Made by a program: the position numbers and the translations under genes
Shown here: piece after piece, positions 1 through 42,437 of the stretch
Layout of the letters: each line of letters opens with the position of its first letter
Position numbering within the stretch: the first letter of the stretch is position 1
The notes under the pieces: model-generated
Databases searched by the model: none
What the model was told of the DNA's origin: nothing
What the model saw: the letters and a program-made list of their open reading frames with translations, nothing else
Assembly: GCF_000469385.1 (NCBI RefSeq)
Contig: NZ_KI271295.1
Location: forward strand, 1 to 42,437
DNA length: 42,437 nucleotides
Reading direction: 5' to 3'
From: Leptotrichia sp. oral taxon 879 str. F0557
GTDB lineage: Bacteria > Fusobacteriota > Fusobacteriia > Fusobacteriales > Leptotrichiaceae

Positions 1-145
1 AAATAGTTTAAAATATTCATGCGTTTGTCGTGTTCCAGTCTTGAAAAATAAGTGAAAAATTGGTATCATATAATATAAAATTAAAAGAATAAATATAGAT
101 ATTTATGATACAATGTAAAAAAAGGGGATGGGACGAGAATATAGT

Positions 146-493
146 ATGAATAAAAGGGAAATTGGGTTTAAGTATGAGAATGTGGCGAAGGAATATTTGA
201 TTTTGCAAGGGCTTACGTTTGTTGAGAGTAATTTTTATACTAGGTTTGGGGAGATTGACTTGATTTTTTTTGAAAAGAAGAGTCAGACGCTGGTGTTTGT
301 GGAGGTCAAATATCGGAAGAATGATTTTTTTGGATCGGCGATTGAGATGGTGACGGAGGAGAAGCAGAATAAGATTCTTGCGAGTTCACAAATTTATCTT
401 TTAAAAAAGGAATGGGATAAAAATGTAAGGTATGATATTGTTGGAGTAAGTCGTGGCTCTAGCAGTATTGAGTGGTTAAAAAATGCGTTTTGA
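146..493 (+). CDS. yraN: YraN/UPF0102 family endonuclease-like protein
   Basis: Small protein of the YraN (UPF0102) family, whose fold is that of PD-(D/E)XK nucleases; its cellular role is poorly defined. The signature is GEIDLI followed by LVFVEVKYR, giving the D...ExK catalytic spacing, and the length (115 aa) is normal. An upstream in-frame ATG at 128 exists, but the AAAGGGG at 121-127 touches it. The ATG at 146 starts MNKREIG, which fits the family, and has GGGACGAG (129-136) at a usable distance, so I prefer 146. It is the first of a compact + strand series, with the zinc-ribbon gene starting 9 nt after its stop. Family call is secure; function is not. Confidence 0.9.
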   Translation: MNKREIGFKYENVAKEYLILQGLTFVESNFYTRFGEIDLIFFEKKSQTLVFVEVKYRKNDFFGSAIEMVTEEKQNKILASSQIYLLKKEWDKNVRYDIVGVSRGSSSIEWLKNAF

Positions 494-502
494 GGTGATT
501 GT

Positions 503-703
503 ATGAGAAATGATGAGAAATGTTGCAAATGTGGAGAAGAAATGTTTGAAATGAAAAAGGTGGCAATTCCTACAAAAAAAGTTGCTGGAACACAGATTGC
601 CATTGATACATTTTATTTGAAAATATGTAAAAATTGCGGATATACAGAGATGTACTCAACTAAAATAGTTCAAAAGGTTGAGGATCCTGTTGAAGGATAT
701 TAA
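503..703 (+). CDS. small zinc-ribbon protein (YgiT-like)
   Basis: A 66-aa protein with two knuckles, CCKCGEEM near residues 7-14 and CKNCGY near residues 42-47, so a four-cysteine zinc ribbon is visible. Small ribbons of this kind are usually annotated as nucleic-acid binding, but no function can be read from it. It starts just after yraN with a GAGGTG Shine-Dalgarno sequence overlapping the yraN stop. Its 3' end overlaps the start of the comF-type gene, so the three genes are probably translated from one message. The downstream ComF lacks the N-terminal zinc finger found in many ComF proteins, so this separate ribbon could supply that role in trans; this is inference. Confidence 0.75.
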   Translation: MRNDEKCCKCGEEMFEMKKVAIPTKKVAGTQIAIDTFYLKICKNCGYTEMYSTKIVQKVEDPVEGY

Positions 704-1385
704 ATTTTTTAAGGAAATAATATTTAATTTTAAAGGAATTTTATTTAGAAACCAGGATATAATTTCAGGGGTGGAATTAGTTGAGTACGGTATTGTATCG
801 AAAGATACGAAAAATATTCTGAAAAGTTTGAAAAAATTGCGAAAATTAAATAATATTTATTATGTATGGGATTACAATAAGGAGTTTAAGAGGTTAATTT
901 ATTCTTATAAATATAACCATAGAAAAATTATGGCAAAGTTGATTGCCGAATTGATAAAGGAAGAATTTTATTATGTCTTGAAACGTGAAAAGATAGATAT
1001 TGTCGTGAGTGTACCTGTCAGCAGGAAAAGAAAGAATGAAAGAGGGTATAATCAGGTTGATGAGATTTTGAACTGTCTAAAAGTGAATTATGTTCGGATT
1101 GAGAGGGTAAAAAATACTAAAAAGATGGCTGAAATTTTGGACGAAGAAGAAAGAAACAGGAATATTGAGGGAGCTTTTAGAATTTCTCAGAATATTGATT
1201 TGAGCAATAAAAAAATTTTGATACTTGATGATATTGTAACGACAGGAGCGACACTTCGGGAAATAAAAAATAGCATTTTAAGGCAATTTGATAATAAAGA
1301 TAAAAAAAATGGAAATAATATAAAAATTACCGTTTTTTGTCTGGCTGCGGCTAGGGAGATTAAGGTAAATAGAGGAGAAATATGA
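678..1385 (+). CDS. comF: ComF family phosphoribosyltransferase-like protein
   Basis: ComF-type protein of the type I phosphoribosyltransferase fold, linked in other bacteria to DNA uptake and possibly to replication restart. The PRPP-loop motif is clear: ILILDDIVTTGATLREI near residues 170-186. An earlier segment, VVSVPVSRKRKNERGYNQ, is the usual ComF/GntX motif. The N-terminus has no CxxC pairs, unlike canonical ComF. The start is uncertain: TTG 678 has AAAAGG directly against it, and TTG 690 has GAGGAT four bases upstream. Both overlap the zinc-ribbon gene and suggest translational coupling. The 3' end overlaps the amylase homologue by ATGA. No other competence genes are in the window. Confidence 0.82.
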   Translation: MRILLKDIKFFKEIIFNFKGILFRNQDIISGVELVEYGIVSKDTKNILKSLKKLRKLNNIYYVWDYNKEFKRLIYSYKYNHRKIMAKLIAELIKEEFYYVLKREKIDIVVSVPVSRKRKNERGYNQVDEILNCLKVNYVRIERVKNTKKMAEILDEEERNRNIEGAFRISQNIDLSNKKILILDDIVTTGATLREIKNSILRQFDNKDKKNGNNIKITVFCLAAAREIKVNRGEI

Positions 1386-3961
1386 GTTTTAAATTAAAAA
1401 TGAAAGTTTTATTGTTTTTGGTAAGTTCAGTTGTTTCATTTTCTGCACAAAATGAAAATTTTCAAATGAATATTAAAAATAATGATATAAACAATCGTGA
1501 AGATTATTTGATTAGTGCAGTAAAAAGAAAAAATAAGAATAAACAGGAAAATATTGAAAATTCAGAGAATAATGAAACAGGGCAAAATGAGGAAAATTCA
1601 ACAGAATCATTGAAATATAGCCAAAGAAATGATGGAGTTATCGACTTGAATTCATTAGTCCATAGGGAAGATTCTGAATTCAGGGTACTTAATGGAAATA
1701 ATGTAAAGATTATGTTAAGAACGAAAAATAACGATGTTTATTCTGCGGAAGTTGTCTACAATGGCGGGAAAAAAATGATGCGTGGAATTGGAAATTATGG
1801 TGGTAATGAAATTTTTATGGCTGAAATTCCGAGCAATGTGTCAAGTTATTATTTTGTATTAACTGATGACAAGACTAAATATTATATGGGAAGAAATATC
1901 ACAAAAAATCCTGTAAATGTAGAGAAATTTGAATATTCACGTTCTACAAAATTAACAACAATTCCAGAATGGGCTAGAGGCTCAGTTGGATATCAGATTT
2001 ATATTGATTCATTTAGAAATGGCGATGTGGATAATGATGCGATTTTTAATGAATTTGGGACAGATGACTTTTCAGAGCCTACTGGAGAAATTCGTTCAGG
2101 AACATCTAAAAAAGACTTAGTACTGGCATATTGGGGTGGAAATGAAAAACCGCAGTTTTCATTGAATGAATGGAACAGTAACTATGAGGAAAAAAATGAA
2201 TGGGAAGAAAATACGCTAAATGACGTGCAGAACTACACACGTTACTATGGTGGGGATTTACAGGGAATAATTGATAAACTTGACTACATCAAAAATCTTG
2301 GTGTGGAATACATAATTTTATCATCGCCATTTTATTCGCTTTCAAACCATAAATATGATACGATTTATTTTAATCATGTGGATCCGTATTTTGGCTACAT
2401 TGAGCAGACTGGAACATCAAAAGGGCTTGATATAAAGGCAAAAGTTCATAATAACAATGGAGATAAGGAGTTAAACTTGCTTATTTTCAATCCTGAAACG
2501 GATAAAAATTTACTTGATGAGGATTTATTGAATGTGAAAAGCTGGATTTGGACAGATTCTGATTTACAATTGGCAAGCCTTGTAAAACAGGCTCACCAGA
2601 AAGGTCTGAAAGTAGTTCTGGAAGTGGCTCCTGATACAACATCGAGCAGATTTTTTGCTAGAAATAATAAAGAATTTTCCAACTGGTATTTAAAGGATAC
2701 TGTACTTGACTTAAAAAATCCGCAAGTTAGAAATTATATTGAAAATGCAATGAAAAAATGGATTTTAGGGCCTGATGAGACTTTTAAGAAAGATGTATAT
2801 GATGACGGAATTGACGGAATAAGATATGTTTATTACGACAACGAGAATAAAGAATATCTTGCACAAATTACAGAAAATTTGAAAAAATATAAACCTGACT
2901 TGCTAATTACAGGAGAGGTTTCAAACAGTATTACAAAAGATGTTGAAGATGGAATTTATGACAGTGGAGCAGACTATAATATTGTCAATAATATTATAAA
3001 ATATACTGTAAATACTAATCCAAATTACCGAATCAACGGCGTAGAATTTGCAACAAAATTAAATGAAATTTATAACAGATATTCAAGCAATCGTTTTAAT
3101 ATGACACAAGTTTTTATTGGGTCACTTGATACAGATAGAATCTTTAGTGGAATGATAAATCCGAATAGAGTTTATGATAGAAATAATCAATCGGATCAAG
3201 GATATTTGAATATTCGTCCTGATTTATATGACGGAACAGCTGTAAGTAAGCTGAAAAGAGTCGTTGCAATGCAAATGATGCTGCCTGCGACACCAGTTAT
3301 ATATTATGGTGATGAAAAAGGAATGTGGGGAGCAGATTCGCCACGAAATAGAAAGCCTATGTTGTGGGGAGATTACGCACCATACGATCCTGAGACAGAT
3401 AGTATAAGTAAATATAAAGACAGACTTAGAAGTTTTCCTAGTGTTGTGGAAGTAAACGAAGTTCAAAAATGGATTTCGTATCCTGTAAATAGCAATGCAG
3501 ATATAGAAAATCATTATAAAGCCTTACTAAAAGTCAGAAAAGAACATAAAAATTTATTTAAAAATGGTAAATTAAGAATCCTTGAAGTTTACAGTGATCC
3601 CAAAACACGAGGTCGTATTGATTCAGAAATATCAGATTATTTAACTGATCAGAATAGACGGGCAAAATTGTACCAAGGGCGTGATTTTACACCAGCAAGA
3701 CCAAATACAGACTTTATTTCCTACGAAATTTCAGCTGGAAATGAATCAATGATTATTGTAGTAAATAACGGAGCAGACGAATACCCATTATCATTGCAAG
3801 TACCAAAATTATTTGGATTTTACCGAAATCAGCTAAATTTAAAGGAAAATTACGCAATTTCTGATAAAAAAATTCAAATTGACGTAAAACCTTATGAAGT
3901 CAAAGTTTTATATAGTAATGCAAAAAATATGTTTGATTCATTTAGACAAAATAAAAATTAA
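1382..3961 (+). CDS. exported GH13 alpha-amylase-family protein with altered catalytic residues
   Basis: An 859-aa protein with an N-terminal signal peptide (hydrophobic stretch about residues 8-20). An Asn/Glu-rich linker follows, then a CBM34-like beta domain (about 90-180), a GH13 barrel and a C-terminal beta domain. Family landmarks are GSVGYQIYIDSFRNGD, LDYIKNLGVEYIILS, SNHKYDT and PATPVIYYGDEKGMWG, as in neopullulanase/cyclomaltodextrinase. The catalytic strands are changed. The DxxxNH strand reads LEVAPDTTS (413-421). The nucleophile of GxRxD is Val483 in DGIRYV. The SHDT histidine is Leu582 in GSLDTDR. Only the acid/base Glu512 in TGEV remains. It may be a glucan-binding pseudoenzyme or a divergent enzyme. 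It overlaps comF by 4 nt and ends at a terminator. Confidence 0.88.
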   Translation: MSFKLKMKVLLFLVSSVVSFSAQNENFQMNIKNNDINNREDYLISAVKRKNKNKQENIENSENNETGQNEENSTESLKYSQRNDGVIDLNSLVHREDSEFRVLNGNNVKIMLRTKNNDVYSAEVVYNGGKKMMRGIGNYGGNEIFMAEIPSNVSSYYFVLTDDKTKYYMGRNITKNPVNVEKFEYSRSTKLTTIPEWARGSVGYQIYIDSFRNGDVDNDAIFNEFGTDDFSEPTGEIRSGTSKKDLVLAYWGGNEKPQFSLNEWNSNYEEKNEWEENTLNDVQNYTRYYGGDLQGIIDKLDYIKNLGVEYIILSSPFYSLSNHKYDTIYFNHVDPYFGYIEQTGTSKGLDIKAKVHNNNGDKELNLLIFNPETDKNLLDEDLLNVKSWIWTDSDLQLASLVKQAHQKGLKVVLEVAPDTTSSRFFARNNKEFSNWYLKDTVLDLKNPQVRNYIENAMKKWILGPDETFKKDVYDDGIDGIRYVYYDNENKEYLAQITENLKKYKPDLLITGEVSNSITKDVEDGIYDSGADYNIVNNIIKYTVNTNPNYRINGVEFATKLNEIYNRYSSNRFNMTQVFIGSLDTDRIFSGMINPNRVYDRNNQSDQGYLNIRPDLYDGTAVSKLKRVVAMQMMLPATPVIYYGDEKGMWGADSPRNRKPMLWGDYAPYDPETDSISKYKDRLRSFPSVVEVNEVQKWISYPVNSNADIENHYKALLKVRKEHKNLFKNGKLRILEVYSDPKTRGRIDSEISDYLTDQNRRAKLYQGRDFTPARPNTDFISYEISAGNESMIIVVNNGADEYPLSLQVPKLFGFYRNQLNLKENYAISDKKIQIDVKPYEVKVLYSNAKNMFDSFRQNKN

Positions 3962-3967
3962 AAATAC

Positions 3968-3987
3968 GGGGGCAAGTCCCCCTTTTT
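3968..3987 (+). terminator. rho-independent terminator after the amylase homologue
   Basis: Perfect 5-bp stem of five G and five C around the loop CAAGT, followed by five T and preceded by an A-tract. It lies 7 nt after the stop of the GH13 gene and ends the yraN-to-amylase transcription unit. Confidence 0.75.
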
Positions 3988-4028
3988 AAAACAGAAATTA
4001 TAAAATGATAGAAAAAGGAATAGATAAA

Positions 4029-5108
4029 ATGATACAAAATTCTAAAATAGGAACGTTGGAAGTTGTTACTGGAAGCATGTTTTCAGGAAAAAGCGAGGAA
4101 CTTATAAGAAGGCTTAGAAGGGCTGAGTATGCGAAGCAGAAAATTGTAGCATTTAAACATGCTATTGATAACAGATATGGGGAAGAGGGAGTATTTTCAC
4201 ATGGGAATGACAGTTTTAGGGCTTATCCCGTGAGTGATGTTTCTCAAATGGAAGAAATTATGGAAAAAAATGTTGATGCGGAAGTAATTGGAATTGATGA
4301 GGTGCAGTTTTTTGGAGAAAAAATAGTTGAGTTTTGTAAGAAGTATGTGGAATATGGGAAAAGAGTGATTGTCGCAGGGCTTGATATGAGCTTTAGGGCA
4401 GAGCCTTACGAGCCAGTGCCAGAACTTATGAGTATTGCCGATCAGGTGGATAAGCTTCACGCAATTTGCATGATTTGTGGAAAGCCTGCTTATGCGAGTC
4501 AGCGTCTTATAAATGGGGAGCCTGCTTATTATGACGATCCGCTGGTTATGGTTGGCGCAAATGAAAATTATGAGGCAAGATGCCGAAGGCATCATATTGT
4601 AAGGCACAGAACTGATAAAAAAGGAAAAATATATTTTATAGTCGGAACGGAAATTAATGTTGGCAAGAAACTTGTTGAAAAAATGTATGAAGAGCAGCTA
4701 TTTGAAAATAAAAAAGTAACAACAATAGTTATAAAAGGGCAAATGGAGGAAAATGAAAAAAGTGATTTAATAAATTTACGTGAAAAAATAAATTTGGCAT
4801 TGATTGAAAACGACTATATCTTTGTTAGAATTACTGGCGGACTTTTGTTAAAGTTGGAAGGAAGCTACAGTATTCTGGACTTTATGTGTGAATTTAGAAA
4901 AAATTCAGAAGTTATCATTGTTTCAAAAAATAAAAAAGGTGTACTTAACCAGATTTTATTAACAGTGGATTTATTAAAAAAATCGGACTTGAACTTGAAG
5001 GAAATTGTCTATAAAAATGGGAGTAGTCACGCTGGGGAAGAAAAGGAAGAAAATGGTGTTATTGAGAAAATATCGAAAATAACGGAAGTTAAATATAGAG
5101 AATTGTAA
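4029..5108 (+). CDS. tdk: thymidine kinase with C-terminal BioD-like domain
   Basis: Type II thymidine kinase (dThd + ATP to dTMP; pyrimidine salvage, cytoplasm) in residues 1-195. It shows the P-loop GSMFSGKS (15-22), DEVQFF (90-95) with the catalytic Glu, GLDMSFRAEPY (118-127), and a zinc site from C147xxC150, C185 and H188/H189. Bacterial enzymes usually stop near 190-200 residues; this one runs to 359. Residues 200-359 resemble dethiobiotin synthetase: YFIVGTEINVGKK (202-214), ITGGLLLKL, and an LNQILLTVDLL...LKEIVYKN stretch. The P-loop ends in Lys instead of Thr/Ser, so ATP binding there is doubtful. The ATG at 4029 has AAAGGA about 10 nt upstream, while the in-frame ATG at 4005 has no ribosome site. 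pcrA follows 25 nt later. Confidence 0.93.
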   Translation: MIQNSKIGTLEVVTGSMFSGKSEELIRRLRRAEYAKQKIVAFKHAIDNRYGEEGVFSHGNDSFRAYPVSDVSQMEEIMEKNVDAEVIGIDEVQFFGEKIVEFCKKYVEYGKRVIVAGLDMSFRAEPYEPVPELMSIADQVDKLHAICMICGKPAYASQRLINGEPAYYDDPLVMVGANENYEARCRRHHIVRHRTDKKGKIYFIVGTEINVGKKLVEKMYEEQLFENKKVTTIVIKGQMEENEKSDLINLREKINLALIENDYIFVRITGGLLLKLEGSYSILDFMCEFRKNSEVIIVSKNKKGVLNQILLTVDLLKKSDLNLKEIVYKNGSSHAGEEKEENGVIEKISKITEVKYREL

Positions 5109-5133
5109 AAAATAATGAGAAAAAAGGAGAAAT

Positions 5134-7341
5134 ATGAGCAGTATTTTAGATGAATTAAATGAAGAGCAGAGAAAAGCTGCGGAAAAAATAGAAGGGCCTG
5201 TATTGATACTGGCTGGAGCGGGAAGTGGTAAAACACGTACAGTTACTTATAGAATCGCACACATGGTAAAAGAAATAGGGATTTCACCGCTTAATATTCT
5301 GGCACTTACTTTTACGAATAAGGCGGCAAGAGAGATGAAGGAAAGGGCTACGGCACTTATTGGACATGAGGCGAATAATCTTGTAGTTTCTACATTTCAC
5401 TCGTTTTCGGTAAGATTGCTTAAAACTTATTCTGAAAGAATTGGATATGGGAGAAATTTTAATATTTATGATGTGGATGATCAGAAATCGATTATTACAA
5501 AGATAAAAAAGGATATGGGAATTAAGGATAATGATGGTGTTCAGCCGGGAAAACTTGCAAATAGAATTAGTAAATTGAAGGAACAGGGGATAGGAATTAA
5601 GGAGCTTGAACGTGAAATTGATATGAGAATTCCTGCGAACAGGCTTTTTGGTGAGATTTATCAAAAGTATGATGAAGTTTTGAAGGCAAATAATGCGATG
5701 GATTTTTCAGATTTGCTTTTGAATGCGAGAAAATTGCTGGATGATGCTTTTGTTTTGGAAAGAATACAGGAAAGATATCAGTATATTGTGGTGGATGAGT
5801 ATCAGGATACTAACGATATTCAGTATGAAATGATTAATCTGATTGCAGCAAAATATCGGAATATTTGTGTTGTAGGAGATGAAGATCAGAGTATTTATGC
5901 GTTTCGTGGGGCAAATATTAATAACATTTTGAATTTTGAGAGAGATTACAAGGAAGCATTTACGGTAAAACTGGAAAGAAATTACCGTTCTACAAAAAAA
6001 ATACTGGATACAGCCAACGAGCTTATTAAAAATAATAAAAGCTCAAAAGGGAAAACACTTTGGACAGATGGTTCTGATGGAGAAAAAATCAAGATTTATA
6101 ATGCAATGACTGTTTATGATGAAGCGGATTTTATTGTGACAGAGATGAAGAAAAAGAAAAGAGACGGTGCCGATTACAAGGATATGACGATTTTGTACAG
6201 GACAAATGCACAATCAAGGGTTTTGGAGGAAAAACTACTGTCTGCAAATATTCCTTACAAAATTTATGGCGGGATGCAGTTCTTTCAACGTAAGGAAATA
6301 AAGGATATTTTGGCATATTTAAGCCTTTTAAATAATAAAAATGATAATCATAATTTTTATCGTATAATTAATGTTCCAAAACGTTCTGTTGGAGAAAAGA
6401 CGCTGGAAAAAATACAGGAAGTTGCAAATGAAAAAAATATTTCGATGCTTGAAGCGCTTCATTATATTGATGAAATTCCTGTAAGAGCAGCTACAAAACT
6501 TGCATTAAAGGAATTTTACAATTTAATGCAAGGCATTTACTCAAGCCTTGAAGAAATGTCAATTAAGGAAATATTTGATGAAATTCTTATAAGAACACGT
6601 TATATTGACTCAATTGAAGACAATAAGGAAGACAGAGTTAGAAATATTGAGGAATTGTTAAACAGTATTACTGAAATTGAAAGGCAAAATCCAAGCATGT
6701 CCTTGAATGAATATCTTGATATGATTTCGTTAAGTTCAGCGACTGATGAAATGGAAGAGGATGAAAATTATGTAAAACTTATGACAATTCACAGCTCGAA
6801 AGGACTGGAATTTGATTATGTATTTCTTGCAGGAATGGAAGACGGGCTGTTCCCATCAATTTCTTTTGACGCTCCTGAAGAGGAGCTGGAAGAAGAGCGT
6901 AGACTTTGTTATGTGGCGATAACTCGTGCTAAAAAAGAACTGTTTATTTCCTATTCTTCATCAAGAAAAATTTGGGGAAAAGATGACAATTTACGTCGTC
7001 CATCAAGATTTATCTACGAAATGAAGCAAGATAACCTAGAGTATGTGGGTGGAAAATACGGAAGTTTAAAAGGGCAATCTTCAGCTCCAAGAAGTTTTAC
7101 ACCGAAAATAGAAAACTTTAATCCATTTTCTAAGGACAAACTAGGAACATTTGGTAAAAAATCAGGCTCTCAAACAACTTCAAATGTGAATTCTAAATAT
7201 AAAGTTGGAGATGTGGTTAATCACAAGAAATTTGGACGTGGAAAAATAAAAAAAATGGATACAAAAAGCATGATTGTGGAATTTATGGTTGGAGAAAAGA
7301 AAATAGCGTTAGTGCTGGCAGATAAAATTTTGGAAAAATAA
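5134..7341 (+). CDS. pcrA: ATP-dependent DNA helicase PcrA/UvrD
   Basis: SF1A 3'-5' helicase of 735 aa, a normal length, acting in nucleotide excision repair and in clearing replication and transcription conflicts. Helicase motifs are in order: the Q-motif region LNEEQRKAAE, Walker A GAGSGKT (about 29-35), Ia ALTFTNKAAREMKER, II VVDEYQDT, III GDEDQSIYAFRGA, IV NYRSTKKIL, V TIHSSKGLEFDYVF and VI YVAITRAKKEL. The C-terminal VGDVVNHKKFGRGKI is the Tudor-like domain typical of PcrA, which binds RNA polymerase. The start has a good AAAAAGGAG site. It is probably cotranscribed with tdk and ends at a strong hairpin. Confidence 0.97.
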   Translation: MSSILDELNEEQRKAAEKIEGPVLILAGAGSGKTRTVTYRIAHMVKEIGISPLNILALTFTNKAAREMKERATALIGHEANNLVVSTFHSFSVRLLKTYSERIGYGRNFNIYDVDDQKSIITKIKKDMGIKDNDGVQPGKLANRISKLKEQGIGIKELEREIDMRIPANRLFGEIYQKYDEVLKANNAMDFSDLLLNARKLLDDAFVLERIQERYQYIVVDEYQDTNDIQYEMINLIAAKYRNICVVGDEDQSIYAFRGANINNILNFERDYKEAFTVKLERNYRSTKKILDTANELIKNNKSSKGKTLWTDGSDGEKIKIYNAMTVYDEADFIVTEMKKKKRDGADYKDMTILYRTNAQSRVLEEKLLSANIPYKIYGGMQFFQRKEIKDILAYLSLLNNKNDNHNFYRIINVPKRSVGEKTLEKIQEVANEKNISMLEALHYIDEIPVRAATKLALKEFYNLMQGIYSSLEEMSIKEIFDEILIRTRYIDSIEDNKEDRVRNIEELLNSITEIERQNPSMSLNEYLDMISLSSATDEMEEDENYVKLMTIHSSKGLEFDYVFLAGMEDGLFPSISFDAPEEELEEERRLCYVAITRAKKELFISYSSSRKIWGKDDNLRRPSRFIYEMKQDNLEYVGGKYGSLKGQSSAPRSFTPKIENFNPFSKDKLGTFGKKSGSQTTSNVNSKYKVGDVVNHKKFGRGKIKKMDTKSMIVEFMVGEKKIALVLADKILEK

Positions 7342-7352
7342 AAAAATCTTAT

Positions 7353-7404
7353 TACAGTAAAAATCTTTTTGTTTAATTCAAAGAGGTTTTACTGTATTTT
7401 TTGT
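7353..7404 (+). terminator. rho-independent terminator after pcrA
   Basis: Inverted repeat of TACAGTAAAA (7353-7362) with TTTTACTGTA (7387-7396), extended inward by imperfect TCTTT/AAAGA pairing, then a T-run to 7402. It lies 12 nt after the pcrA stop. Confidence 0.85.
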
Positions 7405-7456
7405 ATATTTTCAAAGGGAAAAGAGTTATAATTGAATATACAAATAAAAAAATATA

Positions 7457-7511
7457 GGGAAGGAGAGTATGATTTTTACGTAACTTGCAATTATCATACA
7501 AAATAAAAATG
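7457..7511 (+). promoter_or_regulatory. nadV leader: remote Shine-Dalgarno, 4-codon ORF and hairpin
   Basis: A strong purine-rich site, GGGAAGGAGAG (7457-7467), is followed by ATG at 7469, but that frame ends after four codons (MIFT, then TAA at 7481). The real nadV ATG at 7509 has no site of its own. GTATGAT (7467-7473) and ATCATAC (7493-7499) form a 7-bp stem with a 19-nt loop. If it folds, the strong site sits about 9 nt from ATG 7509. So the hairpin may loop out the intervening bases, or the mini-ORF may act as a leader. The sequence is seen; the mechanism is inference. Confidence 0.4.
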
Positions 7512-8939
7512 AAAAATTTAATACTATCGACAGATTCTTATAAAATTACTCATCCATTTCAATATCCAGCAAATATGACGTATATGCACGATTATATCGA
7601 AAGCCGTGGTGGCTTGTACGGATATGTAAAATTTTTTGGACTGCAATATTATTTAATGGAATATTTAACAAAAAAAATTACAAATGAAATGATAGATGAA
7701 GCTAAGGAAATTTGCGAATTGCATGGATTGCCATTTTTTGAAGAGGGATGGAGGTATATTGTAGAAAAACTGGATGGGAAATTGCCACTTAGAATTAGAA
7801 CCGTTCCAGAAGGCAGTGTTGTAAAAAATCATAATGTGCTGGTTACAGTTGAATCAACTGACAAAAATGTGCCTTGGATTGTGGGCTGGGTGGAAACATT
7901 GCTGTTAAAAGTATGGTATCCAATTACAGTTGCAACATTTTCATACAAGGCAAAACAGATTATAAAATACTTTTTAAAGGAAACAAGTGATAATGTGGAG
8001 TCAGAATTGAAGTTTAAATTGCATGATTTTGGTTATCGTGGTGTTTCCAGCGAGGAAAGTGCCGGAATTGGAGGAATGGCTCATCTTACAAATTTTTATG
8101 GAACAGATACCTTAAATGCACTTGTCTTTGCCCGTAAATATTATAATGAAAAAATAGCCGCTTACAGCGTGCCTGCTTCTGAACATAGCACAATGACTTC
8201 ATGGACTCAGGAATATGAAAAAGAGGCATACGAAAACATGCTTGATAAATTTCCAAAAGGAATTGTTTCAATCGTTCTTGACAGCTATAATTTTTTTAAT
8301 GCGGTAGAAAATATTATTGGAAAAGAGCTGCGTGAAAAAATATTGGCAAGAGATGGAATGGTTACAATACGTCCAGATAGCGGAGATGCAATTACAAATA
8401 TTTTATTTGCACTCGAAAGTCTGGAGAAGAATTTTGGGTATACTGTAAACTCCAAAGGATATAAAGTGATTAACAAAGTCCGTATTTTACAAGGTGATGG
8501 AATTAATGAAGATACAATCTGGGATATTTATAAATCTTTAAAGGATAATAAGTATTCTGCTGAGAATGTTACTTTGGGCTGCGGAGGATCTCTTTTGCAA
8601 GGAAATGAAAAATCTGGCATTAACAGGGATACTCATAAATTTGCCATGAAATGCAGCTGTATAAAAATTGGAAATGAAGTTAGAGATGTTTACAAAAATC
8701 CTGTTACAGATAAAGGAAAAGTCAGTAAAAAAGGACGGCTTGACCTGATAAAAAATAAAAATGGAGAATTTGAAACAGTAAATATTTCAGATTTACCTGA
8801 AAATCAATATCATGAAGATTCCGTAATGGAATGTGTTTTTGAAAATGGAAAAATTTTAAAAACATATACTTTTGAAGAAGTAAGAAAAAATGAAAGTTTA
8901 TTGTATAATCCGAGTTTAATTAGAGAAGTATCAAAATAG
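7509..8939 (+). CDS. nadV: nicotinamide phosphoribosyltransferase
   Basis: Makes nicotinamide mononucleotide from nicotinamide and PRPP for NAD salvage in the cytoplasm. The protein is 476 aa, close to other NAMPT/NadV proteins. Motifs: STDSYKITHPFQYP at the N-terminus, LHDFGYRGVSSEESAGIGG, SVPASEHSTMTSW (with the catalytic His), TIRPDSGD, RILQGDGINEDT and GCGGSLLQ. The extra in-frame TTG at 7485 would add eight residues, but homologues begin at the MKNL-type start, so ATG 7509 is chosen despite lacking a close ribosome site (see the leader feature). It stands alone between the pcrA terminator and tpx; no PRPP synthetase or NMN adenylyltransferase gene is adjacent. Confidence 0.95.
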   Translation: MKNLILSTDSYKITHPFQYPANMTYMHDYIESRGGLYGYVKFFGLQYYLMEYLTKKITNEMIDEAKEICELHGLPFFEEGWRYIVEKLDGKLPLRIRTVPEGSVVKNHNVLVTVESTDKNVPWIVGWVETLLLKVWYPITVATFSYKAKQIIKYFLKETSDNVESELKFKLHDFGYRGVSSEESAGIGGMAHLTNFYGTDTLNALVFARKYYNEKIAAYSVPASEHSTMTSWTQEYEKEAYENMLDKFPKGIVSIVLDSYNFFNAVENIIGKELREKILARDGMVTIRPDSGDAITNILFALESLEKNFGYTVNSKGYKVINKVRILQGDGINEDTIWDIYKSLKDNKYSAENVTLGCGGSLLQGNEKSGINRDTHKFAMKCSCIKIGNEVRDVYKNPVTDKGKVSKKGRLDLIKNKNGEFETVNISDLPENQYHEDSVMECVFENGKILKTYTFEEVRKNESLLYNPSLIREVSK

Positions 8940-8977
8940 AAATGATAAAATTAGATAAAAATAGTTTAAATTAAAAC

Positions 8978-9007
8978 TGTAAAAATCATACAATTTAAAT
9001 TTTTACA
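8978..9007 (+). other. A/T hairpin between nadV and tpx
   Basis: TGTAAAAAT (8978-8986) pairs with ATTTTTACA (8999-9007) around a 12-nt loop. The stem is A+T-only apart from one G-C pair, and no clear T-run follows, so it is at best a weak terminator. The tpx start lies 33 nt downstream. Confidence 0.3.
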
Positions 9008-9039
9008 AACGATGGATAAAATTACGAAAGAAGGAAAAA

Positions 9040-9690
9040 ATGAAAAAAATATTATTATTAGGAGCAGCTGCAGTAGTTCTGGCTGCCTGTGGAAATAAGC
9101 CAAAAACACAAAATGAAACAGGACAGGCAGGACAGAATACAGAATATACACAATATTTGGATACTTTAAAAGCTGATAATAATTTAAAAATTACAATGGG
9201 AAAAGTTCCAATAACAATAGTTGGAAAAGAATTAAAAGTTGGCGATAAAATAAAGGAAGTACCTCTAGTAGTGAATACAAAACTGGAAGAAAAAAATATT
9301 TTTGAAGATAAAAATATAAAAGTAGTTTATACAGCGCCATCGCTTGACACAAAAGTTTGTTCATTGCAGACAAAACAGTTAAATGAAGCAGCAAAAACTC
9401 ATACAAATGTGAAATTTTACTCGGTAACAGTTGATACTCCATTTGCACAGGAAAGATTTTGTACTGCCAATGAAATTAATGGATTAAAAGCAGTTTCTGA
9501 CTTTAAATATCATCAATTTGGTATTCAAAATGGATTTTTCATAAAGGAAAAAGGTCTTTTAACAAGGGCACTTATGATTCTTGATGAAAATAATACTGTA
9601 AAATATATTGAATATGTTTCTGAAGAAGGAAAAGAAGCTGATGTTGAGAAAGCATTGAAATTCTTGGAAAATAATCTGATGAAAAAATAG
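9040..9690 (+). CDS. tpx: lipoprotein-type thiol peroxidase (Tpx)
   Basis: Atypical 2-Cys peroxiredoxin that reduces H2O2 and organic peroxides using thiols. The Tpx core is complete: peroxidatic Cys107 in PSLDTKVCSLQTK, resolving Cys141 in FAQERFC, plus GLLTRALMILDENN. Unlike cytoplasmic Tpx, it begins with a lipoprotein signal peptide and lipobox LAAC (Cys17), followed by a Gln/Asn-rich tether of about 30 residues. It should therefore act at the membrane outside the cytoplasm and need an extracytoplasmic thiol donor, which is not encoded here. The start is the ATG after GAAAGAAGG. Confidence 0.92.
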   Translation: MKKILLLGAAAVVLAACGNKPKTQNETGQAGQNTEYTQYLDTLKADNNLKITMGKVPITIVGKELKVGDKIKEVPLVVNTKLEEKNIFEDKNIKVVYTAPSLDTKVCSLQTKQLNEAAKTHTNVKFYSVTVDTPFAQERFCTANEINGLKAVSDFKYHQFGIQNGFFIKEKGLLTRALMILDENNTVKYIEYVSEEGKEADVEKALKFLENNLMKK

Positions 9691-9739
9691 TATAAAACTA
9701 AAAAACATATTAATTTAGAATACTATAAGAAAATATTTT

Positions 9740-9768
9740 TTGACACACAGAAAAAAATATGCTAACAT
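9740..9768 (+). promoter_or_regulatory. promoter of the glycine-riboswitch transcript
   Basis: TTGACA (9740-9745), a 17-bp spacer and TAACAT (9763-9768), with an extended -10 TG at 9760-9761. It lies 32 nt before the riboswitch and is the best-formed sigma70-type promoter I see in the left part of the window. Confidence 0.75.
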
Positions 9769-9796
9769 ATAGAAAAGTGAATAATTTGGATGAAGG

Positions 9797-9985
9797 TATG
9801 AGGAGAGATTTTGTCTCATTTATAAATTTTGTAAATGTAGAATAAAACACCGAAGAAGTGACTCTTTCAGGTAAAAGGACTCATAGTGGACGAGCCTCTG
9901 GAGAGACTGTCTTAAATGATGGCACCGAAGGAGCAAAGGAATTTTTATTCCCTAAACTCTCAGGTAAAAGAACAGAGAATGATAC
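9797..9985 (+). promoter_or_regulatory. tandem glycine riboswitch
   Basis: Two gcvT-type aptamers in series. Aptamer 1 (about 9797-9910) contains ACACCGAAGAAGTGA, CTTTCAGGTAAAAGGAC and the P1 closing GGAGAGACTG. Aptamer 2 (about 9911-9985) contains GGCACCGAAGGAGCAAA and CTCAGGTAAAAGAACAGAGA. These are the conserved glycine-binding cores of the known class. The downstream gene is an alanine/glycine:sodium symporter, a common target. The terminator at 10037 lies between aptamer and gene, so control is probably at transcription termination. The direction (on or off) is not shown by the sequence. Confidence 0.95.
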
Positions 9986-10036
9986 ATATAAAATTATGGA
10001 TTTTATATTTCTTTTTTAATATAAAAGAAATTTTAA

Positions 10037-10078
10037 GAGGTTGTTTTGACTTTATTTAAGTAAAAGACAGCCTTTTTC
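10037..10078 (+). terminator. conditional terminator of the glycine riboswitch
   Basis: AGAGGTTGTTTTGACTT pairs imperfectly (with G-U pairs and a bulge) with AAGTAAAAGACAGCCT, then TTTTTCTTT. It is placed between the second aptamer and the symporter gene, as expected for the expression platform. Confidence 0.7.
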
Positions 10079-10169
10079 TTTGATTTATAATAAAATTTGT
10101 ATTAAAACGCTTTAAACTTTTCTATCCATTCTAAAATTCAAAAATAAAAAACGAAGGAGAAGGATTTAG

Positions 10170-11513
10170 ATGTTAGAAATTATTAAAAATTTTAATGAAT
10201 TTTTTTGGGGAGTTATTTTAATTGTTTTGTTAGTTGGAACGGGAGTATTTTATACATTTCGACTAAAATTTATTCAAGTTAGGGAGTTTAAAAGCGGTTT
10301 GAAACAGTTGACGAGCGGATTTGACTTGAGCGGAGAAAAGGCGGATAATAACGGGATGTCGTCGTTTCAAGCTTTAGCAACGGCTATTGCGGCGCAAGTT
10401 GGAACAGGAAATCTCGCAGGAGCGGCAACAGCGATTGTATCAGGAGGACCAGGTGCAATATTCTGGATGTGGATAAGTGCATTTTTTGGAATGGCAACTA
10501 TCTATTCAGAAGCTGTATTAAGTCAGATTTTTAAACAGAAAAAAGATGGAGAAATGACAGGAGGTCCAGCCTATTACATTGAAACATTATTTAATGGAGG
10601 AAAGGCAGCCAAATTTTTAGCAGGATTTTTTGCAGTTTCGTGCGTGTTATCGTTAGGATTCATGGGAAATGCGGTTCAGGCAAATTCAGTAGGAGATGCT
10701 TTTCATAACGCTTTTCATGTTCCGACTATTATAACAGGTATATTTTTGGCAATTTTATCCGGATTTATATTTTTTGGAGGAGTGAAGAGGATTGCTTCGG
10801 TTACTGAGAAAATAGTACCTATTATGGCGGTTTTATACGTTGTTATATGTGTGCTTATTATTGGGCTAAATATTGGAAATGCAGGCTTGGCATTTAAGGC
10901 AATTTTTGTAAATGCTTTTTCTACAAAGGCTGTTTTAGGTGGATTTTTAGGAATGGGAATAAAAAAAGCAATAAGATTTGGGGTAGCAAGGGGGCTGTTT
11001 TCAAATGAGGCTGGAATGGGTTCAACTCCACATGCTCACGCAATTGCAAAGGTTAAAAATCCTGAAGATCAAGGGCACGTTGCAATTGTTACAGTTTTTA
11101 TTGACACTTTTGTAATTTTGACATTGTCAGCATTAGTAATTTTGATTGCAGACGGAAAAGCAGATGGAACTGGGATTTCATTGACACAGCACGCATTTCA
11201 CGCAGTATTGGGGCATTTTGGAGTAATATTTGTTGCTATTGCGTTATTCTTTTTCGCTTTTTCTACTATAATTGGATGGTATTTCTTTGGAGAAGCCAAT
11301 GTGAAATATCTGTTTGGTAAAAAAGCGCTTAATATTTATAGAATTTTAGTAATGATTTGCATAATTGCCGGCTCACTTCAAAAAGTTGATTTAGTGTGGG
11401 AACTTGCGGATATGTTTAACGGACTTATGGTAATTCCAAATTTGATAGCATTGATTGGATTGCGTAATCTGGTAGTAGAAGTTACGAAGAAAGATCCGCT
11501 ATTAAAAGATTAG
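10170..11513 (+). CDS. alanine/glycine:cation symporter (AGCS family)
   Basis: Integral membrane protein of 447 aa with about 11 hydrophobic segments that imports alanine or glycine with Na+. AGCS signatures include ATAIAAQVGTGNLAGAATAIVSGGPGA written here as two overlapping blocks (ATAIAAQVGTGNLAG at about 70-84, IVSGGPGAIFWMW at about 88-100), TGGPAYYIE, FSNEAGMGSTPHAHA and FSTIIGWYFFGE. The length matches DagA/AlsT/GlyP proteins. The glycine riboswitch in the leader suggests glycine is a physiological substrate. The start has GAAGGAGAAGG upstream. It is monocistronic and ends at a bidirectional terminator. Confidence 0.96.
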   Translation: MLEIIKNFNEFFWGVILIVLLVGTGVFYTFRLKFIQVREFKSGLKQLTSGFDLSGEKADNNGMSSFQALATAIAAQVGTGNLAGAATAIVSGGPGAIFWMWISAFFGMATIYSEAVLSQIFKQKKDGEMTGGPAYYIETLFNGGKAAKFLAGFFAVSCVLSLGFMGNAVQANSVGDAFHNAFHVPTIITGIFLAILSGFIFFGGVKRIASVTEKIVPIMAVLYVVICVLIIGLNIGNAGLAFKAIFVNAFSTKAVLGGFLGMGIKKAIRFGVARGLFSNEAGMGSTPHAHAIAKVKNPEDQGHVAIVTVFIDTFVILTLSALVILIADGKADGTGISLTQHAFHAVLGHFGVIFVAIALFFFAFSTIIGWYFFGEANVKYLFGKKALNIYRILVMICIIAGSLQKVDLVWELADMFNGLMVIPNLIALIGLRNLVVEVTKKDPLLKD

Positions 11514-11525
11514 ATAGTTAATAAA

Positions 11526-11570
11526 AATACTCAAACTGCAAAAATAAAATCTGTAGTCTGAGTATTTTTT
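11526..11570. terminator. bidirectional terminator between symporter and ABC genes
   Basis: AATACTCAAACTGCA pairs with TGTAGTCTGAGTATT, with an A-run on the left and a T-run on the right. It separates the + strand symporter from the convergent minus-strand ABC genes and can serve both. Confidence 0.85.
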
Positions 11571-11575
11571 ATTGT

Positions 11576-13315
11576 TTAAATCAGTTCAAATTCTGACTGT
11601 GCCTTTTCCATTTCAATGTACATTTTGTAATACCGCCCTTTATTTTTCATAAGCTGCTCATGATTTCCGATTTCTTCGATTATTCCGTCGGACATAACGA
11701 TAATTTTGTCATAATCTTTTATTGTATTGAGTTTATGGGCGATTGTAATTACAGTTTTATTTTTTGTAAGAATATTGAGCGATTTTCTTATTTCGTATTC
11801 ATTGTCGGCATCAAGGGAAGCTGTGGCTTCATCGACTAGGATAATTGGAGTGTCTTTTAATAAGGCTCTTGCGATTGAAATTCTCTGTTTTTCTCCGCCA
11901 GATAAGGTAGAGCCACCTTCTCCGATTACAGTGTCGTATCCATTTTCACTTTCCATTATAAAATCATGACAATTGGCATTTTTAGCCGCATTTATTACCT
12001 CTTCCCTTGTAGCCTTTGGTTTTCCAAGTCTTATATTATTTTCAAAAGTGTCATTTACCAAGTAGACATCTTGAAAAATCATGCTTATATTCGTAAGCAG
12101 CTCTTCAGGATATATTTTTTGGATATTTATTCCACCAATGGTAATTTCGCCAGACTGGCAGTCCCAGAATCTTGCAATAAGGCTGGTAACGGTTGTCTTT
12201 CCAGAACCTGATGAACCGACTAGGGCAGTTTTTGTCCCCTGTTTTGCTTCAAAAGTGATGTTTTTTAGGACAGGAGTATCTTTTTCATAAGAAAAACTTA
12301 CATTCTGGAATTTTATATCGTAATTTGGTAAAGTAACTTTTTCAAGTTCATAGGAAATTTCCTTTTCATTATGCACATTTATCAGTTTATCTGTGGCAAG
12401 TTTCAAGTATTGGATAAAAGTATATTGTGTAGAAAAGGCTTTTAGCACGTTTGAAAGTGAAAGTCCAATAATTATGTATGAAAAAAATTCTACTTTATTA
12501 ATGGAAGAAGCCATAAAAAGTTGTGTAGACACAAGCAGAAGCAAGGCAAAGGAAATATCCGTAATAAGCTGAAAAATCATAACATAAGGGGCAAGAGCAA
12601 TTTCAGTTTTTATACTTTCCCTTTTCAAATCATTAAAGCTGTCCTTTAATCTTTTAAATCGTTTCCCAGTCAGATTATATGCTTTAAAAAGTTCCATTCC
12701 AGCAATATATTCCACCATCCGTGAAACAACATTATCCATAGTATGCTTCTTTTTCAATGCTATTTTTGCACCTTTTTTCGTTCCCAGAATGACAAATACT
12801 AATCCAGTTAGCGAGATTATTAGTTGCAATATGGCAAGTAGGGGAGAAATTGCAAATATAATTAAAAGAAGATAAATTATCAGTATAGATAACTTTATAA
12901 TTTCTGATGTGCTATGAGTTATAACCTGCTCAAAATCTTGTAAATCATTTGTCATAATATTAATAATATTCCCAATATTGTGACTGTTAAAGTATCCCAA
13001 ATTCAAGTTTCTCAGATGATCCCCCATCCTGATTCTCAAATCCTGAATAATTTTAGCCCCCTCACTTTGAATCCCGATATATCCGATACGATTTAATATA
13101 AATCTGCAAATAATTGCAAAAATCATAATAAAAGTATAGATTATCAACTTTTCCATCGTAAAATTATTATTCATCAAATCAATAATTGTAAAATAAAACA
13201 TTGCATAGTTCATCATATAAAATATAGCATCTATTGTTAGAAAAAGCATTGGCTTTTTAAGGTTTTTATATTTATTTCCAGCAAGAGTTTTTATATTTCT
13301 AATATCGTTAATCAT
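11576..13315 (-). CDS. ABC exporter half-transporter, second gene of pair
   Basis: A 579-aa fused transporter: six-helix type I exporter membrane domain (about 20-310) and an ATPase domain. Walker A is GSSGSGKTT, then the Q-loop IFQDVYLVND, signature LSGGEKQRIS, Walker B IILVDEATASLD and H-loop IAHKL, all intact. GTG 13324 would add three residues, but ATG 13315 is better spaced from the AGGGGG site. It begins 12 nt after the stop of the upstream ABC gene, and the two probably form a heterodimer like the LmrCD or YbtPQ/IrtAB types. The substrate cannot be told from sequence. The neighbouring methyltransferase recurs beside such pairs in my recollection. Confidence 0.93.
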   Translation of the reverse strand: MINDIRNIKTLAGNKYKNLKKPMLFLTIDAIFYMMNYAMFYFTIIDLMNNNFTMEKLIIYTFIMIFAIICRFILNRIGYIGIQSEGAKIIQDLRIRMGDHLRNLNLGYFNSHNIGNIINIMTNDLQDFEQVITHSTSEIIKLSILIIYLLLIIFAISPLLAILQLIISLTGLVFVILGTKKGAKIALKKKHTMDNVVSRMVEYIAGMELFKAYNLTGKRFKRLKDSFNDLKRESIKTEIALAPYVMIFQLITDISFALLLLVSTQLFMASSINKVEFFSYIIIGLSLSNVLKAFSTQYTFIQYLKLATDKLINVHNEKEISYELEKVTLPNYDIKFQNVSFSYEKDTPVLKNITFEAKQGTKTALVGSSGSGKTTVTSLIARFWDCQSGEITIGGINIQKIYPEELLTNISMIFQDVYLVNDTFENNIRLGKPKATREEVINAAKNANCHDFIMESENGYDTVIGEGGSTLSGGEKQRISIARALLKDTPIILVDEATASLDADNEYEIRKSLNILTKNKTVITIAHKLNTIKDYDKIIVMSDGIIEEIGNHEQLMKNKGRYYKMYIEMEKAQSEFELI

Positions 13316-13327
13316 TGTCTGCACCCC

Positions 13328-15064
13328 CTAAATTTCCTTATTTTCCATTAAATCATTATCGCTATATAAATTCCACAAATGCCAGTATTCTGACTTGTTT
13401 TGCAGAAGCTCCTTGTGAGTACCTTGCTCGGTAATACGTCCTTTATTCATTACAACGATATTATCGGCATTTTTTATTGTGTAAAGCCTGTGAGCAATGA
13501 TAATGGCAGTTTTCCCTTTTAACAAAGTACGTAAAGCCTCCTGAATTTTGGCTTCGTTTTCAATGTCGGAGTAGGAAGTAACTTCGTCTAGCACAATAAT
13601 TGGGGCATTTTTTAAAATGGCACGAGCTATTGAAATTCTCTGTTTTTCTCCACCGCTTAATTTAATTCCGCCTTCACCAATCACAGTTTCATATTTTTGA
13701 GGCAAAGACATTATAAAATCGTGAATTTGTGCCTTTTTTGCCACATTTTCCACTTCTTCCAGCGAATAGTCCTTTCCCATTCTTATATTCTCAAAAATAG
13801 TATCGTGAAGCATAAACGTATCCTGAAAAACAAACGAAACATTGTCAGCCAATCCTGTGTAAGCAAAATCCTTAATATCAGTTTCATCAATTGTTATTTT
13901 TCCGCTATTTATATCCCAAAATCTTCCAAGCAGAAGTCCTATCGTTGTTTTTCCTGAGCCAGAAGGCCCTACAAGTGCAGTTGAAGTTCCAGCCTTTATT
14001 TCCAAGGAAAAATCATTTATAACATTTTTATTTTTATATGCGAAATTTACATTTTTATATTTTATATAACCTGAAAAATTAGAAGGAAAATTTACACTTC
14101 CAGATTTTTGCTCCTGTTCCCCATTGATTTCCATAATTTTCCCTAATCCTTTAGTTAATGCGGAAAGATGGTGTGCCAAGTCAAATAATGACTTTAATGA
14201 GCTTAAAAAAATTGTACTCATTAAAATAAATAAAATGTACGCAGATACTGAAATTTGATTATAAAACAGCATAAGTCCGCCAACAGGAATAATGAAAAGC
14301 AACCCCGAATCAGTCAGACAGAGAAAAATTGAATAAAACGGAACACTTAATTCTGTAAGCTCAATCCAGTAATCCGCATATTCCTGAGTAATATCCCGAT
14401 AATCCTTGAAGGATTTAGCAGTAAGGTTAAACGCTTTCATAACGTTCATTGCATTTATGTATTCCATAATAGTAGCGTTTAAGTTTGCAAGAAGAGTATA
14501 ATAATGTTCTACACGACTCCCATAACTTTGAAACATTTTTCCTTGTGCCATTATGCTCAAAATAATTGGAATAAATAAAACAAGTGTCAATTTCCAGTTA
14601 AAGTAAATCATAATCCCCAAAAATATTATCGGAGTTACAAGTGCCGATGACAAATCTGGAATCTGATGTGCAATAAAAAGTTCCAATTTTTCTATATCCT
14701 CATTAATAATCTTTTTTAGTTTTCCAGACATATTTTTCTTAAAAAATCCCATATTCAGCTTTGACAAATGCTCAATCAAATCAATTCGAATTTTGTACAA
14801 AATCGAAAAAGCTGCAATATGTGAAAAAACACCTGATAAAATTTGCATAATTATTTTTACAATTATAAAAAATATCGCAATAAATACACAGAACTTTATT
14901 TTCAAATAATCAATATTTGTTTTAAAAAGTTCTAGAACAATCTGATACACAAGAAGATAAGGCACAGCAGACAATATTGTACCGATTATACTGAATATTG
15001 CTGAAAAAATCAGCTTTATCCTATGTTTACCAGATAGACTTAGCAAGTATTTCAATTCTTTCAT
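13328..15064 (-). CDS. ABC exporter half-transporter, first gene of pair
   Basis: A 578-aa ABC half-transporter: six-helix membrane domain, then an ATPase with Walker A GPSGSGKTT, Q-loop VFQDTFMLHD, signature LSGGEKQRISIARAIL, Walker B IIVLDEVTSYSD and H-loop IAHRL. The D-loop SYSDIENE replaces the usual SALD, a variant I associate with siderophore-type and multidrug heterodimers. An in-frame ATG at 15082 exists, but GGAGGAG sits 5 nt before ATG 15064 and decides the start. It is cotranscribed with the following ABC gene. Confidence 0.93.
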   Translation of the reverse strand: MKELKYLLSLSGKHRIKLIFSAIFSIIGTILSAVPYLLVYQIVLELFKTNIDYLKIKFCVFIAIFFIIVKIIMQILSGVFSHIAAFSILYKIRIDLIEHLSKLNMGFFKKNMSGKLKKIINEDIEKLELFIAHQIPDLSSALVTPIIFLGIMIYFNWKLTLVLFIPIILSIMAQGKMFQSYGSRVEHYYTLLANLNATIMEYINAMNVMKAFNLTAKSFKDYRDITQEYADYWIELTELSVPFYSIFLCLTDSGLLFIIPVGGLMLFYNQISVSAYILFILMSTIFLSSLKSLFDLAHHLSALTKGLGKIMEINGEQEQKSGSVNFPSNFSGYIKYKNVNFAYKNKNVINDFSLEIKAGTSTALVGPSGSGKTTIGLLLGRFWDINSGKITIDETDIKDFAYTGLADNVSFVFQDTFMLHDTIFENIRMGKDYSLEEVENVAKKAQIHDFIMSLPQKYETVIGEGGIKLSGGEKQRISIARAILKNAPIIVLDEVTSYSDIENEAKIQEALRTLLKGKTAIIIAHRLYTIKNADNIVVMNKGRITEQGTHKELLQNKSEYWHLWNLYSDNDLMENKEI

Positions 15065-15111
15065 AATAACTCCTCCATTCATTTGTTTATAAAGGACTTT
15101 CTTTTAACAGA

Positions 15112-15139
15112 ATTTTACTTGAAAATCATTTTAGTTGAA
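15112..15139 (-). promoter_or_regulatory. possible promoter of the ABC pair
   Basis: On the minus strand, TTCAAC (15139-15134), a 16-bp spacer and TAAAAT (15117-15112), about 50 nt before the ABC start codon. In DNA this A+T-rich such matches arise by chance, so the call is weak. Confidence 0.3.
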
Positions 15140-15298
15140 TTAATAAATTTAGAAATGTCGTGATTTTTGGAATAAAAACGATAGTTTCCTCTTTTTTTCT
15201 AATTAAGAGAAAAAACTAAAAAATATAATAAAAATTTTTATTAACAAAGAATTACTAAATTTAAATGAAAACCATAATCTAAAGACTGAAGAAAAAAA

Positions 15299-16096
15299 TT
15301 AAAATTTTTCAAAAGTATAGATTCCTAGTCTGTTATTAACAATATAGAAGAACGGAATAAATAATTTTTTCCATCCAGGAAGATGCAATTTCATTTCATC
15401 GGTAAAATTAATAAGTCCAGTTTGCTTTAATTTTGGATTTAATTTTACAACTTCACTTCCATCCTTTACTCCCCATTTAAAAGTTGCGTTCATATTTTTT
15501 AGTACGTCGTGATGTTTTGTCGCTTTTACTGTTCCTTTGTAAAGCAAGTCAAATTGGGCTTCAAAAGAATCAAAACTGTCAGTCAGCATTTCCAAAAACT
15601 CTCTAATTTGTTTTTCCTCAAAATACATGAGAACACCTTCTGAAATGATAAGCAGTTTTTTACCATTTAACTTAATTTCCTTAGTCCAGCTCGAATCAAA
15701 TGCCGATTTTGGAATGTCAGTAACCCTTTCATTAGGCTCAAAAAATAATTTTCTTTCTTCAATCACTTCAGGCAAGTCAAGGTTATACCATCGTATTTTC
15801 CCATTGTCAACTCTTAAAAATCGTGTATCAAGACCGCTTCCTATAGAGACAATCACACAATCTGGATATTTTTCCATAAATTTTCTTACTTGATTATCCA
15901 TGACTTTTGCACGTGACAGAATTCCATAGTATGAAGCCCACGCTTTTTCAAATTTTGAAAAATCATAATTCAGCTGCGAAAAAATCTCGAAAGATTTTTT
16001 GTCATTTAAAATTGGATTTCTGCTTTTAGCATCTTTTGCACGTGCATATAAGGTAACAAGCATAGTTTCAGAAACATTGTCAAGTTTTATTCCCAT
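15299..16096 (-). CDS. class I SAM-dependent methyltransferase, LCMT/PPM1 type
   Basis: A 265-aa methyltransferase of the leucine carboxyl methyltransferase-like family. Landmarks are the N-terminal ETMLVTLYARAKDAKS, the SAM loop VIVSIGSGLDTRFLRVDN, YNLDLPEVIEERKLFF and LLIISEGVLMYFEEKQI. The start is ATG 16096, eight nt after AAGGAGG; a longer in-frame ORF to 16168 has no ribosome site. Bacterial members methylate small molecules in secondary metabolism or have unknown targets. It reads toward the ABC exporter pair with about 235 nt between, so a shared pathway is possible but not shown. The integrative element begins 190 bp upstream. Confidence 0.88.
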   Translation of the reverse strand: MGIKLDNVSETMLVTLYARAKDAKSRNPILNDKKSFEIFSQLNYDFSKFEKAWASYYGILSRAKVMDNQVRKFMEKYPDCVIVSIGSGLDTRFLRVDNGKIRWYNLDLPEVIEERKLFFEPNERVTDIPKSAFDSSWTKEIKLNGKKLLIISEGVLMYFEEKQIREFLEMLTDSFDSFEAQFDLLYKGTVKATKHHDVLKNMNATFKWGVKDGSEVVKLNPKLKQTGLINFTDEMKLHLPGWKKLFIPFFYIVNNRLGIYTFEKF

Positions 16097-16280
16097 AACA
16101 TGTTCCTCCTTATCATAAAAATTTTGATTATCAAAGTATCTAATAGAATTATACCCGCATTTATTCAAAATGCAAGTTTTATTTAAAAAATAAAAATAGC
16201 TATTAAACTGTTAAAATCATATAAATTTGGTATTTGAAACCAATAATTATAATCGTAAGCCTATTTATATAAAGGAAAAT

Positions 16281-16307
16281 TGATTGAAAAATAGCCTGAA
16301 TTATGGT
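16281..16307 (+). other. attL: left attachment site
   Basis: The core AAAATAGCCTGAATTATGGT (16288-16307) is repeated exactly at 24503-24522. Including six flanking bases, the match is 26 of 27. To the right the core continues as TATTTT, making an imperfect palindrome (AAAATAGCC ... GGTTATTTT), the usual form of a tyrosine-recombinase core with two arm half-sites. The integrase gene lies 70 bp inside. Confidence 0.85.
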
Positions 16308-16348
16308 TATTTTATTTTTTCTCCTTTTTACAGGGGTCTCAAAAATAG

Positions 16349-16370
16349 TTTGTTACATACCTGTTACATA
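16349..16370 (+). repeat. integrase arm-type direct repeat, left copy
   Basis: A 22-bp sequence identical to 24380-24401. Internally it is two copies of TGTTACATA separated by CC. It lies 42 bp inside attL, as expected for an integrase arm-binding site. Confidence 0.7.
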
Positions 16371-16375
16371 GAGCA

Positions 16376-17404
16376 TTAATTTATTTTTTCCAATTCTTTT
16401 CTCATCTTTTCAATATTGGTATGTGTATATCTCTTAGTCATGCTTATATTGGTATGCCCTATTATTCCAGTTATTGCAGTTTCATTATCTGATACATCAC
16501 TTATCATTGTCGCAAAAGTGTGTCTTGTATCATGTATAGTATGCTCCATTCCAAGCTGTTTCATTATGCCCATAAATTCCTTTGTCCTGAAGTTGTTGTA
16601 CTCGTAATAGTTTGATTTTCTCCTGTTGGGTATCAGATACTCCGTTTTGTTTTCCATTCTTTTAATTACGAGCGGGAGTATTTTCGGATGTATGGGGATT
16701 ATTCTGTTCTTACCTGCCTGCGTTTTGCTTCCACCGATAATTATGTTCTGCTCCAGATTTACATTTATTTTTTGAAGTTTTAAAAGCTCATTTATTCTCA
16801 TGCCGGTATAGATTAATATTAAAATTACGTCAGCATATTCCAGTTCGTTAATATTTTCCCAAAGTAATTCTATCTCTTCATCTGTAAATACTTTTCTTTC
16901 TATTTTGGGCTTATGCTTAGGCAGTTTTATAAATTCGCTGTAGTCCTTGACTATTATATCCATTTCCATTGCGTCTTTGAACAGCATTCTAATAAAGGAT
17001 TTTATATTTTTTAAAGTTCCTGTGGATAAATGGTTTAGACTGCTTATAAAATTCTGAAGTTCTAATGTTCTTATATCTTTCATTCGTTTATTGCATAATG
17101 GCTTTAAATAGTTGTACCACACTTTATATGATTTTTGACTTGATTTTTCAACCAAGCATTTTTTGTTTCGCATAAACCTGTCCATTACTTCCTTGAGGGT
17201 TATGCCATCCAAACTAATATCATACGGATTTTCATTATAGTCAGCAAGGGCCTTTATTGCTTTAGTCTGAGTTTCATAATAGCCCAGCGTTTTCATTATC
17301 TGTCTGCCTTCCATATCAAAACCTGTCGTAATTCTCACTATATACGGCCTTCTTCTTTTTCCACTTAATTTTGATACACTTCCGTATCCGTTTGGGTTTT
17401 TCAT
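16376..17404 (-). CDS. int: tyrosine-type site-specific integrase
   Basis: A 342-aa phage-type integrase that should insert and excise the element at the att cores. It has an N-terminal arm-binding domain (GYGSVSKLSGKRRRPYIVRIT), a SAM-like core-binding domain (about 65-160) and a catalytic domain. Catalytic residues are Arg in YTGMRINELL, HxxR in IHDTRHTFATM, His in GHTNISMT and Tyr in KRYTHT. The start ATG 17404 fits homologues; a TTG at 17428 would add eight residues. AAGGGAAGTGG precedes it. It is the last gene of the leftward module, a common place for int next to attL. Confidence 0.96.
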   Translation of the reverse strand: MKNPNGYGSVSKLSGKRRRPYIVRITTGFDMEGRQIMKTLGYYETQTKAIKALADYNENPYDISLDGITLKEVMDRFMRNKKCLVEKSSQKSYKVWYNYLKPLCNKRMKDIRTLELQNFISSLNHLSTGTLKNIKSFIRMLFKDAMEMDIIVKDYSEFIKLPKHKPKIERKVFTDEEIELLWENINELEYADVILILIYTGMRINELLKLQKINVNLEQNIIIGGSKTQAGKNRIIPIHPKILPLVIKRMENKTEYLIPNRRKSNYYEYNNFRTKEFMGIMKQLGMEHTIHDTRHTFATMISDVSDNETAITGIIGHTNISMTKRYTHTNIEKMRKELEKIN

Positions 17405-17449
17405 ATTATACCACTTCCCTTTAGTCAATTACTGTGATATAATTCAGTT

Positions 17450-17507
17450 AGTTGGGTGATTATATCACTTTCAAGGGTAGTGCTTTGGTAGAGCCTACCC
17501 CTTTTTT
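17450..17507 (+). ncRNA. predicted small RNA 1 of the element (+ strand)
   Basis: An extended -10, TGATATAAT (17435-17443), precedes about 58 nt ending in a strong terminator. The terminator stem GGGTAG-GCT/AGC-CTACCC (17475-17500) has 9 bp with one bulged T and is followed by six T. A small GTGAT/ATCAC hairpin precedes it. The -35 region is poor (TTCCCT at 17415-17420). No reading frame of useful size lies within it. It is transcribed against the element genes, from the int leader toward the 3' end of the neighbouring gene. The context CTGTGnTATAAT recurs at small RNA 2. Confidence 0.45.
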
Positions 17508-17510
17508 ATT

Positions 17511-18095
17511 TTATATTATGCTGCTTGATAGCAAGTTCATTTTCACGCTCCAAGATATATCAAAATTTGAGTTTTGTAATACGTGAGAAAAAATATTATC
17601 GTCCTTAAATTTCCGTACTTCATCAATGCCTCTTATAGATTTTCTTTTTTCCTGTATCGGCTTGAATATTTCAAAATGGTTATACACTTCCACGCCTTCA
17701 GGAACGACATTCATAATTTCAATTTTTCGTTCAGCCATACCCATTAAAATTATATTGTCTTTAATTCCCTCTAAAACAGCATTTAATTCAAATTCCGAAA
17801 AACTCCCTATGTTATCGAGCGTTTTACATATCTCATTGAATGCCGCAAGCTCCTCTTTCGATGCCGCTGTTTTTTGGCCAGCCCATAAATTGGTAACATA
17901 CTTCTCTATAACTTCGTTTTTCTTTTCTTCGTATTCATCAGCTAAATTTGAATACTCCTGCTGCTTTTCAAACTTGAAATTTGCCAGTATGTCATCTTTA
18001 TATATCTCAGCCGCATTTTCAACTTCCCTTAAAATATTCTGTCTTTTATTTTCCAATTGAGTTCCTAGCTCTTTCAATTCTTTTAATAAATCCAT
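17511..18095 (-). CDS. coiled-coil protein of unknown function
   Basis: I do not recognise this 194-aa protein. Residues 1-90 are rich in Glu, Lys and Gln and predict long helices or a coiled coil. The rest is mixed, with FSEFELNAVLEGIKDNIILMG and MNVVPEGVEVYNHFEIF. There is no signal peptide or membrane segment. The start has GCAGGAGATG upstream. It sits between the integrase and small unknown genes, where satellites and prophages often carry accessory or helper-interference genes; that is only a positional argument. Confidence 0.75.
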   Translation of the reverse strand: MDLLKELKELGTQLENKRQNILREVENAAEIYKDDILANFKFEKQQEYSNLADEYEEKKNEVIEKYVTNLWAGQKTAASKEELAAFNEICKTLDNIGSFSEFELNAVLEGIKDNIILMGMAERKIEIMNVVPEGVEVYNHFEIFKPIQEKRKSIRGIDEVRKFKDDNIFSHVLQNSNFDISWSVKMNLLSSSII

Positions 18096-18126
18096 TTCTT
18101 GATCATCTCCTGCTTTTATATTTTTA

Positions 18127-18138
18127 CCTGGTACCAGG
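18127..18138. promoter_or_regulatory. perfect 12-bp palindrome, possible operator
   Basis: CCTGGTACCAGG, G+C-rich in an A+T-rich intergenic stretch, 32 bp upstream of the start of the 17511-18095 gene. It could bind a dimeric regulator; nothing identifies which. Confidence 0.3.
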
Positions 18139-18189
18139 CAGTTTTAAATAAATATCTTGTTAATCCTATCCTAAGGCCCATTTATCATA

Positions 18190-18393
18190 TTATCCCCTTC
18201 TCTCCCTCTCAATCTGTTTTCCGCGTATTCTCCCGTAATTAAATACGTTCACTATTATCATTGCATTTTCAAAAAGCACTTTCTCCTTGCCCTTGTCCTT
18301 GAATAGTTTTAATAAAATATCTCTGTCATCTCCTGTTGGTATTTTCTGATTCCCAAGTATTAAATCCAAATTATCCTCTGTTATTTTTATCAT
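18190..18393 (-). CDS. small hypothetical protein
   Basis: A 67-aa acidic-to-basic protein that I do not recognise (begins MIKITEDNLDLILG, ends in a basic tail KQIERERRG). It is supported as a gene by AAGGAGAGG 11 nt before the ATG, a site nearly identical to that of the 84-aa gene further upstream. No motifs or membrane segments are visible. Confidence 0.65.
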   Translation of the reverse strand: MIKITEDNLDLILGNQKIPTGDDRDILLKLFKDKGKEKVLFENAMIIVNVFNYGRIRGKQIERERRG

Positions 18394-18420
18394 AGGCTTT
18401 CCTCTCCTTATTTTTTGTTA

Positions 18421-18449
18421 TTTACTTTTCTTTGGGGCTGTGCTATAAT
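18421..18449 (+). promoter_or_regulatory. promoter of predicted small RNA 2
   Basis: TTTACT (18421-18426), a 17-bp spacer and consensus TATAAT (18444-18449), with the extended -10 TG at 18441-18442. It points rightward, against the flanking genes, with a terminator 60 nt downstream. Confidence 0.6.
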
Positions 18450-18455
18450 CTGAGT

Positions 18456-18510
18456 AACAAAATTAGGTAAATCCCTTATAACATTCTCCAAGTCGGAGGA
18501 TGTTTTTTTA
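18456..18510 (+). ncRNA. predicted small RNA 2 of the element (+ strand)
   Basis: About 55 nt from the expected start of the preceding promoter to the end of the T-run. The terminator is ACATTCTCC (18481-18489), loop AAGTC, GGAGGATGT (18495-18503; one G-U pair), then six more T. It has no reading frame. Its 5' part contains a 14-bp repeat, CAAAATTAGGTAAA, found again at 18905-18918. It runs antisense to the leader of the 18190-18393 gene. Confidence 0.5.
18458..18471 (-). repeat. 14-bp direct repeat, copy 1 (upstream of the 67-aa gene)
   Basis: Reads TTTACCTAATTTTG on the gene strand and is identical to 18905-18918. Each copy lies upstream of a minus-strand gene of the element, so it may be a regulator site. 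Confidence 0.45.
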
Positions 18511-18514
18511 TGCT

Positions 18515-18880
18515 CTAGTCGCTCCATAAGCTTTCAAGATAGTCATTTTCTTCACATTCCAGATTGAATATCATATAATCCAGTTCTGAAATTTCCTTGT
18601 TTATCTTTTCCTTTAAATCTTCCAGTTTTTCAAGATTGCTCCTATAACCTCGCTTACCGCCCTGAACTCGCACGCCGCCATAGGTTACTTTGCTCATGTG
18701 CAGCCCCTTAATTTCTCCTTTTTCTATTTTTTGCAAAAGTTTCTTTTTCTTCTCGATCTCCTTCTGCAGACTCTTTATCTTTTTACTATTATCAACAATT
18801 TTCCTTTTTCCCACTATCTCGCTCTTATTTAGAGCGTTCGTTACGGCAATGGCCAGTTTTTCAATCTGTTCATCATTCAT
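18515..18880 (-). CDS. coiled-coil phage-type protein (DUF1492-like)
   Basis: A 121-aa protein: N-terminal helix, Lys/Glu-rich coiled coil (about 30-60), then a short block HMSKVTYGGVRVQGGKRGYRSNLEKLEDLK split here as HMSKVTYGGVRVQGG and KRGYRSNLEKLEDLK, and a second coil. This pattern (coil, short RVQ-type motif, coil with paired Glu/Leu) recalls small DUF1492/ArpU-associated proteins of Gram-positive phages, some linked to late transcription; the match is by eye only. ATG 18880 is chosen because AGGAG lies 8 nt upstream. The longer in-frame start at 18907 lacks one. Confidence 0.65.
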   Translation of the reverse strand: MNDEQIEKLAIAVTNALNKSEIVGKRKIVDNSKKIKSLQKEIEKKKKLLQKIEKGEIKGLHMSKVTYGGVRVQGGKRGYRSNLEKLEDLKEKINKEISELDYMIFNLECEENDYLESLWSD

Positions 18881-18904
18881 TAAATATCTCCTAATAGTTA
18901 TAAT

Positions 18905-18918
18905 CAAAATTAGGTAAA
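18905..18918 (-). repeat. 14-bp direct repeat, copy 2 (upstream of the 121-aa gene)
   Basis: Identical to 18458-18471. It lies in the 46-bp gap between the 84-aa and 121-aa genes, partly where the promoter or leader of the latter would be. Confidence 0.45.
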
Positions 18919-18926
18919 ATTATAGA

Positions 18927-19181
18927 TTATTTGAATTCATGTACATCTAAAAAACTTAATATCCATTCGTACATCTTACGTATTTCCTCAATATCATCTC
19001 TAAAAATTGCCACGTCTTCCCCTGCTGTCATTTTTATCAAGATATAGGGGCCGTTTGATTTCGTGTCTAGCAATCCTACCTTTACAATATATTTTGTATT
19101 TATCAGTGTATTGCTGATCTTCAAGAACATATCTTTTTCCAAGATGTTTCCCGTGATATGCTCCGTTAAAGTCTTTGCCAT
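18927..19181 (-). CDS. small hypothetical protein
   Basis: An 84-aa protein, soluble, with alternating beta-like segments (MFLKISNTLINTKYIVKVG, PYILIKMTAGEDVAIF) and a C-terminal helix ending FLDVHEFK. I do not recognise it; the fold could be a small beta-barrel. The ribosome site AAGGAGAGG is strong. It is the first gene downstream of the origin-like region in the leftward direction. Confidence 0.65.
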   Translation of the reverse strand: MAKTLTEHITGNILEKDMFLKISNTLINTKYIVKVGLLDTKSNGPYILIKMTAGEDVAIFRDDIEEIRKMYEWILSFLDVHEFK

Positions 19182-19226
19182 TAATCCTCTCCTTATTTTA
19201 AAATTGTTACAGTTTTCTTATTCATC

Positions 19227-19807
19227 TGTCTTATTTCACAAGTTTTTATTTCTAATACAGGACACCCTCAAACCTCGATTATCCCAGCGTTTTAATGCTT
19301 TTTTGTCTTGTGTCCTGTGTAAATTCTGAAAATCTTTATATATTTATTTATATATTGTATTAAATTATATTATATATATTTTTATATATAATATATTTAT
19401 TAAGAATAAATATATACAAGACAAAAGACAAATCACATTGAACTTTAGTGTTTATAACACTTTGGGTATGTCTTGTATCTGTCCTATAAAACTAATGAAA
19501 AAGGACAATTTTACTCAAATACATAAATTCTTTCTCCGTCTATTCTTTTTTTGTTTTATCTCCAATTTATCCGTTCCAGTATATCCGTGGCGTTACAAAA
19601 GTTTTATTTTATAAGCCTTTCCGCTTATTATGGAACGGATGAACGGATAAAATCCCAATTTCTTTATATACAACATAATATTATATATAAATTCATTTCA
19701 TATACTTTTTTTATCCTACTTATTTATAAATATAAATATATCCGTGTATGTGTTCCAATACTCTCATAAAACCTTTATTTACAACATTTTCAATATGGAA
19801 CGGATAA
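19227..19807. other. gene-free, iteron-rich AT region: candidate replication origin
   Basis: No gene is supported between 19182 and 19813. Set A repeats: TGTCTTGT at 19304-19311 and 19469-19476, its inverse ACAAGACA at 19416-19423, and the shorter AGGACA/TGTCCT at 19259, 19311, 19480 and 19502. They flank an AT-only tract (about 19335-19415) holding an AT palindrome. Set B repeats: TTATCCGTTCCA at 19567-19578 and its inverse in TGGAACGGAT (19631-19640), GAACGGATAA (19641-19650) and ATGGAACGGATAA (19795-19807), flanking a second AT tract (about 19660-19740). Repeats in opposite orientation around an unwinding-prone tract, next to the primase-helicase gene, are the form of satellite and plasmid origins. 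Confidence 0.6.
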
Positions 19808-19813
19808 TTATTT

Positions 19814-21928
19814 TTATGTGTTCCAATCTGTGTCATCTGTTCCAATGTCGTAGTATTTATATTTTTTTCCTTTATCATCTCTTTTAGATTTTACAGCTGT
19901 TCCAGTGAATGCTGTAAATTCACGTGAAAATGTGATTTTATGTTTGGGCTTTCTTCCATTAATACCGCAGTAAATTGTATATTTATTGTATACTTCCTGA
20001 GTAGACTTATTAATGTACCAATTACTGTTTTCTTCATCTTCCATTGTTTCGTGATAAAAGGCTTTTATTGTATTATTTTCCATGTCGTACTCAAGCAAAC
20101 TTTTTTTCATTTTCTCGTCCTCTTCAATGTATCCTCTGTCTATCAAGTCGCCTAAGGCATTTAATGATAAGTAGAGCAGTGCCTCAAGGTTATTTTCATT
20201 CATAATCTTGTCAAATATCTTTTCATCCCTTTCAGGACTTCCAACAGAAAAATCATTATCGAACTTTATAAATATTAATCTTCTTAATATTGCTCCTGTT
20301 GGGTCATCGATTCCTGGAACTTTATTGGCTGTAAATATTAAAGTTATTGAAAAACTGGTGTCTATGCCCTGCTTTCCTTTTTCTTCCACGTTCATACTCT
20401 CTCCTGTTACCAGTTTTTTGAATATGTCTGTTTCAATTATAAATTTTCCTGAAATATCATCACCCAAATTAACAATTTTACCTTTTAACAATATAGTGGA
20501 AAATCTATTGCCTAATGCCTTTAAATCCAGTGTACTTCTATTATCCTTACCCAAAAGATTTTCAAGCAATCTGAAAAACACGCTTTTACCGTTGCTCATA
20601 TTCCCTATAATCATAAAAGCCTTTGCTATTTGGTTTTTATTCGGGTAGAATATCGAACCTATCATTTCATAAATAAGTCTTTTGTCAAATTCCCTGTACT
20701 TTACAAAACTTCCTATAATTCTGTCAATCTCTTTGGTATCCGCATTTGGATTATAATTTGTAGGTATTCTATTCGTGCAAACAACACTGGGGTTAAAATC
20801 TATAAGTTTTCTGTTTTTTATATCCCATAGTCCATTTTTTAGTGCTTTATACCATTGATTAACCTCTACCGTATCAACCATTGTTTCGATATGATCCATA
20901 ACTTCTCGTTTCTGTCTTATAGTTAAACCTGGTATCATTTTAGACATTGCTTTTTTTACCGCCAATATATCATTTGTATATATACCATTATCATAAATGT
21001 GAAGTTTATTTTCGATTTTAACTATATTATGAGTGATTATTAAATACTCCCCAAAAAGGTGATGCATAAATCTGCCTTTCTCATTAAAAAACATTTCAGC
21101 GGTTACTTTGTCCAATGGTATTTTATCATTATATAGCCGCTCGCTATCGTCATCAGGTACAATGCCCTCATCTCTCATTATTGATTCAAATTCTGATTCA
21201 GGCAGCGGCGCATAGAACATATACCTATCTATTATAGTGCATATTTTCAGTATTTCATCGGCAGTATAGTGTCTTCCCATTTTGAAAAGGTGATGTTTAT
21301 GTGCCGATAAAAATGTGTTCCTTGTGTCCATACCTTCCGTTTTGATAACGCCCTCTATCTTCTTAAATCTGTAATTTTTCTTTTCCTGAAAAGGAACATA
21401 TAAGAATATTGGCAGGTCAGGTATCTCAGCAGTATCATTTATTATTTTCCGCTCCTCTCCTGCAACCGTTAAAAACTCAAGTCCGCCTTTGCTCCCAAGT
21501 TTTATATCTATTTCAATACCTATTGGGGTATAAAATTTTGTATCAGACTTCTTATATCCGTAAATATCTTTAAAAAGAAAATGATAGCCCTTATCTGATT
21601 CAATCATTGGGCAGTTTATACCTAAATCGGTTAAAATCTCAATAAGCTTTTTCCCTTCTTCCTTTGTGTCCACGTCAATAAGAATTATATTGGAGGCAAG
21701 CACTCCCACTATGCTGTTATAGTTTTGGGGCATATTTTTAGCCTGTGCAAATGTCTTTAATTTCTTCTTCTGCCTGTACGGTTCCATTTTCACAAATTTC
21801 TTGACGTTTCCGTTCCTGTCTTTTCCTGTATAGGTTCTTATCCTCTTGTCGGGCCTTTTCTTCTCCTGGTTATAGAACTTTTCCATGTCAGCCCATATAA
21901 ATCCCCTGTAACATTCCTCAAATTTCAT
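19814..21928 (-). CDS. replication protein: prim-pol primase fused to SF3 helicase
   Basis: A 704-aa replication protein. The N-terminal archaeo-eukaryotic primase-like domain has DVDT (D85, D87), SDKGYHFLF (H116) and EIDIKLG (D141). The middle region resembles the D5-N domain. The helicase domain has Walker A GNMSNGKS (442-449), Walker B NLGDDIS (D490/D491), sensor motif IFTANKVPGIDD (N535) and the arginine pair R549/R550. A C-terminal winged-helix-like segment follows. Such proteins melt and prime the origin of phages, satellites and plasmids. The start has AAAGGGGTG overlapping the stop of the 64-aa gene upstream, so they are coupled. Iteron-like repeats begin 7 bp beyond its stop. Confidence 0.92.
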   Translation of the reverse strand: MKFEECYRGFIWADMEKFYNQEKKRPDKRIRTYTGKDRNGNVKKFVKMEPYRQKKKLKTFAQAKNMPQNYNSIVGVLASNIILIDVDTKEEGKKLIEILTDLGINCPMIESDKGYHFLFKDIYGYKKSDTKFYTPIGIEIDIKLGSKGGLEFLTVAGEERKIINDTAEIPDLPIFLYVPFQEKKNYRFKKIEGVIKTEGMDTRNTFLSAHKHHLFKMGRHYTADEILKICTIIDRYMFYAPLPESEFESIMRDEGIVPDDDSERLYNDKIPLDKVTAEMFFNEKGRFMHHLFGEYLIITHNIVKIENKLHIYDNGIYTNDILAVKKAMSKMIPGLTIRQKREVMDHIETMVDTVEVNQWYKALKNGLWDIKNRKLIDFNPSVVCTNRIPTNYNPNADTKEIDRIIGSFVKYREFDKRLIYEMIGSIFYPNKNQIAKAFMIIGNMSNGKSVFFRLLENLLGKDNRSTLDLKALGNRFSTILLKGKIVNLGDDISGKFIIETDIFKKLVTGESMNVEEKGKQGIDTSFSITLIFTANKVPGIDDPTGAILRRLIFIKFDNDFSVGSPERDEKIFDKIMNENNLEALLYLSLNALGDLIDRGYIEEDEKMKKSLLEYDMENNTIKAFYHETMEDEENSNWYINKSTQEVYNKYTIYCGINGRKPKHKITFSREFTAFTGTAVKSKRDDKGKKYKYYDIGTDDTDWNT

Positions 21929-21940
21929 CTGTTCACCCCT

Positions 21941-22135
21941 TTAAACCAATTTTTCTCTTATATCCTTAACACTGCTGATAATATCCATTCCCATATCTAG
22001 CAAATGGGCAAATGCTGCTGTTCTGTACTCAAATCCATCTCCATTTGATACAGCATAATACATTGCGTCTAATAGTCCAGTTAATTCCTCGCATTTATTC
22101 TGCAGTTTTTCAACCTGTATAATTGTTTCTATCAT
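21941..22135 (-). CDS. small hypothetical protein, helical
   Basis: A 64-aa helical protein (MIETIIQVEKLQNKCEELTG at the start) that I do not recognise. Its ATG shares a base with the TAA of the 39-aa gene upstream, and its stop overlaps the ribosome site of the primase-helicase gene. Translational coupling on both sides supports it as a real gene of the early leftward operon. Confidence 0.65.
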   Translation of the reverse strand: MIETIIQVEKLQNKCEELTGLLDAMYYAVSNGDGFEYRTAAFAHLLDMGMDIISSVKDIREKLV

Positions 22136-22254
22136 TATCTCACTTCCCCCTTAATCAGCCTTTTTATTCTGTTAATTATCTTCTTCTGATTCTTTTCCCT
22201 TGCCTTGTCGCTGTTCTCATTTACTATTCCTACAGCTTCAAATTTGTGTTTCAT
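22135..22254 (-). CDS. 39-aa basic protein in the early operon
   Basis: A short ORF (MKHKFEAVGIVNENSDKARE, then a Lys/Arg-rich helix ending KRLIKGEVR). It has TAAGGA immediately upstream and a TAATG overlap with the next gene. It is strongly basic in its second half, so it could bind nucleic acid, but no family is recognised. Tight packing between coupled genes is the main support. Confidence 0.55.
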   Translation of the reverse strand: MKHKFEAVGIVNENSDKAREKNQKKIINRIKRLIKGEVR

Positions 22255-22291
22255 TCCTTACCACTCCATTTCCAAATTAATTTTCTGTCGA

Positions 22292-22492
22292 TTAGTCCAA
22301 AAATATTTCAGCTACTTCATCATTTGAAAGATTCAGCAATTTTTTAAGTTTTGAGATTTCTGGCTGTGTAAATACCCTTTTACCGTTCAACCTGTCTCTT
22401 ATACTTCCAGTAGATAATTGCAAATTCTTACCTATCGTCCCATAAGTAAAATTGTACTCTCTTAATCTACCTTTCAGTTTATTCAAATTCAT
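22292..22492 (-). CDS. Cro-like helix-turn-helix regulator
   Basis: A 66-aa protein with a five-helix HTH layout: YGTIGKNLQLSTGSIRDRLNG as helix-turn-helix, then the KLKKLLNLSNDEVAEIFL tail typical of DUF739-type phage Cro proteins (motifs given in part). It is the first gene leftward from the divergent control region shared with the CI-like repressor, the usual Cro position. The ribosome site GCGAGGGAT precedes ATG 22492. Confidence 0.8.
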   Translation of the reverse strand: MNLNKLKGRLREYNFTYGTIGKNLQLSTGSIRDRLNGKRVFTQPEISKLKKLLNLSNDEVAEIFLD

Positions 22493-22524
22493 ATAATCCC
22501 TCGCTTTCTTTTGTTATTAAAAAT

Positions 22525-22563
22525 AAGACTTTTTTGTCTTAATATGGTATAAATAGTTATAAA
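22525..22563. promoter_or_regulatory. divergent control region: operator palindrome and repressor promoter
   Basis: AAGAC-TTTTTT-GTCTT (22525-22540) is an inverted repeat midway between the divergent Cro-like and CI-like genes. Rightward, TTGTCT (22534-22539) and TATAAA (22558-22563), 18 bp apart, could be the repressor promoter, so repressor binding would overlap its own -35. The half-site also resembles the TGTCTT iterons at 19304 and 19469. Confidence 0.5.
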
Positions 22564-22585
22564 AATAAGGTTAGGCGGCATTGAT

Positions 22586-23215
22586 ATGAATAACGAAAAA
22601 ATAGGAAACAATATAAAAAAATGGAGAAAATTAAAAAAACTAACTCAACAAGAATTAGGGTTATTAATAGACAAAAATGTTAAAAGTATTCAACGATACG
22701 AAACAGGAGTAAATCCTATTCCCATAGATGTATTAAGTAACATCGCTAAAGCCCTTAATATCGGAATTGATAAACTGATATATGAAAATAGTGGTTTTTC
22801 TAATAAAATTGAGAATAATAAGTACGATCCTTTTATTAAATTATTATCTTCACTAGGCTATGAAATTGAACAGTTCCCATTGTATATTGGAGAGGACAAC
22901 TGGGAAGATGTTTTAATACTGAAAAAAGAGAAAAAAGAGTTGCAATTAAATATGGAAGATACAAATGTTTTATTTAGCGATATAGAGAAGTATATAGATT
23001 TTTCCGTACACAAAATGGAAAACAGCACGGAATTTAAAGACGAGTCAATAGAAGATAAAATTGAGAATAGTATAGACAAGTACTATACTGATGGATTCAT
23101 TGAAAAAATAAAGGAGCAAATTGGGTATTATGGAAGTGAGTATATAGAACCTTTAAATACTGCTCAAAGATTAGTATGGGAAAAATGGAAAGAGGAAAAT
23201 ATAGACAAGAAATAA
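22586..23215 (+). CDS. CI/Stl-like repressor with XRE helix-turn-helix
   Basis: A 209-aa protein. Residues 5-62 form a classical XRE HTH (IKKWRKLKKLTQQELGLLI, NVKSIQRYETG, PIDVLSNIAKALNI). The remainder is acidic and not a LexA/S24 peptidase: I see no Ser-Lys autocleavage motif. It is therefore unlikely to be switched by RecA-stimulated self-cleavage. As with satellite Stl repressors, a protein partner might lift repression; that is inference. It is the only + strand gene of the element and diverges from the Cro-like gene. TAGGCGG precedes the ATG. Confidence 0.88.
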   Translation: MNNEKIGNNIKKWRKLKKLTQQELGLLIDKNVKSIQRYETGVNPIPIDVLSNIAKALNIGIDKLIYENSGFSNKIENNKYDPFIKLLSSLGYEIEQFPLYIGEDNWEDVLILKKEKKELQLNMEDTNVLFSDIEKYIDFSVHKMENSTEFKDESIEDKIENSIDKYYTDGFIEKIKEQIGYYGSEYIEPLNTAQRLVWEKWKEENIDKK

Positions 23216-23749
23216 TCACTTCAACTGAATACCTATTAAATACAGCCAATAGGGATAATACCACTTCCTTTTGGTTGTTTTTTATATTATAACCATGATA
23301 TATCCCTTTAATTATTGGGGTATATAGAACTGGGCGGAAAAATCAGCCCAAACCATTTTTGGACTGGGCAAACATATTAAATTATCTATTAAATTGAATT
23401 GCCCTAAAACTTCAGGTGAATTAAATTTATTTCCGTTTTATACCAACATTTTCCAATACGTCAACAAATGTCAACAATTTTCCTTATAACTTTTTCCAGC
23501 ATAAATAAGTGATAACCCTGATACGAAAATTTTTCGTACCGTGAATAATAATTTTTTTTCGTTACCTCGTGAAACACAACCCCATATAATCCAAATACAA
23601 GCCCATACAGGCTTTCAATTCAATTCCTTGATATTTTCTTGCTTAACTTATCAAAATACTTCCACAGCTTGTTTTTGAGCTCACAGCATTGTGAAACTTA
23701 CAGACAATTAATTTACATTTGGGCCTTTTGAAAACTCTCTATAATTCCC

Positions 23750-24054
23750 CGAATAGCCTGTAAAAATTAAAATGTCAAGTTTTGTCTATTTTTTAATGCT
23801 AATAAAAATTAAATCTCAAGTTTTCTCAGGTTTTATATTCGTACTGTCTAAATCCAAATTTAGTATTTTTTAGTAATTTGTATTTTATAGTTCTCGGTTT
23901 ATTCCTAAGATGTTTACCATACGAGCATAGAGGGGGTATCACGTTCGTTAAATTAAATTTTGATATAAATCTATGGGTAGAGTATAAATCTATCTTAAAT
24001 CGCTTAATTTTCATTAAAAATTTATTTTTATTTTTAATTTTTACAGGCTATTCG
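23750..24054. repeat. 305-bp segment bounded by 23-bp perfect inverted repeats
   Basis: The left arm is 23750-23772 (begins CGAATAGCCTG) and the right arm 24032-24054 (ends CAGGCTATTCG). They are exact reverse complements. Both contain AATAGCCTG, nine bases shared with the att core. Inside, a 25-nt near-direct repeat occurs at 23761 and 23803. No target duplication is evident beside the arms, and the interior has no credible gene. It could be a miniature element, extra integrase sites or a large RNA hairpin. Confidence 0.6.
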
Positions 24055-24285
24055 CGTTTTTAGGCAAGTTTTGGCAAGCTATACAGCAGAATCCCAAAAA
24101 TAGAATTGCCCTGAAACTTCCGGTGAAATAAATTAATGATTTCTCCGAGAATGGAACTTTCCGTTCTCATATCAAAATATCTAATTAGAACTGCCATAGC
24201 GTTTGCCAAATAAAATTTTGGTAGTATTCCTTGTCTAACTTAATTTTAAGATCTTAAATCGCTTAATTTACATCCAATATAAAAA

Positions 24286-24313
24286 GAGCAGCCGTTAAAC
24301 TGCTCTGAATTTT
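24286..24313. terminator. terminator-like hairpin near the right end
   Basis: AGAGCAG (24286-24292) pairs with CTGCTCT (24301-24307) around an 8-nt loop. On the minus strand the stem is followed at once by TTTTTA, so it would mainly stop transcription entering the element from the right flank. Confidence 0.65.
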
Positions 24314-24379
24314 ATATTTTAATGATTATACTATATATTGTGGTCAATCACTTATTTTAACCTCAATATATATTGTATT

Positions 24380-24401
24380 TTTGTTACATACCTGTTACAT
24401 A
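24380..24401 (+). repeat. integrase arm-type direct repeat, right copy
   Basis: Identical over 22 bp to 16349-16370 and in the same orientation; two TGTTACATA units separated by CC. It lies about 100 bp inside attR. Confidence 0.7.
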
Positions 24402-24495
24402 CATACTAATTTTAAGGGATTTTTATGTGATATTTTTTCTTTTCTCATACCTTTAACACGAGTAAATATCGTTATTTACCCATTTCACAGTTTTG

Positions 24496-24522
24496 TGATT
24501 GTAAAATAGCCTGAATTATGGT
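24496..24522 (+). other. attR: right attachment site
   Basis: The core at 24503-24522 is identical to attL 16288-16307, and the six bases before it also match with one intervening mismatch. The sequence to the right of the core (AAAATTAG) differs from attL and should be chromosomal. Confidence 0.85.
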
Positions 24523-24527
24523 AAAAT
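24499..24527 (+). promoter_or_regulatory. promoter spanning attR, reading into the acyltransferase operon
   Basis: TTGTAA (24499-24504), 17-bp spacer, TAAAAT (24522-24527), with an extended -10 TG at 24519-24520. The spacer is almost exactly the att core. The predicted start is about 40 nt before the acyltransferase ATG. Rejoining attL-left to attR-right shows the empty site would read TTGAAA-17-TAAAAT, so insertion keeps a promoter but changes its -35. Confidence 0.55.
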
Positions 24528-24574
24528 TAGTTATATTTTTATTGAGGGAAATTGATAAATTTGGAGATTTATAA

Positions 24575-25702
24575 ATGGTTAAAAATAAGGACAGATTTTT
24601 TAATTTTGATATTTTAAAATGTATTGCAATTAGTATGGTTTTATTTATTCATATTGTTGCAAGCGAGCTATATAATTATGGTAAAATATCTGGAAACAGA
24701 TGGATGATGGCAAATATTGCAGATTCATTTAGCAGAATGTGTGTGCCGATATTTGTTATGGTTAGTGGATTTTTTCTGTTGAGAAAAGAGGAGGATGTGA
24801 AAATATTTTTTAAAAAAAGATTTGCAAAAATTCTTCCTAAGTTTTTTGTATATTCTGTTATTTTTTTTATATTTACAATAATTTTTAAAGGTGTTAAAGA
24901 TAATGAATTATTTTCAGTTTTTTTTAGAAAATCAACTTATAAGACTATAATTTTGATTTTTTTCCAGAAAGAAAGTTATAATAATTTTTTTTCAAACTTT
25001 TTTCAAGGAAAAATTTACTATCATTTGTGGTATATTTATATGATATTGTCGCTTTATTTGATAACTCCGTTTTTACGAAAAGTTGTAGCAAAAATTGATA
25101 GAAAAAGTATTAATTATCTGATTTTTGTGTGGATAATATTTATGATTTTAGTACCATTTCTAAATGTGATTTTTAAGAAAAATATAAAAATATATTCTCC
25201 AGCTGGGCAATATGTCGGTTACTTCTTAATTGGCTATTTACTTGCAGAAAAGCCTTTGAATATGAAAAAATGGCAAAAATATACAGGTTTTTTAATAGCA
25301 GTGTCACTAACTGTCTTTTTAACATATATATTTACAAAATCAAGTGGAAAATTTTTTGACTATTTTTACGATTATCACTCAGTTAGTGTATTTGTAGCCA
25401 CAGTTTTTCTTTATGATTATATTGTAAATATTTTTGATGGAGAAAAAGTTTTAGGCAAAGTAAAAGGAATTATAAAGCCTGTATCAGCAAAAACTTATGA
25501 TATTTATTTAATTCATCCGATTTTTTTATTTTTTTGCGAAAGAATATTAAAGTCCAGAATGAATTATTTTTTATATATAATTATTACGTTTTTAATAGTA
25601 TTTTTACTATCATTTTTTACAAGTGAAATATTAGATAGAATATATAATTTTTTAGCTGGAATGAATAAATGGAGGGAGAAATATGGCGGAAAAAAAGACT
25701 AG
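24575..25702 (+). CDS. membrane acyltransferase (acyltransferase 3 family)
   Basis: A 375-aa integral membrane protein with about ten hydrophobic segments. The first segment has the family motif FDILKCIAISMVLFIHI, with the key His, and VPIFVMVSGFFLL follows. The C-terminal TYDIYLIHPIFLFF block is also typical. Relatives (OafA/WecH type) transfer acetyl or succinyl groups to surface polysaccharides or glycolipids. A GGAG site lies 11 nt before ATG 24575. It is the first gene after the integrative element, and its 3' end overlaps the next gene by 20 nt. The sugar transferase two genes on fits a surface-glycan role. Confidence 0.88.
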   Translation: MVKNKDRFFNFDILKCIAISMVLFIHIVASELYNYGKISGNRWMMANIADSFSRMCVPIFVMVSGFFLLRKEEDVKIFFKKRFAKILPKFFVYSVIFFIFTIIFKGVKDNELFSVFFRKSTYKTIILIFFQKESYNNFFSNFFQGKIYYHLWYIYMILSLYLITPFLRKVVAKIDRKSINYLIFVWIIFMILVPFLNVIFKKNIKIYSPAGQYVGYFLIGYLLAEKPLNMKKWQKYTGFLIAVSLTVFLTYIFTKSSGKFFDYFYDYHSVSVFVATVFLYDYIVNIFDGEKVLGKVKGIIKPVSAKTYDIYLIHPIFLFFCERILKSRMNYFLYIIITFLIVFLLSFFTSEILDRIYNFLAGMNKWREKYGGKKD

Positions 25703-27338
25703 AAATAGAAAGCCATTGCCAATAGGGGTGTCTGATTTTAAGGAAATTGTAGAAAATAATTATTATTATATTGATAAAACAAAGCTAATTGAAGATATTT
25801 TACATTACAGGGCAAAAGTAAACTTATTCACACGTCCAAGAAGATTTGGAAAAACCCTTAATATGTCAATGATTAAATATTTTTTTGATATAGAAAATAA
25901 AGAAGAAAACCGAAAATTATTTGAAGGATTAAGTATTTCTGAAAGTGAACAGATGCAGGAGCAGGGGCAATATCCTGTTATATATATAAGTTTTAGGAAC
26001 ATGGAAGAAGTTAGCTGGGAAAACTGTCTGAGTCAGATAAGAGACTTAATAAGAAATATTTATATAGAATTTAAGTATATAAGAAAAAAATTGGATGAAT
26101 TTGATTTGATGGATTTTAACAATATTTGTTTTAATAATGAAAATTCAAATTGGAAAGGCTCATTGAAAGCACTGACAAAATATTTGTATGAATATTATGG
26201 GAAAAAAGCTGTTGTGCTGATAGATGAATATGATACGCCGATAATTCAGGCTTATCAGGAGGGATATTATAAACAGGCAATTTCTTTTTTTAAGAAGTTT
26301 TGTGGAGATGCAATGAAGGATAATGAATATTTACAGTTTGGAATTATGACTGGAATATTGAGAATTGCAAAAGAAGGAATTTTTTCAGGATTAAATAATT
26401 TGAAAGTAAATAATATCTTTAGTGAAAAATATTCAGAGTATTATGGACTTACCGAAAATGAAGTTGTTGAGGCTGTGAAATATTATGGGCTGGAATATGA
26501 GATGGAAGATGTAAGGGAGTGGTATGACGGTTATCAGTTTGGAGAAACTGAAATTTATAATCCTTGGTCGATTATTAACTTTTTGGATGAAAAAAAATTA
26601 CGTCCTTATTGGATAGGCGTTTCAGGAAACAAGACAATATATGATTTATTAGGAAAAGCAGATAAAAAAGTAATAGAAGATTTGGAAAAACTTTTTGTGG
26701 GGAAAACGGTTTATAAGGCAATAAATGAGTATATGGAATATGTATTTAATGCAAGTGATATATGGGAATTATTTTTGTACAGCGGATATTTGACAACCGA
26801 TGGTGAGAAAAAGGGTGAACTCTATCCATTAAGGCTTCCAAATAAAGAAATACAGACTTTTTTTAGAAAAATTTTTATAGATAGATTTGTTGGAAATTAT
26901 ACACAGTTTTCAAATATTGTAGAGAATTTAAAAAATGGAAAAATAGAAGAGTTTGTAAAAGGGCTTCAAGACGAGATACTTTCCTCACTTAGTTATTTTG
27001 ACACGGAAAAAGATGAAAAGTATTACAAAATATTTTTAATTGGAATATTTATAATACTTGCAAATGACTATATTAGACTATCAGAAAGAGAAAGTGGCTA
27101 TGGAAGGGCAGATTTAGTTTTAGAACCTAAAAACAAAATAAATCCAGCGTATATATTTGAATTTAAAGTTGTAAATAATGAAGATGAACTGGAAAATTAT
27201 GCAAAAACTGGATTTGAGCAGATAAAAGAAAAAGAGTACGATGTGGAATTAAGAAATAGAGGAATAGACAAAATTGTCTGTGTTGGGCTTGCGTTTTATA
27301 GAAAAAAACTTAAAATGAAATATGAAATAATGAAGTAA
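25683..27338 (+). CDS. AAA-ATPase-like protein with PD-(D/E)XK nuclease domain
   Basis: A 551-aa protein of the AAA-ATPase_like / PDDEXK_9 family, expanded in many gut and oral anaerobes. The N-terminus is LPIGVSDFKEIVENNYYYIDK in two blocks (LPIGVSDFKEI, NYYYIDKTKLI). Then come the Walker A-like RPRRFGKT (51-58), Walker B VVLIDEYDTPI (about 178-188), and near the C-terminus YGRADLVLEP...YIFEFKV, the D...ExK nuclease core. Function is unproven; a mobile-element or defence role has been suggested for such proteins. ATG 25683 lies inside the acyltransferase gene with a strong GGAGGGAG site, so the two are coupled. Confidence 0.87.
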   Translation: MAEKKTRNRKPLPIGVSDFKEIVENNYYYIDKTKLIEDILHYRAKVNLFTRPRRFGKTLNMSMIKYFFDIENKEENRKLFEGLSISESEQMQEQGQYPVIYISFRNMEEVSWENCLSQIRDLIRNIYIEFKYIRKKLDEFDLMDFNNICFNNENSNWKGSLKALTKYLYEYYGKKAVVLIDEYDTPIIQAYQEGYYKQAISFFKKFCGDAMKDNEYLQFGIMTGILRIAKEGIFSGLNNLKVNNIFSEKYSEYYGLTENEVVEAVKYYGLEYEMEDVREWYDGYQFGETEIYNPWSIINFLDEKKLRPYWIGVSGNKTIYDLLGKADKKVIEDLEKLFVGKTVYKAINEYMEYVFNASDIWELFLYSGYLTTDGEKKGELYPLRLPNKEIQTFFRKIFIDRFVGNYTQFSNIVENLKNGKIEEFVKGLQDEILSSLSYFDTEKDEKYYKIFLIGIFIILANDYIRLSERESGYGRADLVLEPKNKINPAYIFEFKVVNNEDELENYAKTGFEQIKEKEYDVELRNRGIDKIVCVGLAFYRKKLKMKYEIMK

Positions 27339-27355
27339 AATTATAATTAACTATT

Positions 27356-27395
27356 ATTCAGCAAGAATAAGGCAATAGGTGTTAAGTTGCTGAAT
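27356..27395. repeat. 9-bp inverted repeat before the sugar transferase
   Basis: ATTCAGCAA (27356-27364) and TTGCTGAAT (27387-27395) are perfect inverse copies around a 22-nt loop, with no T-run. It could be a weak terminator of the preceding gene or an operator. Confidence 0.4.
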
Positions 27396-27475
27396 GTATA
27401 TTGTAAAAATGGAATTATTAAGTTATGAACATTTAATTTTAAAGAAGAAAAATAAAAAAGGAAGTGTAATTTAGA

Positions 27476-28759
27476 ATGGCAGTAAGCGGGATGAAAAAAA
27501 ATTATTCCTATTTGTTTGGGATATTGACAATTGTAACGTATTTTATAGGATTATTACTTGTAAATCGTGGACTTGGATTTACAAATGTGGCTGTGATTGT
27601 TTGTTCAATGATAATATATTATGTGGCAAATGTATATAATATGACTGGAATCTACAGATTGAGGGATATTATAATTATTGTTGGAATTAATTTTATACTT
27701 GTTGTAATTACAGCGTTTTTACGTATTTTTATTGTAAATGAAGCAATAATTCTATTTGGGCTGATTACAATGTTTCAGATTATATATCGTTATATTATAA
27801 TTGTAGGGCTTTCAGAACGAAAAAGAGTTGTTTTTGTTGGAGAAAATGGATATACAAATGATTTGTTGGAGAGTATAAAGAAAGACCGTCAATATAAATT
27901 ATCGGACTTTCTAAAAGAAGAAAAAAATTTGAGTTCTTTGACAGAAAAACTGTTAACTTTATGTGAAAATAAAAAAGTTGACATAATCGTTGATTTTACA
28001 AGCAATCTTTTATACGATACTAAACTTGTGGATAAGCTTTTACAGTACAAACTTGGTGGAATGCAATATTATAACTATTTAGAATTTTATGAAATGTATG
28101 AAAATAAATTGCCAGTTTCAAACTTGAGTCCAAAATGGTTTTTGGAAAATACAGGATTTGAAATTTACTACAACAGTTTTAACTTGAAAGCCAAACGTAT
28201 TCTCGATATAATTTTTGCACTTTTAATCGGAGTTTGTGTAATTCCAATTATGATTGTTGCTGCAATAATAATAAAACTGGAATCGAAAGGACCGATATTC
28301 TTTATACAGGAAAGAATCGGCGAAGGAAACAAGCCATTTAAAATAGTAAAATTTCGTTCAATGACAACTGATGCCGAAAAAGATGGACCAAAATGGGCTA
28401 CAAAAAATGACAATCGTGTCACAAAATTTGGTAAATTTATGCGTCTTACAAGAATTGACGAATTGCCACAACTGTGGAATGTGCTACGTGGAGAAATGAG
28501 CTTTGTTGGACCACGTCCAGAAAGAGAATTTTTTATAAAACAGCTGGAAAAGGAAATTATGTACTACAATTTAAGACATACTGTAAAACCAGGGCTTACT
28601 GGCTGGGCACAAGTTATGTATCCGTATGGAGCAAGCATTGAAGACGCTTACAGAAAATTGCAGTATGACTTGTATTATATAAAAAATCACGATATTTTAT
28701 TTGATGTGAAGATATTGTTAAAGACAGTTACGATTGTGATTTTTGGAAAAGGGAGATAG
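27476..28759 (+). CDS. polyprenyl-phosphate sugar phosphotransferase (surface polysaccharide initiation)
   Basis: A 427-aa membrane enzyme that transfers a sugar-1-phosphate from a nucleotide sugar to undecaprenyl phosphate, the first step of exopolysaccharide, capsule or O-unit synthesis. Four or five N-terminal membrane helices (about 10-115) and a degenerate Rossmann-like middle precede the catalytic domain. That domain has [38 protein letters not shown] (two blocks: [13 protein letters not shown] and [11 protein letters not shown]), [20 protein letters not shown] and VGPRPE. All key acidic residues of the WbaP/PglC-type core appear present. Which sugar is used cannot be told. It is separated from the OLD-like gene by 27 nt. 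Confidence 0.93.
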
Positions 28760-28786
28760 GATAAAATTAAAAGTTGGAGGAGAAAG

Positions 28787-30475
28787 ATGGTAGAAATGAT
28801 AGAAATTAAGCAATATAGAAAATTGAAAGATATAACATTAAATTTTGTCAAAGGTATTAATATTATATCAGGAAGTAATGGAACTTGCAAAAGTTCCCTG
28901 CTATATATAATTAGTAATTCATTTCAGAAAATAACTAAAAATAACTTAAAAAATAAAGAATCAGTATCAGTTATTTCCAATATAAATAAATTGATGAATC
29001 CTAAAATAGAAAGTTTGACAAGAGGAGATGAAAAATATAATGATCCAGCACCTAATGTAAAAGGAGAATTGTACAAGTGTAAATATTTTGATAATGATAT
29101 GAAATTAGATTTTAGACGACACAATAGTGGAAGAGAAAATAAAGAGAAAAAAAGATTTTCAATAAGACCTAAGTATAAAAAAGGAAATAATGAAAAAATA
29201 CCTGCTATGCCTGTAATATATCTAGGACTTTTTAGATTATTTTCTTATGGAGAATTTCTGAATGATAAAGAAATAAAAAAAATTACTAAAAAATTACCAA
29301 AAAAATATCTTAATATTGTGACAAGAATATATAAGAATTTTACAAATATGGAAGTACTTTTTGATGAAGAAAATAATTATCATGGAATAAATATGGGGGG
29401 GATAAAGAAAAGAGGAAATTTTTCAACAACTTATGATGGTATAGATTCGAACACTATTTCTGCTGGGGAAGATAATTTATATATTATCTTAACAGCCTTA
29501 GTTTCTTTGAGATATTATTTTGAAAATGAAAATAAAAGTAGTATTTTATTAATTGATGAATTAGATGCGACTTTACATCCATCTTATCAAATAAGATTAT
29601 ATAAATTAATGAAAAAATATTCCAAAAATTATGAAATACAAATATTTTTTACAAGTCATAGCTTGAGTTTAATAGAATATGCGTTAGAAGACAAAGAAGA
29701 CAAAAAAGATTCTAAAGTTTTTTATTTTTTAGAAAATCCAAATGTGAGACTAATGGAAGATGTATCAATAAACAAAATAGGAATGTGGTTAAAAAATCAA
29801 TCAAGAATAGAAAATAATAAAAAGATACCAGTTTATACTGAGGATAAAGAAGCAAGGGAGTTTTTAGAATCTTTATTTAAATATTTAAAAAAACATTATA
29901 CTGTAGGTGATGTATTTAAATATTTTCATTTAGTTGATATAAATTTTTCATCGGAAATCCTAAAAAACTTATTTAAATATAAAGAAGTTAATATATCTCC
30001 AATTAATACAGGTTCTATTTGTATACTAGATGGAGATCAACAAGAAGAAAAAGCCTTGAGTTATAATATGACTTTTTTACCATCGGATGGCTTAAAATCA
30101 CCAGAAAATTTAATTTTTGATTATTCAATAAAATTATATAATGAAGGAAAGGAAGATTTTTGGAATCAAAATGAGGTAGAAAATTCAGGATTTACGACAG
30201 ATTATTTTAATGAAAATATAAAAAGTAAAATTGAAGAAAATAGAAATAAAATAGAAGAATTAAAAAAACAAAATGAATCAACACATGGTAAGGAAAGAGA
30301 ATTTAATAAAAAATTGTTTAATGATAAATTGGATTTTTTTAGGTTAGTAATAGAATATTGGATTGAAAATAATGAAAAGGAAGTAGATAAATTTTATGAA
30401 AATTTAAAAATCTTATTTAAAAAGGTATCATCATATCACAAAATTGACTCAAATTTATGGAAAGAAAAAGAATAG
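28787..30475 (+). CDS. OLD-like ATPase with C-terminal TOPRIM-like domain
   Basis: A 562-aa protein. The N-terminal ABC-type ATPase has Walker A GSNGTCKSS (29-37), signature-like ISAGEDNLYIIL, Walker B ILLIDELDATLHP (D257, E258) and FFTSHSLSLIEYAL as switch region. The C-terminal part has YTEDKEAREFLESLF (Glu352) and GSICILDGDQQ (Asp415, Asp417), the E...DxD pattern of TOPRIM nucleases, then PSDGLKSPENLIFDY and a helical tail. This order is that of OLD-family overcoming-lysogenization nucleases and fused PARIS-like proteins. The adenine methylase follows 12 nt later. Very high A+T and AAA/ATA codon use compared with smc suggest transfer. TOPRIM assignment is by motif only. Confidence 0.8.
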   Translation: MVEMIEIKQYRKLKDITLNFVKGINIISGSNGTCKSSLLYIISNSFQKITKNNLKNKESVSVISNINKLMNPKIESLTRGDEKYNDPAPNVKGELYKCKYFDNDMKLDFRRHNSGRENKEKKRFSIRPKYKKGNNEKIPAMPVIYLGLFRLFSYGEFLNDKEIKKITKKLPKKYLNIVTRIYKNFTNMEVLFDEENNYHGINMGGIKKRGNFSTTYDGIDSNTISAGEDNLYIILTALVSLRYYFENENKSSILLIDELDATLHPSYQIRLYKLMKKYSKNYEIQIFFTSHSLSLIEYALEDKEDKKDSKVFYFLENPNVRLMEDVSINKIGMWLKNQSRIENNKKIPVYTEDKEAREFLESLFKYLKKHYTVGDVFKYFHLVDINFSSEILKNLFKYKEVNISPINTGSICILDGDQQEEKALSYNMTFLPSDGLKSPENLIFDYSIKLYNEGKEDFWNQNEVENSGFTTDYFNENIKSKIEENRNKIEELKKQNESTHGKEREFNKKLFNDKLDFFRLVIEYWIENNEKEVDKFYENLKILFKKVSSYHKIDSNLWKEKE

Positions 30476-30487
30476 GAGATGATATAA

Positions 30488-31354
30488 ATGATAAACATTA
30501 TATCTCCACTAAGATACCCTGGTGGTAAAGCTAAAGTATATAATATTATAATTTCTCTTTTTGAAAAAAATGATATTAGAAATCCTGTATATATAGAGCC
30601 TTTTGCTGGAGGAGCAGGTTTAGCATTATTGTTGCTAAAAAAAGAAAAAGTAAAAAAACTGGTACTTAATGATATAGATAAAGGTATTTATTCTTTTTGG
30701 TATTGCGTTTTAAATCATACAGAAAAGTTTTGTAATATAATAGAAAATATTGAAATTTCTCTTCTTGAGCGAGAGAATCAAAAAAAAATATATATAAATA
30801 AAGAAAATTTGAATTTGTTGGTGGAAGAAAATATTTTAAAATTAGGTGTAGCTACTTTTTATTTAAATAGAGTGAATAGATCTGGGATTTTGAAAGCAGG
30901 TGTAATAGGTGGTAATTTGCAAAATGGAAATTATAAAATGGATTGTAGATTTAATAAAAATAAATTGATAAAGCAAATAAAAGAAATAGGTAGATTAAAA
31001 GATAAAATAGAGTTTTATAATTTGGATGTTTTAGAATTTCAGAAAAATATAATAAGCAAAATAAAAAGAGAAAAATTTATATTTTTTGATCCGCCATATT
31101 ATAAAAAAGGCCCTGAATTATATACAAATTTTTATAATCATAAAAATCATTTGGAACTTTATGAAACTATAAGAAAAATAACTAAAAATTGGATTGTTAC
31201 TTATGATAATTGTGAAGAAATAAAAAAAATTTATAAAAAATTTGATTTTGTAGAATTTGATATAAATTATTCTTTAGAAAATAAAATGAAAGCCAAAGAA
31301 ATTATGATATTTAGCAAGAATATAAAAAATCATGATATTTTTATTATGAAATAA
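30488..31354 (+). CDS. D12-class N6-adenine DNA methyltransferase
   Basis: A 288-aa Dam/DpnM-class enzyme that methylates adenine N6 in a short DNA target using SAM. Motifs: ISPLRYPGGKAK at the N-terminus (motif X), EPFAGGAGLAL (about 37-47, motif I), LNRVNRSGILKAGVIGG (126-142) and catalytic FFDPPYY (199-205, motif IV). Target specificity is not readable here. GGAG lies just before the ATG, overlapping the stop region of the OLD-like gene, so the two are one operon. Shared extreme A+T content supports joint acquisition. A stand-alone methylase next to an OLD-like nuclease suggests a self/non-self marking system. Confidence 0.92.
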   Translation: MINIISPLRYPGGKAKVYNIIISLFEKNDIRNPVYIEPFAGGAGLALLLLKKEKVKKLVLNDIDKGIYSFWYCVLNHTEKFCNIIENIEISLLERENQKKIYINKENLNLLVEENILKLGVATFYLNRVNRSGILKAGVIGGNLQNGNYKMDCRFNKNKLIKQIKEIGRLKDKIEFYNLDVLEFQKNIISKIKREKFIFFDPPYYKKGPELYTNFYNHKNHLELYETIRKITKNWIVTYDNCEEIKKIYKKFDFVEFDINYSLENKMKAKEIMIFSKNIKNHDIFIMK

Positions 31355-31376
31355 ATCGGAAGAAAAGAGGAAACAA

Positions 31377-34300
31377 GTGTACTTAAAAGCATTGGAGCTG
31401 ACAGGGTTTAAATCGTTTGCAAATAGGACTGTTGTGGAGTTTGACAACGGGATTACTTCGATTGTCGGGCCTAACGGGAGTGGAAAGAGTAATATTTTGG
31501 ATGCGATTTTGTGGGTTTTGGGAGAACAGAGTTATAAAAATATACGGGCAAAAGAGAGTTCGGATATTATTTTTTCTGGCGGGAAGAATAAGAAGCCAAA
31601 GTCTATGGCGGAAGTCAGTCTTATTATTGATAACGGAGATAGATATCTGGATGTAGATTTTTCAGAGGTTAAGATTACTCGAAGGATTTTTAAGACGGGG
31701 GAAAATGAATATCTTATAAATAATAAGAAATCTAGACTTAAAGATATTCATAATCTTTTTATGGATACTGGAATTGGAAAGCAGGCTTATTCTATAATTG
31801 GACAAGGGCGTGTAGAGAGAATTATTGGATCTTCTCCAAAGGAATTAAAGGAAATTATTGAAGAGGCGGCGGGAGTAAAGAGAGCTAAAATTGAAAAGGA
31901 AGAGTCTGAGAAAAAGCTGCAGGACTTGAAAAATGAAATTGAAAAAATTGAATATGTAGAAAAAGATTTAAAAAAACGTGTTGATTATTTAAAAAATGAG
32001 CAGGAAAAAGCTAGACTTTTTAAAGCATACACAAAAAAAATTGATGTGCAGCGATTTATGATTCTTGAATACAATGTCAATGAAAAAACTTCATTAAAAT
32101 ATGAATATGAGGAGAAAAGTCAGGAAATAAAGGAAGAACTGGAAAAAAATGAAAATAATTTTTCAGAAAAGCAGGTTGAACTTGAAAAGACCAATGAAAT
32201 AAGAAAAGAATTGTACGAAAATCTGGAAAATCAGAAAAATGAAAACAGCGAAAACTTTAAAAATATGGAAATTCTGAAAGAAGAATATTCAAAACTTGTA
32301 AATCAAAACTCTAACTTAGAAACTGAGGCCAATGAAAAAAATAAAAGAAAAAGTATTTTGGAAAAAGATATTACTGAAAAAAAAGAACTCTTGAATAATT
32401 CCAGAAATGAGCTTGATTTGATAACAAGGGAGTTGGCTGTGAAGGAAGAAGAAAAGGATAAATGGGAGGCTAAAGTTGGAGAACTCAAGCATAAATGTGA
32501 TAAAATTACAATTGAATTAAAAGAACGAACGCAAAAGAATTCTAATTTTGAAGTGGATAAGATAAAAGTCGCCGGAGAAAATGAAGATCTTGAAAAAAGA
32601 GTTCAAGGGGCAAAAAATGAAAATAAAAGACAAATTGCCGAAAGAAATGATGTAGAAGCTGAGTTTAATAAAATAAATAAGGAAAAACAGACATTTGAAA
32701 TTCAAAAGTCAGAAAAGGAAAAAGAAAAGCTTGAAAAAGAGCTGAAAATAAAAAAACTTAACGAAAAGATTGATGAACTTAGAAAAGAATATGCTGAAAT
32801 AAATAAGCAAAAAAATGAAATTAGTTATAAACTTGAAAGTTTTGAAGTTAAGCATAAGGCGATAGCTAGTGCAATTGAAAAAAATGAGACTTTTAACCGA
32901 AGTATAAAACATATTTTGAATGAAAAAATTGATGGTGTAATTGGAGCCTTTGTTAACTTGATTGATGTTCCAGCGGGATTTGAGGAAGCAATACAGACTT
33001 TGTCTGGTGGAATGTTTCAGGATATTGTAGTAAGAGATAGTGAAATTGGAAAAAAATGTATTGAAATTCTGAAAGACAGAAAACTTGGAAGAGCTTCGTT
33101 TTTGCCAATTGAAAATATTCGAATTTCAAGAATGAACGAATTTTTGCCAAAAATTGAACAAGTTTCACAGCAAAAAAGTTTTCAAAATAAAATGGCTCAA
33201 GATGAAGTTCAAAATATTATTTTAAATACAAAGGGGAAAAATGGAATTATTGACTTTGCAAGAAATATTGTAAAAGTTGATAAGAAATTTTTGAATGAAG
33301 ATGTAGAAAAGGTTATTCAGTTTGTATATGGAAATTCAGTTGTTGTGGAAAGTCTGGAAGTTGGGACAGAACTTTTGAAAAAAGGATTTAACAACAGAAT
33401 TGTTACACTTGAAGGAGATATTATCACTTCTCGTGGGAGAATGACAGGAGGGCATTCATTTAAGGGTAAAGATGAAATTCTCGAGCGAAAAAAGGAATTG
33501 AAACATCTGGAAAGTGAAATTGAGAAAAATAAAAAGAGCTTTGAGGAATTTGAGAAAAAATTATCGGAAATAGTTTTAGAAGCTGAAAAAATTGAAGCAG
33601 AAAGAACGGAAGCAGAAAAATTATTTGAAAAATTTAAAAATGAATATCAGGAATTTAATGAAAATTATGACGATTTTAGCATAAAATTTAACCGAAAACA
33701 GCGAGAAATCAATACTTTGAACTATGAAATTTCTGAAAATGAGAAATTTATTTTGGAAAAAGAAAAAAAAATAAAAGAAAATAAAGAACTAATTCAGAAT
33801 ATTGAAAAATATATTGAAGAAAATAATCTGAAAATGCAAAATCTGAATGAAGAACTTAAAAAATTTGAAAATATTGATGAATTTATTCAGAAATTGAATG
33901 AGACGGATAGAGATTACGAAATTTTGAAGGTTCGAACTGATAACAATAAAAATCGTTTTTCAGAAATTGAGTCTGATTACAAGAAACTTTTAAGTGAAAA
34001 GGCAGAACTGGATGAATTTGAGAAGAAAAGAGAGATGCTCAGGAATGAACTTTCTGAAAAACTTTCAGATAAGAAGACTGAAATTGAAAAAAATGAAAAA
34101 ATTAATGAAAATATATTGAATGAAATCAAGGAATTTGAGAAAAAAATACAGGAAATTGAAGTAAAAGAAAGAAAGTTAATTAGTGAAATTAAAGATATCG
34201 AAGTAAAAATACTGGAAAATAAAAATAATTATGAAAAAATTGTTGAAAAAATTACACGTAATGAAAGTGAGCTTGAATTTCAAATAGCGGAATTTAAGGA

Positions 34301-35006
34301 ACTTGAAAGCGAAGAAATACTCGAAAATGAGGAATATTTTGAAATTGCTGATGAAGAGGAACTTACAGCAACAAGAAGAAAATTGTCATCAAATGAGAGA
34401 AGCCGTACAGATATTGGGGCAGTCAACCTTGCTTCAATAGATGAATTTGAATATGAAAATGGACGATATCAGGATATTGTGGCACAGAAGAAGGATTTGC
34501 TGGAAAGCCGTGAAACATTGTTTGGATTTATTCGAGAAATCGAAGAGGAAGTTACAAACAAATTTTTTATAGCTTATGAGCAGATAAACAAGAATTTTCA
34601 GTATATGTGTGAAACCATTTTAAACGGAGCAAAAGGAATAATTAAAATGACAGACCCTGAAAACTTGCTTACTACAGGGCTGGAACTGAGTGTAAAATAT
34701 AAAAACAAGCCAGAGCAGACTCTTCTTCTTCTTTCAGGTGGGGAAAAATCAATGCTTGCAGTGTCATTTATAATGGCAATCTTTATGTTTAAACCAAGTC
34801 CATTTACTTTCTTTGATGAAATTGAAGCAGCTCTTGATGAAAAAAATACAAAGAAAATTGTTGAATTATTACATCAGTTTATTGATAAATCGCAATTTAT
34901 ATTAATTACTCATAATAAGGAAACAATGAAAGGATCTCATAGACTTTATGGAGTTACGATGAATAAAGAAATTGGAGAAACTAAGATTGTTTCAGTGGAC
35001 ATATAA
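31377..35006 (+). CDS. smc: chromosome segregation protein SMC
   Basis: A 1209-aa SMC ATPase that, with ScpA/ScpB, organises and segregates the chromosome. The N-terminal head has KALELTGFKSFANRT and Walker A GPNGSGKSN (about 32-40). Two very long Lys/Glu coiled coils (about 170-510 and 690-1030) flank the hinge (DGVIGAFVNL..GFEEAIQTLSGG, about 517-670). The C-terminal head carries LLLLSGGEKSM and Walker B FTFFDEIEAALDE. The start is GTG 31377 with GAGGAAA upstream; the sequence begins MYLKALEL as in homologues. It follows the methylase by 22 nt and may be read through from the accessory operon. Confidence 0.97.
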   Translation: MYLKALELTGFKSFANRTVVEFDNGITSIVGPNGSGKSNILDAILWVLGEQSYKNIRAKESSDIIFSGGKNKKPKSMAEVSLIIDNGDRYLDVDFSEVKITRRIFKTGENEYLINNKKSRLKDIHNLFMDTGIGKQAYSIIGQGRVERIIGSSPKELKEIIEEAAGVKRAKIEKEESEKKLQDLKNEIEKIEYVEKDLKKRVDYLKNEQEKARLFKAYTKKIDVQRFMILEYNVNEKTSLKYEYEEKSQEIKEELEKNENNFSEKQVELEKTNEIRKELYENLENQKNENSENFKNMEILKEEYSKLVNQNSNLETEANEKNKRKSILEKDITEKKELLNNSRNELDLITRELAVKEEEKDKWEAKVGELKHKCDKITIELKERTQKNSNFEVDKIKVAGENEDLEKRVQGAKNENKRQIAERNDVEAEFNKINKEKQTFEIQKSEKEKEKLEKELKIKKLNEKIDELRKEYAEINKQKNEISYKLESFEVKHKAIASAIEKNETFNRSIKHILNEKIDGVIGAFVNLIDVPAGFEEAIQTLSGGMFQDIVVRDSEIGKKCIEILKDRKLGRASFLPIENIRISRMNEFLPKIEQVSQQKSFQNKMAQDEVQNIILNTKGKNGIIDFARNIVKVDKKFLNEDVEKVIQFVYGNSVVVESLEVGTELLKKGFNNRIVTLEGDIITSRGRMTGGHSFKGKDEILERKKELKHLESEIEKNKKSFEEFEKKLSEIVLEAEKIEAERTEAEKLFEKFKNEYQEFNENYDDFSIKFNRKQREINTLNYEISENEKFILEKEKKIKENKELIQNIEKYIEENNLKMQNLNEELKKFENIDEFIQKLNETDRDYEILKVRTDNNKNRFSEIESDYKKLLSEKAELDEFEKKREMLRNELSEKLSDKKTEIEKNEKINENILNEIKEFEKKIQEIEVKERKLISEIKDIEVKILENKNNYEKIVEKITRNESELEFQIAEFKELESEEILENEEYFEIADEEELTATRRKLSSNERSRTDIGAVNLASIDEFEYENGRYQDIVAQKKDLLESRETLFGFIREIEEEVTNKFFIAYEQINKNFQYMCETILNGAKGIIKMTDPENLLTTGLELSVKYKNKPEQTLLLLSGGEKSMLAVSFIMAIFMFKPSPFTFFDEIEAALDEKNTKKIVELLHQFIDKSQFILITHNKETMKGSHRLYGVTMNKEIGETKIVSVDI

Positions 35007-35104
35007 TTTGATAAACTTTTTTACTGGAAATTTTTTGATATTTTTGATAAAATATAGTTAAAATAAATAAAAAGTATAATTTTTGAAAATTAGAAAGGAG
35101 AAAT

Positions 35105-36436
35105 GTGAAAAAGTTTTCACATAGATTGAAAATTATGTTAAAAAAAATATTGGGTTTAATGATGGTACTTGTGTTTTCAGTTATTGGACTTGCTGAGATA
35201 GATACATCACAGATTGCAAATGATTATCCATATAAGGAAAGTGCCATAATGGCGACTGTTCTTGGAACGCCTGCAGAGCAACACTATAAGTTTAAAAATC
35301 CAAAAGGTCCTAAAGTAAGAAAATTCAAAACAACAAAGACAATTCCTGAGATTCTTAGACAATGGAGTAACTATGAATATGGTGTTTGGACTCAAAAGAA
35401 AGAAGCACCACTAATGATTGTAATTTCAGGTACAGGTTCACTTTATAATAGTGGGATGTCACTTTATTTGGCAAATGTATTTTATGATAGAGGCTATAAT
35501 GTAATCACATTCAGCTCGCCAACGACAATGCCGTATATTGTAAGTCAAAGCAAAAATGCATATGCAGGATATATAAAAGATGAAACTGTCCAAATATATG
35601 ATTTAATAGAAAAAGCAATTTCAAGAGAGAAAGCTGATGGTATGAAATTAAACGGGAGAGTATATATTGGTGGTTACAGTTTGGGAGGATTTCAGTCTCT
35701 TCAAATTCATGAGCTGGATGCCAAAAAGAATAGAAGAATAGGAATAAATAAGTCGCTTATGTTAAATTCACCAGTCAGTATTCTAACTGCAACACAGAAT
35801 TTAGACGGCTTTTTAGTAAAAAATGGAATTTATGATGCAAGAAGCTTGGAAAAATATTTAGATACAATATTTAGCAGACTTATGTATGATAAGTCAATTC
35901 AGATAAAGGACATTGAGTTCTCAAATCTAACAACTTCATTAGGAAAACTGGGACTTGGAGAAAAAGATTTTGAAGTTCTGACAGGACTTCTATTTAGATT
36001 CTATTCAGCAAATATGACTTTTGCAGGAGAAGTTTTTAGTGGAAATAACGCGATTGGAAGATTATCTAATAAAAAATCATATAAAAGATTTGATTCAGTT
36101 ACTCAGGAATTTAGGGAAGGATTGTCTGTCTCATTTGATGAATATGCTAAGGAAATACTATATCCATACTTAAAAAAATATAAAAATCCTAGTCTTGATT
36201 TTAATGATTTCATAAATGAATTTGATTTAAGAAGTAGTCAGGATTTTATAAATAAAAATAATAAAAATATTATATTTATAACATCAACAAATGATGTTTT
36301 GTATTCAAATGATGATATAAATTATATAAACAATACGTTTTCAAACAAGGTATTAATACCGTTTGGAGGGCATACTGGAGTCTTATGGCATGCCGATGTG
36401 GCAAAATTAATGGTAGATAAATTGGAGGAAAAATAA
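35105..36436 (+). CDS. exported alpha/beta hydrolase, mlaA-linked
   Basis: A 443-aa protein with a signal peptide (basic start, hydrophobic about residues 13-29, cleavage likely after GLA). It has an alpha/beta-hydrolase fold: APLMIVISGTGS as oxyanion strand, nucleophile elbow GYSLGG (Ser192), and a late His in IPFGGHTGVLW. Substrate is unknown. The next gene, mlaA, starts 4 nt after its stop, suggesting an outer-membrane lipid substrate or a role in the same pathway (inference). GTG 35105 is preceded by AAAGGAG; an ATG at 35138 within the signal region is a less likely start. Confidence 0.82.
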   Translation: MKKFSHRLKIMLKKILGLMMVLVFSVIGLAEIDTSQIANDYPYKESAIMATVLGTPAEQHYKFKNPKGPKVRKFKTTKTIPEILRQWSNYEYGVWTQKKEAPLMIVISGTGSLYNSGMSLYLANVFYDRGYNVITFSSPTTMPYIVSQSKNAYAGYIKDETVQIYDLIEKAISREKADGMKLNGRVYIGGYSLGGFQSLQIHELDAKKNRRIGINKSLMLNSPVSILTATQNLDGFLVKNGIYDARSLEKYLDTIFSRLMYDKSIQIKDIEFSNLTTSLGKLGLGEKDFEVLTGLLFRFYSANMTFAGEVFSGNNAIGRLSNKKSYKRFDSVTQEFREGLSVSFDEYAKEILYPYLKKYKNPSLDFNDFINEFDLRSSQDFINKNNKNIIFITSTNDVLYSNDDINYINNTFSNKVLIPFGGHTGVLWHADVAKLMVDKLEEK

Positions 36437-36439
36437 AAA

Positions 36440-37420
36440 ATGGCAGGAAAAAATAAATTTATATTACTAACAGCAATGCTTACTGTTGCAACAATTTCTC
36501 AGTCACGAGGTAACGAATTAAAAAATGAGGAAACAGTAATGTTCGCTGAAGAAATTGAAAAGGAAGCAAACGATGATATTTATATTGAATTTGTAGATGG
36601 AAAGGTTGCTGAAGCACCCGGAAAAAATATTGACAAAGTTTCACGCACAAATATAGCTATGAAGAAAAATAAGAAGGACACTAATGGATACATTGCCTTT
36701 GAACAAGATGGATACGGAGTTCTTGCAACAAATTTGGAAGAACTGAATGAAGATTATATTGTTTCAAGTCAGGTGTTTCAGCTAACAGGAATAAATGATT
36801 CGCTAGAACCTTTAAATAGAAGAATGTACGCTTTTAATACACAGCTTGATAGAAAGGTTCTGTATCCAGCTTCACGTGTATATTCGGCAATAGTTCCAAA
36901 ACCAATAAGAAAAGGAATCTCAAATTTCTATCAGAATTTCAGTGAGATACCTACATTCGTAAATTCACTGTTGCAGTTAAAACCTGGAAAGGCTGCAAAT
37001 GCGCTTGGAAGATTTGTGGTAAATTCGACAGTAGGAGTACTAGGAGTAGCTGATGTCGCTAAAAATATGGGAATGAAAAAAGATCCTGAAACTATGGGAG
37101 ATACATTAGGACATTACGGAATGGGGACAGGACCATACTTAGTGTTGCCCATGTTTGGACCAAGCAACCTGAGAGATGCCTTTGGAACTGCCATAGATTC
37201 TGTTGGGGAAGGTGCAGTACGTGGTGTTGTTGATAAAAAACTATTTTTTGATACGGGAGTATTTGACAAGAATGTATATGGATTTACAAGACCTGTTGTA
37301 ACAGGGTTGAATGCACGTTCTATGCTTAGCATGAAGTATGGAGATCTGAATTCGCCGTTTGAATACGACTTAATAAAAGCACTTTATTATAATTATAGAA
37401 AAATACAAGTTATAAAATAG
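36440..37420 (+). CDS. mlaA: MlaA/VacJ family outer-membrane lipid-asymmetry protein
   Basis: A 326-aa MlaA homologue. The core block is LEPLNRRMYAFNTQLDRKVL, then PKPIRKGISNFYQNFSEIPT, VNSLLQLKPGKA, GRFVVNSTVGVLGVADVA, ETMGDTLGHYGMGTGPYLVLP in part, and GPSNLRDAFG. In E. coli, MlaA is a lipoprotein that removes phospholipid from the outer leaflet of the outer membrane. Here the N-terminus is a plain signal peptide with no lipobox cysteine, and the whole protein appears to lack cysteine; an acidic extension of about 90 residues precedes the core. It confirms a diderm envelope. GGAGGAA precedes the ATG. No mlaBCDEF genes are in the window. Confidence 0.92.
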   Translation: MAGKNKFILLTAMLTVATISQSRGNELKNEETVMFAEEIEKEANDDIYIEFVDGKVAEAPGKNIDKVSRTNIAMKKNKKDTNGYIAFEQDGYGVLATNLEELNEDYIVSSQVFQLTGINDSLEPLNRRMYAFNTQLDRKVLYPASRVYSAIVPKPIRKGISNFYQNFSEIPTFVNSLLQLKPGKAANALGRFVVNSTVGVLGVADVAKNMGMKKDPETMGDTLGHYGMGTGPYLVLPMFGPSNLRDAFGTAIDSVGEGAVRGVVDKKLFFDTGVFDKNVYGFTRPVVTGLNARSMLSMKYGDLNSPFEYDLIKALYYNYRKIQVIK

Positions 37421-37496
37421 ACAATATTTAAAAATTAAAAGTTGTGTTATTCGATAGGAATTATTTAATTTTAAATAAAATTAGGAGGAAATTAGA

Positions 37497-38741
37497 ATGA
37501 GCTATATAAAAGATGCAGATTTAGAAGTTTATAATGCAATTATGGAAGAGGAAAAAAGGCAAGAGGAAGGAATTGAGTTGATTGCTTCAGAAAATTTTGT
37601 TTCAAAGGCAGTAATGGAAGCGGCTGGGTCTGTGTTTACAAATAAATATGCAGAAGGTTACCCTGGAAAGAGATATTACGGTGGATGTGCAAATGCTGAT
37701 GTTGTAGAAAGTCTTGCTATTGAAAGATTGAAACAAATATTTGGGGCAAAATATGCAAATGTGCAGCCACATTCTGGATCTCAAGCAAATATGGGAGTTT
37801 ATGTTGGACTACTTGAAGCTGGAGATAAAATTCTAGGAATGAGCCTTAGTGCTGGTGGACATTTGACACATGGTTATAAAATCAATTTTTCAGGAAAAAA
37901 TTACATTGGATTGGAATATGGTCTAAATCCCGAAACAGAACTGATTGATTATGAAGCAGTCAGAGAAATTGCATTAAGAGAAAAGCCTAAAATGATAGTT
38001 GCAGGAGCAAGTGCTTATTCAAGAATAATTGATTTTAAAAAATTTAGAGAAATTGCTGATGAAATTGGTGCGTATTTGATGGTAGATATGGCTCATATCG
38101 CTGGACTCGTAGCGGCTGGACTTCATCCAAATCCAATAGAATATGCAGATGTAGTAACTTCTACGACTCATAAGACCCTAAGAGGACCTCGTGGTGGAAT
38201 AATTTTGACAAATAACGAAGAAATTGCAAAAAAAATTGATAAAACAATATTCCCTGGAATACAAGGAGGACCGCTAGTTCATATAATTGCGGCAAAAGCT
38301 GTTGCATTTAAAGAGGCACTTAGCCCAGAATACAAAAAATATCAGGAGCAAGTGGCAAAAAATGCTAAAATTTTGTCAGAAGAATTGGTAAAAGGCGGGC
38401 TTAGAATTGTAAGCGGCGGTACTGACAACCATTTAATGCTTGTTGATTTACGTCCAATGGGAGTTACAGGAAAATTAGCCGAAGCAAAATTAGAAGAAGC
38501 TGGAATAACTTGTAATAAAAATGCTATTCCAAATGATCCTGAAAAGCCATTTGTTACAAGTGGAATAAGACTAGGAACACCTGCAATTACAGCTCGTGGA
38601 TTTAAGGAAGAAGAAACAAGACAGGTGGCACAATTTATATTAACAGTATTAGGAAATATAAATGACAATGAAAAAATTGCCCAAGTAAAAGAGCAAGTTT
38701 TAAAATTAACTGAAAAATTTCCACTTTATAAAGGTAAATAA
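37497..38741 (+). CDS. glyA: serine hydroxymethyltransferase
   Basis: PLP enzyme converting serine and tetrahydrofolate to glycine and methylene-THF. It is 414 aa, standard for bacteria. Motifs are [33 protein letters not shown], the PLP-lysine segment [14 protein letters not shown] and GIQGGPLVH. The site TTAGGAGGAAATTAGA precedes the ATG. It is followed 27 nt later by rph. The glycine riboswitch upstream of the symporter at 10170 is the only visible glycine-responsive element; glyA itself has none. Confidence 0.98.
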
Positions 38742-38768
38742 TTTAAAGATAAAAAATTAGGAGAAAAT

Positions 38769-39464
38769 GTGAGAAATAATAATAGAAAAAACGATGAAAT
38801 GCGTGAAGTAAAAGTAACTAAAAATTATATTGTCCATCCAGAAGGTTCTGTTTTAATCGAATTTGGAAATACAAAGGTTATTTGTAATGCAACAATTGAA
38901 GAAAAAATCCCAAGATGGCTAAAAGGAACGGGCTCAGGATGGATAACTGCCGAATACAGCATGCTTCCAAGAGCAACACATACACGTATCCAAAGAGAAT
39001 CAATAAAAGGAAAACTATCTGGAAGAACAATGGAAATCCAGCGGTTAATAGGAAGAGCCTTGAGAGCAGCGATAGATTTGGAAAAACTTGGTGAAAGAAC
39101 TATAATGATAGACTGTGATGTAATTCAGGCAGATGGAGGAACAAGAACAGCTTCAATCACGGGAGCCTATCTTGCTCTAGAATTAGCAGTTGAAAGACTT
39201 ATAGATGAAGGAAAATTAAAAGAAATTCCAATAAAATCAAAAGTCGCAGCAATAAGTGTTGGAAAAGTTCGAAATGAAATGCTTCTTGACTTAGAATATG
39301 AAGAAGACTCGAAAGCTGATGTAGATATGAACATTGTAATGAACGACAAAGGTGAGTTTATTGAATTGCAGGGAACAGGAGAAGAAGCAACTTTTACTCA
39401 TGCAGAACTGATGAAGTTTATTGAATTGTCTAAAAATGCCTTTGATAAGTTATTTAGTTTATAA
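38769..39464 (+). CDS. rph: ribonuclease PH
   Basis: Phosphorolytic 3'-5' exoribonuclease that trims tRNA 3' ends. It is 231 aa, slightly short of the usual 240. Family blocks: [79 protein letters not shown] and [16 protein letters not shown]. The start is GTG 38769 after TTAGGAG; the resulting [16 protein letters not shown] aligns with the conserved RxDGRxxDELR start, though the DGR triplet is replaced. ATG 38799 would cut this block. No C-terminal RdgB fusion is present. Confidence 0.95.
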
Positions 39465-39500
39465 ATCAAAAAAATTTAAGAAAGGATGGTGAAAGAATAG

Positions 39501-40100
39501 ATGAAGAAAAATGGAATGGAAAAATTATTTGATGAATATATGAAAAGAATACAGGCTGGGGACACAAAGGCTATGAATGAAATTGGGATGATTTTTCAAA
39601 ATAGCTATGATAATGAAAATGCGAAAAAATGGTTCTTAAAGGCTATTGAGGCAGGAGATTATGAGTTTGCAAATAATTTGGGATATCTTTATGCTAGTCA
39701 GCATGATTTTGAGAATGCTGAAAAATATTATTTAATTGCGATTAATAATAAAGATTATGATGCTTTAAATAATTTAGCAATTTTGTATGAGCAGAATGGG
39801 AAAAATGAAGAAGCAGAAAAATATTACTTAATAGCTATTGAAAAGAACTGTGAAGGTGCGAAAGAAAATCTTTTGACATTTTATAATTCAACTAAACAGA
39901 CGGAAAAAGAAAAGGACATTTATTTACAGATGGCTTGGAAAGATGACATCAATGCGATGAATCATCTAGGAATGATTTTTGGTAATGAAGGAAATTATAA
40001 GGAATCTGAGAAATGGTTTTTAAAGGCTGCGGCGCTTGGAGATAAGCATGCAAAAAATAATTTAGAAGTATTGAGAAATAACTTGAAAAAATCAAATTAA
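39501..40100 (+). CDS. tetratricopeptide / Sel1-like repeat protein
   Basis: A 199-aa protein made of about five helical repeats of the form NLAILYEQNGKNEEAEKYYL and NHLGMIFGNEGNYKESEKWF. These are TPR or Sel1-type repeats used for protein binding. There is no signal peptide, so it is probably cytoplasmic. AAGGATGG lies 14 nt before the ATG. The partner and role are unknown; such small repeat proteins are abundant in fusobacterial genomes. Confidence 0.85.
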   Translation: MKKNGMEKLFDEYMKRIQAGDTKAMNEIGMIFQNSYDNENAKKWFLKAIEAGDYEFANNLGYLYASQHDFENAEKYYLIAINNKDYDALNNLAILYEQNGKNEEAEKYYLIAIEKNCEGAKENLLTFYNSTKQTEKEKDIYLQMAWKDDINAMNHLGMIFGNEGNYKESEKWFLKAAALGDKHAKNNLEVLRNNLKKSN

Positions 40101-40215
40101 TAAAAATAAAAAAGTCTTACTAAGTGAAAAAGAAAAATTTGACTAATTTGATTATATGTGGTAACATTAAAACAAGATAATTAAATATAAAATAAATAAA
40201 TTGGAGGAATTTAGA

Positions 40216-40734
40216 ATGGGATTATTTGATTTATTCAAAAAAGGTAATAAAGGTGAAGAAGTTAAACAGGAATTTGATGGGAAAGTAATAGCTCCTATTT
40301 CAGGAAACTTATTGCCTTTATCAGAAGTACCTGATGAGGTTTTTGCTAAGAAAATGGTGGGAGACGGAGTTGCCATAGAGCCAAATGCATCAGGCGTAAT
40401 GTTGGCACCAGCTTCTGGAAGAATAGAAAAAATCTTCGATACTAACCATGCTTTCAGTATTGTAACACCTGCTGGAATTGAAATTTTTGTTCATTTTGGA
40501 ATGGATACAGTTCAACTGGAAGGAAAAGGATTTGAAAGAATCGCTGAAGAGGGAGCAGTAGTAAAAGTAGGAGATCCGTTAATTAAATATGATTATGATT
40601 TCTTAAAAGCAAATGCAAAATCAATTATTACACCAGTAATTATTTCAAATTATGAAAGCTACAGTGCATTAAATCCAGTTGAATCAGGAGCAGCAGTAGC
40701 TGGAGAAACAACAGTTTTAAATGTTGAGAAATAG
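40216..40734 (+). CDS. crr: PTS glucose-type EIIA component (Crr-like)
   Basis: A 172-aa stand-alone EIIA(Glc) phosphocarrier that takes phosphate from HPr and passes it to sugar-specific EIIB domains, and regulates other carbon systems in some bacteria. Motifs: VIAPISGNLLPLSEVPDEVF, the first active-site His in FDTNHAFSI and the phosphorylated His in IEIFVHFGMDTVQLEGKGF. GGAGGA sits 7 nt before ATG 40216; the in-frame TTG at 40201 overlaps this site and is rejected. It is monocistronic, ending at a hairpin. Confidence 0.96.
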   Translation: MGLFDLFKKGNKGEEVKQEFDGKVIAPISGNLLPLSEVPDEVFAKKMVGDGVAIEPNASGVMLAPASGRIEKIFDTNHAFSIVTPAGIEIFVHFGMDTVQLEGKGFERIAEEGAVVKVGDPLIKYDYDFLKANAKSIITPVIISNYESYSALNPVESGAAVAGETTVLNVEK

Positions 40735-40761
40735 TTTAATTAAAAACAAGCTTTAATAAAT

Positions 40762-40807
40762 AATCTCTATTTAAGTGAACTATATTTACTTTTTTAGAGA
40801 TTTTTTT
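40762..40807 (+). terminator. rho-independent terminator after crr
   Basis: AATCTCTA (40762-40769) pairs with TAGAGATT (40795-40802), with an inner AAGT/ACTT pairing, then a T-run to 40807. Confidence 0.85.
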
Positions 40808-40828
40808 GTAATGTTATTTCCCTTTTTT

Positions 40829-41200
40829 CTAGTCGATACTTTTCACTAGAATAAAGAATATTAATCCTGTTAGTATATTTGAAAATAAATTTTCCTTAAG
40901 AATTGAGGAAAGAGCAAGATATTGTGAAATCATAAACAAACTAAATCCAATTATGGAATATATGAATTTGTAAAGCTTTATTAGAAATTTCAACAACTTT
41001 CGAGACGTTTGTAAAATGGCATGGAGATTGGAAGAATCAAAACAATTGTTAAAATAGAAATTAAAAAACAAATGATATTGATATTAGAAACAATTCCTTG
41101 TACGTTTAGAACAATTGCACCAAATTTTTTTATTTCTTTTTTATAAGAAGAATCTAAGATAAAAAGGCACAGTTTAAATATTTTCTTAGTCTTGAGTTTA
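40829..41200 (-). pseudogene. frameshifted membrane-protein fragment
   Basis: Two overlapping minus-strand frames each encode hydrophobic sequence: about 41200-41010 (FGAIVLNVQGIVSNINIICF and following) and about 41010-40829 (IYSIIGFSLFMISQYLALSS, ending LVKSID). Joined by one shift near 41005 they read as one small membrane protein. There is no clear start or ribosome site. The parent family is not recognised. It borders the broken IS30 gene. Confidence 0.4.
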
Positions 41201-41987
41201 TAAGCATTAAGATCTTTATTAATTCTTCTGTTTCTATCTTTAATATACCGATCTTCTTTGGATAAAATTTTCTTAGAAGACGTTACTGTTTTTGTTGCAT
41301 CTTTTCTGCCACGAGCAACAAGGAGCTGAAAAATAGAAATCTATTCCTATTTTCTCTAATTTTTTTAAGAAAATTTTAATGCTCTTTTTGGAATATTGAC
41401 TGTCAGACGCTCTTTTGCTTCCAACTTTATTGCTACATAAAATCGTGTCTTTAATTCCAAAAATGTTGCAAAACAGGCTTTACTTTCCCCTTTGGATGAA
41501 ACTACAGAATTCAGTTCCTAATGACTGGAAGTGCTTACTTTAGACGATCTTTCGTCAATTGATTTGCCAATATTGAATTTTCCTCTTGGTTTTTTAGTCT
41601 TTCCTTTTTTCCCTTTTCTTCTCAAAATATCTAAAGAAATATTCAAAAGATTCTTATGCAGCCAATTGTAGATATTTTAAAAGATAATTTTCTTTTCAAT
41701 TCTCTTCTTGCAATTTGTTTTGGTGACCATGTTTTACAAAGTCTAGATTTTATTAAATTTTTTAATTCAGCAGTAATTTTATAGTTTCTGCCTTTTTTAC
41801 AGACTTTGTTATCAGCATCTTTCTGAGCTTTCTCAGCAGAATATTCGTTTTTAACTCTCTTAATTTTCCAATAAATAGCAGCTTTATTTTTTTCAAGAAT
41901 CTCAGCAATTCTCGTTATTTTGTAATTTTCTTTTAGCAAAATCTCTAGTTTATTTCTTTCAATTATGGTAAAATGCTTGTGACTCAT
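41180..41987 (-). pseudogene. IS30-family transposase, frameshifted and interrupted
   Basis: The start is intact (ATG 41987 after AAAGGAAA). It encodes an IS30-type HTH protein: MSHKHFTIIERNKLEILL, EILEKNKAAIYWKIKRVKNE and LCKTWSPKQIARRELK. The frame is lost near 41670. Later pieces in other frames continue the family order: RGKFNIGKSIDERSSK (about 41590-41545), VVSSKGESKACFATFLELKT (about 41510-41450), then FYFSAPCCSW and FLRKFYPKKIGILKIETEEL (about 41340-41210). An in-frame stop and a deletion remove the catalytic core between them. It is dead. The palindromic ends of the insertion sequence were not securely found. Confidence 0.8.
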
Positions 41988-42105
41988 GATATATTTCCTT
42001 TCATTAATGTTTTTGTGATTACTAACATTTTAATATAAAATTATCATGAGTTTTATTTTAAATTTGTTGCGTTTTATTATACAATCTATCATGAAAGGCA
42101 AGAGA

Positions 42106-42285
42106 GTGAGAAAAGTTAAAATTTTATTTTTGATGTTGCTAGGAGTACTCGGGTTAAATTGTTGTTTTGCATTAGCAACTACGGGAGCGATAACTTATTT
42201 TGGAAGGACAATGTTGGCATATGGTTATGCTGAAAATCCAAATTTTTGTAATCCGTTTTTAGAAAAGTCTAAAACTCCAGAGTAG
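42106..42285 (+). CDS. small exported protein or lipoprotein, unknown
   Basis: A 59-aa product beginning MRKVKILFLMLLGVLGLNCC: a signal peptide with a possible lipobox LGLNC. Then comes FALATTGAITYFGRTMLAYGY and a short polar end. The start is uncertain: GTG 42106 has AAGGCAAGAG upstream, ATG 42091 has no site, and the longer ORF from 42046 runs into sequence that looks like an IS end. No family is recognised. Confidence 0.5.
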   Translation: MRKVKILFLMLLGVLGLNCCFALATTGAITYFGRTMLAYGYAENPNFCNPFLEKSKTPE

Positions 42286-42372
42286 ATAAAAAAAGGGGAA
42301 AATCTTTAGTAGACCTAATCGCCAACCTTGAATAAAAAATAATATTGGAGTATACTAATACTAGTGACGAAA

Positions 42373-42437
42373 ATGATAAATAATATTAAAAGAATAAAAA
42401 AAATTAAAGAAGAAAACTATCAGAAAATTTTTGGCAT
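42373..42437 (+). CDS. start of a protein cut by the window edge, possibly a transposase
   Basis: An open frame from ATG 42373 to the window end encodes MINNIKRIKKIKEENYQKIF and continues. The style (short basic helix, then a YQKIFG-like turn) resembles the N-terminus of DDE transposases with an HTH_Tnp_4 domain. Only 21 codons are visible and the ribosome site is poor (GTGACGA), so this is tentative. Confidence 0.3.
   Translation, partial: MINNIKRIKKIKEENYQKIFG

Follow-up and report, generated by a model that had tools for sequence, protein, structure and literature searches.

Directly upstream of smc in Leptotrichia sp. oral taxon 879 str. F0557 we find a conserved mobile unit of two genes, an ABC-type ATPase of the OLD/HEC-04 kind with a probably TOPRIM-like C-terminal domain and a D12-class N6-adenine methyltransferase, which on balance we read from the sequence as a horizontally moving, restriction-like anti-phage module. 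The pair comes from contig C15 in a genome of approximately 2.4 Mb and falls within the 42,437 nucleotides analysed here (the window). Both genes are on the forward strand, the ATPase at 28787-30475 (562 residues) and the methylase at 30488-31354 (288 residues). There are 27 nucleotides between the preceding sugar transferase gene and the ATPase, 12 between the two genes of the pair and 22 between the methylase and smc. The positions and gaps in a preliminary description of this DNA agree exactly with the open reading frames, and its proposal of a defence unit made of an OLD-like ATPase-nuclease and a D12 methylase is still the reading that fits best, the adjacency being conserved and the activity predicted.

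The N-terminal part of the first protein has all the elements of an ABC ATPase. The Walker A motif (GSNGTCKS, 28871-28894) is in frame and conserved in 79 homologues, the signature-like SAGEDN (29459-29476) contains the invariant Ser225 and Gly227, and in the Walker B motif (LLIDE, 29546-29560) Ile256, Asp257 and Glu258 are 100% invariant in the same 79 sequences. His291 of the H-loop is also in frame. Pfam matches AAA_15, AAA_21 and SMC_N to the protein, which over its full length belongs to PHROG 3940 (phrog_3940, E = 2.5e-102), a family of unknown function. With PADLOC there are ATPase-level matches to PtuA, GajA, AriA and others, those to AriA being weak and covering the ATPase part only. 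The AlphaFold2 model, made from 67 sequences, has a mean pLDDT of 85.9 and shows no long coiled coil. Its best matches in the PDB are the OLD protein of Retron-Eco8, TsOLD and GajA (E from 2e-12 to 8e-11) over some 490-660 columns. As the TM-scores are about 0.3 and the rmsd is large, perhaps due to the domain orientation, these matches are taken as a pointer to the family only.

Glu352, Asp415 and Asp417, which had been singled out in the preliminary description, are in frame and, together with Asp353, are 100% invariant in the 79 homologues, the identity of which goes down to around 20-25%. Glu352-Asp353 (29840-29845) and Asp415-Gly-Asp417 (30029-30037) make up the two TOPRIM-like motifs. 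When the C-terminal domain was modelled alone (pLDDT 92.5, pTM 0.89), Glu15, corresponding to Glu352, was placed where the first strand ends (model residues 10-14) and Asp78 and Asp80, corresponding to Asp415 and Asp417, where a later strand does (residues 74-77), which we take to be the TOPRIM arrangement. The alignment with a protein of the HEC-04 family extends through these motifs (hhalign Prob 99.5, E = 2.8e-23), with LCEDEAAENIL of HEC-04 aligned to VYTEDKEAREFL of the window protein and FILDSDQ to CILDGDQ, such that ED pairs with ED and DSD with DGD. In PADLOC the isolated domain had just two matches, to HEC-04 (E = 4.8e-8) and, weakly, to AbiEi, and 21 of 67 C-terminal domains from the family match the HEC-04 model.

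The TOPRIM-like nature of the C-terminus therefore stands on the invariant residues, the order of the strands and the homology to HEC-04, and not on the other comparisons that were made. Pfam OLD-like_TOPRIM does not recognise the domain, and its profile alignment by hhalign with the OLD TOPRIM domains of 30 relatives was not significant. The comparison of a predicted structure with the TOPRIM domains of OLD and AriB, which the preliminary description had suggested, did not confirm the fold either: a Foldseek search of the PDB with the isolated domain found no significant match (best E = 0.6), a 306-residue chain of the PARIS complex appearing at rank 7 with an E of 0.96. HEC-04, also called IbfA, is described as an ABC-ATPase plus TOPRIM protein with experimentally demonstrated anti-phage activity (PMC12111858) and, given this together with the alignment, we refer to the domain as TOPRIM-like, probably a divergent member. 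Judged by its sequence the protein probably cuts DNA or RNA.

The second protein had been assigned to the D12-class N6-adenine methylases, and this is borne out by Pfam (MethyltransfD12, E = 5e-22) and by two motifs that are invariant in 14 relatives, PLRYPGGK near the N-terminus (30506-30529) and the catalytic DPPY (31088-31099). PADLOC places it in the PD-lambda-5_B family, the PD-Lambda-5_B model matching residues 1-283 of 288 with an E of 1e-110. Within the proposed module it would be the component that marks self DNA and may serve as a hub.

The pair is an insertion that reaches up to the start codon of smc, because in three relatives from the same genus (G009, G001 and G004) the interval between the sugar transferase and smc is empty and only 26-86 nucleotides long. 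Comparison with these empty sites defines a left junction at 28760-28786, the 27 nucleotides from the sugar transferase stop to the ATPase start, and a right junction at 31355-31376, the 22 nucleotides up to smc. The smc start codon is GTG in the window and ATG in the relatives with the empty site. As had been noted, the pair is richer in A+T than smc: its GC content of 22.3% is the lowest of any 2568-bp stretch in the window (mean 30.5%, standard deviation 2.6%), compared with 29.8% for smc and 30.5% for the sugar transferase. With the empty sites as the real evidence for insertion, the low GC serves as a supporting point only. A promoter scan gave nothing better than shuffled sequence.

Most genomes of the genus do not carry the pair at this site. 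In G011, G008, G006, G003 and G010 the interval holds small unrelated open reading frames, and at four loci (L037, L039, L042 and L045) it contains at least one related frame of about 200 residues, some of these having lipoprotein-like starts, so the site is variable within the genus. G010 does carry a pair, with an ATPase 61-66% and a methylase 60% identical to those of the window, but beside groEL. A pair is found at the same site as in the window in G019, from another genus, and in Fusobacterium vincentii it is directly 5' of smc with a frameshifted ATPase gene. Altogether three of the four fusobacterial copies, spread over two families (the window, G019 and F. vincentii; loci L025 and L010), are directly 5' of smc. 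At 25683-27338 of the window there is in addition a protein with AAA-ATPase_like and PDDEXK_9 domains, adjoining surface-sugar genes, which is probably not part of the unit since it is kept in several genomes of the same genus.

The preliminary description would have been undermined if homologues of the two genes were rarely adjacent. The opposite was found: they are nearly always neighbours, in the same order. Viral contigs were scanned with an alignment query and the ATPases clustered at 80% identity, giving 46 clusters, in 37 of which the methylase is directly downstream on the same strand with a gap of 4-88 nucleotides. Of the other nine, five have a methylase nearby in another arrangement, two are cut off where the contig ends and in two there is none. 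The alignment was built from methylase-linked members and may bias such scans somewhat; searches with a single sequence are free of that bias. With the window ATPase alone as the query, seven of eight matches in the plasmid collection adjoin a methylase of the PD-lambda-5_B family, as do all phage matches apart from one short unannotated record. Against genome contigs the lone sequence gave no match, being too divergent, so the alignment was required. In three evenly drawn genome samples (outside the centre genomes) the ATPase was present in 2 of 368, 8 of 397 and 6 of 394 genomes. A methylase lay within 2 kb in both genomes of the first sample, again with centre genomes excluded, and in 11 of the 14 from the later samples (8/8 in the second and 3/6 in the third), the three misses being a weak ATPase match, a broken ATPase and an intact ATPase with no methylase nearby.

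The pair is found in Fusobacteriota, Bacillota, Bacteroidota and Proteobacteria, and there are copies carried as prophage or plasmid cargo beside integrase or recombinase genes. It is present in 85 of 5,426 complete genomes of E. coli; in strain JJ1886 it is located between a prophage integrase and glaH, and strain Ec-RL2-1X carries a prophage pair too. An ATPase locus can in some cases do without the methylase, as intact ATPases without a nearby methylase occur in the one sampled genome mentioned above and in two prophage lineages where the active centre is preserved. At a series of prophage loci (L151-L157 and L164) the ATPase has an N-terminal extension, an intact Glu and DxD and no adjacent methylase, and in the L151-type loci it comes right after a gene for a CI-type repressor.

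Related loci exchange the ATPase while retaining the methylase. Over 68 paired loci the Spearman correlation between ATPase identity and methylase identity is 0.23 (the maximum from 500 permutations was 0.13), and in 52 of the 68 the closest relative of the ATPase and that of the methylase are in different loci. Where the methylases are at least 65% identical, the ATPases are less than 40% identical in 26 of 43 locus pairs. In the clearest comparison, that of L185 with L208, the methylases are 91% and the ATPases 23% identical, with the DNA homology starting 1-2 nucleotides after the ATPase stop; between L173 and L177 there is a break close to the same point. The same can be seen at one chromosomal site. 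Between the window and G019 the methylases are 85% identical and the ATPases about 30% over the part that aligns, and the DNA is 80.7% identical over a tract that begins 15 nucleotides short of the ATPase stop, spans the methylase and extends into the 5' part of smc (window 30461-32074), as against only 67.7% in the later part of smc. The higher identity of this tract suggests homologous recombination across both the defence gene for the methylase and the essential smc.

These exchanges bear on how the pair could work. The preliminary description suggested that the nuclease may attack unmarked DNA while the methylase protects host sites. The frequent swapping of effectors speaks against a nuclease with a matched site recognition of its own. 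For a nuclease that itself recognised the methylated site, replacement by a protein of 23% identity beside an untouched methylase should be lethal or useless, so the swaps suggest that recognition resides in the methylase or that the effector senses something different. As ATPases with little resemblance to each other replace one another next to methylases that hardly differ, the ATPase probably has no matched site recognition. The swaps thus weigh against a pair of enzymes with matching site specificity and favour a methylase hub to which different effectors can be attached. In three to four loci a broken ATPase accompanies an intact methylase and the reverse occurs in none. As proof that the methylase protects the host this asymmetry was rejected, 3-4 against 0 being underpowered; by length alone all four breaks would fall in the longer gene about one time in five.

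The relatives of the methylase are mostly paired with a ParB-like PD-lambda-5_A protein rather than with the ATPase. Of the 80 loci collected from genomes by way of the methylase, 46 have a PD-lambda-5_A-like neighbour and 21 an ATPase of the HEC-04-like family; several carry both, eight have something else and five are at contig edges. Nine ATPase clusters are in loci that have both the methylase and a PD-lambda-5_A-like gene. At L134:3870-7440 a GmrSD_N-HNH protein, a methylase and an ABC-ATPase-TOPRIM protein form a run of three genes. At five further methylase loci (L067, L078, L079, L105 and L141) there is a set comprising an SLFN_AlbA_2 protein, a HerA-like (DUF87) protein of about 650-680 residues and a weakly NurA-like protein, the domains having been tested in L067 and several of the others being matched by similar lengths and starts; this is possibly a further defence module linked to the methylase. 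We put forward tentatively, as an idea that may well not hold, that one sequence-specific adenine methylase is the recognition hub for interchangeable ABC-ATPase-TOPRIM, ParB-like, GmrSD-HNH and HerA-NurA effectors. Were this so, the nuclease would need no site recognition and could be replaced gene for gene with self-protection kept, and a single modular scheme would take in PD-lambda-5 and the HEC-04-like proteins along with several cargo genes of prophages.

In the module as we envisage it, the methylase would act on its own sites in the host DNA, thereby supplying the information that distinguishes self from non-self. The ABC-ATPase would dimerise, probably through its ATPase heads, and take as its input the methylase or the state of its modification. 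On meeting unmodified or foreign DNA the E...DxD centre of the C-terminal domain would cut nucleic acid, with the ATPase, lacking a matched site recognition of its own, acting as an exchangeable effector plugged into the methylase hub. The alternative of a guard or abortive system, in which the methylase keeps the ATPase-TOPRIM protein inactive or is monitored by it, we consider unlikely on the whole. Inhibition of the methylase by a phage, or another trigger, would then set off cleavage of RNA or DNA, whether of the host or of the phage, and bring the infection to a halt, the methylase being a sensor or antitoxin and not a restriction partner. There are precedents, in that the sensor of Ocr in PARIS is AriA and the TOPRIM component AriB acts as a tRNA nuclease, as stated in PMC12839542, and HEC-04/IbfA, the closest relative, lowers phage yield with no methylase (PMC12111858). 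Swappable effectors and the existence of stand-alone ATPases are in keeping with it as well. However, it leaves unexplained why the tie should be to a methylase with an intact active site, rather than to some other guarded protein, unless methylation itself matters.

The location of many copies in prophages beside an integrase, with P2 old as an example of a prophage cargo gene, raises the question of whether the two are merely neighbours, the methylase shielding the DNA of the element from host restriction and the ATPase providing superinfection exclusion in the manner of P2 Old, with no biochemical system between them. The weak correlation of identities would agree with this, but the order is fixed, the spacing is held to 4-88 nucleotides and separation is rare; moreover, some copies, that of the window included, are on plasmids or chromosomes at a distance from phage genes, and the usual partners of the methylase family are of defence type. 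Taken together these make such a division of labour improbable. A role in chromosome maintenance, in which an SMC-like ATPase would join the methylase in a housekeeping unit tied to smc, is brought to mind by the position of the three fusobacterial copies, and we regard it as very improbable indeed, since most genomes of the genus lack the pair here, one has it beside groEL, elsewhere it sits in phages and plasmids, and a long coiled coil is absent from the ATPase model. The restriction-like module remains the reading that we favour.

Neither half of the pair is new on sequence grounds, the methylase being of the PD-lambda-5_B family and the ATPase a relative of HEC-04/IbfA. Of the earlier suggestion of an undescribed system, what stands is the combination: PADLOC v2 has no dedicated model for the window ATPase, and we know of no named system that joins it to the methylase among the PADLOC v2 models seen or in the accessible literature. 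An earlier mention is possible, as PMC12839542 cites the survey of ABC-ATPase conflict systems by Krishnan et al. 2020 for OLD-ABC neighbourhoods resembling restriction-modification loci. The passages searched in a paper on the A. baumannii methylome describe a different restriction-modification system (PMC10287943). OLD-type effectors are widespread in defence, the described classes either standing alone or having as partner a helicase, a retron or a TOPRIM protein encoded separately, and a methylase-linked class with gene-for-gene swaps would offer a direct way of asking where the information on self and non-self resides.

Like a type II restriction-modification system the pair places a putative nuclease beside a methylase, but here the nuclease is an ABC-ATPase and the swaps are ill-suited to matched site recognition. 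With OLD classes 1-4 (P2 Old, GajA of Gabija, retron I-B/Eco8 and PARIS) it shares an ABC-ATPase followed by an E...DxD domain, though none of these is given a methylase partner in the review consulted (PMC10568477), and the C-terminal domain of the window protein differs in falling outside Pfam OLD-like_TOPRIM and in having no significant fold match alone. As in Gabija, an OLD-like ATPase-nuclease is the first gene of a two-gene unit; GajB, however, is a UvrD-like helicase, for which there is no gene between the flanking genes of the window, and the partner here is the methylase. PARIS consists of the AriA ATPase and a separate or fused AriB TOPRIM with no methylase, whereas the second gene of the window is one. 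HEC-04/IbfA is homologous to the window ATPase along both the ATPase and the TOPRIM regions, at a low overall identity, but is a single gene (PMC12111858), whereas the family of the window ATPase nearly always adjoins a methylase. PD-lambda-5 is an experimentally validated anti-phage system of E. coli (Vassallo et al, 2022; PMC9519451). That the pair is simply PD-lambda-5 was rejected, as the A protein of that system is ParB-like, without a Pfam ATPase domain, and no such gene is beside the window methylase, the partner of which is the ABC-ATPase, these two being all that the interval between the flanking genes contains; PD-Lambda-5_A is not among the PADLOC families shown for that ATPase, and one PD-Lambda-5_A model run over the genome found nothing. 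What the two have in common is a methylase of the same family, the B component, in a similar prophage-borne layout of two genes.
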